Part shown: positions 1-64,000 of the stretch, in pieces
How positions within the stretch are numbered: position 1 is the first letter of the stretch
How the letters are laid out: each line of letters starts with the position of its first letter
Assembly (NCBI RefSeq): GCF_004681125.1
Contig: NZ_SIHO01000001.1
Location: 186,001 to 250,000 of the forward strand
From: Glacieibacterium arshaanense
GTDB lineage: Bacteria; Pseudomonadota; Alphaproteobacteria; Sphingomonadales; Sphingomonadaceae
Length of the DNA stretch: 64,000 nucleotides
Reading direction: 5' to 3'
Position numbers and translations under genes: made by a program
Notes under the pieces: generated by a model
What the model saw: the letters and a program-made list of their open reading frames with translations, nothing else
Databases searched by the model: none
What the model was told of the DNA's origin: nothing

Positions 1-485
1 CCGGGGCGTTTGCCGCGGTCGGTGCGGCAACGGTGGCTTGGCCGCTGATTAACCAGATGAACCCGTCGGCCGACGTGCTGGCGCTGGCGTCGATTGATGT
101 CGATCTGGCCGCAGTGCAGCCGGGGCAGGCGATCAAGATCAGCTGGCGCGGTCTGCCGGTGTTTGCACGCAACCTGACGCAGGCCGAACAGGATGCCGCC
201 AACAAGGTGCCGGTCGCCAGCCTGCGTGACCCGCAGACGCTCGCCGAACGCACCAAGGAAGGCCATACCAACTGGCTGATTACGCTGGGCGTTTGCACCC
301 ACCTTGGCTGCGTGCCGCTCGGTGCCGGCGAAGGCGAGACCAAGGGCGACTTCGGCGGTTATTTCTGCCCGTGCCACGGCTCGCAATATGACACAGCAGC
401 ACGCATTCGCTCGGGCCCGGCCCCGAAGAACCTTGAAGTGCCGCAATATGCGTTCAAGTCGCCGACCAGCGTGACGATCGGATAA
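1..485 (+). CDS. petA: Ubiquinol-cytochrome c reductase iron-sulfur subunit (Rieske), 5' end missing
   Basis: Rieske subunit of the cytochrome bc1 complex, which passes electrons from ubiquinol to cytochrome c1 at the inner membrane. The frame is open to the left edge (codons from base 3), so the N-terminal cytoplasmic residues and most of the membrane anchor are outside the window. The visible part begins with the Ala-rich end of the anchor, followed by [13 protein letters not shown]. Both [2Fe-2S] boxes are present: CTHLGC and CPCHGS. A GTG at base 33 is internal and is not the start. The gene lies 9 bases upstream of the cytochrome b gene in a bc1 operon. Identity is secure; only completeness is lacking. 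Confidence 0.96.
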
Positions 486-494
486 GGTGAAACC

Positions 495-1805
495 ATGAGC
501 TTTCCCTGGGCCAAGCATTACGAACCCACCACCGAAGTCGGCAAGTGGATCGATTCGCGTCTGCCGCTGCCGCGGCTGATCTATGATTCAGTCGGTGCCG
601 GTTATCCGGTGCCGAAGAACCTCAACTATTTCTATAACTTCGGCGTGCTCGCCGGTGTCGCACTGGTCGTCCAGATCATCACCGGCATCATCCTGGCGAT
701 GCACTACACGCCGAACGTCGGCCTCGCGTTCAACTCGGTCGAACACATCATGCGCGATGTGAACTCGGGCTGGATGCTGCGCTACATGCACGCTGTCGGT
801 GCGAGCTTCTTCTTCATCGTCGTCTATCTGCACATCTTCCGCGGGCTCTACTACGGCTCGTACAAGCCGCCGCGCGAAGTGCTGTGGCTGCTCGGCATGG
901 TCATCTACCTGCTGATGATGGCGACGGGTTTCATGGGCTATGTGCTGGTCTGGGGCCAGATGAGCTTCTGGGGCGCCACCGTCATCACCAACCTGTTCTC
1001 GGCAATCCCGGTAGTCGGCGAAGCGATCCACACCTGGCTGCTCGGCGGTTTCTCGCCCGACAACGCCACGCTCAACCGCTTCTTCTCGCTGCACTATCTG
1101 CTGCCGTTCGTGATCTTCGGCGTGGTCATCCTGCACGTCTGGGCGCTGCATATCCCCGGTTCGAACAACCCGACCGGCGTCGATATCAAGGGTCCGCAGG
1201 ACACCGTGCCGTTCCACCCCTACTACACCGCGAAGGACTTTTTCGGTCTCGGCGTCTATTTCACGCTGTTCGCGATCGTCGTCTTCTACCTGCCGAACGC
1301 GCTGGGTGAACCCGACAACTATATCGCTGCCAACCCGCTTTCGACGCCGGCGCACATCGTCCCCGAATGGTATTACTGGCCGTTCTACGCGATCCTGCGC
1401 GCCTTCACCGTCAACTTCCTGTGGGTGCCGGCGAAGCTGTGGGGCGTGCTCGCCATGTTCTCGGCGATCCTGCTGCTGTTCTTCCTGCCGTGGCTCGACA
1501 AGTCGCCGGTGCGGTCGAACAACTATCGCCCGCTGTCGAAGCTGTTCTTCTGGGTGTTCGTCGTCGACTGCCTCATCCTCGGCCTGTGCGGCGGCAAGCC
1601 TGCGGCCGAGCCGTGGCTGCGCATCAGCCAGTTCGCGGCAGCCTATTATTTCGCGCACTTCCTGATCATTCTGCCGATCATCAGCCGTATCGAACGGCCG
1701 CTGCCGCTGCCGAAGTCGATCTCGGAAGCCGTGCTGACCAATGCCGGCCATAGTGTCGAAGCTGCTCGCGCTGCGGTTGCCGCCGTGCCGCAGCCGGCCG
1801 CGTAA
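495..1805 (+). CDS. petB: Cytochrome b of the bc1 complex
   Basis: Membrane subunit carrying hemes bL and bH and the Qo and Qi quinone sites. The 436-residue product has the usual alphaproteobacterial length and about eight membrane helices. The PEWY motif of the Qo site is visible in [14 protein letters not shown]. Paired heme-ligand histidines occur in the second and fourth helices (for example [12 protein letters not shown] and the downstream LHIFRGL). The ATG follows AAGGTGA at a normal distance. It is the second gene of the Rieske-cytochrome b-cytochrome c1 operon. The long opposite-strand frame over this gene is a codon-bias shadow. Confidence 0.98.
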
Positions 1806-1816
1806 GGGGATTACCA

Positions 1817-2659
1817 ATGGGTCGTTTGATCGCCTTTCTCGCGCCGTTCGCCATTGGCGGCGTCTTTGTCCTCGCGCTGCTCGTCGGTGCCTTCATGCCA
1901 CGCGATGCCGTCACGCCCGACCCGACGCTCGCGCTGCACAAGGAAGCCAAGGAAGTCAGCTTCCAGAGCGACGGTCCGTTCGGCACCTACGACCGCGCGC
2001 AGTTGCAGCGCGGCTTCAAGGTCTATCGTGAAGTCTGCTCGGCGTGCCATTCGCTGCACCAGGTGGCGTTCCGCGACCTCGCCGCGCTCGGCTTCACCCA
2101 GGCTGAAATCAAGGCGATTGCCAAGACCAACGAACAGCCGACGATCGACGAAAAGACCGGCGAACCGGCCATGCGCCCGGGCCTGCCGTCGGACAAATTC
2201 TATGGCCCTTACGCCAATGAAGTCGCCGCACGCGCTGCCAACAACAATGCGCTGCCGCCTGACCTGTCGCTGATGACCAAGGCGCGCGAACACGGCAACC
2301 GCTACGTCTATTCGCTGCTGACCGGCTATGCCAACGCCCCCGCGGGCTGGAAGGTGCCGGATGGCCTGAACTACAACCCGTACTTCAAGTCGATCAACAT
2401 CGCGATGCCGGCACCGCTCGCCAGCGAAGGCCAGGTCGAATACACCGACGGCACCAAGCCGACGGTCGACCAGATGGCCAAGGACGTTGCGGCGTTCCTC
2501 ACCTGGACCGCCGAGCCCAAGCTCGTCGAACGTCATCGCACCGGCTTCGGCGCGGTTATCTTCCTGCTCATCATGACCGGCCTCGGCTACCTCAGCTATC
2601 GCCGCGTCTGGGCGGAGATCAAGTACAAGACCAAGAAGGGCGAAGTCGCTTCGGCGTAA
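1817..2659 (+). CDS. petC: Cytochrome c1
   Basis: Membrane-anchored c-type cytochrome that takes electrons from the Rieske cluster and reduces soluble cytochrome c. The 280-residue product starts with a hydrophobic signal segment. It has one covalent heme site, CSACH, near residue 74, and a likely axial Met in NIAMPAPL. A C-terminal anchor helix (FGAVIFLLIMTGLGYLSY) precedes a basic tail. The start is 11 bases after the cytochrome b stop and is preceded by AAGGGGA. This is the last gene of the bc1 operon and is followed by a strong hairpin terminator. Confidence 0.97.
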   Translation: MGRLIAFLAPFAIGGVFVLALLVGAFMPRDAVTPDPTLALHKEAKEVSFQSDGPFGTYDRAQLQRGFKVYREVCSACHSLHQVAFRDLAALGFTQAEIKAIAKTNEQPTIDEKTGEPAMRPGLPSDKFYGPYANEVAARAANNNALPPDLSLMTKAREHGNRYVYSLLTGYANAPAGWKVPDGLNYNPYFKSINIAMPAPLASEGQVEYTDGTKPTVDQMAKDVAAFLTWTAEPKLVERHRTGFGAVIFLLIMTGLGYLSYRRVWAEIKYKTKKGEVASA

Positions 2660-2682
2660 GCGCCTCGGCCGTCTGCAAGTTC

Positions 2683-2711
2683 AAGGCCGCCCGGCAACGG
2701 GCGGCCTTTTG
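2683..2711 (+). terminator. Rho-independent terminator of the bc1 operon
   Basis: An AAGGCCGCCCG arm, a short loop (GCAA) and the complementary CGGGCGGCCTT arm running into TTTT lie 24 bases after the cytochrome c1 stop. The GC-rich stem with a T-run in the right orientation is a textbook intrinsic terminator. Confidence 0.85.
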
Positions 2712-2820
2712 CTTGGCCGAGGTGCTATCGCGGAAGATATTGCCCACGGCACGCAAACGCGTTGCGCGGCCGGACTTTCCCACACAATATCGGCGACGAT
2801 TTCAGGTAAGGACAGAGCAA

Positions 2821-4164
2821 ATGAACCTCGGCAGCCGATCTGTGCAACGAACCGCGATGACGCTTGCGGCAACCTTTGCTGTGTTGGCGCTGGGGGCGCC
2901 CCGCGCTGCGGCTGAACCGGCGAATACGCTACCCGGCGGCATATTGGCGGAAGCGCGCGCCGGCTTCACGCCCGAACAGGCACGCAAACTTCGACAGGGC
3001 TACAGCCCCGAAGCGTTGATTGCGGCGGGTGACGTTGCGCTGTTCCACTTCCTTGATATCGGCCTGTGGCTGGAAACCGAGATTGCCGCACGAAGTGGCG
3101 CGGTCATGCCTCTCGAAGTCCGTCTCGATCCCGCGATCGGACAGACCCATGTCGGCACTGCCGGCGGCGGCTTGCCGCTGCTCGCCTATCTGCGGTCGGA
3201 AAAGTCGCGGGCGCAGGGCATGATTGTGATGCAGGGCGGCCGGATCATCTTCGAAGACTATCCCGGCATGCGACCGACCGATAACCATGTCTGGATGTCG
3301 ATTTCGAAGACGACGGCATCGCTGGTCGTCCGCCAGCTGGTCGAAGAAGGCAAAATTGACGTCGACAAGCCTATCGACAGCTATATCCCCGCGCTGCGTG
3401 GCACCGAATGGCGCGGCACGCGGGTGATCGACGTGCTCGACATGGCGTCGGGCATGGACATAGTCGAAAATCAGGCTAACCGCGAGAATCCGCACTCGAT
3501 CATCGCGCGCTACAACCATGCGACCGTTGGCGAACCCAATGCCGATGGCAAGGTCGAGAGCCAGCTCGAAGTCATCCGTACCGCGAAACGGATGGGGCCG
3601 GCCGGCGTGGCCTTCGACTATTCCTCGCTCAACACAACGGTGCTGGCGCTGCTGGCCGAAGCCGTCGAAGGCCGGCGCTGGGGCGATATCTTTCAGGACC
3701 GCGTCTGGGCCAAGATGGGGGTCGAGGGCGACATGCAAGTCGCGCTGGCACCCGACGGCACCCCGCAGGCCCACGGCTTGTTGGCGACGCGGTTGCGCGA
3801 TCTGGCGCGCTACGGGCTGCTGTATACGCCGAGCTGGGCCAAGGCATCACGCGAACAGATTGTCAGCGATGCCTATGTCCACGAGATCCAGACCGGCGGG
3901 CGCCAGCAGATTTTCCGCAAGGGCGAACTGGGCAATGTGATGGCGAAGGCGGTTTTCCCGGCACATCCGCCGTCGGCGAACCACTGGCAATGGGACGCCA
4001 TTTGGGATGACGGCGATTTCTTCAAGGGCGGGGTGTTCGGGCAGGGGCTCTATGTATCGCCGCGCAACGATCTTGTGGTGGCGTGGTATTCGACAGTGAT
4101 GTCATCGGACCTGCCGCAATATGCGCGACAGATCTCGGATGACCTGGGCAAGCGCAAGCCCTAG
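2821..4164 (+). CDS. Secreted serine hydrolase, beta-lactamase (class C)-like family
   Basis: Likely periplasmic serine hydrolase of the PF00144 family (class C beta-lactamases, D-aminopeptidases, esterases). I chose the ATG at 2821 (447 residues) because it gives a clear signal peptide ending near AAAEPA and follows GGTAAGGACAG; the longer frame from 2713 adds an unlikely leader. The S-x-x-K catalytic motif is SISK near residue 160. The tyrosine motif region is FDYSSLNT, and a late GGVFGQGLY segment occupies the KTG-like position. The substrate cannot be read from sequence. It stands alone after the bc1 terminator and converges with the MFS gene downstream. Confidence 0.85.
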   Translation: MNLGSRSVQRTAMTLAATFAVLALGAPRAAAEPANTLPGGILAEARAGFTPEQARKLRQGYSPEALIAAGDVALFHFLDIGLWLETEIAARSGAVMPLEVRLDPAIGQTHVGTAGGGLPLLAYLRSEKSRAQGMIVMQGGRIIFEDYPGMRPTDNHVWMSISKTTASLVVRQLVEEGKIDVDKPIDSYIPALRGTEWRGTRVIDVLDMASGMDIVENQANRENPHSIIARYNHATVGEPNADGKVESQLEVIRTAKRMGPAGVAFDYSSLNTTVLALLAEAVEGRRWGDIFQDRVWAKMGVEGDMQVALAPDGTPQAHGLLATRLRDLARYGLLYTPSWAKASREQIVSDAYVHEIQTGGRQQIFRKGELGNVMAKAVFPAHPPSANHWQWDAIWDDGDFFKGGVFGQGLYVSPRNDLVVAWYSTVMSSDLPQYARQISDDLGKRKP

Positions 4165-4217
4165 CCGTCACGCACATTCGGCAGATGCAAAGGCAGTAGT
4201 GCGAGGTTGCCGCGCGC

Positions 4218-5540
4218 CTACGCGCCGTTCGCGGCGTAGCGCGGGTCCTTGACCAGCAGCGTCACCACCGCCAGCGCGCAGCCGAGCAGCGCCATCGACA
4301 GCCCGATTAGCGTCGTGAAGCCATAGACCGTCGCGATGACGCCGCCGATCAGCGGGCTTATCGACGCGACCGAGGTTTCGGCGGTGGCCGAGATGGCGAG
4401 GCGCATCGGGATATCGGCTTTGGAGCCGAATTCGAGCACCAGCGTCTGCGCGCCCATCATATAGCCCGAACTCGCCGCGCCCATCGCGACAAAGCCGAGC
4501 ACGAAGCCGGCTTGGTCGTGCGCCACCAGCATCATGCCGAACGCGCCGATCCACAGCAGCAGCGACAACAGGAACACCAGCCGGAAGCCCTTGCGGTCGC
4601 CGAGCATGCCCCAGACCAGATTGGCCAGCGTGTCGGCGCCCAGGAACGCGAACGACAGCAGCCCGAGCGCGCGGCCATCCAGGTGCATGACCTGCCCGGC
4701 ATGCAGGATGCAGAACGGCATGCCGATGCGCCCCGCCGTCGTCAGCAGCTGGCTGATCAGGAAGTATTTGTACGCCTTGTCGTGCAGTAGCAGCGGCAGC
4801 TCGCGCACCCGGTGGCGCAGCTTCATCGGCGCGCGGCGCTGGTGGCTGTCGGGCTCGCGGATCAGCGTCACCAGTACCGTCAGGCCGAGGCTGGTCAGGA
4901 TAAAGCTCAGCATGAACGTCGTCGCATAGCCGTTGCCGAGCACATTGCCGGCGATCAGCGTCTTGCCCGCCCACCACGACAGTGCCGCCGCAATCGCGCC
5001 GCCCGCCAGGTTGCGATACCCCTGTAACCGCCCGCGCTTGTCGAGCGGAATGACCTTTGCCATCAGCATCTGGAACGACACACGCTGCGCGCCCGAATAG
5101 TAGCCGAACATCGTCAGGAACAGCAGCGTCAGCCCGATCAGCCACGGCCCCGACAGCAGCCACCCGGCCAGCGCCAGCCCGAGCAGCGGCAGCCGCATCA
5201 TCATGCCGGTGCGCAACGCGGTGGGCAGGATGCGCTTCTTGTCCTCGATGGTGCTGGCATTGATCAGCGGCGATGCCACCGCACCGATCTGCTGCAGTGC
5301 CTGCGACAGCCCGACCATCATCGACGAACCGGTGAGCATGAAAATATACGCTGGCACGAACGTCGGCGCGTTGATCAGCCGGAACCCCGTCATGCCGAGC
5401 ATGCCGTGGCCGAAATTCGCGATGAAATTGCGCTTCAGGTTTGCCGCGACAAACGCATCATTGGCATGATCGTCGGGCGCGAGCGTCGGGTCACCGAATT
5501 CGATGCCGTGGCGTTCGAGGTCGTCTTCGTTGACGGTCAT
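4218..5540 (-). CDS. MFS transporter, substrate unknown
   Basis: Twelve-helix major facilitator protein of 440 residues. The frame can be extended to 5597, but that extension translates the inverted repeat at 5564-5693. The ATG at 5540 (MTVNEDDLERHG) is therefore the sensible start. A long hydrophilic N-terminus of about 40 residues precedes the first helix. A cytoplasmic loop rich in Arg and His (SHQRRAPMKLRHR) divides the two halves. The palindromic repeat occupies the leader 24 bases upstream of the start, so expression may depend on read-through from the acyl-CoA dehydrogenase operon. No signature identifies a substrate. Confidence 0.8.
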   Translation of the reverse strand: MTVNEDDLERHGIEFGDPTLAPDDHANDAFVAANLKRNFIANFGHGMLGMTGFRLINAPTFVPAYIFMLTGSSMMVGLSQALQQIGAVASPLINASTIEDKKRILPTALRTGMMMRLPLLGLALAGWLLSGPWLIGLTLLFLTMFGYYSGAQRVSFQMLMAKVIPLDKRGRLQGYRNLAGGAIAAALSWWAGKTLIAGNVLGNGYATTFMLSFILTSLGLTVLVTLIREPDSHQRRAPMKLRHRVRELPLLLHDKAYKYFLISQLLTTAGRIGMPFCILHAGQVMHLDGRALGLLSFAFLGADTLANLVWGMLGDRKGFRLVFLLSLLLWIGAFGMMLVAHDQAGFVLGFVAMGAASSGYMMGAQTLVLEFGSKADIPMRLAISATAETSVASISPLIGGVIATVYGFTTLIGLSMALLGCALAVVTLLVKDPRYAANGA

Positions 5541-5563
5541 TTTAAGGCCAAAAGGGAAAGGAT

Positions 5564-5693
5564 AAGGGCCTCCGGCGGGCAGGCCTGAGGCCTGCACCCA
5601 TTAGTTTGGACGGTGCCAATGCGACCCACGCCGGTTGTTGCAGCGCCGGCAGAAGATGGGTGCAGGCCTCAGGCCTGCCCGCCGGAGGCCCTT
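5564..5693. repeat. Palindromic repeat family, copy 1 (perfect 37-bp arms)
   Basis: Two arms (5564-5600 and 5657-5693) are exact reverse complements over 37 bp and enclose a 56-base centre. Each arm carries the family core GCCTCCGGCGGGC, an inner mini-palindrome GCAGGCC-TGA-GGCCTGC, and then CACCC. It lies between the 3' end of an acyl-CoA dehydrogenase gene and the start of the MFS gene, both on the minus strand. The centre shares CCGGCAGAAG with copy 5. Confidence 0.95.
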
Positions 5694-5705
5694 GCTGCTC
5701 AATCT

Positions 5706-6806
5706 TCAATACCCTGCCAAACTTGCATACCGATCGCGGTGAAACGTCGACGACCCCCAGGCGTTTTCGAGGACGCGGGCGCGTTTGATGTAGAAGGCGA
5801 TGAAATATTCGTCGGTCATGCCGATTCCGCCGTGGAGCTGGATGACTTCGCGGCTGACGAGGTGCAGCGTGTCGTTGGCAGTGGCCTTGGCGAGTGACGC
5901 CATCGCCGGTACGTCGGTGCTGCTGTCCAGGGCGGCGAGTGCGGCTTCGACATCGGTGCGCATCAGTTCGATGCGCGTGAACAGTTCCGCCATGCGGTGC
6001 TGCAGCGCCTGGAAGGTCGCGAGGATCTGGCCGAACTGGACGCGCTGCTTGAGATAGTCGAGCGTCACGCCGAAGCTGTGCTCCGCCAGCCCGAGCATTT
6101 CGGCGGCGGTGACGATGCGCGCGCGGTCGAGCAGCCGGTCGAGCAGGTCGCTGCCGCCGAGATACGCGTCGGCGCCGACTTTGACATTTGCCAGCGTGAC
6201 GTTTGCGTGGCTGCGCGAGTCGGTGAGTTTGCGCGTGGCGAGGCCGAGGCCCGCCAAATCGGCAGGCACCGCGAACACGCCGACACCGTCGGGCGTCTGC
6301 GCCGCTACGATAAACAGCGCCGCGCCATGCGCTTCATGGACGAACGCCTTGGTGCCGCTGAGCGTCCAGCCGTCGCCAGACTTGGTCGCCGTTGTGGCGA
6401 TGGCGGCGGGGTTGTGGCGCGGGCCTTCGTCGATGGCGAGCGTGCCGACGACTTCGCCCGAGGCCAGCCTGGGCAACCACGTCGCTTTCGCCGCGTCGCT
6501 GCTGCCGAGCACCAGCGCACTGGCGGCAAGCGCCGAGGATGCGAGCGGGCTGGCGGTCAGCGTCTTCGCGGTTTCTTCGAGCACGAGGCCGAGGCTGAGC
6601 CAGCCGAAGTCCGAGCCGCCAAACTTTTCCGGGATGACAATGCCGGCCCAGCCCATTTCGGCCATGGTTTTGAAGGCATTGGCGTCATAGCCGCACGCCG
6701 GCGCCAGGTCGCGGAACTTGCGGAACGCGGTGACCGGGCTTTCGTTCGTCGTCCATTCGCGCGCCATGTCGCGCAGCATCGTCTGTTCTTCGCTGAGTAC
6801 GGCCAT
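5706..6806 (-). CDS. Acyl-CoA dehydrogenase-like protein, probable non-catalytic partner (pair 1)
   Basis: A 366-residue acyl-CoA dehydrogenase fold protein, shorter than the usual 380-400. FAD/CoA fold landmarks are visible, such as RVQFGQILATFQALQHRMAE and QLHGGIGMTDEY. The two positions that can carry the catalytic Glu look replaced. The medium-chain type site reads NAWGSSTF instead of YEGT, and the isovaleryl-type site reads LLDRARIV instead of an L-x-ER motif. It lies 12 bases downstream of a larger homologue that keeps the ER glutamate. By analogy with heteromeric steroid-pathway dehydrogenases, I infer that the two form a mixed complex. It is the last gene of a five-gene minus-strand operon. 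Confidence 0.87.
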   Translation of the reverse strand: MAVLSEEQTMLRDMAREWTTNESPVTAFRKFRDLAPACGYDANAFKTMAEMGWAGIVIPEKFGGSDFGWLSLGLVLEETAKTLTASPLASSALAASALVLGSSDAAKATWLPRLASGEVVGTLAIDEGPRHNPAAIATTATKSGDGWTLSGTKAFVHEAHGAALFIVAAQTPDGVGVFAVPADLAGLGLATRKLTDSRSHANVTLANVKVGADAYLGGSDLLDRLLDRARIVTAAEMLGLAEHSFGVTLDYLKQRVQFGQILATFQALQHRMAELFTRIELMRTDVEAALAALDSSTDVPAMASLAKATANDTLHLVSREVIQLHGGIGMTDEYFIAFYIKRARVLENAWGSSTFHRDRYASLAGY

Positions 6807-6818
6807 CGTAACGGTTCC

Positions 6819-8030
6819 TTACTGGTGGTCGAGCATGCCAAGGATGCGCTTGGCGATGACGTTGTTCTGGATTTCGGTCGAGCCGCCGTAGATCGTCGTC
6901 GCCTTGCCGGAGAGCCAGCCGCGTGTCGCCGCGAGCTCGGCGTCGGAGAAGCCTTCACCCTCCCAGCCCAGCCCCTGCAGGCCGGTGATTTCGATCAGCA
7001 GCTCGGACCGTTCCTGCACGAGCTTGGTGCCGACGGTCTTGAGGATCGAGCTGACTTCGGAGACGCCGCCCGCAGCCTTCGATTCTTGCGTGATACGCTG
7101 CGTGGTGAGCAAGAACGTCCGCCAGTCCATTTCGAACTTGGCGATGCGCGCGCGCAGCTCGGGGTCGGCAATGCGGCCCTGCGCATCGGTGCCGAGCGCT
7201 TCCTTCGCGGTCGCCACCAGCCCCTGCGCCATTGCCGCCGCCATGCGGCCACCGCCGCCCGAAATATTGGTGCGTTCGTGCTGCAGCAGGCGCTTGCCGA
7301 TCGTCCAGCCCTGGCCTTCCTCGCCGACGCGGTTTTCCTTGGGCACCTTCACATTGTCGAAGAAGGTTTCGCAGAACGGCGACATGCCCGAAATCATCTG
7401 GATCGGCTTGACGCTGACGCCCGGCGATTTCATGTCGATGAGCAGGAAGGTGATGCCCTCGTGCTTTTTCGACTTGTCGGTGCGGACCAGCGCGAAGCAC
7501 CAGTCGGCCCATTGCCCGCCCGACGTCCAGGTCTTCTGGCCGTTGACGATGTAATGGTCGCCCTTATCCTCGGCGAAGGTCTGCAGCGACGCGAGGTCGG
7601 AGCCGGCGCCGGGTTCCGAATAGCCCTGGCACCAGCGGATATCGGCGGTGCAGATCGCCGGCATGTGCCGCAGCTTCTGTTCCTCGCTGCCATATTCGAG
7701 CAGCGTCGGCCCGAACATCAAAATGCCCATGCCGCCGATCGGGTTCCACGCGCCGATGCGCGCCATTTCCTGATTTAAAATCGCCGCATGCGCCTTCGAC
7801 AGCCCGCCGCCGCCATAGGCCTTCGGCCAGGTCGGCGTGCCCCAGCCTTTGCCGCCGAGCGCCTTGCGCCACGCGGTGCCTTCGGGGCCGGCGCTGTCGG
7901 CGCCGTAGGGGGAGGTCATCGCGCCGCCCTTGCCTTTCAGCGACGCGGGGAAGTTGGCGGCGAGCCAGTCCTGCACTTCGCTGCGGAAGGCTTCGAGCGC
8001 GTCGGGTTGTTCTTTTGCGGCAGTAGCCAT
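6819..8030 (-). CDS. Acyl-CoA dehydrogenase, catalytic partner (pair 1)
   Basis: A 403-residue acyl-CoA dehydrogenase that should introduce a 2,3-double bond into an acyl-CoA and pass electrons to ETF. The frame is open to 8141, but the start is the ATG at 8030 (MATAAKEQPD). Substrate and FAD segments include CQGYSEPGAGSDLAS and QKTWTSGGQWAD. The C-terminus reads IYGGSTEIQNNVIAKRILG. The likely base is the Glu of LLQHERT near residue 252, the isovaleryl/long-chain type position. It is immediately followed by the shorter partner. Type and family are secure; the substrate is not known. Confidence 0.92.
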   Translation of the reverse strand: MATAAKEQPDALEAFRSEVQDWLAANFPASLKGKGGAMTSPYGADSAGPEGTAWRKALGGKGWGTPTWPKAYGGGGLSKAHAAILNQEMARIGAWNPIGGMGILMFGPTLLEYGSEEQKLRHMPAICTADIRWCQGYSEPGAGSDLASLQTFAEDKGDHYIVNGQKTWTSGGQWADWCFALVRTDKSKKHEGITFLLIDMKSPGVSVKPIQMISGMSPFCETFFDNVKVPKENRVGEEGQGWTIGKRLLQHERTNISGGGGRMAAAMAQGLVATAKEALGTDAQGRIADPELRARIAKFEMDWRTFLLTTQRITQESKAAGGVSEVSSILKTVGTKLVQERSELLIEITGLQGLGWEGEGFSDAELAATRGWLSGKATTIYGGSTEIQNNVIAKRILGMLDHQ

Positions 8031-8031
8031 C

Positions 8032-8445
8032 TCAGTCTCCAGACGGGGTGAACATCGGGTAGGGGGCGCCGGTGCTGCCATCGGGCGCGCTGCTCGGCAC
8101 GAAGCGCACCTGCACGCGCTGGCCGATGGCCAATGCGTCATGGTCGCAATCGGTGATGTTGGTCATGATCGACGGACCTTCGTCGAGCGTCACATAGGCC
8201 AGCGTGAACGGCGCGTTCGGGCCGCGCCGCATCGTCGACAGCGTGTAGATGCTGCCCTTGCCCGAACAAGTTTCCCACACCGTCGCGTCCGAGCCGCAGA
8301 ACGGGCAGATGGTGCGCGGGTAGTAATGCGCTTCGCCGCACGAAGTGCAGCGCTTGACGAGCAACTGGCCTTGCGTGGCGGCGTCCCAGAACGGCTTGGT
8401 TTCGGGGTTGATTTCGGGGGCGCGGAGTTTGCGGGGTTCGGTCAT
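8032..8445 (-). CDS. DUF35 zinc-ribbon/OB-fold protein
   Basis: A 137-residue protein with an N-terminal zinc ribbon (CTSCG, then CPFCG after ten residues) and a C-terminal OB fold, the layout of DUF35 proteins that bind thiolase-fold partners. Its ATG overlaps the stop of the thiolase-like gene upstream (TAATG), which implies coupled translation and one complex. Known DUF35 partners include the ChsH2-Ltp2 aldolase of steroid side-chain degradation, where DUF35 contacts the acyl-CoA. The same role here is inferred from position and pairing. The frame upstream to 8628 is spurious. Confidence 0.9.
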   Translation of the reverse strand: MTEPRKLRAPEINPETKPFWDAATQGQLLVKRCTSCGEAHYYPRTICPFCGSDATVWETCSGKGSIYTLSTMRRGPNAPFTLAYVTLDEGPSIMTNITDCDHDALAIGQRVQVRFVPSSAPDGSTGAPYPMFTPSGD

Positions 8446-9599
8446 TATTGGCGCTCCAACACAAGCGTCGCGGCACCGTGGCGGATGCCGAGCGAGCCGC
8501 CGATGCCGGTGGCGACGGCAAGGTCGCAGTTCGGCACCTGCACCGCCGGATGCGCTTCGCCGCGCAGTTGCCTCACTGCTTCGATGACCTTGGTGATGCC
8601 GCCGCGGTTCGACGGGTGGTTGTTGCACAGCCCGCCGCCATCGGTGTTGAACGGCAGCTTGCCGACCCCCGAAATCAAATTGCCGTCGGCGACAAAACGC
8701 CCGCCTTCACCCTTGGCGCAAAAACCGAGGTCTTCGATCTGCATCAGCACGGTGATGGTGAAGCTGTCGTAGATCGATGCATATTTGATGTCGGCAGGTG
8801 TAACGCCGGCCTCTGCGAACGCTGCCGGGCCTGAACGCGCTGCGGCAGATGTCGTGAGGTCGAGGTTGCGGCCACCGTTCGGCCCCTTGAGCGCTTCGCC
8901 GGCACCGCGCACCGCCACCAGCGGGCGCTTCAAACCACGCGCGATTTCGGGCGCGACGACGACCAGCGCGCCGCCACCATCGGACACCACGCAGCAGTCG
9001 AGCCGGTGCAGCGGGTCCGAAATCATTGGCGAGTTGATGACATCCTCGACCGTCACCACGTCGCGCAGCATCGCGTGCGGGTTGTGCTGCGCGTGCGTCG
9101 AGGCCGCGACCTTGATCCACGCCAACTGCTCGCTGGTCGTGCCGTACTGATACATGTGGCGCGCTGCGCACATCGCGTACGTATTCTGTGTCGATTGCCC
9201 GACCCAGTTTTCGAAACCGGCCTCGGGCGCGCCTGGGCGGAAAGCGCTGAACGCTTCGGAGCGCGGCCGGCCGGCCAAGGTAATCAGCGCCACCGAACAT
9301 TTGCCCGCGGCAATCGCTGCAGCCGCATGCGCGACGTGCAGGATATACGACGAGCCACCGGTTTCGGTGTTGTCGATATGGCGCGGGGAAATCCCCAAAT
9401 AGTCGACCATCGACAGCGCGCCGAACCCCGCCGCGTCGCCGGCACAGAAATAGCCGTCGACATCGGCCAGCGTCAGCCCGGCATCGGCCAGCGCGCCGCG
9501 CGCACATTCGGCGTGGAGCTGCGGCGTCGAGTGGTCGGGCGCCAGCCGCAGCGGGTGCTCGAAGGCACCCGCGATATAGGCCTTGTTGCGGATGGTCAT
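8445..9599 (-). CDS. Thiolase-fold protein (SCP-x/Ltp2-like), acylating Cys absent
   Basis: A 384-residue thiolase-superfamily protein of the lipid-transfer/SCP-x type. At the position where a true thiolase has its nucleophilic Cys (CGSS in the thiolase at 18636), this protein reads TETGGSSY near residues 78-85, so no Cys is present. The C-terminal half has GGGLCNNHPSNRGG and IYDSFTITVL. Loss of the Cys together with a DUF35 partner matches Ltp2-like retro-aldolases rather than beta-ketothiolases. The ATG at 9599 overlaps the ligase stop by four bases (ATGA). Fold is certain; aldolase activity is an inference. Confidence 0.85.
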   Translation of the reverse strand: MTIRNKAYIAGAFEHPLRLAPDHSTPQLHAECARGALADAGLTLADVDGYFCAGDAAGFGALSMVDYLGISPRHIDNTETGGSSYILHVAHAAAAIAAGKCSVALITLAGRPRSEAFSAFRPGAPEAGFENWVGQSTQNTYAMCAARHMYQYGTTSEQLAWIKVAASTHAQHNPHAMLRDVVTVEDVINSPMISDPLHRLDCCVVSDGGGALVVVAPEIARGLKRPLVAVRGAGEALKGPNGGRNLDLTTSAAARSGPAAFAEAGVTPADIKYASIYDSFTITVLMQIEDLGFCAKGEGGRFVADGNLISGVGKLPFNTDGGGLCNNHPSNRGGITKVIEAVRQLRGEAHPAVQVPNCDLAVATGIGGSLGIRHGAATLVLERQ

Positions 9600-11218
9600 G
9601 CGGTGCCGAACGCCGCGATCGCCCGCTCCTTGACGACCTTGTAATCGAGCTTGCCGTTGGGGGCGCGCGCGACGCTTTCGACGATCAGGATATGGCGCGG
9701 TGCCTTGTAGCCCGACAGCAGCGCCTTGACGTGCGCGATCAGTTCGTCGGGGTCGGGCGTGGCAACGCCTTCCATCAGGTCGACCAGCGCGGCGATGCGT
9801 TCGCCAAAGCGCGGATCGGGCAGCCCGGTGACAGCGGCGTCGCGCACCGCCGGATGGCGCTTCAACACTTCCTCGACTTCTTCGGGGAAGACCTTCTCGC
9901 CGCCGGTGTTGATGCACTGGCTGCCACGGCCGAGCAACGTCAGCGTGCCGTCGGCCGCACACGTCGCCCAGTCACCGGGGATCGACCAGCGCCGCCCATC
10001 GAGTTCGGGGAAGGTCGCCGCCGACTTCGCCGGATCCTTGTAATAGCCAACCGGCAGGAAGCCGCTGACCGCGACGCGGCCGCGTTCGGGCGAGCCGGGT
10101 TCGACGCGGCGGCCGTCTTCGGTGAACAGCGCGCAGTTCGGCCCGAGCGTGAACGCCGCCGTCGCGACTTCTTCGGTCGCCGTCATCATCGAGCTGCCGA
10201 GCCCGAGCGCTTCGGACGACGAGAAGGCATCGACCAGCGTGATCTGCGGCATGTGGCGGATCAGCCCGAGCTTGTTTTCGCGCGCCCACATCGCGCCCGA
10301 CGATGTCATCATCATCACGCTCGACAAGTCCCAGCGTCCCGGATTGGCATCGAGCACTTCGAGCAGCGGCTGCGCGAACGGCTGGCCGACGATGGTGATG
10401 CGCGTCGCCTTGTATGTCGCAACGATGTCCCACAGTTGCGCCGCGCTGAATGCGCCCTGCGGCAGCAGCAGCACCGTGCCGCCGGCGACCAGCGCCGCCA
10501 TCGCGGTCAGCATGCCGGTGCCGTGCATCAGCGGCGGGCCGATCATCGCGCGCGGGCGGATGGGGGCGGCGGCAGCACGCGGGCCGGCTTCCTCGGGGCT
10601 GGACAGTGCCGGCACGCCCGCAAGCGGATTGGCGCCATAGTCCGACAGCCCGAGCAGGTCGCCGGTGCGCCACATCACGCCCTTGGGCATGCCGGTGGTG
10701 CCGCCGGTGTAGATGAACATCATGTCCTCGCCGCTGCGGCCCCAGGGCGCGATGACCTGCTCGGTGCGCGGGGCGATGCTGGCGTAATCGACCGCCCAGG
10801 CGGGCACCGGTGCGCCGTCGCGGGCAATCGCGATCCACAGCTTGACGCCGGGCAGCTTGGCGCGAACGGGTTCGATGACCGACGCATAGCCGGCTTCGAA
10901 CACCACCGCCTCGGCATCGGCATTGTCGAGCAGATAGGCGATTTCTTCGGGGGCGTAGCGGTAGTTGACGTTGAACGGTACCATGCCCGCCTTGAACGCC
11001 GCGTAGTAGCCCGTCAGATATTCGGCGCAGTTCTGTGTGTACGACGCGACCTTGGCCTGCTGGCCCAGCCCGGCGGCGAGCAACGCGGCGGCGATGCCAT
11101 TGGCCTTGGCGTCAAAATCGCGCCACAGCAGCACATCATCGCCCTGAATGAATGCGGCTTGGTCGGGCAGCGCGGCAGCCACCGATTCCCAGATATTGGC
11201 GTAGCTCCAGGCGCTCAT
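9596..11218 (-). CDS. Acyl-CoA synthetase (AMP-dependent ligase)
   Basis: A 540-residue ANL-superfamily ligase that activates a carboxylic acid to its CoA thioester through an acyl-adenylate. The AMP-binding P-loop is YTGGTTGMPKG. The later motifs GDWATCAADG and RGSQCINTGGEKVFPEEVE (hinge region) and the catalytic Lys region APNGKLDYK are all present. It is the first gene of the minus-strand operon, with GGGAG upstream of the ATG at 11218. It overlaps the thiolase-fold gene by four bases. It probably supplies the CoA ester degraded by the downstream enzymes. The acid substrate is not evident. Confidence 0.93.
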   Translation of the reverse strand: MSAWSYANIWESVAAALPDQAAFIQGDDVLLWRDFDAKANGIAAALLAAGLGQQAKVASYTQNCAEYLTGYYAAFKAGMVPFNVNYRYAPEEIAYLLDNADAEAVVFEAGYASVIEPVRAKLPGVKLWIAIARDGAPVPAWAVDYASIAPRTEQVIAPWGRSGEDMMFIYTGGTTGMPKGVMWRTGDLLGLSDYGANPLAGVPALSSPEEAGPRAAAAPIRPRAMIGPPLMHGTGMLTAMAALVAGGTVLLLPQGAFSAAQLWDIVATYKATRITIVGQPFAQPLLEVLDANPGRWDLSSVMMMTSSGAMWARENKLGLIRHMPQITLVDAFSSSEALGLGSSMMTATEEVATAAFTLGPNCALFTEDGRRVEPGSPERGRVAVSGFLPVGYYKDPAKSAATFPELDGRRWSIPGDWATCAADGTLTLLGRGSQCINTGGEKVFPEEVEEVLKRHPAVRDAAVTGLPDPRFGERIAALVDLMEGVATPDPDELIAHVKALLSGYKAPRHILIVESVARAPNGKLDYKVVKERAIAAFGTA

Positions 11219-11354
11219 GCGACGAACTCCCGGCTGGAAGTCGGGCGTGCGTGTGCAGGTCGTGTCATGTGTCGGTTCCCAAGGTGTGCGGCACTTGGCG
11301 GCCGCTTGTTTTCGATTGTCAGCATCCGATAGTCCGGCCTAGGAAGGCCGACGT

Positions 11355-11413
11355 CAAGCCGGTGTGCGGTCTATTTCGCCGGCTTGTGCTGAAAAATGAC
11401 AGTGGCAGTGTCA
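11355..11413. promoter_or_regulatory. Dyads in the divergent acyl-CoA control region
   Basis: Between the divergent ligase (start 11218) and dehydrogenase (start 11452) genes lie two dyads. One has perfect 8-bp arms, CAAGCCGG and CCGGCTTG, 16 bases apart (11355-11386). The other is a near-palindrome, TGACAGTGGCAGTGTCA (11397-11413), which is 39 bases upstream of the plus-strand start. They are plausible operator sites for a shared regulator of both operons. The regulator is not in the window. Confidence 0.4.
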
Positions 11414-11451
11414 CCCGCACGGTGGCACGCCCGAGCAAGCGGGGCGGAGCG

Positions 11452-12570
11452 ATGAGCCAGACAACCACCGAAGAGCGCAATGCCATCCAGGCCAGCGTGC
11501 GGTCGCTGATGGAGGACCGCAACACCGAAGCCGATGTCCGTCGCGTCATGGAAACCGCCGAGGGGCATGACCCGGCGGTATGGCAGCAATTGGTCGAACT
11601 CGGGCTGACCGGACTCGTCATCGCACCCGAATTCGGCGGCGCCGGGCTCGGGCCGGTCGAACTTGAACTAGTTATGGAAGAAACCGGCGCAGCGCTGCTG
11701 GCATCGCCGTTGCTGTCGAGCAGCGTGCTCGCGGCGGGGCTGCTGACGGCGGCCGGCGACGCCGCAGTCAACAAGCGGCTGCTGTCGGCGATTGCCGCGG
11801 GCAAGACAATCGCCACTGTCGCGATGACCGGTGATGCCGGGACGTGGACCGCCGACGGCGTTGCGGTCAGCGCACGCGCCGATGGCGACAAATGGTTGCT
11901 CGACGGCCGTGCCAATTACGTCACCCATGCGCAGCTCGCCGATGTGCTGCTGGTGCTGGCGCGCACCCCCGCCGGCATCCGGATTTTCGAGGTCGCCGCC
12001 AAAGCCGCTGGCGTGACGATTTCACCGCTGCCGACGTTCGACCGCACCTTGCGGCTGGCGCGCATCGATTTCGCCGGCGTTGCCGCGATGCCGGTCGGCA
12101 CCGCCGGCTGGCCCGCTGCCGAAGCCGCGCTGCAACTGGTGCTGGTGGCGCTGGCGGGTGAACAGGCCGGCGGCGCGCGCCGGATGTTCGAAAAGACCGT
12201 CGACTATGCCAAGACGCGCATCCAGTTCGGCCGCGCCATCGGCAGCTTCCAGGCGATCAAGCACATGGCCGCCGATTTGCTGATCGAAGTCGAATCGGCG
12301 ACGTCGGCGGCACGTGCTGCCGCGACTGCACTCGATGCCGCCGGCGAAGGCTCGAACGAACCCGCCGATGCGGCAATTCACCTCGCAGCGTTCGCCTGCG
12401 CCGATGCCTACACCACCGTCACCGCGACGGCGGTGCAGATGCACGGTGGCATCGCCTTTACCTGGGAACACTCCGCGCATCTCTATCTGCGCCGCGCCCG
12501 CGCGCAGGCGCAACTGTTCGGCGCCCCCGCGTATCACCGCGAGCGCTTTCTTACTGCCTTGGGAGCCTGA
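11452..12570 (+). CDS. Acyl-CoA dehydrogenase-like protein, probable non-catalytic partner (pair 2)
   Basis: A 372-residue acyl-CoA dehydrogenase fold protein. The open frame begins far upstream, but the ATG at 11452 (MSQTTTEERNAIQ) follows GGGGCGGAG and fits homologous starts. The fold is clear from RIQFGRAIGSFQAIKHMAADL and QMHGGIAFTWEHSAHLYLRRA. As in pair 1, both known catalytic Glu sites look lost: LQLVLVALAG stands where L-x-ER is expected, and LFGAPAYH replaces YEGTSQIQ. It sits two bases before a larger homologue with the Glu, and is probably the second subunit of a heteromeric dehydrogenase. Confidence 0.87.
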   Translation: MSQTTTEERNAIQASVRSLMEDRNTEADVRRVMETAEGHDPAVWQQLVELGLTGLVIAPEFGGAGLGPVELELVMEETGAALLASPLLSSSVLAAGLLTAAGDAAVNKRLLSAIAAGKTIATVAMTGDAGTWTADGVAVSARADGDKWLLDGRANYVTHAQLADVLLVLARTPAGIRIFEVAAKAAGVTISPLPTFDRTLRLARIDFAGVAAMPVGTAGWPAAEAALQLVLVALAGEQAGGARRMFEKTVDYAKTRIQFGRAIGSFQAIKHMAADLLIEVESATSAARAAATALDAAGEGSNEPADAAIHLAAFACADAYTTVTATAVQMHGGIAFTWEHSAHLYLRRARAQAQLFGAPAYHRERFLTALGA

Positions 12571-12572
12571 CC

Positions 12573-13766
12573 ATGACGACCGAAATCAGCGATGACGCCC
12601 TGCGCGCCGAAGTCCGCGCCTGGCTCAAGGCCAACTACCGCCCCGAAGAGCTGCGCGGCGCAACGCTGTGGAGCTCGACCCCCGAAACGCGGGCGTGGCT
12701 GACCAAGGTTCTGGAAGCCGGCTGGGCCACGCCGCGCTGGCCTGCCGAATGGTGGGGCCGCAGCCTGCCCGAACATCAGGCGCGCATTGTCGAGCGCGAA
12801 TTCGCTGCCGTAAAGGCACCCGGCGCCGGACAGGACCGCGGCAACCTCTACGCCAACACCGCGATGGCGTACGGCAATGACGCGCTGAAGGCGCATTTTG
12901 TCCGCGGCATCCTGACCGGCGAAATCAACATGTGCCTGCTCTATTCGGAACCCGGCGCCGGGTCCGACCTCGCCGGCATCCGCACCCGTGCGGAGCTGAA
13001 GGGCGACAACTACATCGTCAACGGCCAGAAGGTCTGGACCTCGGGCGCGATGACCGCCGACTATGGCATGCTGATCGCGCGCACCGACTGGGATGCCCCC
13101 AAGCACGGCGGCATCAGCTTCTTCTTCTTGCCGATGAAGCAGCCCGGCGTCGAAGTCCGGCCGCTGCGCCAGGTCACCGACGAATCGCATTTCAACGAGG
13201 TGTTCATTACCGACGCGGTTTGCCCCGTCGACAACCGGCTTGGTGCCGAAGGCGCCGGCTGGCGCGTGCTGCAGACCGCACTCGCCTATGAACGCTCAGT
13301 GATGGGCGACGGCGCGCGCGGCCCGCGCAACGCCAGCGCCAAGGTCAGCCTGATCGATCTGGCGCGCGATGCCGGCAAGCTGAACGATCCGGTGCTGCGT
13401 CAGGATCTGGCGCGCGTCATCGCCTATCGCCGCCTCAATGACCTCAACAACGCCCGTGCCAAGGCGGATCTGAAGGAAGGCACGTCGAGCCCGATCATGT
13501 CGCTCGGCAAACTGGCGATGTCCCGCATCCTGCACGAAGAAGCGCGGCTGCGGACGTCGATGCTCGGTGCCGCGAGCCTGCTCGAAGGCAAGGACTTCCC
13601 GGTGTCGGACGACGCCAACTTCCTGTCGCTCAACGCCTATTTCACCTCGATCGGCGGCGGCACCGACCAGATCCAGCGCAACATCATCGGCGAACGCGTG
13701 CTCGGCCTGCCCAAGGAACCCGAAGTCGACCGCGACGTTCCGTTCCGCGAGGTGCGCGCCGGGTAG
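12573..13766 (+). CDS. Acyl-CoA dehydrogenase, catalytic partner (pair 2)
   Basis: A 397-residue acyl-CoA dehydrogenase. Visible landmarks are LLYSEPGAGSDLAGI, GQKVWTSGAMTAD and the C-terminal GGGTDQIQRNIIGERVLGLP. The likely catalytic base is the Glu of LAYERS near residue 240. The start lies two bases after the preceding gene's stop, so the two are co-translated. Together they form the second of two dehydrogenase pairs at this locus, divergent from pair 1. A cyclic or branched acyl substrate is the usual one for such pairs, but nothing in the sequence proves it. Confidence 0.92.
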   Translation: MTTEISDDALRAEVRAWLKANYRPEELRGATLWSSTPETRAWLTKVLEAGWATPRWPAEWWGRSLPEHQARIVEREFAAVKAPGAGQDRGNLYANTAMAYGNDALKAHFVRGILTGEINMCLLYSEPGAGSDLAGIRTRAELKGDNYIVNGQKVWTSGAMTADYGMLIARTDWDAPKHGGISFFFLPMKQPGVEVRPLRQVTDESHFNEVFITDAVCPVDNRLGAEGAGWRVLQTALAYERSVMGDGARGPRNASAKVSLIDLARDAGKLNDPVLRQDLARVIAYRRLNDLNNARAKADLKEGTSSPIMSLGKLAMSRILHEEARLRTSMLGAASLLEGKDFPVSDDANFLSLNAYFTSIGGGTDQIQRNIIGERVLGLPKEPEVDRDVPFREVRAG

Positions 13767-13775
13767 CGGGGGAAT

Positions 13776-13866
13776 TGGCGGAGCGGGTGGGATTCGAACC
13801 CACGATAGGCTTTTAACCTATACACACTTTCCAGGCGTGCGCCTTCGACCACTCGGCCACCGCTCC
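13776..13866 (-). tRNA. tRNA-Ser(GGA)
   Basis: A class II tRNA read on the minus strand, with the CCA end encoded. Acceptor arms are GGAGCGG and CCGCTCC with discriminator G. The anticodon stem is CACGC/GTGTG, with loop CTGGAAA giving anticodon GGA. A long variable arm (ATAGGTTAAAAGCCTAT) and the TTCGAAT T-loop are typical of serine tRNAs. No integrase or repeated 3' end lies beside it. Confidence 0.97.
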
Positions 13867-13912
13867 GCAGCGGAACGGGGCGGGTAGCACCGCGAAGCGA
13901 CGCGTTCAACGT

Positions 13913-13943
13913 AAAAGGGCGGCCCGTTGCCGGACCGCCCCTC
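13913..13943 (-). terminator. Rho-independent terminator after the flagellin gene
   Basis: On the minus strand, GGGCGGTCC, a GGCAAC loop and GGGCCGCCC are followed by TTTTA, 26 bases past the flagellin stop. The stem has one G-T wobble. It would separate flagellin transcripts from the tRNA-Ser gene. Confidence 0.82.
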
Positions 13944-13968
13944 CACGCTGGTTTCTGACCCGGGCGAC

Positions 13969-16161
13969 TTAGCGCAGCAGCTGCAGGACCTGTTGCTGCG
14001 ACTGGTTGGCCTGTGCCAGCATCGCCTGTGCCGCCTGGCTGAGCACCTGCGACTTGGCGAGGTTGGTGGTTTCGGCCGAGAAGTCGGCATCGATGATCCG
14101 CGACCGCGACGAGATCAGGTTGGTCGAGGTCGAGCTGAGGTTGTTGACCGTCGCTTCAAGGCGGTTCTGCACCGCACCGAGGTTGGCGCGGTCGAGGCTG
14201 ACCGACGACAGCGCCTCGTCGATTGCGGTCAGCGCCGCGTCGGCGCCTTCCTGCGTCGACAGGTCGATGTCCGCGACCTTCAATCCGCCCTTGTCCGAAC
14301 CATAGCCATTCTGTTCGAAGCCGAGCTTGGTGAAGTTCGACGTCGCGCCGAAACCGAGCGAGCCGGCTTCGATGTCGATGCTTTTCGACGAGGTCAGCGA
14401 CACCGTCGAATACGCCGTCTGCACGGTGTCAGCGCTGTAGATCGTCGTGTCGGCAAGACCGGTCGAGGTATAGGCCGTGCCGGTGCCGCGCTGGGTGATG
14501 TTGCCTAGCCCGAAATTGGCCGCGACCACACCGCCGACGTTGCTGTGGCTGACGCTGATGTTGCGCCCGTCCGCCGCGGTCAGCGACAGCCCGCCCTTGC
14601 CGCTGTCGCTGGCGACGACACCGGTAAGCCCCGAGTATTTGTTGATTTCGGCAGCGACGTTCTGGCGCGTGGCCTGGGCGCTGTCGTTCTGGTCGAGCGT
14701 GATGGCAATCTGCACGCCGTTGATCGCGACGTTGATGGCAACCGTGGAGGCGACCACCGTCGTCGGGGCCGAGCCGTCGAGCGTCAGCGAATCGGCCTTG
14801 GCCGTGACGCCGGTCGCAGCCGTCGACGAATTGATCGCGGCTGCGATGGCGATGGCGCTGCCGGCCTTGTTGCTCGACAGTGCCAGCGTGTCGGAAAAGG
14901 TGTCATCGGCGGCAATGGCGCCGCGGATGGCGGTGCCGTTGATCACCAGATCGCCCGAATTGAGCGAGTAGGCGGTCGCCGACGTCGTGGCGACGGCGCG
15001 GGCATCGGAATTCACCGAAGAGACACCCCGCGCGAACGTGCCTTCGTGCAGCCCCGACCGGGCAATCTGGCCCGACGTCGTCGATGACAGCACGACGGGG
15101 TTGCCGTTCTGCGACACCAGGCTGAAGCTGCCCGACTGCGCGCCGGTCTTGAGGCCCGTCGACGCCGCGGTCAGCGTGCTCAGCGACACGACGATGTTGC
15201 GGCCGTCAGCAGCTTCGAGCCGGATGCCGGCCTTGTCATCGCCGGTGTCGACCGCCTTGACGCCGGTCTGCCCCGACATCAGGTTGATCGCGTCGATGGT
15301 CAGCGTGCGGCTGGCGGCGGCGTTGGTCGTGGTGGTGATCGCTGCCGACGTGAAGCCGTTGATGGTGACTGTGCCGGTCAGCGCCGCACCGGTCATCGAC
15401 GTGCCGGTCATCACCGTCTTGCCGACAACGGCGGTAACGCCGCTCTGGTCGGCGACGCGGTTGATCGCCGCCGCCTTGGCAATTGCCGACGCACCCTTTT
15501 CAGCCGAAGACACGCTGTCGTCCGACGCCGAGGAGGCGCCAACGACGACGCCGTTGATCAGAAGATCGCTGGCGATCAGCGATTCGTTCGCCGACAGGTT
15601 CGATGCGGTCGCCTGGAAGGCGCCGGTGGCGCTGAGGGCGGCGGTAGCGCCGGTGCCGAGATCGGCAGCACGTGCCGAACCGATACCGAAGGTCACGGTC
15701 TCGCCGGCGCGGCTGCCGGTCTGCAGCTGCAGACCCTTGGCGGAGCCGTCGAGCAGTTTGATGCCGTTGAAGTTGGTGCGCGAGCCGACGCTGTCGATTT
15801 CGCCGGTCAGCTGCTTGATTTCGGCCTGCAGCGCCTTGCGGTCATCGCCGGTGACAGTGCCGTTGGCGGCCTGCACGGCGAGTTCGCGCATGCGCTGCAG
15901 CATGTTGGTGACTTCGCCCATCGCGCTTTCAGCGGTCTGCGCCATGCTCATGCCATCGTTGGCATTGCGGATTGCCACCGAAAGACCGCGGACGTCGGCG
16001 GTCATGCGCTGCGAAATCGCGAGGCCGGCGGCATCATCCTTGGCCGAGTTGATGCGCTGGCCGGTCGAAAGCTGCTCCATCGCCATGCTGAGGCCCATCT
16101 GGGCGGTGCGCTGGCCGGCCTGTGCCGTCAGTGCGGAGGTGTTGGTGTTGATAACGGTCAT
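13969..16161 (-). CDS. fliC: Flagellin, enlarged by hook-IN type repeats
   Basis: Structural subunit of the flagellar filament, exported by the flagellar type III system. At 730 residues it is much longer than common alphaproteobacterial flagellins (about 270-500). The N-terminal domain ([20 protein letters not shown]) and C-terminal coiled-coil ([20 protein letters not shown]) are canonical. The middle part repeats a unit with signatures such as [18 protein letters not shown] and AADGRNI(V/S)VS, as in flagellin hook-IN motifs. GGGAGA precedes the ATG. No other flagellar gene is nearby and I found no convincing sigma-28 or sigma-54 promoter. Confidence 0.96.
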
Positions 16162-16271
16162 GTCTGCAATCTCCCATGCGGTGCCCGGCCACCGCGGACA
16201 GGGAGGCCGATGCAGCTAGGGACGGCGGGGCGCGAAAATAATTAACTGTGCGGTGCGCCGCGAAAGCTGGC

Positions 16272-16949
16272 ATGAGCGCAGCCATGGACGATCTCGCTGC
16301 CCGCATTCTGTATATCGACGCGCATCTGCTGGTGTTGAACAAGCCCGCGGGACTCGCGGTGCACCCCGGCCCGCAGACGCCCGAAAGCCTTGAAGACCAC
16401 CTCTACGCGCTGCGCGAAGGCTTCCACCGGCCGCCGCAACCAGCGCACCGGCTCGACCGCGACACCTCGGGCTGCCTGGTGCTGGCGCGCAACCCGCGCG
16501 CCCACAAGAAGCTGACGCAGCTGTTCATGGAAGGCGCTATCGGCAAGACCTATTGGGCACTCGTCGACGGCGCGCCCGAAGGCGATGAAGGCCTGATCGA
16601 TGCGCCGCTGTTCAAGGTGTCGACGCGCGAAACCGGCTGGCGGATGATCATCGACCCGCGCGGCAAGGCGGCGCGCACGCGCTGGCAAGTGCTCGAACGC
16701 GCCTCGCCGCACAACGGCAACCGCTCAACGATGGCGTTCATGCCTGAAACCGGCCGCACGCATCAGGTCCGCGTCCATGCGGCCGCACTGGGCTGCCCGA
16801 TTACCGGCGATCCGGTCTATGGCGCAGGGCAGGGGCCGATGCGCCTGCACGCGCGGCAAATCGTCATTCCGTTCACTGCGGGCCAGCCGCCGGTCAGCGT
16901 GATTGCGCCGTTACCCGACGATTGGCGGGTGGGCGTGCTGACGGCTTAA
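16272..16949 (+). CDS. RluA-family pseudouridine synthase
   Basis: A 225-residue RNA pseudouridine synthase of the RluA family. The catalytic motif HRLDRDTSGCLVL contains the active-site Asp. The C-terminal GRTHQVRVHAAALG segment is also typical. It lacks an N-terminal S4 domain, so it is closer to short RluA/TruC-like members, and which uridines it modifies cannot be told. The frame opens with a GTG at 16248, but the ATG at 16272 is a better start. Its stop codon abuts repeat copy 2, which separates it from the convergent DUF1254 gene. Confidence 0.9.
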   Translation: MSAAMDDLAARILYIDAHLLVLNKPAGLAVHPGPQTPESLEDHLYALREGFHRPPQPAHRLDRDTSGCLVLARNPRAHKKLTQLFMEGAIGKTYWALVDGAPEGDEGLIDAPLFKVSTRETGWRMIIDPRGKAARTRWQVLERASPHNGNRSTMAFMPETGRTHQVRVHAAALGCPITGDPVYGAGQGPMRLHARQIVIPFTAGQPPVSVIAPLPDDWRVGVLTA

Positions 16950-17042
16950 GAGCCTCCGGCGGGCAGGCCTGAGGCCTGCACCCAATTGAAGAGCGCATAA
17001 CAATTGGGTGCAGGGCCTAGGCCCTGCCCGCCGGAGGCCCTT
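16948..17042. repeat. Palindromic repeat family, copy 2
   Basis: Compact copy between convergent genes. The left arm has the inner palindrome GCAGGCC-TGA-GGCCTGC, while the right arm has GCAGGGCC-TA-GGCCCTGC, so each arm keeps its own pairing although their sequences differ. The outer cores GCCTCCGGCGGGC and GCCCGCCGGAGGC are intact. The element overlaps the stop codons of both flanking genes. Confidence 0.93.
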
Positions 17043-18507
17043 ATTCCTTCGGCTCCGTCGTCGAAATCGGCTCGACCTTTTCGACGCCCGGCAGCGCGAA
17101 GCTGCCGTCGACGATGCTGCCGCGCGGCAGATAGGCGCGGAACACCAGCACGAACGGGCCAGGCGGGATCGGCAGCCAGTTGACGGCGCGTTCGCCGAAC
17201 GGCTTGGCGGTCTGCAGGAACAGCTCGACCGAGCCGTTGCGATCGACGTGCAGGAACTTGGTGCGGTCGGTAATCGCGTAGCGCTTCGACGGCGTGTCGT
17301 AGAAGAACAGCCGGCCGTCCTTTTCCTGTTGGTAGACGGTCAACGACCAGAAAGCGCCGATCGGCATGTTGGCCGGCAGCCGCAGATAATAGCCGGTGCC
17401 CTTGCCAGCGAGCGGAGCGCCTTCCTTGTCGACGCTGGTGCGGAAATAGGCGGCTTCCTGGCGCGGCAGTGCCGCAAGCCCGCCGAGCGCGACCTTGGCG
17501 CGGGTGGCGTCGTCATCGCCGAACTGGCCGGCGTTGGCCGCCGAAATCGTCCAGCCGTTGACCGGCTCGCCCGCGGCCAGCCCGGTGCGCAGTTCGGCGC
17601 GCAGTTGCGGCAGCGCGCGGTTCCACAGCGCCTGCTGCTCGGGCGTCAGCTTGGCGAAGGCGTCCTTGTCGCCGGGCACGATGCCGATATCGGCGAACTT
17701 CGCCATGCGCGCGGCGTCATTCGCCGGTACCGGCCCGCGGCCGAGCGCTTCGTTGACCACCGCAAGGAAGGTCTTGGCGTCGGGCACCAGCGTCGGCACC
17801 GCGGTCACAGGCTTCAGGTCCTTGAGCGCGATTTCGGGCTTCAATGAGAATTGCTTGATGGCGTCGGCGGCGTTGATCAGATCATCCTGGCCGTTGACGA
17901 CGACGCGCACCAGCATCCACGCATCGTTGGTGGCGCTGCGCACGACGGGGATACCTTCGGGCGCGCGGCCCTGCCAGTCGGGGCCGACGAGCAGCACATT
18001 ACCGCCGACGCCGCCCATGCGCGTGCCCAGCACCGAGGTGTTGTCGGTAAACAAATCCATCAGCGCCGCGCTGTGATAGCGTCGCGGCAGCGCCGGCATG
18101 GTCAGCGTCACCGGCCCGCCCGAAAGATCGAGCCAGGCGCTCGAATATAGCGTGTCGTTGTTCGGCGTGGTGACTTCGCGCGACGCGGCATCGGCGAGCG
18201 TCAGGCGCGGCAGGAAGTGGTTGACGCCGGGTACGCCGAGCTTGGCAGTGGTCGCCATATAGTTGGCGCGCGTGCGCATCATTTCATAGACCGGGAAGCC
18301 AAACTGGAAGGCACCGCGGACATGCGCCAGCTCGGCGCTTTCCTCGAGCGGTGTGACGACCGGCTCGGGCTTGGCAACGGCAGGCTTGGAAGCCGGCTTG
18401 GCGGCTGCGGCCTTCGCGGGCGCCTTGGCGGCGGGCTTGGTCGTCGCCGCCGCACCGGGCAGCGCAATCAGCAGCGCCAGGGCTGCGGCAGTAAGGATAT
18501 TGCGCAT
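17041..18507 (-). CDS. Secreted DUF1254/DUF1214 protein
   Basis: A 488-residue exported protein. Residues 1-22 form a signal peptide (ALALLIALPGAAA). A flexible Lys/Ala/Pro-rich linker runs to about residue 50. A DUF1254 domain follows (FGFPVYEMMRTRANYM, TPNNDTLYSSAWLDL), and a C-terminal DUF1214 domain (GAFWSLTVYQQEKDGRLFFY) ends the protein. The biochemical role of these paired domains is not established. It is divergent from a thiolase gene, with the TTGCAG-N4-CTGCAA dyad 33 bases upstream of its start. Its stop codon is formed at the edge of repeat copy 2. Confidence 0.88.
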   Translation of the reverse strand: MRNILTAAALALLIALPGAAATTKPAAKAPAKAAAAKPASKPAVAKPEPVVTPLEESAELAHVRGAFQFGFPVYEMMRTRANYMATTAKLGVPGVNHFLPRLTLADAASREVTTPNNDTLYSSAWLDLSGGPVTLTMPALPRRYHSAALMDLFTDNTSVLGTRMGGVGGNVLLVGPDWQGRAPEGIPVVRSATNDAWMLVRVVVNGQDDLINAADAIKQFSLKPEIALKDLKPVTAVPTLVPDAKTFLAVVNEALGRGPVPANDAARMAKFADIGIVPGDKDAFAKLTPEQQALWNRALPQLRAELRTGLAAGEPVNGWTISAANAGQFGDDDATRAKVALGGLAALPRQEAAYFRTSVDKEGAPLAGKGTGYYLRLPANMPIGAFWSLTVYQQEKDGRLFFYDTPSKRYAITDRTKFLHVDRNGSVELFLQTAKPFGERAVNWLPIPPGPFVLVFRAYLPRGSIVDGSFALPGVEKVEPISTTEPKE

Positions 18508-18540
18508 TGGCTCCCCTTCATTATTACAGTGCGCTTTAAA

Positions 18541-18556
18541 TTGCAGGCGACTGCAA
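18541..18556. promoter_or_regulatory. Operator-like dyad TTGCAG-N4-CTGCAA
   Basis: A perfect 6-bp dyad, TTGCAG-GCGA-CTGCAA, lies between the divergent DUF1254 gene (start 18507) and thiolase gene (start 18636). Nearly the same dyad (TTGCAG-CAGA-CTGCAC) lies upstream of phaE at 53562. A PHA-related repressor such as PhaR is a possible binder, but that is inferred from gene context only. Confidence 0.5.
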
Positions 18557-18635
18557 CAAGCACTGGCACTCGCGTTCCATCTTGTGCAAGGACGTTGGTG
18601 TCAAGCAAACGGACCAATGAAAAAGGAGAATTCTT

Positions 18636-19808
<1,173 letters not shown>

Positions 19809-19812
19809 CCTG

Positions 19813-20014
19813 TCTTCCCCTCCCCGCAAGGGGAGGGGCGACTCGCCAAAAGCGAGCGGGGGTGGGTGCCATCGTTCAGACTGGCACTTCCCGCTCGCCG
19901 AGGCGCGTTGACTGCGTTTCGACAGGCGACGCCGGCATGTGCATGCGCGTGCGCCCAAGCACCCACCCCCGCTCGCCTGACGGCGAGTCGCCCCTCCCCT
20001 AACGGGTAGGGGAA
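19813..20014. repeat. 202-bp inverted-repeat element, second family
   Basis: Arms of about 55 bases (19813-19868 and 19960-20014) are imperfect reverse complements. Each arm has an outer hairpin (CCCCTCCCC-GCAA-GGGGAGGGG on the left), then GCGACTCGCC, GCGAGCGGGGGTGGG and the matching complement. The 90-base centre holds no gene. It occupies the gap between a thiolase and a crotonase gene read in the same direction. It looks like a MITE- or REPIN-type element unrelated in sequence to the GCCTCCGGCGGGC family. Confidence 0.88.
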
Positions 20015-20032
20015 GAGCAGCAGGAGCTTCCC

Positions 20033-20938
20033 ATGGCATTCGAACAAATCATCTACTCGGTCGCCGACGGCGTCGCGACGATCACGCTCAACCGCCCCGA
20101 AAAGCTCAACGCCTTCACCGGCAAGATGATGAGCGAGATGATCGAGGCGTTCGACATGACCGACGCCGATGACAACGTCAAAGCCGTCATCGTCACCGGA
20201 TCGGGCCGCGCCTTTTGCGCCGGTGCCGACCTGTCCGAAGGTGCCAAGACCTTCGATTATGACGCACTCGGTGTCGGCCGCGGCGGCGGCGGCTCGCCGA
20301 CACGCGCCGATGGTACCACCGATTACAGCCACCATGCGGTGCGCGACGGCGGCGGTCGCCTGACCTTGCGCATCTTCGAAAGCCTGAAGCCCGTCATCGG
20401 CGCGATCAACGGCGCGGCGGTCGGCATCGGCGTGACGATGCAGCTGGCCATGGACATCCGCATCGCCAGCGAAGCGGCACGCTTCGGCTTCGTCTTCGCC
20501 CGCCGCGGCATTGTCCCCGAAGCCGCGTCGAGCTGGTTCCTGCCGCGCATCGTCGGCATCTCGCAGGCGCTCGAATGGTGCTATTCGGGCCGCGTCTTCG
20601 GTGCCGAGGAAGCGCTCGCCGGCCGCCTCGTCAGCCGCGTTGTCGCGCCCGACCAGCTGCTCGCCGAAGCCAATGCGCTGGCGCGCGAAATCGCCGACAA
20701 TTGCGCCCCCGTCTCGGTATCGCTGACGCGGCAGATGATGTGGCGCATGCTGGGTGCCGATCACCCGATGGAAGCGCACAAGATCGACAGCCGCGCCATC
20801 TGGGCCCGCGGTCGCCAGGCCGATGCCAAGGAAGGCGTCGTCAGCTTCCTAGAAAAGCGTCCCGCGAAGTATCCCGACACCGTGTCGAAGAACATGCCCG
20901 ACTTCTTCCCGTGGTGGGACGAGCGTCACTACAAATGA
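20033..20938 (+). CDS. Enoyl-CoA hydratase/isomerase (crotonase) family protein
   Basis: A 301-residue crotonase-fold enzyme. The oxyanion-hole segments are visible in GRAFCAGADLSEGAKTF and INGAAVGIGVTMQLAMDIR. The late segment RRGIVPEAASSWFLPRIVG carries a Glu/Ala pattern common in hydratase-like members. It is somewhat longer than the 260-residue norm because of a glycine-rich insert (GRGGGGSPTRADGTTD). AGCAGGAGC precedes the ATG. The next gene overlaps its stop by four bases. The acyl substrate is undetermined. Confidence 0.9.
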   Translation: MAFEQIIYSVADGVATITLNRPEKLNAFTGKMMSEMIEAFDMTDADDNVKAVIVTGSGRAFCAGADLSEGAKTFDYDALGVGRGGGGSPTRADGTTDYSHHAVRDGGGRLTLRIFESLKPVIGAINGAAVGIGVTMQLAMDIRIASEAARFGFVFARRGIVPEAASSWFLPRIVGISQALEWCYSGRVFGAEEALAGRLVSRVVAPDQLLAEANALAREIADNCAPVSVSLTRQMMWRMLGADHPMEAHKIDSRAIWARGRQADAKEGVVSFLEKRPAKYPDTVSKNMPDFFPWWDERHYK

Positions 20939-21933
20939 GCGACGCGCCCACGCCGACAGAGGACCCCATCGATCCGCTGAGCGCCGATGATCCGGCACGC
21001 GCGGCGCGTATGGCGGCGTGGGCGGAAATCCCGGCGCCGTTGGCGGCGTTCAACGGCGCCGTCCCGCCCGCACCTGCGTGGTTCGGCGCCGCGCTGGCAC
21101 ACGCCCCCGAACGCAGCTTCACCGATGTCGGCGGCACGCAAATCGAAACGCTGACCTGGGGCGAACGCGGCAAGCCGGGGCTGCTGCTGATGCACGGCAA
21201 CGGCGCCAATGCCGACTGGTGGAGCTTCATCGCGCCGTTCTTTGCCGCCGATTACCGCGTCGTGGCGTTTTCGTGGAGCGGCATGGGGCGGTCGGACCAC
21301 CGCGACACCTACGGCTTCGAATTGTTCGTCGACGAGCTGATCGCCGTCGCCGAAACCGCCGGGGCGTTCGATGCCGGCAAGCCGCTGATGGTCGGCCACA
21401 GCTTTGGCGGCTTCCTGATGATGGCGACGGTGCAGCGCGCCGGTGCACGCTTCAAGGGCGCGGTGATTGCCGATACGCCGTTTTCCGAACCCGATGACCC
21501 GCACCGCCACCGCCCGCCGCAGCGCAGCGGCTCGGCGCACCGGCCCAACCCGACACTCGCCGCCGCGCTGGCGCGCTTCCGGCTGGCGCCGCCGCAGGGC
21601 TGCGAAAACCCGTACATTGCCGACTATATCGCGCGCCATTCGCTGCGCGAGACGCCCGAAGGCTGGGTCTGGCGCTTCGACCCGATGATCTTCGGCCGGC
21701 TCAGTGTCGATGATACCTTCGACCTGCTGTCGAACCCAAGCTGTCCGGTGGCGCTGGTCTGGGGCGACAAGTCGTTCCTGATGCCGCCGCACCGCGTCGA
21801 ACGCATCCTGGCGCGCTTGCCTGCGGGTTCCCCGGGCATCGCCATTCCCGATGCCGAGCACCATGTGATGATCGACCAGCCTTTGGCGTTCGTCGCGGCA
21901 CTGCGCGGGCTTTTCGCCGGCTGGCCGCACTGA
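20935..21933 (+). CDS. Alpha/beta hydrolase
   Basis: A 332-residue alpha/beta hydrolase. The start ATG overlaps the crotonase stop (ATGA). Motifs seen are LLLMHGNGANADWW (oxyanion hole), GHSFGG (nucleophile Ser), and a late DAEHHVMIDQP segment that supplies the His. An N-terminal extension of about 60 residues precedes the fold. Coupling to a crotonase suggests a thioesterase or C-C hydrolase step in the same pathway, but this is inference. The long frame upstream to 20575 is antisense-type noise. Confidence 0.87.
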   Translation: MSDAPTPTEDPIDPLSADDPARAARMAAWAEIPAPLAAFNGAVPPAPAWFGAALAHAPERSFTDVGGTQIETLTWGERGKPGLLLMHGNGANADWWSFIAPFFAADYRVVAFSWSGMGRSDHRDTYGFELFVDELIAVAETAGAFDAGKPLMVGHSFGGFLMMATVQRAGARFKGAVIADTPFSEPDDPHRHRPPQRSGSAHRPNPTLAAALARFRLAPPQGCENPYIADYIARHSLRETPEGWVWRFDPMIFGRLSVDDTFDLLSNPSCPVALVWGDKSFLMPPHRVERILARLPAGSPGIAIPDAEHHVMIDQPLAFVAALRGLFAGWPH

Positions 21934-21959
21934 TAGGGTCGCGTACGGGGAGACACATC

Positions 21960-22940
21960 ATGGCACGCAGCGCATTCGTTACCGGGGGCACCGGCTTCGT
22001 CGGGCTCAATCTGATCGAGCGGCTCAAGGCCGAAGGCTGGGACGTCACCGCGCTGGTGCGACCGACGTCGGACCTGCAGTTCATCAACCGCTTCCAGCCG
22101 AAGCTGGTCACCGGCGCGATTACCGATCGCGCCTCACTCGATGCGGCGATCCCCAAGGGCGTCGACACGCTGTTCCACGTGGCGGGCAACACCAACATGT
22201 GGCGCAAGCGCAATGCCGAACAGACGCGCGACAACGTCGAAGGCACGCGCAACGTCGTCGATGCCGCCATTGCCAAGGGCGTGCGCCGGCTGATCGTCAC
22301 CTCGTCGATTTCGGCGTACGGCCCGGTCACCGGCGCGGTCACCGAGGAAACCCCGAGCAAGGCGGCGCAATCGCGCGTCAACTATGAACTGACCAAGTGG
22401 CAGGCGCAGGAAATCGCCCGCGCCGCGGTCGGGCAGGGGCTCGAAGTCGTCATCATGCAGCCCGGCGCAATCATGGGCCCCTACGACATCGGCACCTGGT
22501 CGCGGATGTTCCACATGGTGCGCGACGGCAAGATGAACGCCGTGCCGCCCGCCGGGCTGACCTTCGCGCATGTCCATGAAGTTGTCGGCGCGCATATTGC
22601 GGCGGCAGATAAAGGCGAAAACGGCGGGCAATATCTGCTCGGCGGTGAAAACCGCACGATGCTCGACCTGGTGCAAGCCATCGCCGCGCTGCTCGGCACC
22701 AAGGCGCCGTCGTCGACGGTGCCGGTGGCGCTGGTCAAGCTCGTCGCGCAGTTCGGCGACTTCGCCAGCAACTTCACCGGCAAGGAACCCCCCTTCACCC
22801 CCGAAATGGCCGAAGGCCTCGGCGGCAACAGCACCGTCAGCGCCGCCAAGGCGCAGCGCGAACTCGGCTTCAAGGTCGTGCCGCTCGAGGTGATGGTGAA
22901 GGACTGCTACGACTGGATGCGCGCCGAGGGGCGGATTTAG
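21960..22940 (+). CDS. NAD(P)-dependent extended SDR (epimerase/dehydratase-type)
   Basis: A 326-residue extended short-chain dehydrogenase. The nucleotide-binding motif TGGTGFVGLNLIERL is at the N-terminus. The catalytic region has SSISAYG and Y-x-x-x-K as YELTK. It is similar in layout to dihydroflavonol-4-reductase-like or 3-beta-HSD-like enzymes. GGGGAGA precedes the ATG, 26 bases after the hydrolase. It is probably the last gene of the crotonase-hydrolase-SDR operon, which repeat copy 3 closes. The substrate is unknown. Confidence 0.87.
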   Translation: MARSAFVTGGTGFVGLNLIERLKAEGWDVTALVRPTSDLQFINRFQPKLVTGAITDRASLDAAIPKGVDTLFHVAGNTNMWRKRNAEQTRDNVEGTRNVVDAAIAKGVRRLIVTSSISAYGPVTGAVTEETPSKAAQSRVNYELTKWQAQEIARAAVGQGLEVVIMQPGAIMGPYDIGTWSRMFHMVRDGKMNAVPPAGLTFAHVHEVVGAHIAAADKGENGGQYLLGGENRTMLDLVQAIAALLGTKAPSSTVPVALVKLVAQFGDFASNFTGKEPPFTPEMAEGLGGNSTVSAAKAQRELGFKVVPLEVMVKDCYDWMRAEGRI

Positions 22941-22946
22941 CCGATT

Positions 22947-23078
22947 AGAGCCTCCGGCGGGCAGGGCCTTGCCCTGCACCCAAATGTTCTGGTGGTGCTT
23001 CAGACTCAGCGCCGCGATTGTGACACCCGCGCAAATTTTCGGGTGCAGGGCCAAGGCCCTGCCCGCCGGAGGCCCTTT
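22947..23078. repeat. Palindromic repeat family, copy 3
   Basis: Copy between the convergent SDR and msrA genes. Inner palindromes are GCAGGGC-CTT-GCCCTGC (left) and GCAGGGCC-AA-GGCCCTGC (right). Outer cores are conserved, and the centre is about 60 bases. The msrA stop codon lies at its right edge. Confidence 0.93.
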
Positions 23079-23737
23079 CACCCGACCGGCGTCGCCCGAT
23101 AATATTGCGGCATCTGCGCCTTCAGCGCGGCGATCTTCGGCAGGTCGTTGATCACGATATAGGGCTGGTCGGGGTTCAATTTCAGATAGTTCTGGTGGTA
23201 GCTCTCGGCCGGATAGAAGGTGTCGCCGGGCTCGACAGTGGTGACCACCGGCGCACCGAACACCTTGGCCTTGTTGAGCTGCGCGATATAGGCATTGGCG
23301 ACTTTCGCCTGCTCGCCGTTCAGCGGGAAAATCGCCGAGCGGTATTGCGTGCCGGTGTCAGGGCCCTGGCGGTTGAGATCCGTCGGGTCGTGCGCGACGG
23401 TGAAGAAAATGCGCAGCAGTTCGCCGTAGCTGATCTTGCTCGGGTCGTAGCGGATTTCGACGGCTTCGGCATGGCCGGTCATGCCGGTGCCGACAAGGTG
23501 GTATTGCGCCGTTGCCGACTTGCCGCCGGCATAGCCCGACCGCACCGCGGTGACGCCCGCGACATGTTCATAGACGCCCTCGATGCCCCAGAAGCAGCCG
23601 CCCGCAAGCACGGCAGTCGAGGTTGCGGGTTTCGCGGCACGGGGCTGGTCGAATTGCGGCGGTGGCACAGTCGCGGCGTCAAGTGGCAATGCCATGGCGC
23701 CGAGCAGCGCGGCGGCAAATATGAGTCGGGTGTTCAT
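23078..23737 (-). CDS. msrA: Peptide-methionine (S)-S-oxide reductase MsrA, exported
   Basis: Reduces the S-epimer of methionine sulfoxide in proteins. The active-site motif GGCFWG places the catalytic Cys at about residue 48, followed by GVTAVRSGYAGG and GHAEAVEIRYDP. Residues 1-22 form a signal peptide (LIFAAALLGAMALPLDAA), so the 219-residue product is probably periplasmic, unlike the usual cytosolic enzyme. No C-terminal resolving Cys is visible. It follows msrB by 11 bases in the same operon, giving an exported repair pair. Confidence 0.95.
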   Translation of the reverse strand: MNTRLIFAAALLGAMALPLDAATVPPPQFDQPRAAKPATSTAVLAGGCFWGIEGVYEHVAGVTAVRSGYAGGKSATAQYHLVGTGMTGHAEAVEIRYDPSKISYGELLRIFFTVAHDPTDLNRQGPDTGTQYRSAIFPLNGEQAKVANAYIAQLNKAKVFGAPVVTTVEPGDTFYPAESYHQNYLKLNPDQPYIVINDLPKIAALKAQMPQYYRATPVG

Positions 23738-23748
23738 CTGGGGTTCCT

Positions 23749-24258
23749 TCAGGCCTTGGGCACGAAGTTCAGTGCGACGCCGTTGATGCAGTAGCGCAGC
23801 CCCGTCGGCTTGGGGCCGTCATCGAAGACATGGCCCTGGTGGCCGCCGCAGCGCGTACACCACACTGCGGTACGCTCCATGCCGAAACTTCTATCGGTGG
23901 TGGTGCCGATGGCCTTGGGCAGCGGCGCCCAGAAGCTCGGCCAGCCGGTGCCGCTGTCGAACTTGGTCGTCGATGAAAACAGTGGCAGCGCGCAACCGGC
24001 GCAGACGAAGGTGCCGACACGATGTTCGTTCAGCAACGGGCTGGTGCCGGCGCGCTCGGTGCCTTCCTCGCGCAGTACGTAATAGGCCGCCGGCGACAGC
24101 CGCGCCCGCCATTGCGCCGGCGTGTAGCTGACCTTGAACGGTCCCGGCGGCGCAGTTGTGGCACCGGCGCGTCCCTGCAGGTTGAACAACACTGCAACAC
24201 CGGCGGCAGCCGCCGTACCTGCAATCAGATTGCGCCTTGTCATCGTCAACTCGGCCAT
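23749..24258 (-). CDS. msrB: Peptide-methionine (R)-S-oxide reductase MsrB, Tat-type leader
   Basis: Reduces the R-epimer of methionine sulfoxide. Zinc-binding CAGC and CTRC pairs and the catalytic Cys in RYCINGVALNF (about residue 157) are present. So are TGWPSFW and GGHQGHVFDDGP. The N-terminus TMTRRNLIAGTAAAAGVAVL contains a twin-arginine motif and a hydrophobic stretch, indicating Tat export. An internal ATG just before TRRN could also be the start. It is the first gene of the msrB-msrA operon. Confidence 0.93.
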   Translation of the reverse strand: MAELTMTRRNLIAGTAAAAGVAVLFNLQGRAGATTAPPGPFKVSYTPAQWRARLSPAAYYVLREEGTERAGTSPLLNEHRVGTFVCAGCALPLFSSTTKFDSGTGWPSFWAPLPKAIGTTTDRSFGMERTAVWCTRCGGHQGHVFDDGPKPTGLRYCINGVALNFVPKA

Positions 24259-24403
24259 CGAACACTCGCTCCTGTAGGCGCCATGCCAGCCTATCCGTCG
24301 GCAGCACGCCGAAGGTTACACCGTGCCAGCAGATTTGTCGCAGCCGGCGGTTGCGTGCGGCGTCTTGTCGTCGCAAATTGGCGCGCAAGGGGAGCACCAC
24401 GCG

Positions 24404-25132
24404 ATGAGTCCGACAGATACGGGGCAAGACGAAACGACGGCCGCGCGCCGCCGCGCACGGTCGCGTCTGCAATCCGCGCAGGCGCGTGTGTCGACGGCGT
24501 TCCGCGAACGCATGTTGACGGTGCTGCTGGTGCTGCTGCTGCTGCTGGCGTTCGTCGTGCCGTCGGCGGTGCAGTCGGTTTTTCAGGCCGAGTTGCTGGT
24601 CGATATCCTGCTGACGCTGGTGCTGATTGCGGGCACCATGGCGGTATCGGCCAATCGCCCGCTGATGATGGCGATGGCGGTGCTGGCATTTCTGGCGATG
24701 GGCCTGCGCTGGTCCGAATGGATTTTGCCGGGGACGCTGTTGCCGATCGTCCGCGAATCTTCGGTGCTGATTACGTTGTTCGTGCTGGCCATCGCGGTGG
24801 CGATCAACGTGTTCAGCAGCTCCACCGACATCAGCGAGCGCATCGTCGGCACGGTCATCCTCTACCTGCTGATCGGCATGATCTGGGGCATTGCCTATAT
24901 GGCCATCGCCACGCGCCACCCGGATGCCTTTGCGCAGACCAGGGTAGTCGAGTTCCCGATCACCAACTGGATCTATTTCAGCTTCGTCACGCTGACCACC
25001 GTCGGTTACGGCGACGTGCTGCCGGTCAGTCGCATCGCGCGGTCGCTGGCGACGCTCGAGGCGCTGATCGGGCAGCTTTATCCGGCGATCATCATCGCGC
25101 GGATGGTGTCGATGCCGCGCGCCGATAGCTGA
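24404..25132 (+). CDS. Potassium-channel family protein
   Basis: A 242-residue integral membrane protein with a pore loop TLTTVGYGDVLP, the potassium selectivity filter. About five hydrophobic helices precede the pore, and one follows it. A charged, Arg-rich N-terminal tail of about 30 residues comes first. I chose the ATG at 24404 (MSPTDTG) because AAGGGGAG lies just upstream; the frame is open to 24323. There is no C-terminal RCK or cyclic-nucleotide domain, so gating is not obvious. It is divergent from msrB. Confidence 0.85.
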   Translation: MSPTDTGQDETTAARRRARSRLQSAQARVSTAFRERMLTVLLVLLLLLAFVVPSAVQSVFQAELLVDILLTLVLIAGTMAVSANRPLMMAMAVLAFLAMGLRWSEWILPGTLLPIVRESSVLITLFVLAIAVAINVFSSSTDISERIVGTVILYLLIGMIWGIAYMAIATRHPDAFAQTRVVEFPITNWIYFSFVTLTTVGYGDVLPVSRIARSLATLEALIGQLYPAIIIARMVSMPRADS

Positions 25133-25159
25133 GGCGCGGCACCGACTTTTCCATCGGCG

Positions 25160-27226
25160 TTACTGACCGGTGAAGGTCTGCCCGCTCGCCGCCAGCTTTT
25201 CGAGCAGCGGTGCCGGGGTGATGCCGTAGTGCTTGAGGCGCTCGACGATCTTCGCCAGCCCGTAATGGTCAGCCCAGAACATCGGCCCGCCGCGATAGAC
25301 CGGCCAGCCATAGCCGTTGAGCCAGACGATATCGATGTCCGACGCGCGCTGCGCCATCTTCTCCTCGAGGATCTTGGCGCCTTCGTTGACCATCGGCAGC
25401 AAGCAGCGTTCGAGGATTTCGTCATCGTCGATCGACCGGCGGTTGATGCCGCGTTCAGCGGCATAGTCGAGGATGATCTTCTCGGTTTCGGGCGACGGCG
25501 TGCGGTTGCGCTCCGCGTCATAGTTGTAGAAGCCCTTGCCGTTCTTCTGGCCGCGCATCCCGGCTTCGCACATGCGGTCGCGGATGGTTTCGCCCTTCGA
25601 CGTTGCGGCGTTCCAGCCGATGTCGAGCCCGGCAAGGTCGCTCATCTGGAACGGCCCCATCGGGAAGCCGAAGTCATAGAGGACGCGGTCGACGTCTGAC
25701 GGCAATGCGCCTTCCAGGATCAGCTTCTGCGCCTGCTGCTGGCGGAAGCTCAGCATGCGGTTGCCGATGAAGCCGTGGCAGACGCCCGACACCACGGCAA
25801 TCTTGCCGATCTTCTTGCCGATGCCCATTGCGGTGGCGAGCACGGCGGGTTCGGTCTTGGCACCGTTGACGACTTCGAGCAGCCGCATCACGTTCGCCGG
25901 CGAGAAGAAGTGCATGCCGACGACCGACCCCGGCCGCTTGGTCGCCGCAGCGATTTCATCGACGTTGAGGTACGAGGTGTTCGACGCGAGGATGGCGCCG
26001 GGCTTGGCGACACCGTCGAGCTTGGCGAACAGCTCCTTCTTGATGTCCATGTTCTCGAACACCGCTTCGATGATCAGGTCGGCCTGGCCCAGGTCGGCGA
26101 GGTCGAGCGAGCCTTTAAGCAGCCCCATGCGCGTTTCGACATCGGCGGCGGTCAGCTTGCCCTTTGCAGCGGTGTTTTCGTAATTCTTGCGGATGACGCC
26201 GATACCGCGCGACAGCGCCTCTTCCTTCATCTCGACGATAGTGACGGGGATACCGACGTTGAGGAAGTTCATCGCAATGCCGCCGCCCATCGTGCCGGCG
26301 CCGATGATGCCGACCGACTTCACCGGCAGCAGTTGCGCGTCGGCGGGCAGGCCTTCGACCTTGGCGGCCATGCGTTCGGCGAAGAACACATAGCGCTGGG
26401 CGCGCGACTGCAGGCCCTGCATCAGCGGCACGAACAGCGCGCGCTCGACCTTAATGCCTTCGTCGAACGGCAGGTTCACCGCGGCCTCGATGCACTGGAT
26501 ATTGGCTTCGGGGGCTTCGAAGCCGCGCAGCAGCTTGGCGTTCTTGGCGCGGAAATCGGCGAACAGCTTGGCCGCGTTGGGGCGCGCGGCATCGACCTTG
26601 TCGTTGACATCGCGGGCGAGGCGCAGCGGCCATTTTTCGGCAATCGCCTTGCGCGCCATCGCCATTGCGCCGGGGAGCAGCTGGTCATCGGCGACGACTT
26701 CGTCGAACACGCCCATCTTGAGCGCTTCCTTGGCCCCGACATGACGGCCGCTGGTCACCAGGTCGAGCGCGATTTCGGGCCCAACAAGGCGCGGCAGCCG
26801 CTGCGTGCCACCGGCACCGGGCAGCAGGCCGAGCTTGACTTCGGGCAGGCCGCATTTCGCCGACGCCGCAGCAATGCGGTAATGGCAGGTCAGCGCGACT
26901 TCGAGCCCGCCGCCGAGCGCGGTGCCGTGGATGGCGGCGATGATCGGCTTCTTGCTCTGTTCCATCGCCGTCTGGACGTCGAACAGGCTGGCGCTCTTGA
27001 CCGCCGGCTTGCCGAATTCGGTGATGTCGGCACCGGCGATGAAGGTGCGGCCGGCGCAGATCAGCACGATGGCCTTGACCGCCGGATCGGCCTCGGCTGC
27101 GGCAATGCCCAGCGCCAGTCCGTCGCGCACCGGCGCCGAAAGCGCATTGACGGGCGGCGAATTGAGCGTCAGCACCGCCACTTCGCCGTCGCGCGTCAAA
27201 TCCATTACCGCATTGATTGCCGTCAT
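25160..27226 (-). CDS. fadJ: Multifunctional enoyl-CoA hydratase / 3-hydroxyacyl-CoA dehydrogenase
   Basis: A 688-residue fusion with an N-terminal crotonase domain (about 1-190; [35 protein letters not shown]). This is followed by a 3-hydroxyacyl-CoA dehydrogenase with NAD-binding [13 protein letters not shown] near residue 310 and the catalytic region [13 protein letters not shown]. It performs the hydration and oxidation steps of beta-oxidation. No thiolase gene follows directly. A TTTACGTAAACGTTAG site lies 20 bases upstream of the ATG. FadB versus FadJ naming is not resolvable from sequence alone. Confidence 0.94.
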
Positions 27227-27245
27227 TGTTCAACTCCCCAATTGG

Positions 27246-27261
27246 TTTACGTAAACGTTAG
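27246..27261. promoter_or_regulatory. Possible LiuR-like operator upstream of fadJ
   Basis: TTTACGTAAACGTTAG contains the palindrome TTTACGTAAA plus a further ACGT half-site. As I recall, MerR-family LiuR regulators of branched-chain amino acid and fatty acid catabolism bind sites of this shape. It sits in the 122-base gap between fadJ and a divergent transporter gene. The assignment rests on motif resemblance only. Confidence 0.5.
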
Positions 27262-27348
27262 CCGATAAAATCCGTCGCATGCAACCGACTCAATGGGTCA
27301 CCGTGTGCATTTCATCCCGCCGCCTGCCACCGATTGACCCGAAACACC

Positions 27349-28557
27349 ATGTCCGACACCGAAACTGCCCGCCCGCACCCGACCAAGGCCACGCTGCTGC
27401 TGCTCGGCACGTTGACCGCCTATGGCGCGGTGTCGATCGACCTGTACTTGCCCGGCATGCCCGCGATCGGCCGCAGCCTCGGCGTCGACAGCGGCGCGGT
27501 GCAGCATACGATGGCGGCGTTCTTCATCGGCATGTCGCTCGGCCAGATGATTTACGGCCCCTTGTCGGACCGGATGGGGCGGCGGCCGCTGCTGTTGTTC
27601 GGCGCGGCGGTCTATGTCGCGGCGTCATTGCTGTGCGCGCTGGCGCCGTCGATCGAATGGCTCGTCGCCGGGCGCTTCGTCCAGGCGCTCGGCGCATGTT
27701 CGGGGGTGGTGCTGGCGCGCGCCATCGTCCGCGACCGCTTCGACCATCAGGATTCGGCGCGGATCTTCTCGCTGCTGATGCTGGTGCTCGGCATCGCGCC
27801 GATTTTGGCGCCGACGCTTGGCGGCTGGCTGGTCGGCTGGGTCGGCTGGCGCGGCATCTTCGGCGCGCTCGCGGCGTTCGGCGTCGCAACCTTCATCGCG
27901 GTGGCGCTGTGGCTGCCCGAAAGCCGCTCGGCCGCGACTGCCGAACTGGCGCGCAACGAGCATGTCGGGCTGAGCTACGCCGCGATGCTGCGCAACCCGC
28001 GCTTCCTCGGCTTCCTGCTCACTGGCGCGTTCAACGGCGCGACATTGTTCGCCTATATCTCGAACGCGCCCGACCTGCTGATCGACCAGCTCGGCTTCGA
28101 TATTGCGCAGTTCGGCTGGCTGTTCGCGCTGCTGGCCGTCGCCGTCATCGGCTCGGGGCAGGTCAACCGCCTGCTGCTCGATCACATCCCGTCGATGCGC
28201 ATCCTGCACGTGGCGAGCGCCGTCGGCGTCGTGATCGGCATCGTGCTGCTCGGCGTGGCGGCGAGCGGGATTGGTGGGCGCTGGCTGCTGCTCGCGGTGC
28301 TGTTCGCGGCACTCGCGTCGTATGGCTTCATTGCCACCAACACCACCGCGGCGGCGCTCAGCGTCGACCCGCAGCGCGCCGGCACTGCCTCGGCAATGAT
28401 CGGCGCCGGGTCGTTCGCGATGGGCGCGCTGGCCTCAATGCTGGCGGGCGCCCTGCACGACGGCACGCCGTTGCCGATGGCGGCGATCATGGCGAGCGCG
28501 CTGACGCTGTCGGCGCTGGCGCTGTTCGGGCTGGCGCGGCCGGCGGCACGGACATGA
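27349..28557 (+). CDS. Bcr/CflA-family multidrug efflux MFS transporter
   Basis: A 402-residue, 12-helix transporter. The N-terminal helix pattern SIDLYLPGMPAIGRSL and the loop motif GPLSDRMGRRPLLLFGA are characteristic of the Bcr/CflA drug:H+ antiporter group. The start is the ATG at 27349; a TTG at 27334 would add five residues. Its stop overlaps the ATG of the next transporter gene (ATGA), so the two are co-expressed. The actual exported compound is unknown. Confidence 0.9.
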   Translation: MSDTETARPHPTKATLLLLGTLTAYGAVSIDLYLPGMPAIGRSLGVDSGAVQHTMAAFFIGMSLGQMIYGPLSDRMGRRPLLLFGAAVYVAASLLCALAPSIEWLVAGRFVQALGACSGVVLARAIVRDRFDHQDSARIFSLLMLVLGIAPILAPTLGGWLVGWVGWRGIFGALAAFGVATFIAVALWLPESRSAATAELARNEHVGLSYAAMLRNPRFLGFLLTGAFNGATLFAYISNAPDLLIDQLGFDIAQFGWLFALLAVAVIGSGQVNRLLLDHIPSMRILHVASAVGVVIGIVLLGVAASGIGGRWLLLAVLFAALASYGFIATNTTAAALSVDPQRAGTASAMIGAGSFAMGALASMLAGALHDGTPLPMAAIMASALTLSALALFGLARPAART

Positions 28558-29456
28558 CACAGACGCGCGCCTTCGGTTGGCGACCGCTGCTGCTCGGGCT
28601 CGCGGTGATGGCGGTGTGGGGCAGCAACTTCACCGTCATCAAGCTGGCGCTCGGCACGCTGCCGCCGCTGCTGTTCGCGACTCTGCGCTTCACCTTTGCG
28701 CTGCTGCCTTTGGTGTTCTTCCTGCCGCGCCCGCAAGTGCCGTGGCGCAACCTTGCCGCCTACGGCCTGTTCATCGGGCTCGGCCAGTTCGGGCTGCTGT
28801 TCATCGCCATCAACGGCCATATCGCGGCGGGCCTCGCGTCGCTGGTGGTGCAGTGCCAGGCATTCTTCACCATCGCGTTGTCGATGTGGATCGGCGGCGA
28901 GCGGCTGCTCAAAATCCAGTGGCTGGCGCTGGCCTGCGCGGTCACCGGCATCGGCATCATCGCGCTGCACGGCGACACCAGCACGACACCGCTCGGGCTG
29001 GCGCTGGTGCTGGCGGCGGCCGCCTGCTGGGCCGGCGGCAACATCGTCCAGCGCCGCTCGGGGGCAACCAACATGCTCGCCTATGTCGTCTGGGCGAGCC
29101 TGTTTTCGGTACCGCCGCTGCTGGCGCTGTCGCTGATCGTCGAAGGCCCGGTAGCAATTACACAGGGCCTGCGTGCGGCGACGCCGTTGGTCTGGGCGGC
29201 GGTGCTGTGGCAGTCGGTCGGCAACACGATGTTCGGCTACGGCGCCTGGGGCTGGCTTCTGGGCCGTTACCCGACCTCGACGGTGGCGCCGCTATCGCTG
29301 CTGGTGCCGGTGTTCGGCATGGGCTTTGCGGCATGGATTCTCCACGAGCCGCTGCCGGCATGGAAACTCGCCGCCGCCGGGCTGGTGCTCGGCGGGCTGT
29401 GCATCAACATTTTCGGGCAACGGCTGGCGGCCCGCCGCGCAGCAAAGCCTATTTAG
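28554..29456 (+). CDS. EamA/DMT-family permease
   Basis: A 300-residue drug/metabolite transporter with ten predicted helices in two EamA repeats. The first repeat starts AVMAVWGSNFTVIKLALG, a signature of the EamA family of amino acid and metabolite exporters. The start codon overlaps the upstream Bcr/CflA stop. Its C-terminal eight coding bases overlap the end of the convergent GST gene. A metabolite exporter role is known for the family; the substrate here is not. Confidence 0.9.
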   Translation: MTQTRAFGWRPLLLGLAVMAVWGSNFTVIKLALGTLPPLLFATLRFTFALLPLVFFLPRPQVPWRNLAAYGLFIGLGQFGLLFIAINGHIAAGLASLVVQCQAFFTIALSMWIGGERLLKIQWLALACAVTGIGIIALHGDTSTTPLGLALVLAAAACWAGGNIVQRRSGATNMLAYVVWASLFSVPPLLALSLIVEGPVAITQGLRAATPLVWAAVLWQSVGNTMFGYGAWGWLLGRYPTSTVAPLSLLVPVFGMGFAAWILHEPLPAWKLAAAGLVLGGLCINIFGQRLAARRAAKPI

Positions 29457-30081
29457 GCAACCGGAAGCTATACGGAGCCGTCCGGTCGGCCACCGCAATC
29501 CACGCCGGCCGCGCTTGCAGGCGCCGCGCATAGGCGAGCAGCCGCGGCAGGCTCGACAGCTTGCCCTGGACCGCGGCGATTTCGGCGACGAATGACATCA
29601 TGATGTCGGCGCCGGTGAGTTCGTCGCCCATCAGGAAGGGTTTGTCGCCGAGTTCGCTGTCGATGAAGGCGAGGTGGCTCATCACCTGTTCCTCGATGCG
29701 TGGCAGCAGCGGCGCGGCGGCTTCGCCGAGGCGGCCGGTGTAGAGCGCCAGCATGAATGGCAGCATCGCCGAGCCTTCGGCAAAGTGCAGCCATTCGAGG
29801 TACTTCTCATGGTCGGCGGTGCCCGGCTTGGGCATCATCCGGCCCTTGCCATAGGTGCGGATGATATAATCGGTGATGGCGCCCGATTCGGTGACGCGCA
29901 GGCTGCCGTCTTCGATGACCGGCGATTTGCCGAGCGGATGGACGTCCTTGAGCCCCGGGGGGGCCAGTCGGGTCACCGCGTCGCGGGTGTAATCGACAGT
30001 GCGGTAGGGGATGCCGAGTTCCTCGCACAGCCAGAGGATGCGTTGCGAGCGCGAATCGTTGAGGTGGTGGACGGTCAGCAT
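29449..30081 (-). CDS. Glutathione S-transferase family protein
   Basis: A 210-residue GST. The thioredoxin-fold half reads SRSQRILWLCEELGIPY and KSPVIEDGSLRVTES (the cis-Pro and SES-like glutathione-binding loop). The helical C-terminal half contains LMGDELTGADIMMSF. The Ser of the N-terminal SRSQR segment is the likely glutathione-activating residue. It stands alone, convergent with the EamA gene and divergent from arfB. Confidence 0.9.
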   Translation of the reverse strand: MLTVHHLNDSRSQRILWLCEELGIPYRTVDYTRDAVTRLAPPGLKDVHPLGKSPVIEDGSLRVTESGAITDYIIRTYGKGRMMPKPGTADHEKYLEWLHFAEGSAMLPFMLALYTGRLGEAAAPLLPRIEEQVMSHLAFIDSELGDKPFLMGDELTGADIMMSFVAEIAAVQGKLSSLPRLLAYARRLQARPAWIAVADRTAPYSFRLPK

Positions 30082-30134
30082 TGCAGATCCCCTGTGCGGT
30101 TTATTTCGCGGTGTCGGCAGAGTATGCCTGAATC

Positions 30135-30554
30135 ATGATATTCGTCACGCCCGAAATCAGCATCGACGAGGCCGAGCTCGACGAAAGCTTCATCCGTGCC
30201 AGCGGGCCGGGCGGGCAGAACGTCAACAAGGTTTCGACCGCGGTGCAGTTGCGCTTTGATGTCCGGCGCTCGCCGAACCTGCCCAATGACGTCGCGGTGC
30301 GGCTGATGCGGCTGGCAGGCAGCCGGCTGACCAGCGACGGCGTGTTGGTGCTGACCGCGCAAAGCCACCGCACGCAGGAACGCAACCGCGCCGATGCGCG
30401 CGAACGGCTGGTCGAACTGATCGCCAAGGCCGCGGTGCGCCCGGTGCGGCGACGGGCGACCAAGCCGACGTTGGGATCAAAGACGCGGCGGCTCGAATCG
30501 AAAGCCGTGCGGTCGGGAATCAAAGCGGGCAGGGGCCGCGTCCGCGACGATTGA
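30135..30554 (+). CDS. arfB: Alternative ribosome-rescue factor ArfB
   Basis: A 139-residue peptidyl-tRNA hydrolase of the release-factor type. The catalytic GGQ is in ASGPGGQNVNKVSTAV. The C-terminal tail is rich in Arg and Lys (RRRATKPTLGSKTRRLESK), as needed to enter the mRNA channel of stalled ribosomes. There is no codon-recognition domain, which fits ArfB/YaeJ rather than RF1 or RF2. It is a single gene. Confidence 0.93.
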   Translation: MIFVTPEISIDEAELDESFIRASGPGGQNVNKVSTAVQLRFDVRRSPNLPNDVAVRLMRLAGSRLTSDGVLVLTAQSHRTQERNRADARERLVELIAKAAVRPVRRRATKPTLGSKTRRLESKAVRSGIKAGRGRVRDD

Positions 30555-30698
30555 CTTGTGCGCTGCTTCGCTTTGACCGGCGAAATCGGCAGCCCGTCGT
30601 GCTATTGTGAAAAATTGCTGGCATCCTCGCTTGGCGATGCAACTTTTCGTTCCCATATCGGTAATCCAGTTTGAACCCCCCCCTCAGGAGCAGACACC

Positions 30699-31079
30699 AT
30701 GAACAGTGACGAAATCGAAGGCCGCGTCCGCGACTTTGCCGGCCAGGCCGAAGCCAAGCTCGGTGCCGCCGTTGGCGATACCCAGGCGCGCGTTGCCGGC
30801 GTCGTCGACAGCGTCAAGGGCAAGGCCCAGGAAGCTTTCGGCACGGCGCGCGAAAAGGCTGCCGACGGCTATGAGCGCGCCCGCGCCAAGGCGCGTGAAC
30901 TCGCCGACGAAGCCCCTGAGTATGTCGATCGCGCCCGCGAAACGACGCGCCGCTATGCCGACAAGGCCAGCGCCACGGTCAAGACGCAGGTTCAGGAACA
31001 GCCCGTCGTGACGCTGCTCGGTGGCGTTGCTGTCGGCTTCCTCGTCGGCTGGCTGCTCAGCGGCCGTCGCTCGGAATAG
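30699..31079 (+). CDS. CsbD-like/DUF883-like stress protein with a C-terminal membrane segment
   Basis: A 126-residue protein. Residues 1-60 resemble CsbD (RVRDFAGQAEAKLGAAVGD, VKGKAQEAFG). A charged helical middle follows, and the end has a single hydrophobic span (VTLLGGVAVGFLVGWLLSG) with a short basic tail, like ElaB/DUF883 proteins that dock at the inner membrane. CAGGAGC precedes the ATG. Such proteins are usually induced by general stress, but no EcfG-type promoter could be identified in the 144-base upstream gap. Confidence 0.8.
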   Translation: MNSDEIEGRVRDFAGQAEAKLGAAVGDTQARVAGVVDSVKGKAQEAFGTAREKAADGYERARAKARELADEAPEYVDRARETTRRYADKASATVKTQVQEQPVVTLLGGVAVGFLVGWLLSGRRSE

Positions 31080-31103
31080 TCACTAGCGCGCGGTGCTGGC
31101 GCC

Positions 31104-32174
31104 TCAGCGCGCCAGCGCCGCGCGGATATCGGCCTCGACATAGGGCAACCAGACCCTGGGTTCGCCCAGCGTCATGTGCCCCATCGTGGCGTCCGATGCC
31201 GGCACGATGACCGTCCGGATGTTGGGGAATTGCTTGACGATGGCCGGCATCGGATCGGTGTCGGGCGGATATAGCGGGTCATCGGCGAAGTTGAGATTGA
31301 CGACGCGCGCTGTCACTGCGTCGAGCAACGGCTGCGGGTCATAGGTCCGCACAGCATCGAGCTGCCACGCCAGATCGAGTCCGTCACTCGCCGGTTGCTC
31401 GCCTGCCATGACCGCCTCGGCAGCCTTGGCGCCCGGTACGAACATCTTGAGCGCCGGCGGCGCCACCATCACCAAGGCACTGATTGCATGCGCTGTCCGC
31501 ACGCCGGCGCCGCCCGGCGACGGGTCGGCGAGCAGTGCATCGCGGCTGGCAATGCGCCACAGCAGGTTGCGCCCCGTCGGCTTGACCGGCAGCGAAGACA
31601 GCACGATTACCGTGCCCGCGAGATCGGGAAACTCGGTCGCCCATAGCCAGGCATTCGACCCGCCCATCGAGATGCCGAGCACCAGCTTGAGCTTGCGGAT
31701 GCCCAGCGTCTTGCGCACCACATGCGCCTGCGCCACTACCATGTCGTGATAGTCATAGTGCGGGAAATTGCGCCCGGCGCCGTCGCTCGGCTTGCTGGAG
31801 CCGCCGGTGCCAATGGCATCGACCAGGACAACATAGGTCTTCGCCAGATCGAGCGGCGCGCCCGCTGCATAGAGGCGCTTGTCAAACTTGGGATCGAGGA
31901 ACGCGGCGCTGCTGCCGCCGGTGCCGTGGAGCAGCAGCACGGCGTTGTCGATGCTGCCGTCGCTGCCGCGATGCGGGGTGCCGAAGGCGTGATAGGCAAT
32001 GCGCAGCGGCTGGCTGCGACCATCGGCAAAGGTGAAGTCGGGCATCACAACCGTATGCTGTTCGCGCGGATCGGCTGCGGTCATCTTGGGTCCCGGAATT
32101 TGTGTGGCGCCCGCCGCGCCGCCGGTTGCCAGCGTTATGGCAACCAGCGGCACGGCGAGGCGGCCCCAGTTCAT
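31104..32174 (-). CDS. Exported alpha/beta hydrolase, homoserine O-acetyltransferase-like
   Basis: A 356-residue protein with a signal peptide (LAVPLVAITLATGGAAG). Its alpha/beta fold resembles the MetX/homoserine acetyltransferase branch: LLLHGTGGSS, nucleophile elbow GISMGGSNAWLWA and Asp region FADDPLYPPDTDP. The export signal argues against a role in methionine synthesis, so a hydrolase of an unknown ester is more likely. It starts two bases after the epimerase gene in the NMO-epimerase-hydrolase operon. Confidence 0.82.
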   Translation of the reverse strand: MNWGRLAVPLVAITLATGGAAGATQIPGPKMTAADPREQHTVVMPDFTFADGRSQPLRIAYHAFGTPHRGSDGSIDNAVLLLHGTGGSSAAFLDPKFDKRLYAAGAPLDLAKTYVVLVDAIGTGGSSKPSDGAGRNFPHYDYHDMVVAQAHVVRKTLGIRKLKLVLGISMGGSNAWLWATEFPDLAGTVIVLSSLPVKPTGRNLLWRIASRDALLADPSPGGAGVRTAHAISALVMVAPPALKMFVPGAKAAEAVMAGEQPASDGLDLAWQLDAVRTYDPQPLLDAVTARVVNLNFADDPLYPPDTDPMPAIVKQFPNIRTVIVPASDATMGHMTLGEPRVWLPYVEADIRAALAR

Positions 32175-32176
32175 GC

Positions 32177-33588
<1,412 letters not shown>

Positions 33589-33645
33589 CTAGGTGCTTTT
33601 TCTATGTCGATAGATGGAGTGGCGCGGGCACGTCCACAAACTTTA

Positions 33646-35202
33646 TCAATCCATGACCATGTGCGCAGCTTCGTCGTCGATGGGCTGCGCCTGCCGTGCC
33701 GGTGGCCGCAGGAACAGCATCAGCGGAAGCACCGCGACCGTCAGCCACATCAGCATGCGGAACACGTCGATATAGCCGACCATAGCCGCCTGCGCGGTGA
33801 CGGCGGCATTGAGCGCCGACATGACGGTATCGCCGCCGGGGCCAAGCGCTTGTGTCATGTTGCCCTCGGCAAACGGCACCGTCATCGGTGTCAACGCACT
33901 GCCGATATCGGCGTGCGCGACCTGCACCTGCCGTGCCAGTGTGCCGATGACGATCGACACGCCGATCGAGCCGCCGATGTTGCGCAGCAGGCTGTAGAAG
34001 CTGGCGGCATCGGTGCGGAACGCCGGTGGCAGTGTCGCAAACGCGATGGTGTTGAGCGGCACGAACATGAAGCCCAGCCCGAACCCCTGTAAAAGCCCGC
34101 TGAAGATGACTGGCTGCATGTCCATCTGCGGGCTGAACTGGCTCATCCAGAACATCGAGGTGCCGGTCATCGTCAGCCCGCACAGCAGCAGGAAGCGCGG
34201 ATCGACCTTGCCGACAATCTGCCCCATCAGCATCATGCCGATCATCGTGCCGAGCCCGCGCGGCGCCAGCACCATGCCGGTGGTGAGCACCGGATAGCCG
34301 AACAGCCCCTGCAGCATCGGCGGCAGCAGCGCCGTCGTCGCCACCATCATCATCCCGACGATAAAGATGAACACGAAGCCGGTGGCGCAGTTGCGGTCGC
34401 GGATCAGCGCCATGTTGAGGATGCCGTCGCCTTTGGCATAGGTGTGGACGCCGAACACCCAAAAGGCGGCGGCCGCGAGGATCGCCTCGATGCGGACTTC
34501 CCACGACTCAAACCAGTCGATCTGCTGGCCGCGGTCGAGCATGACCTGGAACGCCAGCAACGCAATACTCAGCGACACGAAGCCGAACATATCGAAGCGT
34601 CGGTGCGCCACCGGGGTCTCGCGCAGGAATGCCAGCGCGCCGAGCAACGTCAGGCCGCCGACGGGCAGATTGACATAGAACACCCAGCGCCATTCGAAAT
34701 TGTCGGTGAGCCAGCCGCCGAGCAGCGGGCCCATCACCGGCCCGACCATGACGCCGACGCCCCACCACGCCATCGCCTTGCCGTGCAGCGAGCGCGGATA
34801 GGCATCAAGCAGGAACGCCTGGCCGAGTGGCACGAGGAAGGCGCCGCTGGCGCCCTGCATCATCCGGAACGCCACCATCTGGTTGAGCGACTGCGCCGTA
34901 CCGCACATCATCGAAGTAATGACGAACCCCGAAATCGCCGCGATGAACAGTTTGCGCCGGCCGAACTTGTCGGCGAGCCAGCCGGTCAGCGGTGTCGCGA
35001 TGGCAGACGCCGCGATGTACGAGGTCAGCACCCAGGTGATGGTATCGGCGGCGGCGCCGAGGCTCGCCTGCATGTGCGGCAGTGCGACATTGGCAATCGT
35101 CGAATCGAGCACCTGCATGAAGGTCGCGAGCATGACGACGATGGTAATCGCCAACGCGTTCGGCGCGATGACGCCTTCGGCTTCGGGTGGATGGCTCGCC
35201 AC
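33646..35202 (-). CDS. emrB: DHA2-family multidrug efflux permease, EmrB-like
   Basis: A 518-residue permease with about 14 membrane helices. The N-terminal helix QVLDSTIANVALPHMQ and the motif GWLADKFGRRKLFI identify the DHA2 drug:H+ antiporter group. It begins five bases after the stop of the membrane-fusion gene and so ends the marR-emrA-emrB operon. Export would proceed through the EmrA-like adaptor and an outer-membrane channel encoded elsewhere. Confidence 0.94.
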   Translation of the reverse strand: MASHPPEAEGVIAPNALAITIVVMLATFMQVLDSTIANVALPHMQASLGAAADTITWVLTSYIAASAIATPLTGWLADKFGRRKLFIAAISGFVITSMMCGTAQSLNQMVAFRMMQGASGAFLVPLGQAFLLDAYPRSLHGKAMAWWGVGVMVGPVMGPLLGGWLTDNFEWRWVFYVNLPVGGLTLLGALAFLRETPVAHRRFDMFGFVSLSIALLAFQVMLDRGQQIDWFESWEVRIEAILAAAAFWVFGVHTYAKGDGILNMALIRDRNCATGFVFIFIVGMMMVATTALLPPMLQGLFGYPVLTTGMVLAPRGLGTMIGMMLMGQIVGKVDPRFLLLCGLTMTGTSMFWMSQFSPQMDMQPVIFSGLLQGFGLGFMFVPLNTIAFATLPPAFRTDAASFYSLLRNIGGSIGVSIVIGTLARQVQVAHADIGSALTPMTVPFAEGNMTQALGPGGDTVMSALNAAVTAQAAMVGYIDVFRMLMWLTVAVLPLMLFLRPPARQAQPIDDEAAHMVMD

Positions 35203-35207
35203 GCGGG

Positions 35208-36269
35208 TCAGCCGCCGGTTCGCAGGTCAACCGTGACTTTGGCCGACAGCCCGGCGAGCAACGGCTGCGGCGGTTTCGAATCGATGGCGATGCGCACCGG
35301 CACGCGCTGGACAACCTTGACCCAGTTGCCGGTGGCGTTCTGCGCCGGCAGCACCGAAAACTCTGAGCCGGTGCCGGCGCCGATGCTGACGACATGGCCG
35401 TCAAGCGGGTTGTCTGGGTAGGTATCAAGCTTGATCCGGGCTTTTTGGCCGGGGCGCATGCGTTCGAGGTCGGTTTCCTTGAAGTTCGCCTCGACCCACA
35501 TATGGTCACCGACCATCAGGCTCATCGTCGGGACGCCGGCGAAGATCATCTGGCCGACCTGGACCTTGTCGGTCTGGCTGGCGCGGCCGGCGACCGGCGC
35601 ATAGATCGTCGTGCGCCGCAAATCGAGCGCTGCGCGGTCGCGCGCCGCACGCGCCGCGGCCACCAGCGGATGCGATTCGATCGCGGCGGCGGACACACCC
35701 TGACCAGCGAGCGCCGACTGCGCCTTGGCGGCTTCCGCCTCGGCACTGGCGAGTTCGCTGCGCGCCTGCGCGAGTTGGTGTTCGGCCTGCTGGTAGCGTG
35801 CACGTGTCGTGAAGCCGGTGTCGAGCAGGCCCTTCTGGCGCTCAAGATCGATTTCGGCGAACGACACCGCCTCGCGCTTGCCGCGCACATCGGCGCCCTT
35901 GCCGCCCGAGGTGTCGCGCAACTGGTGGACTTGCAGGCGTGCCGACGCCAGCGCCGCTTCGGCCTGGGCGAGCGTGATCTGGAACGGCTCGGGATCGATG
36001 CGGATCAGCACATCGCCGACCTTGACCGGCTGGCTTTCGGTGGCACCGACGGCGATGACGCGGCCATTGACGTCCGAACTGACCGAAACCCGGTCCTGCT
36101 GGACATAAGCGTTGTCGGTCGAAATTTCGTTGCTGCCGAGCAGCCACAGCGCCACGCCGCCGGCAATCAGCAGTAGCGGCAGCGCCACCATCAGCAACGG
36201 CGTGCGCAGCCGGTCCCACAGGGTCCGGCGCTTGGTCAGCTGCGCGGGGTCGATCCGGTCGTGCATCAT
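35208..36269 (-). CDS. emrA: EmrA-like membrane fusion protein
   Basis: A 353-residue periplasmic adaptor with one N-terminal membrane helix (LLMVALPLLLIAGGVALWLLG), a biotinyl-lipoyl-like domain (ISTDNAYVQQDRVSVSSDVN) and a long coiled-coil hairpin. The ATG at 36269 overlaps the MarR stop by four bases; a second ATG follows directly. Frame extension to 36695 lies inside the MarR gene and is spurious. It partners the EmrB-like permease downstream. Confidence 0.93.
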   Translation of the reverse strand: MMHDRIDPAQLTKRRTLWDRLRTPLLMVALPLLLIAGGVALWLLGSNEISTDNAYVQQDRVSVSSDVNGRVIAVGATESQPVKVGDVLIRIDPEPFQITLAQAEAALASARLQVHQLRDTSGGKGADVRGKREAVSFAEIDLERQKGLLDTGFTTRARYQQAEHQLAQARSELASAEAEAAKAQSALAGQGVSAAAIESHPLVAAARAARDRAALDLRRTTIYAPVAGRASQTDKVQVGQMIFAGVPTMSLMVGDHMWVEANFKETDLERMRPGQKARIKLDTYPDNPLDGHVVSIGAGTGSEFSVLPAQNATGNWVKVVQRVPVRIAIDSKPPQPLLAGLSAKVTVDLRTGG

Positions 36270-36730
36270 GCCCGCTCCTGCAGCGGTGCGTCGGGCAGCG
36301 TGGCCGGGCCACGCGCCGAAAGGTTGTTCCGCAGCGCCGCGAGGCCATCGTAAAGCGATTCGCGTAGCGACGGCGAAATGCCGTTGAGCGCTTCCTCGAC
36401 CAAGGCCCCGCCGAGCTGGCGCAGCTGGTCGAGCAGCGGCCCTGCCGGCTCGGTCAGATAGAGCTTCCAGGCGCGGCGATCGGCCGGGTCCGGCCGGCGT
36501 TCGACCAGTCCTGCCTCCTGCAGCCGGTCGACCATCCGGCATAGCGTGATCGTCTCGACCTCGAGATACTCGGCAAGCCCGGCCTGGTTGGTACCCTCTT
36601 GCCGCGACAGCGCGACGAGCACCTGCCACTGTGCACGGCTGACGCCGAGCGCGCGCGCACGCGCATCGAAACGTCGCCGCAACAGCCGCGAACAATCGCC
36701 AATCAGGAATCCGAGCGGGTCATCTTGCAT
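36266..36730 (-). CDS. MarR-family transcriptional regulator (EmrR-like)
   Basis: A winged-helix repressor of 154 residues from the ATG at 36730 (MQDDPLGF). A frame extension to 36766 would translate the AT-rich dyad just upstream, so the inner ATG is preferred. The HTH and wing are visible as SRAQWQVLVALSR, NQAGLAEYLEVETITLCRMVDRL and ERRPDPADRRAWKLYLT. It heads the efflux operon and probably represses it through the adjacent dyad, with release by a drug-like ligand. Confidence 0.92.
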   Translation of the reverse strand: MQDDPLGFLIGDCSRLLRRRFDARARALGVSRAQWQVLVALSRQEGTNQAGLAEYLEVETITLCRMVDRLQEAGLVERRPDPADRRAWKLYLTEPAGPLLDQLRQLGGALVEEALNGISPSLRESLYDGLAALRNNLSARGPATLPDAPLQERA

Positions 36731-36736
36731 GACCCA

Positions 36737-36768
36737 CATATAATATACATTGCTTATTATATGCAATG
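36737..36768. promoter_or_regulatory. Interleaved dyads and -10 box upstream of the marR-emrAB operon
   Basis: Two overlapping dyads stand out as AT-rich in a GC-rich genome: CATATAATA-N9-TATTATATG (36737-36763) and CATTGC-N9-GCAATG (36748-36768). On the minus strand they contain a perfect TATAAT at 36756-36761. The position, 7 bases upstream of the chosen MarR start, fits an autorepressed operator-promoter. No good -35 box is visible. Confidence 0.65.
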
Positions 36769-36772
36769 AGAT

Positions 36773-38101
36773 TCAGGTTTTGGCGGGGGTTCCGCTCTCC
36801 ACGATGAGCAGCCGCGCGCCGCTTGCCGACACGATGATATCCCCAGCAGCGGTGTCGGCGTTGTCGAGCCGCTTGCCCGCAACTTCGGCCGCACCGGCGA
36901 TTGCAGTGACGCGTGCTGCTGGGGCCTTCCAGCTGGCGCCGGCGTCGAGTTCAATCTCGTAAACCCGCACGCCGTCGCCTTCCGCCAGCCGTCGCAGGCA
37001 GCCCCCGGCGAAGCTTTCGACGCGCGGCTGCACCAGCGCCGCGTCACCAGCAAGACGGTCGACAATCTTCCGCACGCCCTGCGTTTGGCCTGCAGCGCTG
37101 ACGAGTACCGCATCGGCGGTCGCGACAATGACCAGATCCTGCACACCGATGGTCGCCAGAATCGGCCCCTCACTGCGCAGCAGGCAACGCTGTGTATCGA
37201 CGGCAATGACGTTGTTGCTGCTGACATTGCCATCGGCATCGGCAGGCCCGAGATCGCGCAGCGCGTCCCACGACCCGATATCCGACCAGCCCATCGCGAC
37301 CGGCACCACCGCCACGCGTTCGGCGCGTTCGAAAACCGCATAGTCGATCGAATCGGCAGGACAGCCGGCAAAGATGCCCGCATCGGGGGTCACCGCGCCG
37401 GCGTCGCGTCGGGCTGCGGCAAAGGCACGCTGGCAGGCGTCACGCATCGCCGGCGCGTGTTTCGCCAATTCGTCGAGCAGCACATCGGCGCGCATCAGGA
37501 AGATGCCGCCGTTCCACACATGGCGACCTTCGGCGAGCCAGCGCGTCGCGGTCGCAATGTCGGGCTTTTCGACGAATTTCTCGACCTTGTTGACCCCGTC
37601 AGCGAGCTTTTCGCCGATTTCGATATAGCCGTAGCCTGTCGCCGGATGGTCGGGCGTGATACCGAATGTCACCAGCCAGCCGGCTTCGGCGAGTGGTAGA
37701 GCGGTGGCAACCGCGGCTTGCAAAACCTCGGGATAAGCAATGTGATGGTCCGATGGCATCACGAGCATCAGCCCCGCTGGATCGTGCTGCAGCACCTCCA
37801 GCGCCGCCAGGGCAATCGCCGGTGCCGTATTGCGTGCGACGGGCTCGAGGATCAGCGCGCCGGGTGTGGCATCGACGGCGGCGAGCTGGTCGCCAATCGT
37901 CACGGCATGTGCGGCGCTGGCGACGACCAGCGGCGGATGGAAGCGCGCCGCGTCGGCACACCGCGCGGCAGTCGCCTGCAACATCGTCGCCGCTTCGGTC
38001 AGGCTGATCAGCTGCTTGGGCATGGCCGCACGCGATACCGGCCACAGCCGCGCGCCGACGCCGCCCGACAGCAGTACAGGCCAGATACGCTTTTGGGTCA
38101 T
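36773..38101 (-). CDS. Mannose-1-phosphate guanylyltransferase
   Basis: A 442-residue nucleotidyltransferase making GDP-mannose for polysaccharides. The signature GGVGARLWPVSRAAMPKQ and the later FVEKPD motif identify the GMP domain (about 1-280). The C-terminal part sits where the cupin phosphomannose isomerase of bifunctional ManC proteins lies. Here it has no conserved metal-binding His cluster (CLRRLAEGDGVRVYEIELD), so isomerase activity is doubtful. The start is the ATG at 38101. It is divergent from prsK, which fits a shared role in exopolysaccharide production. Confidence 0.9.
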   Translation of the reverse strand: MTQKRIWPVLLSGGVGARLWPVSRAAMPKQLISLTEAATMLQATAARCADAARFHPPLVVASAAHAVTIGDQLAAVDATPGALILEPVARNTAPAIALAALEVLQHDPAGLMLVMPSDHHIAYPEVLQAAVATALPLAEAGWLVTFGITPDHPATGYGYIEIGEKLADGVNKVEKFVEKPDIATATRWLAEGRHVWNGGIFLMRADVLLDELAKHAPAMRDACQRAFAAARRDAGAVTPDAGIFAGCPADSIDYAVFERAERVAVVPVAMGWSDIGSWDALRDLGPADADGNVSSNNVIAVDTQRCLLRSEGPILATIGVQDLVIVATADAVLVSAAGQTQGVRKIVDRLAGDAALVQPRVESFAGGCLRRLAEGDGVRVYEIELDAGASWKAPAARVTAIAGAAEVAGKRLDNADTAAGDIIVSASGARLLIVESGTPAKT

Positions 38102-38216
38102 ACCGTCTCCGTTGATTGACGCAGCGCCTACTTGAATGCGACACCTGCGCCAAGCAGAAGTCGCCGCACGGCGGTGCCGTCGCTGTTGCCATGCCGAGGG
38201 GGAGGACGAAGCCACC

Positions 38217-40301
38217 GTGTTGACCGACGTCGGACTGTTCAGTCACACCGTCGCAGCGCTGGGCTTTGGCGCGCTGGCGGTGGTGCTGCTGACCCGGCGC
38301 GCGCAGAGCGGCACCAGCCTGTGGCTGATTGCCGCGTCGCTGGTCACTATGGTCTGGGCATTGGTCGTCGTGCTTGCCGAACGTCGTGGCGGTGGCTGGC
38401 AGCTTTTGGCGTCGCCAGCCGAGACACTGCGCTCGGCGGCGTGGATCGCCTTCCTGCTGGCGGTGCTGCGGCGCAGCTGGCGGCTCGATGAGCGGCGACG
38501 CTCGACGTTTCTGATTGCCAGCCTGCTCGGCTTTGTCGTGGCGCTGCAACTGCTGCTCGATATTGTCTGGGCACTCGGCGTCGTGCCGATCGCCAACCAG
38601 CCGCTGCTCGCCTCGACGCTGGTCATCAGCCGCATGGCGATGGCAATTGCCGGACTGGTGATGCTGCACAATCTGTTCGTCAACGCCGACCCCGAAAGCC
38701 AGGGCGAAGTCCGGCTGCTGTGCATCGGTCTGGCAGGCGTTTTCGCTTATGATCTTAACTACTACACGCTGATTTTCCTGTTCGGCACACCGTCAGTCGA
38801 TCTCTACAACATCCGTGGTGCTGTCGACGTCATCGTGGTGCCGTTGCTGCTGGTGTCGTCGAACCAGAACTGGGCGTCGCGCGTCCATGTCTCGCGGCAA
38901 GTGGTCTTCCATTCGTTGTCGTTCAGCATGATCGGTGTCTATCTGATCGCGATGGCGACGGCGGCCTATGGCCTGCGCCTTGTCGGCGGCGACTGGGGCC
39001 GGCTGCTGCAGATCACCTTCCTGTTTGCGATGGTGTTGCTCGCGGTAGTGGTGCTGGTGTCGCCGCGCTTCCGGGCGTGGTTGCGGGTGCTGATTGCCAA
39101 GAACTTCTTCGCCTACAAGTATGACTATCGGCAGGAGTGGCTGCGCTTCATCTCGACCGTGGCAGGCGCCGGTGCCGGGTTGGGCAGCCTGTCCGAACGC
39201 GTCATCCGCGGCGTCTGCACCGTCGTCGACTCCCCTGGCGGTGTGCTGTTCACGCTGGACGGCGAGGGCAATTATGCTGTCGCTGCGACATGGCGCTTCG
39301 ACGGCTTTACCGCGGCGCCGCTGTCGGCGGACGGTGCGCTGCCCGGCTTTCTGGCCAACCGCCAGCGCATCATCGACCTTGACGAATTACGCGCCGGCAG
39401 CGGCGACTATGGCGCGGTGCGCTTGCCACCCTGGGCCGCGACCGACACGCGCGCTTGGCTGATCGTGCCGCTCACCCATCTTGAACGCCTCGAAGGCTTT
39501 CTGCTGATCGAGCGCACGCTGGTCGCGCGTGCGCTCAACTGGGAAGACTTTGACTTGTTGCGCACGCTCGGGCGCCAGGCCGCGAGCTATATCGCCGAGG
39601 CGGCAAGCCAGGAAGCGCTCGACGAGGCCGGCAAGTTCGACGAATTCAACCGGCGCTTCGCGTTCATCATGCACGACCTCAAGAATCTGGTCAGCCAATT
39701 GTCGCTGGTGGCGCGCAACGCCGAGCGCCATTCCGATAATCCGGCGTTCCGTGCTGATATGGTGGCGACGCTGCAAAGCTCGGTTGGCAAGATGAACGAC
39801 CTGCTGGCGCGGCTGTCGCAGCGCGAGATCAGCAAGGGCGACGGCGTTACGGTGCTCGATGTCGACAAGCTCGTTGCCGAGGTCGTTGCGGCGAAAAAGC
39901 CCGGCTATCCGCAGCTGGAACTGACGCCGTCGGGCAAGCCGGTCGAGGTTTCCGGCGACGGCGCCCAGCTCGAGCAGATGTTCGCGCACCTGATCCAGAA
40001 TGCCATCGATGCCAGCGTCGATGCGACGGCAGTCACCGTCAGCGTGGCGAGCGGCGCCGACGAAGTGGCGATTGCCGTTGCCGATCAGGGTGTCGGCATG
40101 ACACCAGCGTTCCTGCGCAATGATTTGTTCCGGCCGTTTCATTCGACCAAGCCCGGCGGTTTCGGTATTGGGGCCTATGAAGCACGAACAATCGTGCGCA
40201 ACATGGGCGGGCAACTTGATGTCGCCAGCACACCGGGTGAAGGGACTGTATTTACCGTGCGATTGCCGATCCATCACGCAGTCGGGAGAATAGCCTCGTG
40301 A
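38217..40301 (+). CDS. prsK: PEP-CTERM system histidine kinase PrsK
   Basis: A 694-residue sensor kinase of the XrtA/PEP-CTERM regulatory pair. About eight N-terminal membrane helices (1-300) are followed by a GAF-like domain (about 320-460), a dimerisation domain with phosphoacceptor His in FIMHDLKNLVSQLSLV, and an ATPase domain ending in FRPFHSTKPGGFGIGAYEA, a PrsK hallmark. I chose the GTG at 38217 because GGGGGAGGA lies just upstream; the frame opens at 38136. It overlaps prsR by four bases. Confidence 0.92.
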   Translation: MLTDVGLFSHTVAALGFGALAVVLLTRRAQSGTSLWLIAASLVTMVWALVVVLAERRGGGWQLLASPAETLRSAAWIAFLLAVLRRSWRLDERRRSTFLIASLLGFVVALQLLLDIVWALGVVPIANQPLLASTLVISRMAMAIAGLVMLHNLFVNADPESQGEVRLLCIGLAGVFAYDLNYYTLIFLFGTPSVDLYNIRGAVDVIVVPLLLVSSNQNWASRVHVSRQVVFHSLSFSMIGVYLIAMATAAYGLRLVGGDWGRLLQITFLFAMVLLAVVVLVSPRFRAWLRVLIAKNFFAYKYDYRQEWLRFISTVAGAGAGLGSLSERVIRGVCTVVDSPGGVLFTLDGEGNYAVAATWRFDGFTAAPLSADGALPGFLANRQRIIDLDELRAGSGDYGAVRLPPWAATDTRAWLIVPLTHLERLEGFLLIERTLVARALNWEDFDLLRTLGRQAASYIAEAASQEALDEAGKFDEFNRRFAFIMHDLKNLVSQLSLVARNAERHSDNPAFRADMVATLQSSVGKMNDLLARLSQREISKGDGVTVLDVDKLVAEVVAAKKPGYPQLELTPSGKPVEVSGDGAQLEQMFAHLIQNAIDASVDATAVTVSVASGADEVAIAVADQGVGMTPAFLRNDLFRPFHSTKPGGFGIGAYEARTIVRNMGGQLDVASTPGEGTVFTVRLPIHHAVGRIAS

Positions 40302-41662
40302 GCGAGGACAACCTGCGTCCTAAATTGCTCGTTGTCGAAGATGACGAAGGGCTGCAGCGCCAGTTGCGCTGGGCGTATGAAGACTATGACGTGACCATTG
40401 CCGGCGACCGCGAATCGGCGATTGCGGCGCTGCACGCGATCGAGCCGCCGGTGGTGACGCTCGATCTCGGCCTGCCGCCCGACCCCGATGGCACTAGCGA
40501 GGGATTCGCGACGCTCGAGGAAATCATGGCGCTGCGCCCCAACACCAAGGTCATTGTCGCGTCGGGCCACGGAGCCCGCGAAAGCGCGCTCGGCGCCATC
40601 GCCAAGGGGGCGTTCGATTTCTACCAGAAGCCCGTCGATATCGACGAGCTCGGCCACATTGTCCGCCGCGCGATGCACGTCCACGCGCTCGAGGAGGAAA
40701 ACCGCCGGCTGCAACGCGCCGCGACCGGCGAGGGCGTCGTCGGCGGCATTATCACCGGTGCGCCTGAAATGCTTAAGGTCGCGCGGATGATCGAGCGAGT
40801 CGCCAGCGCCGACGTCTCGGTGATGCTGCTTGGCGCCAGCGGTACCGGCAAGGAATTGCTCGCCAAGGGGCTGCACGACAATTCGCTGCGTGAAAAGGGC
40901 CCGTTCATCGCCATCAACTGCGCGGCGATCCCTGAAACTTTGCTCGAATCCGAACTGTTCGGCTATGAAAAGGGCGCGTTCACCGGCGCCGTCAAGTCGA
41001 TGGAGGGCAAGATCGAGCGCGCCGAGGGCGGCACGCTATTCCTTGATGAAGTTGGCGATATCCCGTTGCCGCTGCAGGTCAAGCTGCTGCGCTTCCTGCA
41101 GGAACGCGTCATCGAACGCATCGGCGGCCGGCGGCCGATTCCTGTCGATGTCCGCATTATCTGCGCGACGCACCAAAACCTCGAAGCGATGATCACCGCC
41201 GGATCATTCCGTGAGGATCTCTACTATCGCCTCGCCGAAATCGTCGTGCGCATCCCGTCGCTTGCCGAACGCCAGGGCGATGCCGAACTGCTCGCGCACC
41301 ACTTCCTTAGCAAGTTCGCACGCGAACATCGCCGGCAGATCAAGGGCTTTACTCCTGCCGCACTGGCGAAAATCGCCGACTGGCCGTGGCCGGGCAATGT
41401 CCGTGAACTCGAAAACCGCATCAAGCGCGCGGTCATCATGGCCGAAGGTAGCCGGCTGACTCCCGACGACCTCGATCTCGGCAGCGGCGACGAGGAAAGC
41501 ACCTCACTCAACCTCAAGCGCGTCCGCGAAATCGCCGAGCGCCGCGCCATCGAGCAGGCCATCGCGCGGTCTGAAGGCAATATCTCGCTGACCGCCAAGC
41601 TGCTCGGGATCAGCCGTCCGACGCTGTATTACATGCTCAAGGACCACGGCCTCGAAGCCTGA
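40298..41662 (+). CDS. prsR: PEP-CTERM system sigma-54-dependent response regulator PrsR
   Basis: A 454-residue activator with a receiver domain (LLVVEDDEG, phospho-acceptor Asp in [12 protein letters not shown]), a sigma-54 AAA+ domain (Walker [15 protein letters not shown] loop in [15 protein letters not shown]) and a C-terminal Fis-type helix-turn-helix ([17 protein letters not shown]). The GTG start overlaps the prsK stop (GTGA). In related bacteria PrsK/PrsR activate genes for PEP-CTERM proteins and exopolysaccharide, so an exosortase locus should exist elsewhere in this genome. Confidence 0.94.
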
Positions 41663-41738
41663 TTTCGGACGCGGCGCTGTGATTTTTGTATGCCCGCGCT
41701 TGCACTCGGCGGCGGCGCAGCCTAAGGCACACGCCGGT

Positions 41739-41815
41739 CGGAGCGTGGCGCAGCCTGGTAGCGCATTAGACTGGGGGTCTAAGGGTCGCAGGTTCGAATC
41801 CTGTCGCTCCGACCA
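41739..41815 (+). tRNA. tRNA-Pro(GGG)
   Basis: Acceptor arms CGGAGCG and CGCTCCG with discriminator A and an encoded CCA. The anticodon stem is TTAGA/TCTAA, with loop CTGGGGG giving anticodon GGG. The T-arm contains GGTTCGAATCC. Its 3' end lies 21 bases from the o-spanin stop codon. I did not find a second copy of the tRNA 3' end on the far side of the lysis cassette. Confidence 0.97.
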
Positions 41816-41836
41816 GTTTCCCCCAAATCGCCAAAT

Positions 41837-42082
41837 TCAGCGCGGCCAGGCTTCGACGGCTACCCGCCGCCGTGCGTCGCAATCGACATAGAGCGCGGTC
41901 ACTTCGCTGACCCACGTCACCGCCTCACCCGCGGTCGTGAACATCCGCGGCAGTGGCGCACAGGCGATGCGGCTCTCAGCGGGCGGCGGCGACAGCGGCA
42001 TTGGCGGCGTCGATACTCGCCTGCCCGATGTGCACGCCGACAGCATCAGGGCAAGCAGTGGCAGCAGCGGGACTTTGGACAT
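41837..42082 (-). CDS. o-spanin (Rz1-like outer-membrane lipoprotein)
   Basis: An 81-residue lipoprotein whose ATG at 42082 lies inside the i-spanin gene in another frame, with 107 bases shared. The signal ends in the lipobox LSAC (Cys 17). It is followed by a proline-rich stretch (PPMPLSPPPAES) typical of Rz1 proteins. Out-of-frame nesting with a coiled-coil membrane protein is the classic Rz/Rz1 arrangement, in which the pair fuses inner and outer membranes during lysis. Assignment rests on architecture, since spanins show little sequence conservation. Confidence 0.8.
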   Translation of the reverse strand: MSKVPLLPLLALMLSACTSGRRVSTPPMPLSPPPAESRIACAPLPRMFTTAGEAVTWVSEVTALYVDCDARRRVAVEAWPR

Positions 42083-42365
42083 AGCGGATGACCTCCTGGG
42101 CGATGGGTTTGCGGGCGTCGGCATAGCGGCGCGCACGTTCGGACGCGGCGACCAGTGCCGCCTCGCGTTGCGCGGTGCGCGTTTGTGCCTGCGCGATGGC
42201 GGCGGCAGCAGCGCGGGCGGCACGCGCCTGCCATATCTGCCGTTCGGCCAGCGCGCCGCGCTGTTCGGCCGCGTGATTGAACCAGACGAGCGCGGCTATC
42301 GCGAGCACCCCCGCCGCCAGCGGCTTCCAGTGGCGCAGCAGCGAGTCGATCAGCAGCGCGTTCAT
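41976..42365 (-). CDS. i-spanin (Rz-like)
   Basis: A 129-residue type II membrane protein. One N-terminal helix (PLAAGVLAIAALVWF, residues about 14-30) is followed by a long Ala/Arg/Gln-rich periplasmic coiled coil (RAARAAAAAIAQAQTRTAQR), as in phage Rz proteins. Its start overlaps the stop of the upstream small membrane protein gene by four bases. Its 3' part contains the start of the o-spanin gene. Confidence 0.8.
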   Translation of the reverse strand: MNALLIDSLLRHWKPLAAGVLAIAALVWFNHAAEQRGALAERQIWQARAARAAAAAIAQAQTRTAQREAALVAASERARRYADARKPIAQEVIRYVQSPAAATACPDAVGVHIGQASIDAANAAVAAAR

Positions 42366-42634
42366 TGTGGTGCCCCGTCAGCCGGCGGCGTGGGCACGTC
42401 GGGCTCGGTGGTTTCCTTGAGCTTGGTCGCGACTGCGCCGCTGGTGTTGGCGATGCCGAGCGCACCGGCGAGCTCGGTCAAACTGACCGGCAGGCCCTTG
42501 AATGTCGCTGCCGCCGCCGTGCCGATGATCGCCAGATTTGCGAGCAGCCAGGCATGGCGCGCCAGATCGGGGGTGCTGTTGTCCTTGCCGCTGAGCAGTT
42601 GTTGCGCCCAGCGTCGCATCTGCGTGCCACTCAT
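42362..42634 (-). CDS. Small membrane protein in the holin position
   Basis: A 90-residue protein with one clear hydrophobic stretch (AWLLANLAIIGTAAAATF), a second weaker one (LTELAGALGIANTSGAVA), and a charged, Pro-rich C-terminus. It overlaps the endolysin gene upstream and the i-spanin gene downstream by four bases each. Position and hydropathy suggest a holin, which would release or activate the endolysin. No holin family signature is recognisable, so the function is inferred from gene order. Confidence 0.6.
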   Translation of the reverse strand: MSGTQMRRWAQQLLSGKDNSTPDLARHAWLLANLAIIGTAAAATFKGLPVSLTELAGALGIANTSGAVATKLKETTEPDVPTPPADGAPQ

Positions 42635-43080
42635 GCTGCGGTCCGGTACAGCGCGGCTTCGGCAGCGCGGCGGCGCGACAGGCCGGCCAGCACGACCTTG
42701 CCCTGGCGGTTCCAGCGCGCGAACTGCGCGGCTGCCCCGGTGAAATCGCCAGCGCGGTGCAGCGCCAGCAGCGTCGAGCGCGCCAGCGCGGTCGCGCCTA
42801 GATTATAAGCAAAGCTGACCAGCGCATCGAATTGCGGCTGGCTGGTGGGCGCACCTGCGACGGCGCGACCGACTTCGCGCGCCAGCGCCAGCAGCTGGTC
42901 GTTGAACACCGCATCGGCGTGCGCTTGCGTCCACACCTGCCCGATGCGGATGCGTGTGCCGTCGCTGTCGCGCGTGCTGCCCCAGCCGATGGTCGGGACG
43001 TCGTCAGGCGTCGGCAGATAGGCTTGCAACCGGCACTGTTCGAACGCCTTGATCAGCGCGATGCCGGTCGTCGACGGCAT
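42631..43080 (-). CDS. Phage-type lysozyme (endolysin, GH24)
   Basis: A 149-residue muramidase of the T4/P21 lysozyme family. The N-terminus GIALIKAFEQCRLQAY carries the catalytic Glu (residue 14), followed by PTIGWGST and the family segment FDALVSFAYNLGATAL. There is no signal-anchor sequence at the N-terminus, so release would need a holin. It is the first gene of the four-gene cassette, about 75 bases after the probable transcription start. A frame extending to 43264 crosses the promoter and is not the gene. Confidence 0.92.
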   Translation of the reverse strand: MPSTTGIALIKAFEQCRLQAYLPTPDDVPTIGWGSTRDSDGTRIRIGQVWTQAHADAVFNDQLLALAREVGRAVAGAPTSQPQFDALVSFAYNLGATALARSTLLALHRAGDFTGAAAQFARWNRQGKVVLAGLSRRRAAEAALYRTAA

Positions 43081-43138
43081 CCGGAAAGCTGCCGACGTGC
43101 GATTGGTTCGCGTGGGGGGAATGGGAATCGAAATGACG

Positions 43139-43191
43139 CACCTCTTCGTTCTGAGGTGGCATCATATATCCAAATTGGTTATTTATGTCAA
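43139..43191 (-). promoter_or_regulatory. Sigma-70-like promoter and dyads driving the lysis cassette
   Basis: On the minus strand TTGACA (43186-43191) is separated by exactly 17 bases from TATATG (43163-43168), a near-consensus promoter. The spacer holds the palindrome CCAATTTGG. A second dyad, CACCTC-N8-GAGGTG (43139-43158), covers the expected transcription start. The -35 box overlaps the stop codon of the carbonic anhydrase gene. The dyads suggest repressor control. No alphaproteobacterial LexA box (GTTC-N7-GTTC type) is visible. Confidence 0.72.
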
Positions 43192-43706
43192 GCGAATTCA
43201 CGTTTATGGCGTTGTGCCAACTCGACATAGCCCGCTGCACCGGCGCGGTTGCGGGCAATATCATCGGGTTTCAGGTCGCGCAGATACACCGCCGGCCGCC
43301 CGGCCCACAGCTGTCCCGCCGGGATGCGCTTGCCCGGTGTCAGCAACGCGCCAGCCGCCAGCATCGCATCGGCTTCGATGACGCAGCCGTCCATAACGAT
43401 CGCACCAAGCCCGACGAATGAATGATCCTCCAGCGTGCAGCCGTGGATCATCGCGAGGTGGCCGATCAGGCAGTCTTCGCCGATCACCGTGTTGAATTTG
43501 CCGCCGGTGACATGGACGACGCTGCCGTCCTGGATGTTGGTACGCGCGCCGATGGTGATGGCACCGACGTCGCCGCGCACGACGCAATTGTACCAGATGC
43601 TCGCGCGCGCCCCGATGGTCACATGGCCGATGATCCGGGCGCCGGATGCGACGAACGCATCTGCCGCGATATCCGGCGCGACGCCGTTGAAAGCTATGAT
43701 GGTCAT
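43188..43706 (-). CDS. Gamma-class carbonic anhydrase family protein
   Basis: A 172-residue left-handed beta-helix protein with hexapeptide repeats. The zinc-ligand pattern is visible in SVVHVTGGKFNTVIGE and IGHLAMIHGCTLED. The family catalyses CO2 hydration or acts as an acyltransferase-like scaffold (PaaY/YrdA group). The start is the ATG at 43706; upstream coding in the open frame is repeat copy 4. It is downstream of the hemB-argC-GNAT-GNAT genes and directly upstream of the lysis cassette promoter. Confidence 0.9.
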   Translation of the reverse strand: MTIIAFNGVAPDIAADAFVASGARIIGHVTIGARASIWYNCVVRGDVGAITIGARTNIQDGSVVHVTGGKFNTVIGEDCLIGHLAMIHGCTLEDHSFVGLGAIVMDGCVIEADAMLAAGALLTPGKRIPAGQLWAGRPAVYLRDLKPDDIARNRAGAAGYVELAQRHKREFA

Positions 43707-43710
43707 GGTC

Positions 43711-43800
43711 AAGAGCCTCCGGCGGGCAGGCGCGACGCCTGCACCCGATTGAAGTGAGCCCCGCAAGCGGGTGTAGGCGTCACGCCTGCCTGCCGGAGGC
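43711..43800. repeat. Palindromic repeat family, copy 4 (overlaps a gene end)
   Basis: The left arm has inner palindrome GCAGGCG-CGA-CGCCTGC. The right arm has GTAGGCG-TCA-CGCCTGC, with one wobble. The outer cores are present, but the terminal CCCTT of other copies is replaced by coding sequence. The right arm supplies the stop codon (43780-43782) and the last residues of the adjacent GNAT protein. Confidence 0.92.
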
Positions 43801-44349
43801 GTCGAACTGCGCGCGCGTGATGTAATGCGTGATGTGCGGGCGGCCGGGGTGGCCGACAGGCATCATCGGGTGGTCGAAATCGGCGCCGAGATCGCGCGTC
43901 ATGCCGAGCCGTTCCATGACCCGCCACGATTCGCGGTTGGCTAGCGTAGTGATCGCGGCGATGCGGTTGACCGCCGGGTCGGCGAAGCCATGCACCAGCG
44001 CGGCGCGGGCAGCTTCGGTGGCATAGCCTTGGCCCCAGCCGTGCCGGTCGAAGCGCCAGCCGATTTCGACTTCGCCTTCGATCGGCGTGTCGGGCGCACC
44101 GTCCTTTAGCCCGCAGATGCCGAGAAATACGCCGTCGCTGCGCCGCACGATCGGCCAGAAGCAATAGCCCCGCAGCGCCAGCGCGGCTTCCTGCCGGTCG
44201 ACCTGCGCATCGGTCTCCTCGCGCGACAGCGGCGCCAGAAAATGCCGCATGACATGCGCGTCGGCGTTCATCACGGTGGCCGCGTCGCGATACGCCGGCG
44301 TCCAGTTGGCGAGGATCAGCCGCTCGGTGACGATGGGCGTATAGGTCAT
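43780..44349 (-). CDS. GNAT N-acetyltransferase (RimJ/RimL-like), C-terminus formed by a repeat
   Basis: A 189-residue acetyltransferase. The acetyl-CoA loop is GWGQGYATEAARAALVHGF, and the fold continues with AITTLANRESWRVMERLGM. The last codons (GRQA and stop) come from palindromic repeat copy 4, so the natural C-terminus may have been changed by repeat insertion. It follows a paralogue with a four-base overlap. The substrate, amine or protein N-terminus, is unknown. Confidence 0.87.
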   Translation of the reverse strand: MTYTPIVTERLILANWTPAYRDAATVMNADAHVMRHFLAPLSREETDAQVDRQEAALALRGYCFWPIVRRSDGVFLGICGLKDGAPDTPIEGEVEIGWRFDRHGWGQGYATEAARAALVHGFADPAVNRIAAITTLANRESWRVMERLGMTRDLGADFDHPMMPVGHPGRPHITHYITRAQFDASGRQA

Positions 44350-44866
44350 GGCGTGGCCTCATAAACGACGTGCGGCCGCAGTGGGTCATCGGCGGCGAGC
44401 CTGGGGTGATGGAAATCGAGATCGGCCCGCCGTACCATGCCGGTGCGTTGCATGACGCGCTGCGACGGCAGGTTGGCGACCGTGGTGAAGGCGATGATGC
44501 TTTCGATGCCGAGGGCGAATCCCCAGCCAAGCGACGCCCGTGCGGCCTCGGTGGCGTACCCTTGGCCCCAAGATGCGCGTCGCAAACGCCAGCCGGCCTC
44601 GATGCTGCCCGCCGGCACAGCATCGAACCTCACCGGCAGCAGGCCGCAAAAGCCGATGAACGCACCGTCGGCCTTTTGTTCGAGCGCCCAAAAGCAAAAG
44701 CCGTGCGCCGCCTGTGCGACATTCATGCGGTCGATCGCGGCGTCACTGTCCTCGCGGCTCAGCGGCGGGCCGAGATAGCGCATCACCTCGGCGTCCCGTC
44801 CCATTTCGGCGAACGGCGCGCGGTCGCTGTCGCGCCACGGCCGGATGCGCAGCCGCGCTGTCTCGA

Positions 44867-44870
<4 letters not shown>
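44346..44870 (-). CDS. GNAT N-acetyltransferase (RimJ/RimL-like), paralogue
   Basis: A 174-residue acetyltransferase closely similar in layout to the next gene (ASWGQGYATEAARASLGWGF, TTVANLPSQRVMQRTGM). The start is the GTG at 44870 (VIETARLRIRP), which overlaps the argC stop as GTGA; the longer frame belongs to argC. The tandem pair after argC looks like a gene duplication. No role in arginine synthesis can be claimed from sequence. Confidence 0.85.
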
Positions 44871-46902
<2,032 letters not shown>

Positions 46903-47050
46903 CTAGCGCCTTGCCCGGGCTTTGTCATCTGCACAGCTTTGGGCCGGCACCGACGATTCACCGCAAAGCTTCGTAATGGACGTCAACTGGCGTGCCCCTG
47001 TCATCTGGCGAACGCACACCTATATCGGGGTACAACAACAGGAGTCCGAC

Positions 47051-47272
47051 ATGGCAAACGCGCTTTACGCAGTAGTGATCGACGGCAATCAGTGGCGGAT
47101 TTCGCACAACGGCCAGTTGTTCGACCGCTACCCGACCGAGGCGGCTGCCGTCGCTGCAGCCCGCACGACCGCCGAAGCTGCGGTCGCCGCCGGTTTTGAT
47201 ACGCGCGTCGTGGTCGAGACCGCCAACGGTGGATTCCGCGTCGAATGGAATAGCGCCGACGCCGCAGCATAA
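47051..47272 (+). CDS. Small DUF2188-like protein
   Basis: A 73-residue protein starting MANALYAVVIDGNQWRIS, preceded by CAGGAG. The pattern of an N-terminal strand, GQLFDRYPTEAAAVAAAR and a final VVVETANGGFRVEWNS matches short DUF2188 proteins, whose function is unknown. The longer frame from 46922 has no ribosome site. It is divergent from hemB and forms its own transcription unit. Confidence 0.75.
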   Translation: MANALYAVVIDGNQWRISHNGQLFDRYPTEAAAVAAARTTAEAAVAAGFDTRVVVETANGGFRVEWNSADAAA

Positions 47273-47390
47273 CTCAAGCTCATAGGTTGACGTATGCGGC
47301 AACTGGAGGTGCCCGATTCGATTTGCTAGCCCTTTGAACCGGATGCCAGCGGTCTTGCGATAATGGCCGTAGCAGCAGGGGAGACAGGTC

Positions 47391-48989
47391 ATGCAGCAAC
47401 TCAGCGCCACAGATGCGTCGTTCGTCTATATGGAGACGCCGAATACGCCGATGCACATCGGCTCGCTGGCAATTTATGACCCATCGACGGCGCCGAACGG
47501 GCTGGTGCGCTACAAGGACATTCTGGCGCACATCGAAGCGCGGCTGCACACCGCGCGCAGCTTCCGCCAGCGACTGGTGCAGGTGCCGGGCAACCTTGAT
47601 CACCCTTATTGGATCGAAGACCCCGATTTCGATCTCGAATTTCATGTTCGTCACATCGCGCTGCCGGCGCCGGGTGACTGGCGGCAATTGTGCATCCTTG
47701 CGGCGCGCATCCATGCCCGCGCGCTAGATATGTCGAAGCCGCTCTGGGAGTTCACCATCATCGAAGGTCTGGACAATATTCCCGGGCTGCCCAAGGGCAG
47801 CTTCGCGTTGCTGTCGAAGGTCCACCATGCGGCTATCGACGGCATGTCGGGCGTCGATATGACCTCGGGCATCCACAGCCTTGAGCCTGGTTCGCCGCCG
47901 CCGGCGGTTGAAAAGCCGTGGAAGCCCGACGCGCGGCCGGGTGTCGGCGAACTGCTGTTCCGCAGCTATATCAACAGCATCGGCCAGCCTCTTCGGCTGG
48001 CGCAGGTTGTCGCACAGTCGGTGCCGGGGCTGGCCAAGCTCGGTGCATCGGTGACCAAGGGCGAAGTCTCGCTGGCCGGCATGAAGGCGGCACCGCGCAC
48101 ACGGATCAGCGGCAAGGTCGGCGCGCACCGCGTCTTCGAGGGCCGGGCGTTCTCGCTGCGCGACGTCAAGGTCATGCGGACGCTGCTCGACGGCGCGACG
48201 GTCAATGACGTCATGCTCACCGTCGTCGGCGGGGCGTTTCACAAATACCTCGACAGCAAGGGCGAACTGCCTGCCGATCCTATGCAGGCGATGGCGCCGA
48301 TTTCGGTGCGCGCCGAAGGCGAAAAGGGTGCGATGGGCAATCTGGTGTCGGCGATGATCGTGTCGCTCGGTACAGATATCGCAGATCCGGTCGAACGCCT
48401 GAAGGCAGTGCACGCATCGGCCAAGAATTCGAAGGCGATGACTAACGCCGTTGGTGCGAAAACTCTGAGCGAATATAGCAAGTTCATGCCGTCGGCGCTC
48501 GCCGGGCTGGGGGCGCGGCTTTACACGCGGCTCGGGCTGGCGAACCAGGTCGACCAGCCGTTCAACTGCGTCGTCACCAACGTGCCGGGGCCGCGCGTGC
48601 CGCTGTATATGGCTGGCGCGCGGCTGGTCGTGCAGATGGGCACCGGGCCGATCTTCGACGGCATGGGGATGATCCTGCCAGTCTACAGCTACGGCGATAC
48701 CATCGCGATTTCATTCACCTCCGACCGCAACATGATTCCCGACCCGCAGTTCTTTGCCGACTGCCTGCAGGCGTCGTTCGACGAACTGCTGGCCGCCGCG
48801 CAGAACCCCGACGCATCGCTTGCGGCGGCGGCCAAGCCTGCACCGGCGAAGGCGGCTGCCAGGAAGCCGGCAGCCAAGAAAGCTGCGCCCAAAAAGGCTG
48901 CGGCAACCGCGCCGAAGACCGCTTCGGCGAAACCGGGTATCACCGGGCCGCGCAAGCCGACATTCAAGCCGGGCAAGGATATCAACTGA
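47391..48989 (+). CDS. Wax ester synthase/diacylglycerol acyltransferase (WS/DGAT) with a basic tail
   Basis: A 532-residue acyltransferase that makes wax esters or triacylglycerol from acyl-CoA. The catalytic HHxxxDG motif is KVHHAAIDGMSGVDM near residue 145. The N-terminal LSATDASFVYMETPNTPMH and late NVPGPRVPLYMAGARL are typical. Residues 473-532 form an unusual Lys/Ala/Pro-rich tail (AARKPAAKKAAPKKAAATAP) resembling histone-H1-like or PhaF-type DNA-binding tails. It is followed two bases later by an alpha/beta hydrolase and then by a phasin. Confidence 0.93.
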   Translation: MQQLSATDASFVYMETPNTPMHIGSLAIYDPSTAPNGLVRYKDILAHIEARLHTARSFRQRLVQVPGNLDHPYWIEDPDFDLEFHVRHIALPAPGDWRQLCILAARIHARALDMSKPLWEFTIIEGLDNIPGLPKGSFALLSKVHHAAIDGMSGVDMTSGIHSLEPGSPPPAVEKPWKPDARPGVGELLFRSYINSIGQPLRLAQVVAQSVPGLAKLGASVTKGEVSLAGMKAAPRTRISGKVGAHRVFEGRAFSLRDVKVMRTLLDGATVNDVMLTVVGGAFHKYLDSKGELPADPMQAMAPISVRAEGEKGAMGNLVSAMIVSLGTDIADPVERLKAVHASAKNSKAMTNAVGAKTLSEYSKFMPSALAGLGARLYTRLGLANQVDQPFNCVVTNVPGPRVPLYMAGARLVVQMGTGPIFDGMGMILPVYSYGDTIAISFTSDRNMIPDPQFFADCLQASFDELLAAAQNPDASLAAAAKPAPAKAAARKPAAKKAAPKKAAATAPKTASAKPGITGPRKPTFKPGKDIN

Positions 48990-48991
48990 CC

Positions 48992-49936
48992 ATGGCCGCA
49001 CCCGCCGCCAATCCATTCACGCAGGTTCGCGCCAACGGGCTGGCGTTTGCCGTCGATGACCGCGGGCCGCGCGATGCGCCGGTCATCCTGCTCGTCATGG
49101 GGCTGGGGACGCAGGCTATTGCCTGGCCCGAACCGCTGATCGACGGCCTGCTGGCGCAAGGCTTCCGCGTCATCCGCTACGACAACCGCGATATCGGCGA
49201 ATCAACGCATCTGCACGCGACACCGGCGCCGCATCCTTTGCTCTATCTTGCCGGCGCCAAGATCGGGCTGCGGCCGCGCATTGCCTATCAGCTGTCGGAT
49301 ATGGCCGATGACGCGGTGGCCTTGCTCGATGCGCTGGGCATTGCCGATGTGCATATCGTCGGCGCGTCGATGGGCGGCATGATTTCGCAGCTGGTGGCGG
49401 TGCAGCACCCGACGCGCGTGCGCAGCCTGACGTCGATCATGTCGTCGAGCGGGGCGCGTGACCTGCCGGGGCCGAACGGCGATATCCGCAAGCGCCTGCT
49501 CAGCCGGCCGGCAAAGACTGCCAGCCGCGAAGCCAAGATTGCCGCCTCGGTCGAAACCATCAAGCTGATTGCCTATCCCGACCCGCTGCGTTCGGATGCC
49601 GAGGTCAAGGCGATGGCGGCAGCCGCAATTGATCGCGGCTACAACCCGATGGGCGCACGCCGACAGTTGCTGGCGATCATCGCTGACGGCAGCCGCGTCG
49701 AGCGCCTCAAGTCGGTGACTGCGCCGACTTTGGTCATCCACGGCGCCGCCGACAAGCTGGTGCCGCTGGCATGCGGCATCCACACTGCCGCGAGCATCCC
49801 CGGTGCGCGGCTGGAGATCATCGAGAAAATGGCGCATGATCTGCCGCCCGGCGAAGTCCAACACATGGTAGCGCTGATTGCCGGCCATGCGCATCAGGCC
49901 GATGCCGCCATCCGGCAGCCGCAGGCCGCGCAATAG
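48992..49936 (+). CDS. Alpha/beta hydrolase, probable esterase/lipase
   Basis: A 314-residue alpha/beta hydrolase. The oxyanion-hole region is LLVMGLGTQAIAWPEPLID, the nucleophile elbow is GASMGGMISQLV, and the Asp and His lie in LVIHGAADKLVP and MAHDLPPG. No signal peptide is present, so it acts in the cytosol. It follows the WS/DGAT gene by two bases and is likely translated with it. A role in mobilising stored lipid is inferred from that neighbour. Confidence 0.87.
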   Translation: MAAPAANPFTQVRANGLAFAVDDRGPRDAPVILLVMGLGTQAIAWPEPLIDGLLAQGFRVIRYDNRDIGESTHLHATPAPHPLLYLAGAKIGLRPRIAYQLSDMADDAVALLDALGIADVHIVGASMGGMISQLVAVQHPTRVRSLTSIMSSSGARDLPGPNGDIRKRLLSRPAKTASREAKIAASVETIKLIAYPDPLRSDAEVKAMAAAAIDRGYNPMGARRQLLAIIADGSRVERLKSVTAPTLVIHGAADKLVPLACGIHTAASIPGARLEIIEKMAHDLPPGEVQHMVALIAGHAHQADAAIRQPQAAQ

Positions 49937-49988
49937 GTTTCAAGTCCGTACAGTTCGCGTATTCATCCCGACATAACAGGAGCAGATC

Positions 49989-50321
49989 ATGGCAGACGAC
50001 AAGAGCATGGCCGACCGCATCATCGAACCCGTCAAAAAGGCCGGTGAGCAAGTCCGCGCCGCCGGTGAAAAAATGATGGAAAACAGCGCATCGGTGAACC
50101 GCAAGGTTCTCGACCATGCCGAAAAGAATGCCATGGAGGCTTTCGCTGCGATGCGTGCGGCATCCTCAGCCGAAAACCTAAAGCAGGTCATGGAAATTCA
50201 GGCCAGCTTCGTCCGCGAGCAGGCGGCACGCAGTGTCGAACAGGCCCGCGAAGTCGGCGAGCTGATCGCCAGCTTCGGTCGCGCGGCAATCGAGCCGCTG
50301 ACCGGCAAGAAGGGCAAGTAG
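49989..50321 (+). CDS. Phasin-family granule protein
   Basis: A 110-residue, mostly helical amphipathic protein with the phasin pattern (KAGEQVRAAGEKMMENS, FVREQAARSVEQAREVGEL). It would coat PHA or neutral-lipid inclusions. An AGGAG ribosome site precedes the ATG. It lies between the WS/DGAT-hydrolase pair and the convergent PHA synthase operon, so it could serve either storage polymer. Confidence 0.85.
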   Translation: MADDKSMADRIIEPVKKAGEQVRAAGEKMMENSASVNRKVLDHAEKNAMEAFAAMRAASSAENLKQVMEIQASFVREQAARSVEQAREVGELIASFGRAAIEPLTGKKGK

Positions 50322-50330
50322 CGCGAGGGG

Positions 50331-50352
50331 GGCAGGGCTGATTGGTCCTGCC
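50331..50352 (+). terminator. Weak hairpin after the phasin gene
   Basis: GGCAGG and CCTGCC arms, with a 10-base loop, lie ten bases past the phasin stop, followed only by GCCTT. This may be a weak terminator. The following T-run is too short for a confident call. Confidence 0.35.
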
Positions 50353-50359
50353 GCCTTGA

Positions 50360-50388
50360 TTGACAATTTGCGCCAAATAGGTTATATG
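50360..50388 (+). promoter_or_regulatory. Orphan sigma-70-like promoter in a convergent gap
   Basis: TTGACA (50360-50365), a 17-base spacer and TATATG (50383-50388) form a near-consensus promoter reading rightwards. The spacer holds the dyad ATTTG-CGC-CAAAT. Expected transcription starts near 50395, but no plus-strand gene lies downstream before murI at 53667. The transcript would begin with a small hairpin (TGCCTG and CAGGCA arms) and run into repeat copy 5. Confidence 0.6.
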
Positions 50389-50415
50389 GTGCGATGCCTG
50401 TTGAGTGCAGGCAAT

Positions 50416-50542
50416 AAGGGCCTCCGGCGGGCAGGCCTGAGGCCTGCACCCGATTGATTTCCGTGAACCACAATGGGCGTTCGCAGCTGCAGCACCGGCA
50501 GAAGTTGGGTGCAGGCCTCAGGCCTGCCGGCCGGAGGCCCTT
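50416..50542. repeat. Palindromic repeat family, copy 5
   Basis: Copy between the convergent phasin and hydrolase genes. Both arms have inner palindromes of the GCAGGCCT-(GA/CA)-GGCCTGC type. The centre is about 55 bases and shares CCGGCAGAAG with copy 1. The right core carries a small change (GCCGGCCGGAGGC). Confidence 0.93.
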
Positions 50543-50564
50543 AAACGTCTTGTTCGCCCCGGAC

Positions 50565-50611
50565 TGTAAACTTCGCGAACGCCCGAATCTTCGTACAGAT
50601 TGTAAACTTCG
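50565..50611. repeat. Direct repeat TGTAAACTTCG, two copies
   Basis: The 11-mer TGTAAACTTCG occurs at 50565-50575 and 50601-50611, 36 bases apart start to start, just downstream of the hydrolase stop. Spacing of about 3.4 helical turns could suit protein binding. Its meaning is unknown. Confidence 0.6.
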
Positions 50612-50614
50612 GGC

Positions 50615-51406
50615 CTAGTGCAGGTGGCCCGACGACGGGTAGATGGCCGACCGCAGCAGCGTCCGATCGAACGGCTTCCACGCGCCTTCGGGCTGCGCCA
50701 GCCGGTCGGCGATGGCGTAGAGCACTGCCGGATTGATGCCGAGCCCGCAGTGGCTGCCGTGCACTTCGATGTTGTCTGTGGTCGGGCTTTCGGGCTCGAC
50801 GCAATTCTCCCACGGCACGACACCGTCGCCGCGTGTGTAGATTGCCGTCGATGGCACCGGCGGCGGCGTGCGGCTTTCGGCGAGATCGAACTGCATCCGC
50901 TTCGTGGCGATGCGGTTGCCGGTCACGCGCTCGTAAAGCTTGGCCACCGGGGAGGCGAGCGGATTGCCGGTGAACGGGCTGCCGAGCGTGATGACTTGGC
51001 GAACGGCGTGCGGCGCCGCGCGCGACAATTGCCGCGCCATGACGCCGCCAAGGCTCCAGCCGACCAGGCTGATAGTGAGACCGGTGCGGTCATGGATTTC
51101 ATCGAGCCGCGCCGCCAGGTGGCGCCCGTCGACACCGATCGAGCGCGGGCCGAGGTTGCGCCCCAGATCCCAGGTGTGCGCGTCATAGCCCAGCCGCGTC
51201 AGGAAACGTCGCAGCACGCCGGTCGAGCGGTCGCTGGCGGTAAAGCCGGGGATGACCAGCACCGGATGGCCATCACCGTTCGGCGCATGCGCCAGCAGCG
51301 GTGCCGCTAGCGGCAATGCCGATAGTTCCGCCAAGGCGCGCGGCAACTCGGTCAGACTCAGCAACCGGTGCGGCGCCTTGATGTCTTCAATCGGACGGCT
51401 TGCCAT
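50615..51406 (-). CDS. Lipase-like alpha/beta hydrolase
   Basis: A 263-residue hydrolase of the triacylglycerol lipase/PGAP1-like type. The segment PVLVIPGFTASDRSTGVLRR gives the oxyanion region. GWSLGGVMARQLSR holds the nucleophile Ser, and GSPFTGNPLASP follows as in family members. The His lies in VHGSHCGLG. The start is the ATG at 51406, with GGAGAAG upstream; the frame to 51490 is an unlikely extension. It is 105 bases downstream of the phaE-phaC-GNAT genes on the same strand and may act on storage lipids. Confidence 0.83.
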   Translation of the reverse strand: MASRPIEDIKAPHRLLSLTELPRALAELSALPLAAPLLAHAPNGDGHPVLVIPGFTASDRSTGVLRRFLTRLGYDAHTWDLGRNLGPRSIGVDGRHLAARLDEIHDRTGLTISLVGWSLGGVMARQLSRAAPHAVRQVITLGSPFTGNPLASPVAKLYERVTGNRIATKRMQFDLAESRTPPPVPSTAIYTRGDGVVPWENCVEPESPTTDNIEVHGSHCGLGINPAVLYAIADRLAQPEGAWKPFDRTLLRSAIYPSSGHLH

Positions 51407-51511
51407 CTTCACTCTTCTCCAACGGTCACGGCACTTGCCGGATACCTGTACAATGCACAGCGGGTAGGTTTGTTCCTCGCAGGAAGCCAAGGCGCGATAC
51501 GTCGCAGCGGC

Positions 51512-52093
51512 TCAGGCGAGGTTGTCGAGCCCGAACAGCGACTGCTGTGCGCTGACCTGCGCGACGTCGTGGCTGAGTACGGCGATGTCGTGCAGCGTGC
51601 CGTCGCGCGACTTGACCTGCTCCTTGAGCAATGCCTCGCCGCGAAAGCCCAGACCTTCGAACACCGCAATGGCGCCGCGCTGGTCGATCGTCATCTGCAC
51701 CGTCAGCTTGGTCAGCCCGCGCCCGATGCCTTCGACCAGCGCCTCCTGTGCCAGCGTCCGGCCGAGCCCGCGGTCGCGCATCTCGGTGGCGACCAGCACG
51801 CGGATTTCACCGACATGCGGCGACCATGACAATGCATCGGACACCACCGCGCAGCAGCCGACGACCTTGCCGTCGGCCACGGCGATGATGGTGCTGATCG
51901 TGCCTTCGGCGATTTCGGCCAGCCACGCCTTGATGACGCGCGGATGAGTGATGTCGCGGTTGATGAACAACAAATCGTGCTGTGGCAGCGCCTTGGCAAA
52001 CGCCAGTACCGCGGTTTCGTCGGCGGGCAGGAAGCGCCGCAGTTCGACGGCAACGCCGCCGCAGTCAATTGTGCGCGGGTATTCGCGGCTCAT
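51512..52093 (-). CDS. GNAT N-acetyltransferase in the PHA operon
   Basis: A 193-residue acetyltransferase with the acetyl-CoA motif MRDRGLGRTLAQEALVEG and a following helix (GAIAVFEGLGFRGEALLKEQV). The ATG at 52093 overlaps the phaC stop as ATGA, so the enzyme is made together with PHA synthase. This coupling suggests a link to polymer metabolism, possibly protein acetylation, but no substrate is known. Confidence 0.85.
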   Translation of the reverse strand: MSREYPRTIDCGGVAVELRRFLPADETAVLAFAKALPQHDLLFINRDITHPRVIKAWLAEIAEGTISTIIAVADGKVVGCCAVVSDALSWSPHVGEIRVLVATEMRDRGLGRTLAQEALVEGIGRGLTKLTVQMTIDQRGAIAVFEGLGFRGEALLKEQVKSRDGTLHDIAVLSHDVAQVSAQQSLFGLDNLA

Positions 52094-53166
52094 AGCGAGC
52101 GCTCCTGCAACCATTGGTCGAGGCGCGGCCACAGCCGCTTCTGCGCATTGGCGCCAGCCACCAGGCTGACATGTCCACCCTTGAGAATGACTTCCTCCTT
52201 GTCGGTCGAACCGACCATCTTGACCAGTGGGCTCGACGCTTCATACGGCACGATATGGTCGTGCTCGGCGACGACATGCAGGAACGGTACCTTGATATTG
52301 CCAATATCGACCCGCCGGCCACCGACCTCGAGCGTGCGCTCGACCAGGCCGTTTTCCCACATCAGTTTTTTGGTGGTGTCGCGGAAATATTCGCCCGCGA
52401 GCGGCAGCGTGTCATTGCCCCAGCGTTCGAGCCGGCGATATGCCTTCACCGCCTCGTCGTTCCACATATTGTCCCACAGCCGGATGTTGCCGGCGATGCG
52501 CGACACCGGGCGCAGCATGTCGAACGAGGCGACGACGACTTCGGGCGGCACATTGCCCAATGAATCGACTAGCCGGTCGACATCGAACCAGCGCTTGTCC
52601 GAAAACGACGAGAATAACCCCATGCCGTGCCAGTTGATCGGCGTCGTGAAGCACACGAAATTGACCACCGGCCCGTCGGGGTTGAGCGCCATGTACATCG
52701 TCGACAGCACGCCGCCCATGCAATAAGCCGCGAGCGTGACATCAGTCTCGCCGCTGTCGGCCTGCACCTTCTCGATACAATCGGGAATGAAGTCGTTGAC
52801 GTAGGTGTTGAGGTCGAGCGTCTTTTCGGCTGCCGTCGGGGGCGCCCAGTCGAGCATGTAGACGTCGTAGCCGCGCTTCAACAGGAACTCGACGAAGCTC
52901 TGCCCCGGCGCCAGGTCAAGGATATAGCCGCGGCTCGACGTCGCCATCACCAGCAGCACGGGGATGCGGTAGATTTCGTCGGCGAGCGGCCGGTAGTGAT
53001 AGAGCAGCATCGTGCCGCGCGAATGGATCAGGTCGCGCTCGCAGGCGCCGACCACGGGTGCGGCGGAGCCGAAATATTCGAGGCCCTTGATGTTGCGCTG
53101 GATGGCGCGTTCCACCGTTGCGGTAACGCGCGCCGCAACACTTTCCTCAGTCGGTGCGCTGCTCAT
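52090..53166 (-). CDS. phaC: Polyhydroxyalkanoate synthase, class III PhaC type
   Basis: A 358-residue polymerase of the short class III size. The lipase-like box is AAYCMGG with Cys 149. Asp 303 (AEHDHIVP) and His 332 (KGGHVSLVAG) complete the catalytic triad. NINW-type segments such as VNFVCFTTPINWHG are present. It starts within the stop of the small PhaE-like gene (four-base overlap) and is followed by a coupled GNAT gene. The substrate is probably 3-hydroxyacyl-CoA of short or medium chain. Confidence 0.94.
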   Translation of the reverse strand: MSSAPTEESVAARVTATVERAIQRNIKGLEYFGSAAPVVGACERDLIHSRGTMLLYHYRPLADEIYRIPVLLVMATSSRGYILDLAPGQSFVEFLLKRGYDVYMLDWAPPTAAEKTLDLNTYVNDFIPDCIEKVQADSGETDVTLAAYCMGGVLSTMYMALNPDGPVVNFVCFTTPINWHGMGLFSSFSDKRWFDVDRLVDSLGNVPPEVVVASFDMLRPVSRIAGNIRLWDNMWNDEAVKAYRRLERWGNDTLPLAGEYFRDTTKKLMWENGLVERTLEVGGRRVDIGNIKVPFLHVVAEHDHIVPYEASSPLVKMVGSTDKEEVILKGGHVSLVAGANAQKRLWPRLDQWLQERSL

Positions 53167-53531
53167 GACTTGACCGGCTTGCGGGTACGCGGCGGGCGCG
53201 GAATGGCCGGTCGCTCGGCGACCGGGCTGGCGCCGGTCAACTTGACCAGCAGCGCCTCGATCCGGTCGAGCCGTGCATCGACGTCGCGGATCTGCGTCGC
53301 CACCGTCAGCAATTCGTCGCGGCTCGGCAGGTTCATGCCGGTGAGCACCTTGCCGAAAATCTCGCTGAAATTGTTCTTTGCCTCAAGCGACATCGTCGTC
53401 ATCTGGCTCATCGCGCGGCCGAATTCGTTGGTCGCCATGAGTTGCGTCATGGCTTCGTTCGACGTCTTCTCCCACTGCCCAAGCATGTCGCGCAGCATCG
53501 CCGCCGGATCGGGTAGTTTCGCGTCGCTCAA
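53163..53531 (-). CDS. phaE: Short PhaE-like PHA synthase subunit
   Basis: A 122-residue helical protein (GQWEKTSNEAMTQLMATNEF, MSQMTTMSLEAKNNF, LPSRDELLTVATQIRDVDA) that precedes phaC with a four-base overlap, as PhaE does in class III systems. The C-terminal motif LDRIEALLVKL matches PhaE-type ends. Known PhaE proteins are usually 300 or more residues, so this is a reduced form. No ATG fits. A TTG at 53531 with GGGGAGG upstream is the best start; the next in-frame ATG would remove 12 residues. Confidence 0.72.
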   Translation of the reverse strand: MSDAKLPDPAAMLRDMLGQWEKTSNEAMTQLMATNEFGRAMSQMTTMSLEAKNNFSEIFGKVLTGMNLPSRDELLTVATQIRDVDARLDRIEALLVKLTGASPVAERPAIPRPPRTRKPVKS

Positions 53532-53561
53532 CCGAGCCTCCCCTGCCTCCTTGATGGAGTG

Positions 53562-53577
53562 TTGCAGCAGACTGCAC
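53562..53577. promoter_or_regulatory. Operator-like dyad TTGCAG-N4-CTGCAC upstream of phaE-phaC
   Basis: TTGCAG-CAGA-CTGCAC lies 30 bases upstream of the phaE start, in the gap shared with murI. A further TTGCAG half-site follows at 53584. The same dyad, with both arms perfect, occurs at 18541 near the thiolase/DUF1254 promoters at an almost equal distance from DUF1254. A PhaR-type repressor is a candidate. Confidence 0.5.
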
Positions 53578-53666
53578 TGCGCCTTGCAGCTTGTCCACAC
53601 CAGAAAGCAGCCGTTTCCGCCCCGAAATGCTTGGTTTGTTTGAATGCGGCGACTAGGTTGCGCGCC

Positions 53667-54458
53667 ATGACCGCCCCCATCCTGTTTTTCGATTCCGGCG
53701 TCGGTGGCTTGTCGGTGCTGGCGCCGGTCGCGGCCGCACTGCCGACCGCGCCATTGGTCTATGTCGCCGACAATGCCGGCTTCCCGTACGGCACCAAGAC
53801 CGAAGCCGAAATCAACGCGCGCGTGCCGGCACTGCTCGGGCGGCTGGTCGAACGCTACAAGCCGCAACTGGTGGTCATCGCCTGCAACACCGCCTCGACC
53901 ATCGCGCTCGCGACGGTTCGCGCCGCGCTCGATCTGCCAGTGGTCGGCACCGTGCCCGCCATCAAGCCAGCCGCCGAAGCCTCGGTCACCCGCACCATCG
54001 GCGTGCTCGGCACGCAGGCCACGGTGCGCCAGCCCTATGTCGACCGCTTGTCGGCCGAGTTCGCCGCCGATTGCCGCGTGCTGCGTCACGGCAGTGCGGC
54101 ACTGGTACAACTCGCCGAAGCCAAGCTGCGCGGCGAAGCCCCCGACCGCGCCGCCTTTGCCGCCGAACTCGCCGGGCTGCTCGATCAGCCCGGTGGCGAC
54201 GCTGTCGATACCGTGGTGCTCGCCTGCACGCATTTCCCGCTGGTGGCCGATGAACTGGCCGCGGCGGCCCCGCGGCCATTGACGTTTGTCGATGGCGGTG
54301 CTGGCATCGCGCGGCGTGTCGTCACGCTGCTGAAGGCCGCTGAATGGCCTGCGACACGCTCGCCGGGCGTTGCGGTGTTCACGCGCGACGCGCCTGAAGT
54401 CGCGGCGCTGGCACCGGCACTGGCCCGCTACGGCCTTGAACGGACCGAGATCCTGTGA
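53667..54458 (+). CDS. murI: Glutamate racemase
   Basis: A 263-residue cofactor-independent racemase making D-glutamate for peptidoglycan. The two catalytic Cys residues lie in VVIACNTASTIAL and VVLACTHFPLV. The N-terminal FFDSGVGGLSVL is typical. The start is the ATG at 53667; the frame to 53559 would read through the operator region. It is divergent from phaE, and its stop overlaps the GTG of the next gene. Confidence 0.96.
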   Translation: MTAPILFFDSGVGGLSVLAPVAAALPTAPLVYVADNAGFPYGTKTEAEINARVPALLGRLVERYKPQLVVIACNTASTIALATVRAALDLPVVGTVPAIKPAAEASVTRTIGVLGTQATVRQPYVDRLSAEFAADCRVLRHGSAALVQLAEAKLRGEAPDRAAFAAELAGLLDQPGGDAVDTVVLACTHFPLVADELAAAAPRPLTFVDGGAGIARRVVTLLKAAEWPATRSPGVAVFTRDAPEVAALAPALARYGLERTEIL

Positions 54459-54847
54459 GCGGCCTGCAACGCCTCCGCATCGTCGCCATCCTGCTCGGCG
54501 GGTCGCTGATCATCGGCGAGGCCTATCGGTCATGGGGCGCCGGTCGCACGCCGACGGCGTGGCTCGACGATATGCTGATGGGGACGCTGCTGATCTGCGC
54601 GGCGATTGCAGTGGCGCGGGGCGGCTGGCAGCGCCGCGCACTGTTCACCGGCGCGTGGGGCGTCTGCGCCGGGATGCTCTACGGCAGCTTCTTCGGCAAG
54701 GTCTTCGCGCCGGCAGCAGAAAATCCCGGCAATTTTGCGTTGGGAACCTTGACGGCGCTGGTGGGTGTAGCGTTTGCAGTATCGGTGCTGGGGTTTGTCG
54801 CCAGCCTGTTCGTGGCGGACGTTGCGCCGCCGAATGATACCAAGTGA
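54455..54847 (+). CDS. Four-helix membrane protein, function unknown
   Basis: A 130-residue protein with four hydrophobic spans (IVAILLGGSLIIGEAY, MLMGTLLICAAIAVA, ALFTGAWGVCAGMLYG, ALVGVAFAVSVLGFVASLFV). The start is a GTG that overlaps the murI stop (GTGA), so it is translated with glutamate racemase. No family was recognised. Coupling to a cell-wall gene is the only functional hint. Confidence 0.7.
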   Translation: MSGLQRLRIVAILLGGSLIIGEAYRSWGAGRTPTAWLDDMLMGTLLICAAIAVARGGWQRRALFTGAWGVCAGMLYGSFFGKVFAPAAENPGNFALGTLTALVGVAFAVSVLGFVASLFVADVAPPNDTK

Positions 54848-54869
54848 CGATAATGCAGGACCACCACCT

Positions 54870-55352
54870 ATGCCGATGACCGACGACCAGCTGCGCGACA
54901 CGATGAATGCCCGGATGTCGCCTTCGGCGCGCTTGCTCGGCATGAACATTCTCGAAGTCGACTCAAAGGCCGGGCGCGTGCTGATGACCTTCGAACCACG
55001 CCCCGAGTTCTGCAACCCGATGGGCAGCGTCCAGGGCGGCTTCGTCACGGCGATGCTCGATGACGCCGCGGCCTATGCGGCGATCATCCACTCGGGCGAG
55101 CGCATCGCGGTGCCGACCATCGAGCTCAAGGTCAGCTTCTTCGGCCCGGCGCGCGCCGGCAAGCCGTTGCGCGTCGAAGGCCGCTGCATCAAGCTCGGCA
55201 AGCGCGTTGCCTTCATGGAAGCCGATATGTTCGACGAAAACGGCAAGGTGCTGGCGCGCCTCAGCACCAGCGCCAGCCCGATGCGCATGGGCGAGGCCAA
55301 TCTGGTCCCGCCGACCGCCACCCCGACCGGCGGCACAGGAGAAGCCCAATGA
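54870..55352 (+). CDS. PaaI-type hotdog thioesterase
   Basis: A 160-residue acyl-CoA thioesterase. The hotdog motif region is NPMGSVQGGFVTAMLDDAAAYAA, in which the Gly and Asp match PaaI-type active sites, followed by VSFFGPARAGKPLRVEG. The start is the ATG at 54870, with a second ATG two codons later. It overlaps the next crotonase-family gene by four bases, so the two probably act in one acyl-CoA pathway. Confidence 0.88.
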   Translation: MPMTDDQLRDTMNARMSPSARLLGMNILEVDSKAGRVLMTFEPRPEFCNPMGSVQGGFVTAMLDDAAAYAAIIHSGERIAVPTIELKVSFFGPARAGKPLRVEGRCIKLGKRVAFMEADMFDENGKVLARLSTSASPMRMGEANLVPPTATPTGGTGEAQ

Positions 55353-56398
55353 CCCACACCCCCGCCGAACCCGAAGTCCTGACCCGCCGCGAAGGCCGCG
55401 CGCTGTTCATCACGCTCAATCGTCCCGCCGCGCTCAACGCGCTCAACAAGGCGATGTGCGATATCATTCAGGCCGCGCTGTATGACAGCATTGGCGATGC
55501 CAACGTCAGCGTCGTCGTCATCGACGGCGCCGGCGACCGGGCGTTCTGCGCGGGTGGCGATGTCGTCGGGCTCTATCATCTGGGCCGCGCCGGCAGCCCC
55601 GATTTCGAAAAATTCTTCTACGACGAATACCGCATGAACCAGACAGTCGCGGTCTATCCCGACGACTATGTCGCGCTGCTCGACGGCGTCACCATGGGCG
55701 GCGGCGTCGGCCTGTCGATCCACGGCCGCTACCGCGTCGCCACCGAGCGCACGCTGTTCGCGATGCCTGAAACCGGCATTGGCCTGATCCCCGATGTTGG
55801 CGGCACGCATGCCCTGGCGCGGCTGCCGGGGTTCATCGGTACCTGGCTGGCGCTGACCGGCGCGCGGCTTAAAGGCGCCGACTGCGTCTATGCTGGCATC
55901 GCGACGCATTACATCCCGTCCGACCGCCTGCCGCTGCTGCGCGAATTGTTAGCCAAGGGTGAGGAGCCTGTCGACCAAATCCTCGCGACGCTCGATGCAC
56001 CGGCCGGCGAAACCACGCTCGAAGCGCTGCGCGACGCGATCGACTATCACTTCGCCCACGACAGCGTCGAAGCCATCATGGAGTCGCTGGCGGGCGGTGA
56101 CGACTGGGCGCTGGCGCAACACGCAATCATTGCCAAGATGTCGCCGACGTCGTGCAAGCTCAGCCTCGCGGGCCTGCGCATGGGCCGCCACGCCTCGATC
56201 GAAGAAGCGCTGCAGAACGAATACCGCATGGTCTGCGCCATCAAGCACCAGCACGACTTCTTCGAAGGCGTCCGCGCCCAGCTCGTCGACAAGGACAAAT
56301 CGCCGAAATGGTCGCCGGCGACGCTCGCCGAAGTCGATGACGCACTGGTCGAAAGCTATTTGCGCGAACCCGATGGCGGCGACCTGCGCTTCGATTGA
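55349..56398 (+). CDS. 3-hydroxyisobutyryl-CoA hydrolase-like (ECH_2 crotonase) protein
   Basis: A 349-residue crotonase-superfamily enzyme of ECH_2 length. The oxyanion segment is AFCAGGDVVGLYHLG. The catalytic Glu lies in MPETGIGLIPDVGGTHALAR, the signature of 3-hydroxyisobutyryl-CoA hydrolases in valine degradation. The C-terminal helical part (SIEEALQNEYRM) is also typical. It is translationally coupled to the PaaI thioesterase. Confidence 0.88.
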   Translation: MTHTPAEPEVLTRREGRALFITLNRPAALNALNKAMCDIIQAALYDSIGDANVSVVVIDGAGDRAFCAGGDVVGLYHLGRAGSPDFEKFFYDEYRMNQTVAVYPDDYVALLDGVTMGGGVGLSIHGRYRVATERTLFAMPETGIGLIPDVGGTHALARLPGFIGTWLALTGARLKGADCVYAGIATHYIPSDRLPLLRELLAKGEEPVDQILATLDAPAGETTLEALRDAIDYHFAHDSVEAIMESLAGGDDWALAQHAIIAKMSPTSCKLSLAGLRMGRHASIEEALQNEYRMVCAIKHQHDFFEGVRAQLVDKDKSPKWSPATLAEVDDALVESYLREPDGGDLRFD

Positions 56399-56447
56399 AC
56401 CGGGGTCGTGAGGCCGACGGTCTGAAAAGGCGCCGGTTGACGTACGT

Positions 56448-56483
56448 CGACGTTGTGTATTATTCTAACAACACACAACGTCG
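56448..56483. promoter_or_regulatory. 11-bp perfect dyad with embedded promoter-like boxes
   Basis: CGACGTTGTGT (56448-56458) and ACACAACGTCG (56473-56483) are exact reverse complements around a 14-base AT-rich loop. A TTGACG at 56438 lies 15 bases before TATTAT at 56459, so a promoter is likely to overlap the dyad. It ends nine bases before the start of a small membrane protein gene. It may be an operator or an mRNA hairpin at the ribosome site. Confidence 0.6.
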
Positions 56484-56492
56484 AGGTTCGTC

Positions 56493-56870
56493 ATGCTTTT
56501 GGAAGACTCACTCATCCCGCTTGCGGTTTTCGCATCGATCGTCGGCATCGTCTGGATGCTCGTTGCCGGCACTGTCCGCATCATGACCATGCGTACTTTG
56601 CGTGAAACCGCGCGCACCAGTCCCGAAAGCCTTGGCACCGTCGCGGCGCGGCTAGGCGCGCCCGCAACCGGCGTCCGCAGCGAAACCATCGGCTTGCTCG
56701 GCATGGCGATGGGCGCTGCACTCGCTGTCGCGGGGCTGATTGGCGATCCGGCGTCGCGGACCTTGCTGATCCAGACGGCGCTGCTGCCGGGCTTCATGGG
56801 CGCAGCGCTGTTCGCGCAGCGCTGGCTGCCGCGCAAATCGACGCCGCCGCTCCAGCTCCCCGAAGCCTGA
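56493..56870 (+). CDS. Small inner-membrane protein, function unknown
   Basis: A 125-residue protein with an N-terminal membrane span (PLAVFASIVGIVWMLVAGTV), a short basic loop (RIMTMRTLRETARTSPE) and two further spans in the second half (LLGMAMGAALAVAGLIG, ALLPGFMGAALFAQ). The layout resembles small DUF6249-like membrane proteins, but I cannot confirm a family. The upstream 11-bp dyad suggests dedicated regulation. Confidence 0.68.
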   Translation: MLLEDSLIPLAVFASIVGIVWMLVAGTVRIMTMRTLRETARTSPESLGTVAARLGAPATGVRSETIGLLGMAMGAALAVAGLIGDPASRTLLIQTALLPGFMGAALFAQRWLPRKSTPPLQLPEA

Positions 56871-56959
56871 ATTCCGGCGGCAATTGCGCGCAGCGCGAAT
56901 TGACCGTCGCGCTTTGCCGATTGGCGCGCTAGTCTCCTGCAAAATTTGGGGAGATCAAT

Positions 56960-57997
56960 ATGACTGACACCAACCGCCGCTGGCTGCTCGCGTCGCGCCC
57001 TGTCGGCGCCGTCAAGGACAGCGACTTCACGCTCGACAGCGGCCCCGTGCCGCAGCCCGGCGACGGCGAATTCCTCGTCCGCGTCACGCATCTGTCGTTC
57101 GACCCGACGCAGCGCGGCTGGCTCGGCGGCGATACCTATCTGCCCGCGGTCAAGATTGGCGATCCCGTCCGCGCCGGCGCCATCGGCCAGGTCATCGCCT
57201 CGAATCACCCGAAGTTCAAAGTCGGCCAACTCGTGCAGGGCACCTTCGGCTGGCAGGAATATGTCGTGTCGAACGGCATGACCGAAACCGGGCCGGTCGC
57301 GGTCGTGCATGCCGGCGTGACGCCCGAACAGGCACTCGGCGTGTTCGGCATCACCGGGCTGACGGCGTATTTTGGCCTCACCGACCTCGGCAAGCCGCAG
57401 CCCGGCGACACCGTACTGGTGTCGGGCGCCGCCGGCGCCACCGGTTCGGTGGTGGTGCAGGTTGCCAAGGCGCTGGGGTGCAAGGTCATCGGCATCGCCG
57501 GCGGCGCGTCGAAATGCGCCTTTGTCACCGATGTCGCAGGGGCGGATGCCTGCATCGACTACCGCGAAGGCAATGTCGCGCGCCGCATCAAGGAACTGGC
57601 GCCCAAGGGCGTCAACATAGTGTTTGAGAACGTCGGCGGAGAAATCCTCGATGCCGCGCTCGCCAACCTCGCGATGCGCGCCCGCATCATCCTGTGCGGC
57701 GGCATTTCGTCGTACAACGACACCAGCGACAATCGGTCGGCTGGCCTGCTCAATTATATGAACATCACCGTGATGCGTGCGACGATGACCGGTTTCATCG
57801 TGCTCGATTATGCACCGCGCTTTGCCGAAGGCGTGCAGGCGCTGGCGACGATGATGGCGCAGGGCAAGCTCAAGACCATCGAGGATGTCCAGCACGGCTT
57901 CGAAAACTGCCCGGTCACGCTGCGCCGGTTGTTCGAGGGCAAGAATGTCGGCAAGCAATTGTTGCAGCTAACCGAACTGCCGCTGCCGCGCGTCTAG
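56960..57997 (+). CDS. NADP-dependent medium-chain oxidoreductase (CurA/LTB4DH-like)
   Basis: A 345-residue zinc-independent medium-chain dehydrogenase of the prostaglandin/alkenal reductase type. The N-terminal NRRWLLASRPVG and FDPTQRGWL fit that group. The cofactor motif is SGAAGATGSVVVQVAKALG. It would reduce alpha,beta-unsaturated ketones or aldehydes. GGGGAGA precedes the ATG. An SDR gene follows 32 bases later on the same strand, so they form a likely operon. Confidence 0.9.
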   Translation: MTDTNRRWLLASRPVGAVKDSDFTLDSGPVPQPGDGEFLVRVTHLSFDPTQRGWLGGDTYLPAVKIGDPVRAGAIGQVIASNHPKFKVGQLVQGTFGWQEYVVSNGMTETGPVAVVHAGVTPEQALGVFGITGLTAYFGLTDLGKPQPGDTVLVSGAAGATGSVVVQVAKALGCKVIGIAGGASKCAFVTDVAGADACIDYREGNVARRIKELAPKGVNIVFENVGGEILDAALANLAMRARIILCGGISSYNDTSDNRSAGLLNYMNITVMRATMTGFIVLDYAPRFAEGVQALATMMAQGKLKTIEDVQHGFENCPVTLRRLFEGKNVGKQLLQLTELPLPRV

Positions 57998-58029
57998 GCG
58001 ACAAGACGGACGCGATTGGGGAACAAGAC

Positions 58030-58950
58030 ATGACCATCGATTTTGCCGGCAAGATTGCAGTGATCACCGGCGGCGGCACCGGCATGGGGCGGGAACTGGC
58101 GCGCCAGCTGGTCGCCGAAGGCTGCAGCGTCGCGATGTGTGATGTCTCGGCCGACAACATGGCCGAAACGCGCCGCCTGTGCCTCGAATCGGCGCCACAG
58201 GGCACACAGGTCGATTGCTATGTCGCTGATGTCTCGATCGAGGATCAGATGATGGCCTGGGCCGATGTCGTGCGCAAAACGTTCGACACCGATCGCATCC
58301 ACTTGCTGTTCAACAACGCCGGGGTGGCGGGCGGCGGCAGCTTTGTCGCGGGTGATCGCGCCAGCTGGGAACGCACCTTCAACATCTGCTTCTACGGCGT
58401 CGTTCACGGCGTCCGCGCCTTCCTGCCGTTGCTGATGAACGCCGAGCGCGGCCATATCGTCAACACGTCGAGCGTCAACGGCTTCTACGCCTCGATCGGC
58501 CCCGAAACCTCGCACACCGCCTATGCGGCGGCGAAGTTTGCGGTGAAGGGCTTTACCGAATCGCTGATTACCGATCTGCGGCTCAACGCGCCGCACATCA
58601 GCGCGGCGGTCGTCATGCCCGGCCATATCGGCACTGAGATCGCCGGCAATTCAATGGCGATCAACCCCGGTACGCGCGACTTCCGCACGATGCTGTCGCG
58701 GCAGGGGCTCGACACCGCGAGCATGGACGATGCGCAGCTCGCGATGGTCGTCAACGCCGGTTTCCGCGATTCGGCGCCAACCAGCGCCGCGCAGGCCGCC
58801 ACCATCATCCTCGATGCCGTCAAGGCGGGGCAATGGCGCATCCTTGTCGGCGATGACGCGCGCATTCTCGATGAAATGGTGCGCGCCGATCCCGAAGGCG
58901 CCTATGCGCCAGCGTTCCACGAGCGCTGGGTCGCCACCCGCAGCGCCTGA
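58030..58950 (+). CDS. SDR-family oxidoreductase
   Basis: A 306-residue classical short-chain dehydrogenase. The cofactor motif TGGGTGMGRELARQL, the NNAG motif in LLFNNAGVAGG, and catalytic Ser with YxxxK (NTSSVNGFY, then YAAAKFAVKG) are all present. The C-terminal extension of about 50 residues is longer than in most classical SDRs. It is probably co-transcribed with the medium-chain oxidoreductase. The substrate is unknown. Confidence 0.9.
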   Translation: MTIDFAGKIAVITGGGTGMGRELARQLVAEGCSVAMCDVSADNMAETRRLCLESAPQGTQVDCYVADVSIEDQMMAWADVVRKTFDTDRIHLLFNNAGVAGGGSFVAGDRASWERTFNICFYGVVHGVRAFLPLLMNAERGHIVNTSSVNGFYASIGPETSHTAYAAAKFAVKGFTESLITDLRLNAPHISAAVVMPGHIGTEIAGNSMAINPGTRDFRTMLSRQGLDTASMDDAQLAMVVNAGFRDSAPTSAAQAATIILDAVKAGQWRILVGDDARILDEMVRADPEGAYAPAFHERWVATRSA

Positions 58951-59007
58951 CGCGGCCTGCGGCCACACTCGACAAATCCCCCCGGGTGTGGCTAGACACG
59001 CCGCCGT

Positions 59008-61950
59008 ATGACCAGTCCCGAAAAACCCGATTATCGCAACAGCGTCTTCCTGCCGCGCACCGACTTTCCGATGAAAGCCGGCCTGCCCGAAAAGGAGCCG
59101 GCAATCCTGGCGCGCTGGCAGGCTGAGAACCTGTATCAGGCGCTGCGCGACAGCCGCCGCGGCAAGGAGAAGTTTATTCTCCACGACGGCCCGCCCTACG
59201 CCAATGGCGACATGCACATCGGCCACGCGCTCAACCACATCCTCAAGGACACCGTCTGCCGCACGCAATCGTCGCTCGGCAAAGACGCGCCGTATGTGCC
59301 GGGCTGGGACTGCCACGGCCTGCCGATCGAATGGAAGGTCGAGGAAAAGTACCGCGCGCAGGGCAAGAACAAGGACGAGGTCGACCCGGTCGTCTTCCGC
59401 GCCGAATGCCGCGCCTATGCGCAGGGCTGGGTCAACGCCCAGCGCGAGCAATTGAAGCGCCTCGGCATCAACGGCGACTGGGACAACCCCTATCTAACGA
59501 TGGACTTCGAAGCCGAAGCCACCATCGTCGCCGAACTGCTCAAATTCGCCACCACCGGCCAGCTGTACCGCGGCTCAAAGCCGGTGATGTGGTCGCCGGT
59601 CGAAAAGACCGCCTTGGCCGAGGCCGAGGTTGAATATGAGGACATCACCTCGACGCAGATCGATGTGGCATTTGAGATTGTCGAGTCGCCGATCCCTCAA
59701 CTGGTCGGCGCGAAGGCGGTCATCTGGACGACAACGCCGTGGACGATTCCGGTCAACCAGGCGCTCGCCTATGGGCCGGACATCGACTATGTTTTGGTCG
59801 AGGTGCTATCCTATGGTCAATGGCTGGATGTCGCCGCGCTCGAACGCGGTGACCCAGAGACCATGGCGGCGCGTCCGGAACCGTGCGGCGTCGGGCCGTT
59901 CCTGATTGCCGAAAAACTCATGGACCGATTGTCCATCTACGTGTCCGAATTGGTCGACGCGACGACTCAACTTTTTGTTGCTGGAGGTTGCAAGGGCTCC
60001 GCACTCGCTGGCACTATCGCGCGCCACCCGATGCACGCCCTCGGCGGCTTTTTCGCGCGCCCGCGCCCGTTCCTCGCCGGCGATTTCGTCACCACCGAAA
60101 CCGGCACCGGGCTCGTCCACATGGCGCCCGACCACGGCGAGGACGACTTCCTGCTGTGCAAGGCCAACGGCATCGACCCGGTGTTCGCGGTCGAGGGTGA
60201 CGGCAAATATCGCGCCGACTGGCTGTGGCTTGGCGGGCAGGGCAATGTCATCGCGCCGAAATTGAACGCCCCCGACGGCCCAATCTGCAGCGACCTGCGC
60301 GAAGCCGGCGCGCTGCTGGCGGCCAGCGCCGATTACCAGCACAGCTACCCGCATTCGTGGCGTTCGAAGAAGAAGGTCATTTTCCGCTGTACGCCGCAGT
60401 GGTTCATTCCGATGGACAAGCGCTCGACGTCGGAAAACCGCTGGGAAGGCGAGGGCGGGCTGGTCGCCGACGAACATGACAAGCCGATGCTCGAAGGGCT
60501 GACTTTGCGCGAAACTGCGCTAACCGCCATCGCCAACACGCGCTGGGTCCCCGAAAAGGGCGAAAACCGCATCCGCGCGATGGTCGAAGGCCGCCCTGAC
60601 TGGGTGATCTCGCGCCAGCGCGCTTGGGGCGTGCCGATCACGCTGTTCGTCAACCGCAAGACCGGCGCCTATCTGCAGGACCCCGGCGTCAACGCGCGCA
60701 TCGTCGCCGCAGTGCGCGAAAAGGGCGTCGATGTGTGGAGCGCAGATACCGCGCAAGACCTGCTCGGCCCGCACTACGACCTCGCCGACTACGAACGCCA
60801 GACCGACATTCTGGACGTCTGGTTCGACAGCGGCTGCACGCATGCCTTCGTGCTCGAATCGGGGCGCTGGCCCGACTTGAGCTGGCCCGCCGACCTCTAT
60901 CTCGAAGGCTCCGACCAGCATCGCGGCTGGTTCCAGTCGTCGCTGATGGAAAGCTGCGGGACGCGCGGCCGCGCGCCCTACAAGGCAGTGCTGACACACG
61001 GCATGACGCTCGACAGCAAGGGCTACAAGCAGTCGAAGTCGGTCGGCAACACCACTGATCCGATCAAGCTGATGCAGACCAGCGGTGCCGATATCATCCG
61101 GCTGTGGGCGCTGACCTCGGACTTTACCGAAGACCATCGCATCGGCGACGAGATCCTCAAGGGCGTCGCCGACCAGTACCGCAAGCTGCGCAACACCTTC
61201 CGCTATCTGCTTGGCGCGCTCGACGGCTGGGATGAAAGCGAACGTTTGGCCGTAGCCGACATGCCCGAGCTCGAACGCTGGGTGCTTCACCGTGTCGCCG
61301 AAATCGATGCGCAGCTGCGCCAGAACATCGCCGATTTCGATTTCAACGCCTATATCGCGGCGGTCTCGACGTTCGTGAACAATGACCTGTCGGCGTTCTA
61401 CTTCGATATCCGCAAGGACAGCCTGTATTGCGACGCGCCGACAGCGCTCAAGCGCCGCGCCGCGCGCACCGTGCTCGACTTGCTGTTCGACGCGCTGACC
61501 AAGTGGCTGGCGCCGGTGCTGGTATTCACCGCCGAGGAAGTCTGGCTGACGCGCTATCCGGATGCGGCCAGCGTCCACCTCGAAACCTTCGCAGCCGTCG
61601 GTGACGACTGGCTTGACGGGTCGGTGTCGCACAAGTGGAACCGGCTGCGCGAACTGCGTCTGCTTGCCACCAACGCGATCGAGCCGATGCGCCGCGAAAA
61701 GCTTGTCGGGTCGAGCAACCAGGTGGCGCTGACCTTTGCCGCCGCCAGCGCCGAGGACCGCGCGCTGGTCGCCGGCGTGGATTTCGCCGAAATCTGCATC
61801 GTCGCTACCGTCGCTGTCGAAACCGCTGCCGAAGGTGTCAGCGTCACTGCCGCGCCGACCGATTTGCCGCGTTGTGATCGCTGCTGGCGTCACCTGCCCG
61901 TCACCGCGGATACAGGCCTGTGTGGGCGCTGCGCCGAGGTTGTGGCGTGA
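59008..61950 (+). CDS. ileS: Isoleucyl-tRNA synthetase
   Basis: A 980-residue class I synthetase. HIGH is intact in DMHIGHALNHILKD. The second signature reads YKQSKSVGN (residues 673-681) where KMSKS is expected, so Met is replaced by Gln. The editing domain contains GDFVTTETGTGLVHMAPDHG, and the C-terminal zinc ribbon is CDRCWRHLP...CGRC. The product is essential for translation. The stop overlaps the GTG of lspA, so the two are coupled, as in many proteobacteria. Confidence 0.96.
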   Translation: MTSPEKPDYRNSVFLPRTDFPMKAGLPEKEPAILARWQAENLYQALRDSRRGKEKFILHDGPPYANGDMHIGHALNHILKDTVCRTQSSLGKDAPYVPGWDCHGLPIEWKVEEKYRAQGKNKDEVDPVVFRAECRAYAQGWVNAQREQLKRLGINGDWDNPYLTMDFEAEATIVAELLKFATTGQLYRGSKPVMWSPVEKTALAEAEVEYEDITSTQIDVAFEIVESPIPQLVGAKAVIWTTTPWTIPVNQALAYGPDIDYVLVEVLSYGQWLDVAALERGDPETMAARPEPCGVGPFLIAEKLMDRLSIYVSELVDATTQLFVAGGCKGSALAGTIARHPMHALGGFFARPRPFLAGDFVTTETGTGLVHMAPDHGEDDFLLCKANGIDPVFAVEGDGKYRADWLWLGGQGNVIAPKLNAPDGPICSDLREAGALLAASADYQHSYPHSWRSKKKVIFRCTPQWFIPMDKRSTSENRWEGEGGLVADEHDKPMLEGLTLRETALTAIANTRWVPEKGENRIRAMVEGRPDWVISRQRAWGVPITLFVNRKTGAYLQDPGVNARIVAAVREKGVDVWSADTAQDLLGPHYDLADYERQTDILDVWFDSGCTHAFVLESGRWPDLSWPADLYLEGSDQHRGWFQSSLMESCGTRGRAPYKAVLTHGMTLDSKGYKQSKSVGNTTDPIKLMQTSGADIIRLWALTSDFTEDHRIGDEILKGVADQYRKLRNTFRYLLGALDGWDESERLAVADMPELERWVLHRVAEIDAQLRQNIADFDFNAYIAAVSTFVNNDLSAFYFDIRKDSLYCDAPTALKRRAARTVLDLLFDALTKWLAPVLVFTAEEVWLTRYPDAASVHLETFAAVGDDWLDGSVSHKWNRLRELRLLATNAIEPMRREKLVGSSNQVALTFAAASAEDRALVAGVDFAEICIVATVAVETAAEGVSVTAAPTDLPRCDRCWRHLPVTADTGLCGRCAEVVA

Positions 61951-62426
61951 AAGCCTTTGGCTACTCGGTTGCCGCGGTCGTCTTCGTTCTCGACCAGCTC
62001 AGCAAATATTGGGTGACCTATGTGCTCGATCTGCGGACACTGGGCAGCGTGGAATTGCTGCCGGTTTTCAACCTGACCTGGGTCGAAAATACCGGCGTCT
62101 CGACCGGGCTGTTCCGCGCCGAAACCGACAAGATGCGCTGGCTGCTGGTCGCTGCGACCTTGGCAATCGCGCTTGCAGTGGCGGTGTGGATCGCACGCGA
62201 GAAGAACCGCTGGGACGTTTTCGCGCTCGGGCTGGTACTCGGCGGCGCGCTCGGCAACATCGTCGACCGCGCGCGCTACGGCTATGTCGTCGATTTTTTC
62301 CACGCCTATTGGCGCGACCATCATTTTTACGTCTTCAATGTCGCGGATGCCGCTATAAGCTGCGGTGTGATGGTGCTGCTGGCACGTGCGCTGTGGGCGC
62401 GCGACGCGCAGCCGGTCAAGGAGTAG
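61947..62426 (+). CDS. lspA: Lipoprotein signal peptidase (signal peptidase II)
   Basis: A 159-residue, four-helix aspartyl protease that cleaves prolipoprotein signals. The catalytic Asp residues lie in GNIVDRARYGYVVDFF and VFNVADAAISCG. N-terminal VLDQLSKYW is typical. The start is a GTG overlapping the ileS stop (GTGA); the earlier ATG at 61920 lies inside ileS. Its likely first client, a lipoprotein, is encoded four bases downstream. Confidence 0.96.
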   Translation: MKAFGYSVAAVVFVLDQLSKYWVTYVLDLRTLGSVELLPVFNLTWVENTGVSTGLFRAETDKMRWLLVAATLAIALAVAVWIAREKNRWDVFALGLVLGGALGNIVDRARYGYVVDFFHAYWRDHHFYVFNVADAAISCGVMVLLARALWARDAQPVKE

Positions 62427-62430
62427 AGTG

Positions 62431-62877
62431 ATGCGCCTGGGTTCGAACAAGTTTGTGGTGGTTTCGGTTGTCGCGCTCGCCGCGCTGGGCGTTACGGGCT
62501 GCAAGAAGACCAGCTACAAGAACAGCAACTCGCCCGACGAGTTCGCGATCAGCCGCAACGCGCCGTTGGTCGTGCCGCCCGATTTCGCACTCGTCCCGCC
62601 CAAGCCCGGCGCCCCGCGCGCGCTCGGTGCCGATTCGCAGACGCAGGCCGTCGAAGCGCTATTCGGCCCCGGTGCCAAACCGCCGCCGAAGTCGGCGAGC
62701 GAACAGCAGCTGCTTGACAAGGCCGGCGCTACCAAGCCCGACCCTTCGGCGCGTTCAACCGCCGGTGACGCCACCAACGCGGCGATGGTCGACAAGGGCG
62801 CATTCGTCCAGGAACTGCTCGCCGCCCGCCCCGGTAGCACCAACGCCGCTGTCGCGAGCGTTTCGACGGGCGGCTAA
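62431..62877 (+). CDS. DUF3035-type outer-membrane lipoprotein
   Basis: A 148-residue lipoprotein with a signal ending in the lipobox GVTGC (Cys 24). The mature part has the DUF3035-like segment SPDEFAISRNAPLVVPPDF followed by a Pro- and Ala-rich tail. DUF3035 proteins occur beside ileS-lspA in many alphaproteobacteria, and a link to outer-membrane assembly has been proposed for some. Its stop codon is the first codon of repeat copy 6. Confidence 0.85.
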   Translation: MRLGSNKFVVVSVVALAALGVTGCKKTSYKNSNSPDEFAISRNAPLVVPPDFALVPPKPGAPRALGADSQTQAVEALFGPGAKPPPKSASEQQLLDKAGATKPDPSARSTAGDATNAAMVDKGAFVQELLAARPGSTNAAVASVSTGG

Positions 62878-63009
62878 GAGCCTCCGGCGGGCAGGGACTT
62901 GTCCCTGCACCCTGAAGTTTGCGGGGAGCACCATCGAGCCGCGCGGTTCCTGCTGGGCTGTCACAAGCAAAAGGGTGCAGGGACAAGTCCCTGCCCGCCG
63001 GAGGCCCTT
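62876..63009. repeat. Palindromic repeat family, copy 6
   Basis: Copy between the convergent lipoprotein and DUF853 genes. Inner palindromes are GCAGGGAC-TT-GTCCCTGC (left) and GCAGGGAC-AA-GTCCCTGC (right), a different stem from the other copies yet perfectly paired. Outer cores are conserved and the centre is about 60 bases. Confidence 0.95.
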
Positions 63010-63016
63010 CAACGGC

Positions 63017-64000
63017 CTACTTGAATAGCGACCCCAACAACCCGCGCAGCAACTGCCCGCCGACCTTGCCGCCAAGCTGGCGGCCGACTGACGTTGCCGC
63101 CGACCGCGCCGCCGACTCCATCATTTTTTCGGTCATCGATTTGGGCGCGTTGCGTGCGGCGCGTTCGGCGGCGGCTTCGGCGCGGATGCGCGCGGCTTCC
63201 TGTGCTGCCGCCTGCTTTTGCGCAAACGCTTCGGCCTTGGCGGCGGCTGCAGCGGCCTTGGCTTCGGCGTCAGCGGTTTTTGCTGCGGTCGCGGCTTCGG
63301 CGCTTTCGGCGGCCTTGGCGGTGAGCAGTTCGTACGCGCTTTCGCGGTCGACGACTTCCTCATACTTGCCGGCGACGCCCGAGGTGTCGATCATTACCTT
63401 GCGTTCAGCCGGCGTGATCGGCCCGACCCGCGAGCGTGGCGGCGCGATCAGCGTGCGTTCGACGGGCGAGGGGGCGCCGTCATCCATCAGCAGCGACACC
63501 AGCGCCTCGCCAACCTTAAGTTCGGTTATCGCGGTCTCGACGTTGAGCTTGGGGTTGGTGCGGAAGGTGGTGGCGGCCGCCTTGATCGCCTTCTGGTCGC
63601 GCGGCGTGAAGGCGCGCAGCGCGTGCTGGACGCGGTTGCCGAGCTGGCCGGCGACGTTTTCGGGAATGTCGATCGGGTTCTGCGAGATGAAGTAGACGCC
63701 GACACCCTTCGAGCGCACCAGCCGCACGACCTGCTCGATCTTGTCGAGCAGTGCCTTGGGCGCCTCGTCGAACAACAGATGCGCCTCGTCAAAGAAGAAC
63801 ACCAGCTTCGGCTTGGGCGGGTCGCCGACTTCGGGTAGCGTCGTAAACAGTTCGTTGAGCAGCCAGAGCAGGAAGGTTGCATAGAGGCGCGGCGACTGCA
63901 TCAGCTTGTCGGCGGCGAGGATGTTGACCTGCCCGCGACCATTGTCATCGACCGCGATGAAATCGGCAATATCGAGTGCCGGCTCACCGAAGAAGTTGGC
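63017..64000 (-). CDS. DUF853/HerA-like ATPase, 5' end outside the window
   Basis: The C-terminal 327 residues of a DUF853 (YjgR-type) P-loop ATPase; the frame remains open to base 64000, so the Walker A half is missing. Visible parts are the Walker B segment [17 protein letters not shown], sensor-like [19 protein letters not shown] and [13 protein letters not shown] long Ala/Lys/Glu-rich helix ([20 protein letters not shown]) and a Gly-rich end ([18 protein letters not shown]) follow. Cellular function of the family is not established. Confidence 0.88.

Follow-up and report, generated by a model that had tools for sequence, protein, structure and literature searches.

A phage-type lysis cassette in Glacieibacterium arshaanense occupies a chromosomal slot that holds gene transfer agent lysis genes in related genera

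The DNA analysed here, referred to as the window, is a 64,000-nucleotide stretch of the Glacieibacterium arshaanense genome (G000; 99.97% complete). Its minus strand carries, from 43080 to 41837, four overlapping genes for a GH24 endolysin, a holin-like protein, Rz, and the lipoprotein Rz1. A first-pass annotation had placed a lysis unit at 41837–43191; its four genes were recovered, but they end at 43080, and 43081–43187 is upstream DNA. The overlaps of four bases or more that it described were confirmed, with 4 nt between the endolysin and holin candidate genes, 4 nt between the holin candidate and Rz genes, and 107 nt between the Rz and Rz1 genes.

The endolysin (42631–43080, minus strand; 149 aa) is a phage-type lysozyme of the GH24 family, as indicated by matches to PF00959 (3.7e-35) and phrog_7 (7e-52). 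Its similarity to solved phage-type lysozymes (best 7.4e-27) identifies it, at the sequence level, as a muralytic enzyme. The catalytic residues of such lysozymes usually follow an E-8-D-5-T spacing. In the comparison with the solved lysozymes, E14 and T30 are present and the Asp column falls within LPTPDD. The PTxDD motif was also seen in the endolysins of two phage-like loci, L131 and L137, described below. Neither a signal nor a SAR segment was visible by eye. The next gene (42362–42634, minus strand) encodes a 90-aa protein with three helices predicted by AlphaFold2 (residues 3–15, 21–45, and 52–75, one short and two long; mean pLDDT 74). The structure alignment comprised 22 rows, with others, such as L122, omitted. 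The Pfam-type and PHROG profiles gave no holin family match or other convincing family match. By its position, predicted helices, and phage kin, the protein is a holin candidate; the earlier description of a small membrane protein in the holin position thus stands on these features, but not on a family assignment.

The third gene (41976–42365, minus strand) encodes an Rz-type i-spanin of 129 aa, which matched phrog_2536 (3.8e-7) and, more weakly, three further Rz families, and which has a single hydrophobic segment, located N-terminally in the hydropathy profile. The fourth (41837–42082, minus strand) encodes an Rz1-type o-spanin lipoprotein of 81 aa with the lipobox LSAC, which matched PF23793 LysC (7e-5, under the family cut-off) and phrog_456 (1e-5). 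We chose its start at 42082, an ATG after AGGAGG, within an open frame beginning at 42223. The Rz1 gene starts inside the Rz gene and ends 139 nt beyond the Rz stop, indicating that the two are staggered. The o-spanin had been annotated as nested and out of frame; the overlap was found, but not the nesting. An i-spanin with an overlapping lipoprotein constitutes the spanin pair of a phage lysis cassette. The profile matches bear out the first identification of the endolysin and both spanins, and we regard the four genes as real.

The neighbours named in the first-pass annotation, a carbonic anhydrase gene and tRNA-Pro, were both confirmed. Upstream of the cassette lie the gene for a gamma-carbonic-anhydrase-like hexapeptide protein (43188–43706, minus strand; PF00132 above the cut-off, NF050158 at 6.5e-45 below it), GNAT-type genes, and the conserved flanking genes argC (44867–45904, minus strand; TIGR01850) and hemB (45901–46893, minus strand; NF006762). 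The other side carries tRNA-Pro(GGG) (41739–41815, plus strand; tRNA scan), which we used as the landmark of the locus, and two further conserved flanking genes, prsR for a PEP-CTERM response regulator (40298–41662, plus strand; TIGR02915, 1.7e-201) and prsK for an XrtA/PEP-CTERM histidine kinase (38136–40301, plus strand; TIGR02916, 8.8e-193). Elsewhere in the window, a long gene (13969–16161; 730 aa) matches flagellin models.

The upstream region (43081–43187, read on the minus strand) contains a hairpin and most of a TTGACA/TATATG pair. We rejected this pair as a promoter: it was picked by eye, its TTGACA (43191–43186, 17 nt ahead of TATATG) shares the stop codon of the carbonic anhydrase gene, TATATG reads TACATG in the congener G002, and a promoter scan of the region returned zero sites. 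The hairpin, at about 43139–43158 before the endolysin gene, has arms identical in G002 and two differing loop bases, and was likewise rejected as a notable fold (z = −1.59; 15 of 200 shuffles equally stable); it could be an operator, a terminator, or a leader.

tRNA genes are common insertion sites, and the 3' end of tRNA-Pro faces the cassette. A search of the window with the 25-mer of this end returned only the tRNA itself, and the 13-mer with up to two mismatches gave 6 hits versus 3.2 expected, a number reached in 12 of 100 shuffles. Phage integration at tRNA-Pro was rejected for want of a convincing repeat in the window. No phage block was visible by eye in rough gene calls of the 64 kb, and none of the seven tRNA-Pro loci inspected in relatives showed a prophage by eye.

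The endolysin and the holin-like protein have phage kin, as judged by sequence comparison. In a tree whose bootstrap had not settled according to the program's warning, the endolysin grouped with those of the viral contig L131 (63% identity) and a Caulobacter MAG locus, L137 (57%), with support of 97/91; 31 rows from the relatives' genomes formed a separate clade (support 100/99). Phage-like genes surround the endolysin gene of L137. On L131, the endolysin gene is followed, with a 4-nt overlap, by a gene for a small membrane protein and then by Rz-like and Rz1-like genes, so named by eye; these last two matched no family named for spanins. Among named phages, the endolysin found 756 records, all less than 60% identical, and the holin candidate none. 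The latter found 176 related stretches in IMG/VR, of which 80 were kept; among the 75 of these with 800 or more downstream bases, 44 have an endolysin within 2 kb, of type GH19 in 33 cases and GH24 in 11. Within the family, the holin candidate was found in 2 of 397 genomes, G000 and G002. Searches for the cassette DNA in phages returned nothing; no Rz match was confirmed in viral contigs, and Rz1 gave one weak partial match in phages.

The relatives also carry chromosomal GH24 genes. Of 20 such loci of 20 kb that were retrieved, 14 (L032, L033, L035–L038, and L040–L047) have a glutamine synthetase gene close to the match, mostly accompanied by what we take to be TamA/TamB-like genes. Most of these glutamine-synthetase-linked rows form one clade, with L003 and L138 outside. 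Such a lysozyme might be the endolysin of a gene transfer agent (GTA) where GTA_holin stands alone.

To assess selection, we compared the congeners G001 and G002 with G000; the three are about equally distant from one another in Rz. In G002 (84% complete, fragmentary), the four genes recur in this position with 0 indels, and a single stretch of 6,035 bases aligned to the window at 91.4% identity. No gap was counted in the cassette, in the 107 bases ahead of it, or in the flanking genes included in the count. On the G002 contig (L031, 8693–9934), the likeness stops inside prsR at window position 40913, through either a rearrangement or an assembly fault. A dN/dS check of the four genes, proposed in the first-pass annotation, gave 0.105 for the endolysin, 0.098 for the holin candidate, and, outside the overlap, 0.153 for Rz and 0.093 for Rz1, alongside values of 0.031, 0.049, 0.066, and 0.13 for four flanking genes. 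The two wrong frames of Rz outside the overlap gave 2.1 and 6.3. The whole-length values were 0.171 (Rz) and 0.219 (Rz1). Inside the overlap, the Rz frame gave 0.26 and the Rz1 frame 1.1, from tiny counts with very wide intervals.

The G001 contig covers prsK, tRNA-Pro, and a complete Rz1 gene (91% identical to the G000 copy) and ends within an open Rz frame. The endolysin and holin candidate genes were not found in this genome, most simply because the contig ends there; their presence beyond it is assumed. With three genomes, changes could be polarised: Rz underwent 11 synonymous and 4 non-synonymous changes on the G000 branch and 11 and 6 on the G002 branch, and the corresponding Rz1 counts were 5 and 6 (3 and 3 outside the overlap) for G000 and 7 and 2 for G002. 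The indel-free copy in G002, the low dN/dS values, and the remainder in G001 indicate a maintained unit and not decay, in agreement with the intact, selected unit first proposed.

We also compared the interval between the carbonic anhydrase gene and tRNA-Pro in relatives, as the first-pass annotation had suggested. Beyond G002, two genomes of other genera carry GTA lysis genes there. G021 (L279) has hemB, argC, carbonic anhydrase, GTA_holin, tRNA-Pro, prsR, and prsK, the order of the window except for the filling; its GTA holin gene has the opposite orientation to the cassette. In G018 (L278), the order is hemB, argC, carbonic anhydrase, GTA_holin, a GH108 endolysin, and tRNA-Pro. By its tRNA-Pro(GGG) and carbonic anhydrase gene, the cassette's slot thus matches that of the RcGTA-type lysis module in sister genera, the exact interval being seen to hold GTA lysis genes in these two genera only. 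In G006 (L227), prsK, prsR, a TPR gene, and tRNA-Pro are followed by GH108 and GTA_holin, and the carbonic anhydrase gene lies elsewhere in the genome. We scanned for tRNAs the best 30 matches to PF11351 (GTA_holin_3TM), plus G090, G091, and G097, chosen because earlier searches had put tRNA-Pro near. Among the best 30 loci, tRNA-Pro(GGG) lies within 1.5 kb in 12 and another tRNA in one; wider stretches of 7.6–19 kb around the same loci include tRNA-Pro(GGG) in 21, and carbonic anhydrase is close to PF11351 in three. In G091 and G097, from another family of the order, tRNA-Pro, an M15 peptidase with GTA_holin, argC, and carbonic anhydrase fall within about 13 and 11 kb, respectively. In G041, the endolysin beside GTA_holin and carbonic anhydrase is phrog_465. 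The occurrence of GH108, phrog_465, and M15 beside the same holin suggests that the holin and its neighbourhood are old and that the endolysin changes. We also compared GH108 beside GTA_holin with any strong GH24 match in the genome (1/8 versus 12/22, p = 0.09), where some of the strong GH24 matches lie in phage-like loci; no relation was established. From the carbonic anhydrase side, the gene was sought in 30 relatives, and 27 of the 30 loci were scanned for tRNAs; none of the 25 scanned loci other than G000 and G002 has a tRNA within 1.5 kb of it. In G013, unrelated genes lie between tRNA-Pro and carbonic anhydrase.

Of 98 relatives, 71 gave a PF11351 match; the three congeners gave none. 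The first-pass annotation had also proposed a genome search for GTA head-tail genes; in G000, no match was found for DUF2460, the HK97 capsid PF05065, or Terminase_6N PF03237. G002 likewise gave no DUF2460 or Terminase_6N match, in an 84% complete assembly, and one short PF05065 piece at a contig edge that by eye is unlike a GTA capsid and resembles another phage. In G001, an RcGTA-like capsid (Rcc01687, 1.5e-85), terminase, and DUF2460 are all present. With this capsid as the query, matches were obtained in 72 of the 98 relatives and in neither G000 nor G002. Cross-tabulation, with counts made by hand, matches of at most 32% identity (G013, G047, and G095) scored as absent, and those of at least 38%, some of which may be phage capsids, scored as present, gave 60 genomes with both capsid and PF11351, 9 with capsid only, 11 with PF11351 only, and 18 with neither (Fisher p = 2e-6, kinship ignored). 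This co-occurrence supports PF11351 as a GTA lysis gene here. GTA_TIM (PF13547) was discarded as a GTA marker: it was matched in none of 40 relatives, and is uninformative because it is missing even from genomes with a GTA capsid.

Six family genomes at least 95% complete (G030, G031, G035, G036, G039, and G058, the last with capsids only 41–42% identical) have a capsid match without PF11351; its absence is therefore not special to the cassette-bearing genus. Conversely, GTA_holin occurs in 11 of the 29 relatives counted as capsid-less, for example G004, G016, G022, G042, and G050, as well as G005, which has DUF2460. GTA lysis genes may therefore outlive the GTA in several lineages.

We consider it probable that the ancestor of this Polymorphobacter-type genus had its RcGTA-like GTA lysis module displaced in place by a complete phage lysis cassette. 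The slot from tRNA-Pro(GGG) to carbonic anhydrase, argC, and hemB would be an old home of GTA_holin_3TM and a changeable endolysin, now occupied by the four cassette genes on the opposite strand. In phage lysis, a holin opens the inner membrane, an endolysin cuts the wall, and spanins breach the outer membrane; the holin candidate, the GH24 endolysin acting on peptidoglycan, and Rz–Rz1 would take these three parts here. In the GTA-bearing congener G001, the cassette would free GTA particles, and we infer from its position that it does so in GTA-bearing members of the genus generally. Position therefore favours the GTA role first proposed, as G021 and G018 have a GTA holin in this interval, and the capsid, terminase, and DUF2460 of G001 support it at the genus level. 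The role is not demonstrable as current in G000 and G002, neither of which gave a GTA match. In these two species, the cassette may be kept for lysis that no longer depends on the particle, or for a function so far unrecognised; alternatively, GTA loss in G000 may be too recent for decay to show. More tentatively, the slot could be a plug-in site, with the GTA lost in some species and the cassette kept as a free-standing, selected suicide-lysis system.

A GTA-independent system of programmed lysis, releasing DNA, vesicles, or enzymes, either kept as such later or recruited for it from the start, would make the place beside tRNA-Pro coincidental to GTA biology. We regard this as doubtful, although purifying selection acts between two species that yielded no GTA gene, the polarised Rz changes are mainly synonymous on both branches, and GTA_holin itself persists in relatives counted as capsid-less. 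Against it, other genera have their GTA lysis slot at this locus, the selection could go back to ancestors that still carried the GTA, and the Rz1 changes on the G000 branch give no sign of strong selection there.

That the cassette is instead the decaying remnant of a prophage integrated at tRNA-Pro, with only the lysis genes left, appears very improbable. The tRNA 3' end does face the cassette, and two of its proteins are phage-like, but the unit is common to two species with no indels and low dN/dS, the window holds no convincing repeat of the tRNA end, capsid and terminase (sought as PF05065 and PF03237 only) and the contractile sheath PF04984 went unmatched in G000, and the seven tRNA-Pro loci inspected by eye showed no prophage. 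The outcome that the first-pass annotation had named as refuting, a prophage at this tRNA in relatives together with relaxed selection, was accordingly not seen. Pyocin-type systems use phage-type lysis genes, so this unit could in principle serve a tailocin whose genes lie at another genomic site, as the annotation had also suggested; the missing sheath match, which covers the contractile type only, speaks against this and leaves it a slim chance. Equally slight is the prospect that a silent cassette fires upon phage infection as a suicide unit. This idea draws on an analogy with Caulobacter, where immune-like parts serve GTA release according to one report (PMC13236601), but the cassette lacks a sensor gene.

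The cassette resembles RcGTA rcc00555/rcc00556 and their Sphingomonadales counterparts in that the lysis genes lie apart from a structural cluster, and it shares its slot with the modules of G021 and G018 and its tRNA-Pro with that of G006. It differs from the RcGTA module in having no homologous protein, a GH24 endolysin, another small membrane protein, an added Rz/Rz1 pair, and the opposite strand. Gene content and overlaps are those of lambda/P22-type holin–endolysin–spanin cassettes, but no phage genes surround it and congeners share it at one chromosomal place. The BaGTA endolysin BgtA (NF058676) is likewise a GH24-type endolysin of a GTA; the cassette endolysin matched this model (1.9e-25), but is not of the BgtA family, as its 89.7 bits fall far short of the cut-off, 315. 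In R. capsulatus, GafA acting with CtrA drives the separate lysis cassette (PMC6363796 and PMC9638019); when rcc00555 was disrupted, gene transfer fell and particles stayed inside the cells (Hynes 2012, as cited in PMC3423380). In Caulobacter crescentus, according to a 2026 report (PMC13236601), LypABC is required for GTA release, and canonical holin–endolysin genes were not found. There, too, a GTA of the same lineage has its holin–endolysin lysis replaced by something else, immune-like control genes in Caulobacter as against a phage-type cassette here. We found no description of a GTA lysis module being replaced by a phage cassette in the titles and opening abstract lines of the open-licence papers listed on the subject.

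How GTAs leave cells outside Rhodobacter is largely open. The recurrent slot, with its constant GTA holin and an endolysin of GH108, M15, or phrog_465 type, could be used to trace the lysis step through the Sphingomonadales, and the genomes with a capsid and no PF11351 (G030, G031, G035, G036, and G039) are places to look for other lysis solutions. In one genus, the GTA lysis slot was probably refilled with a whole phage cassette. If the tentative plug-in reading is true, lysis, and not gene transfer, would be the trait under selection; and if selection keeps the cassette after the GTA is lost, a benefit of altruistic lysis beyond gene transfer would become testable.
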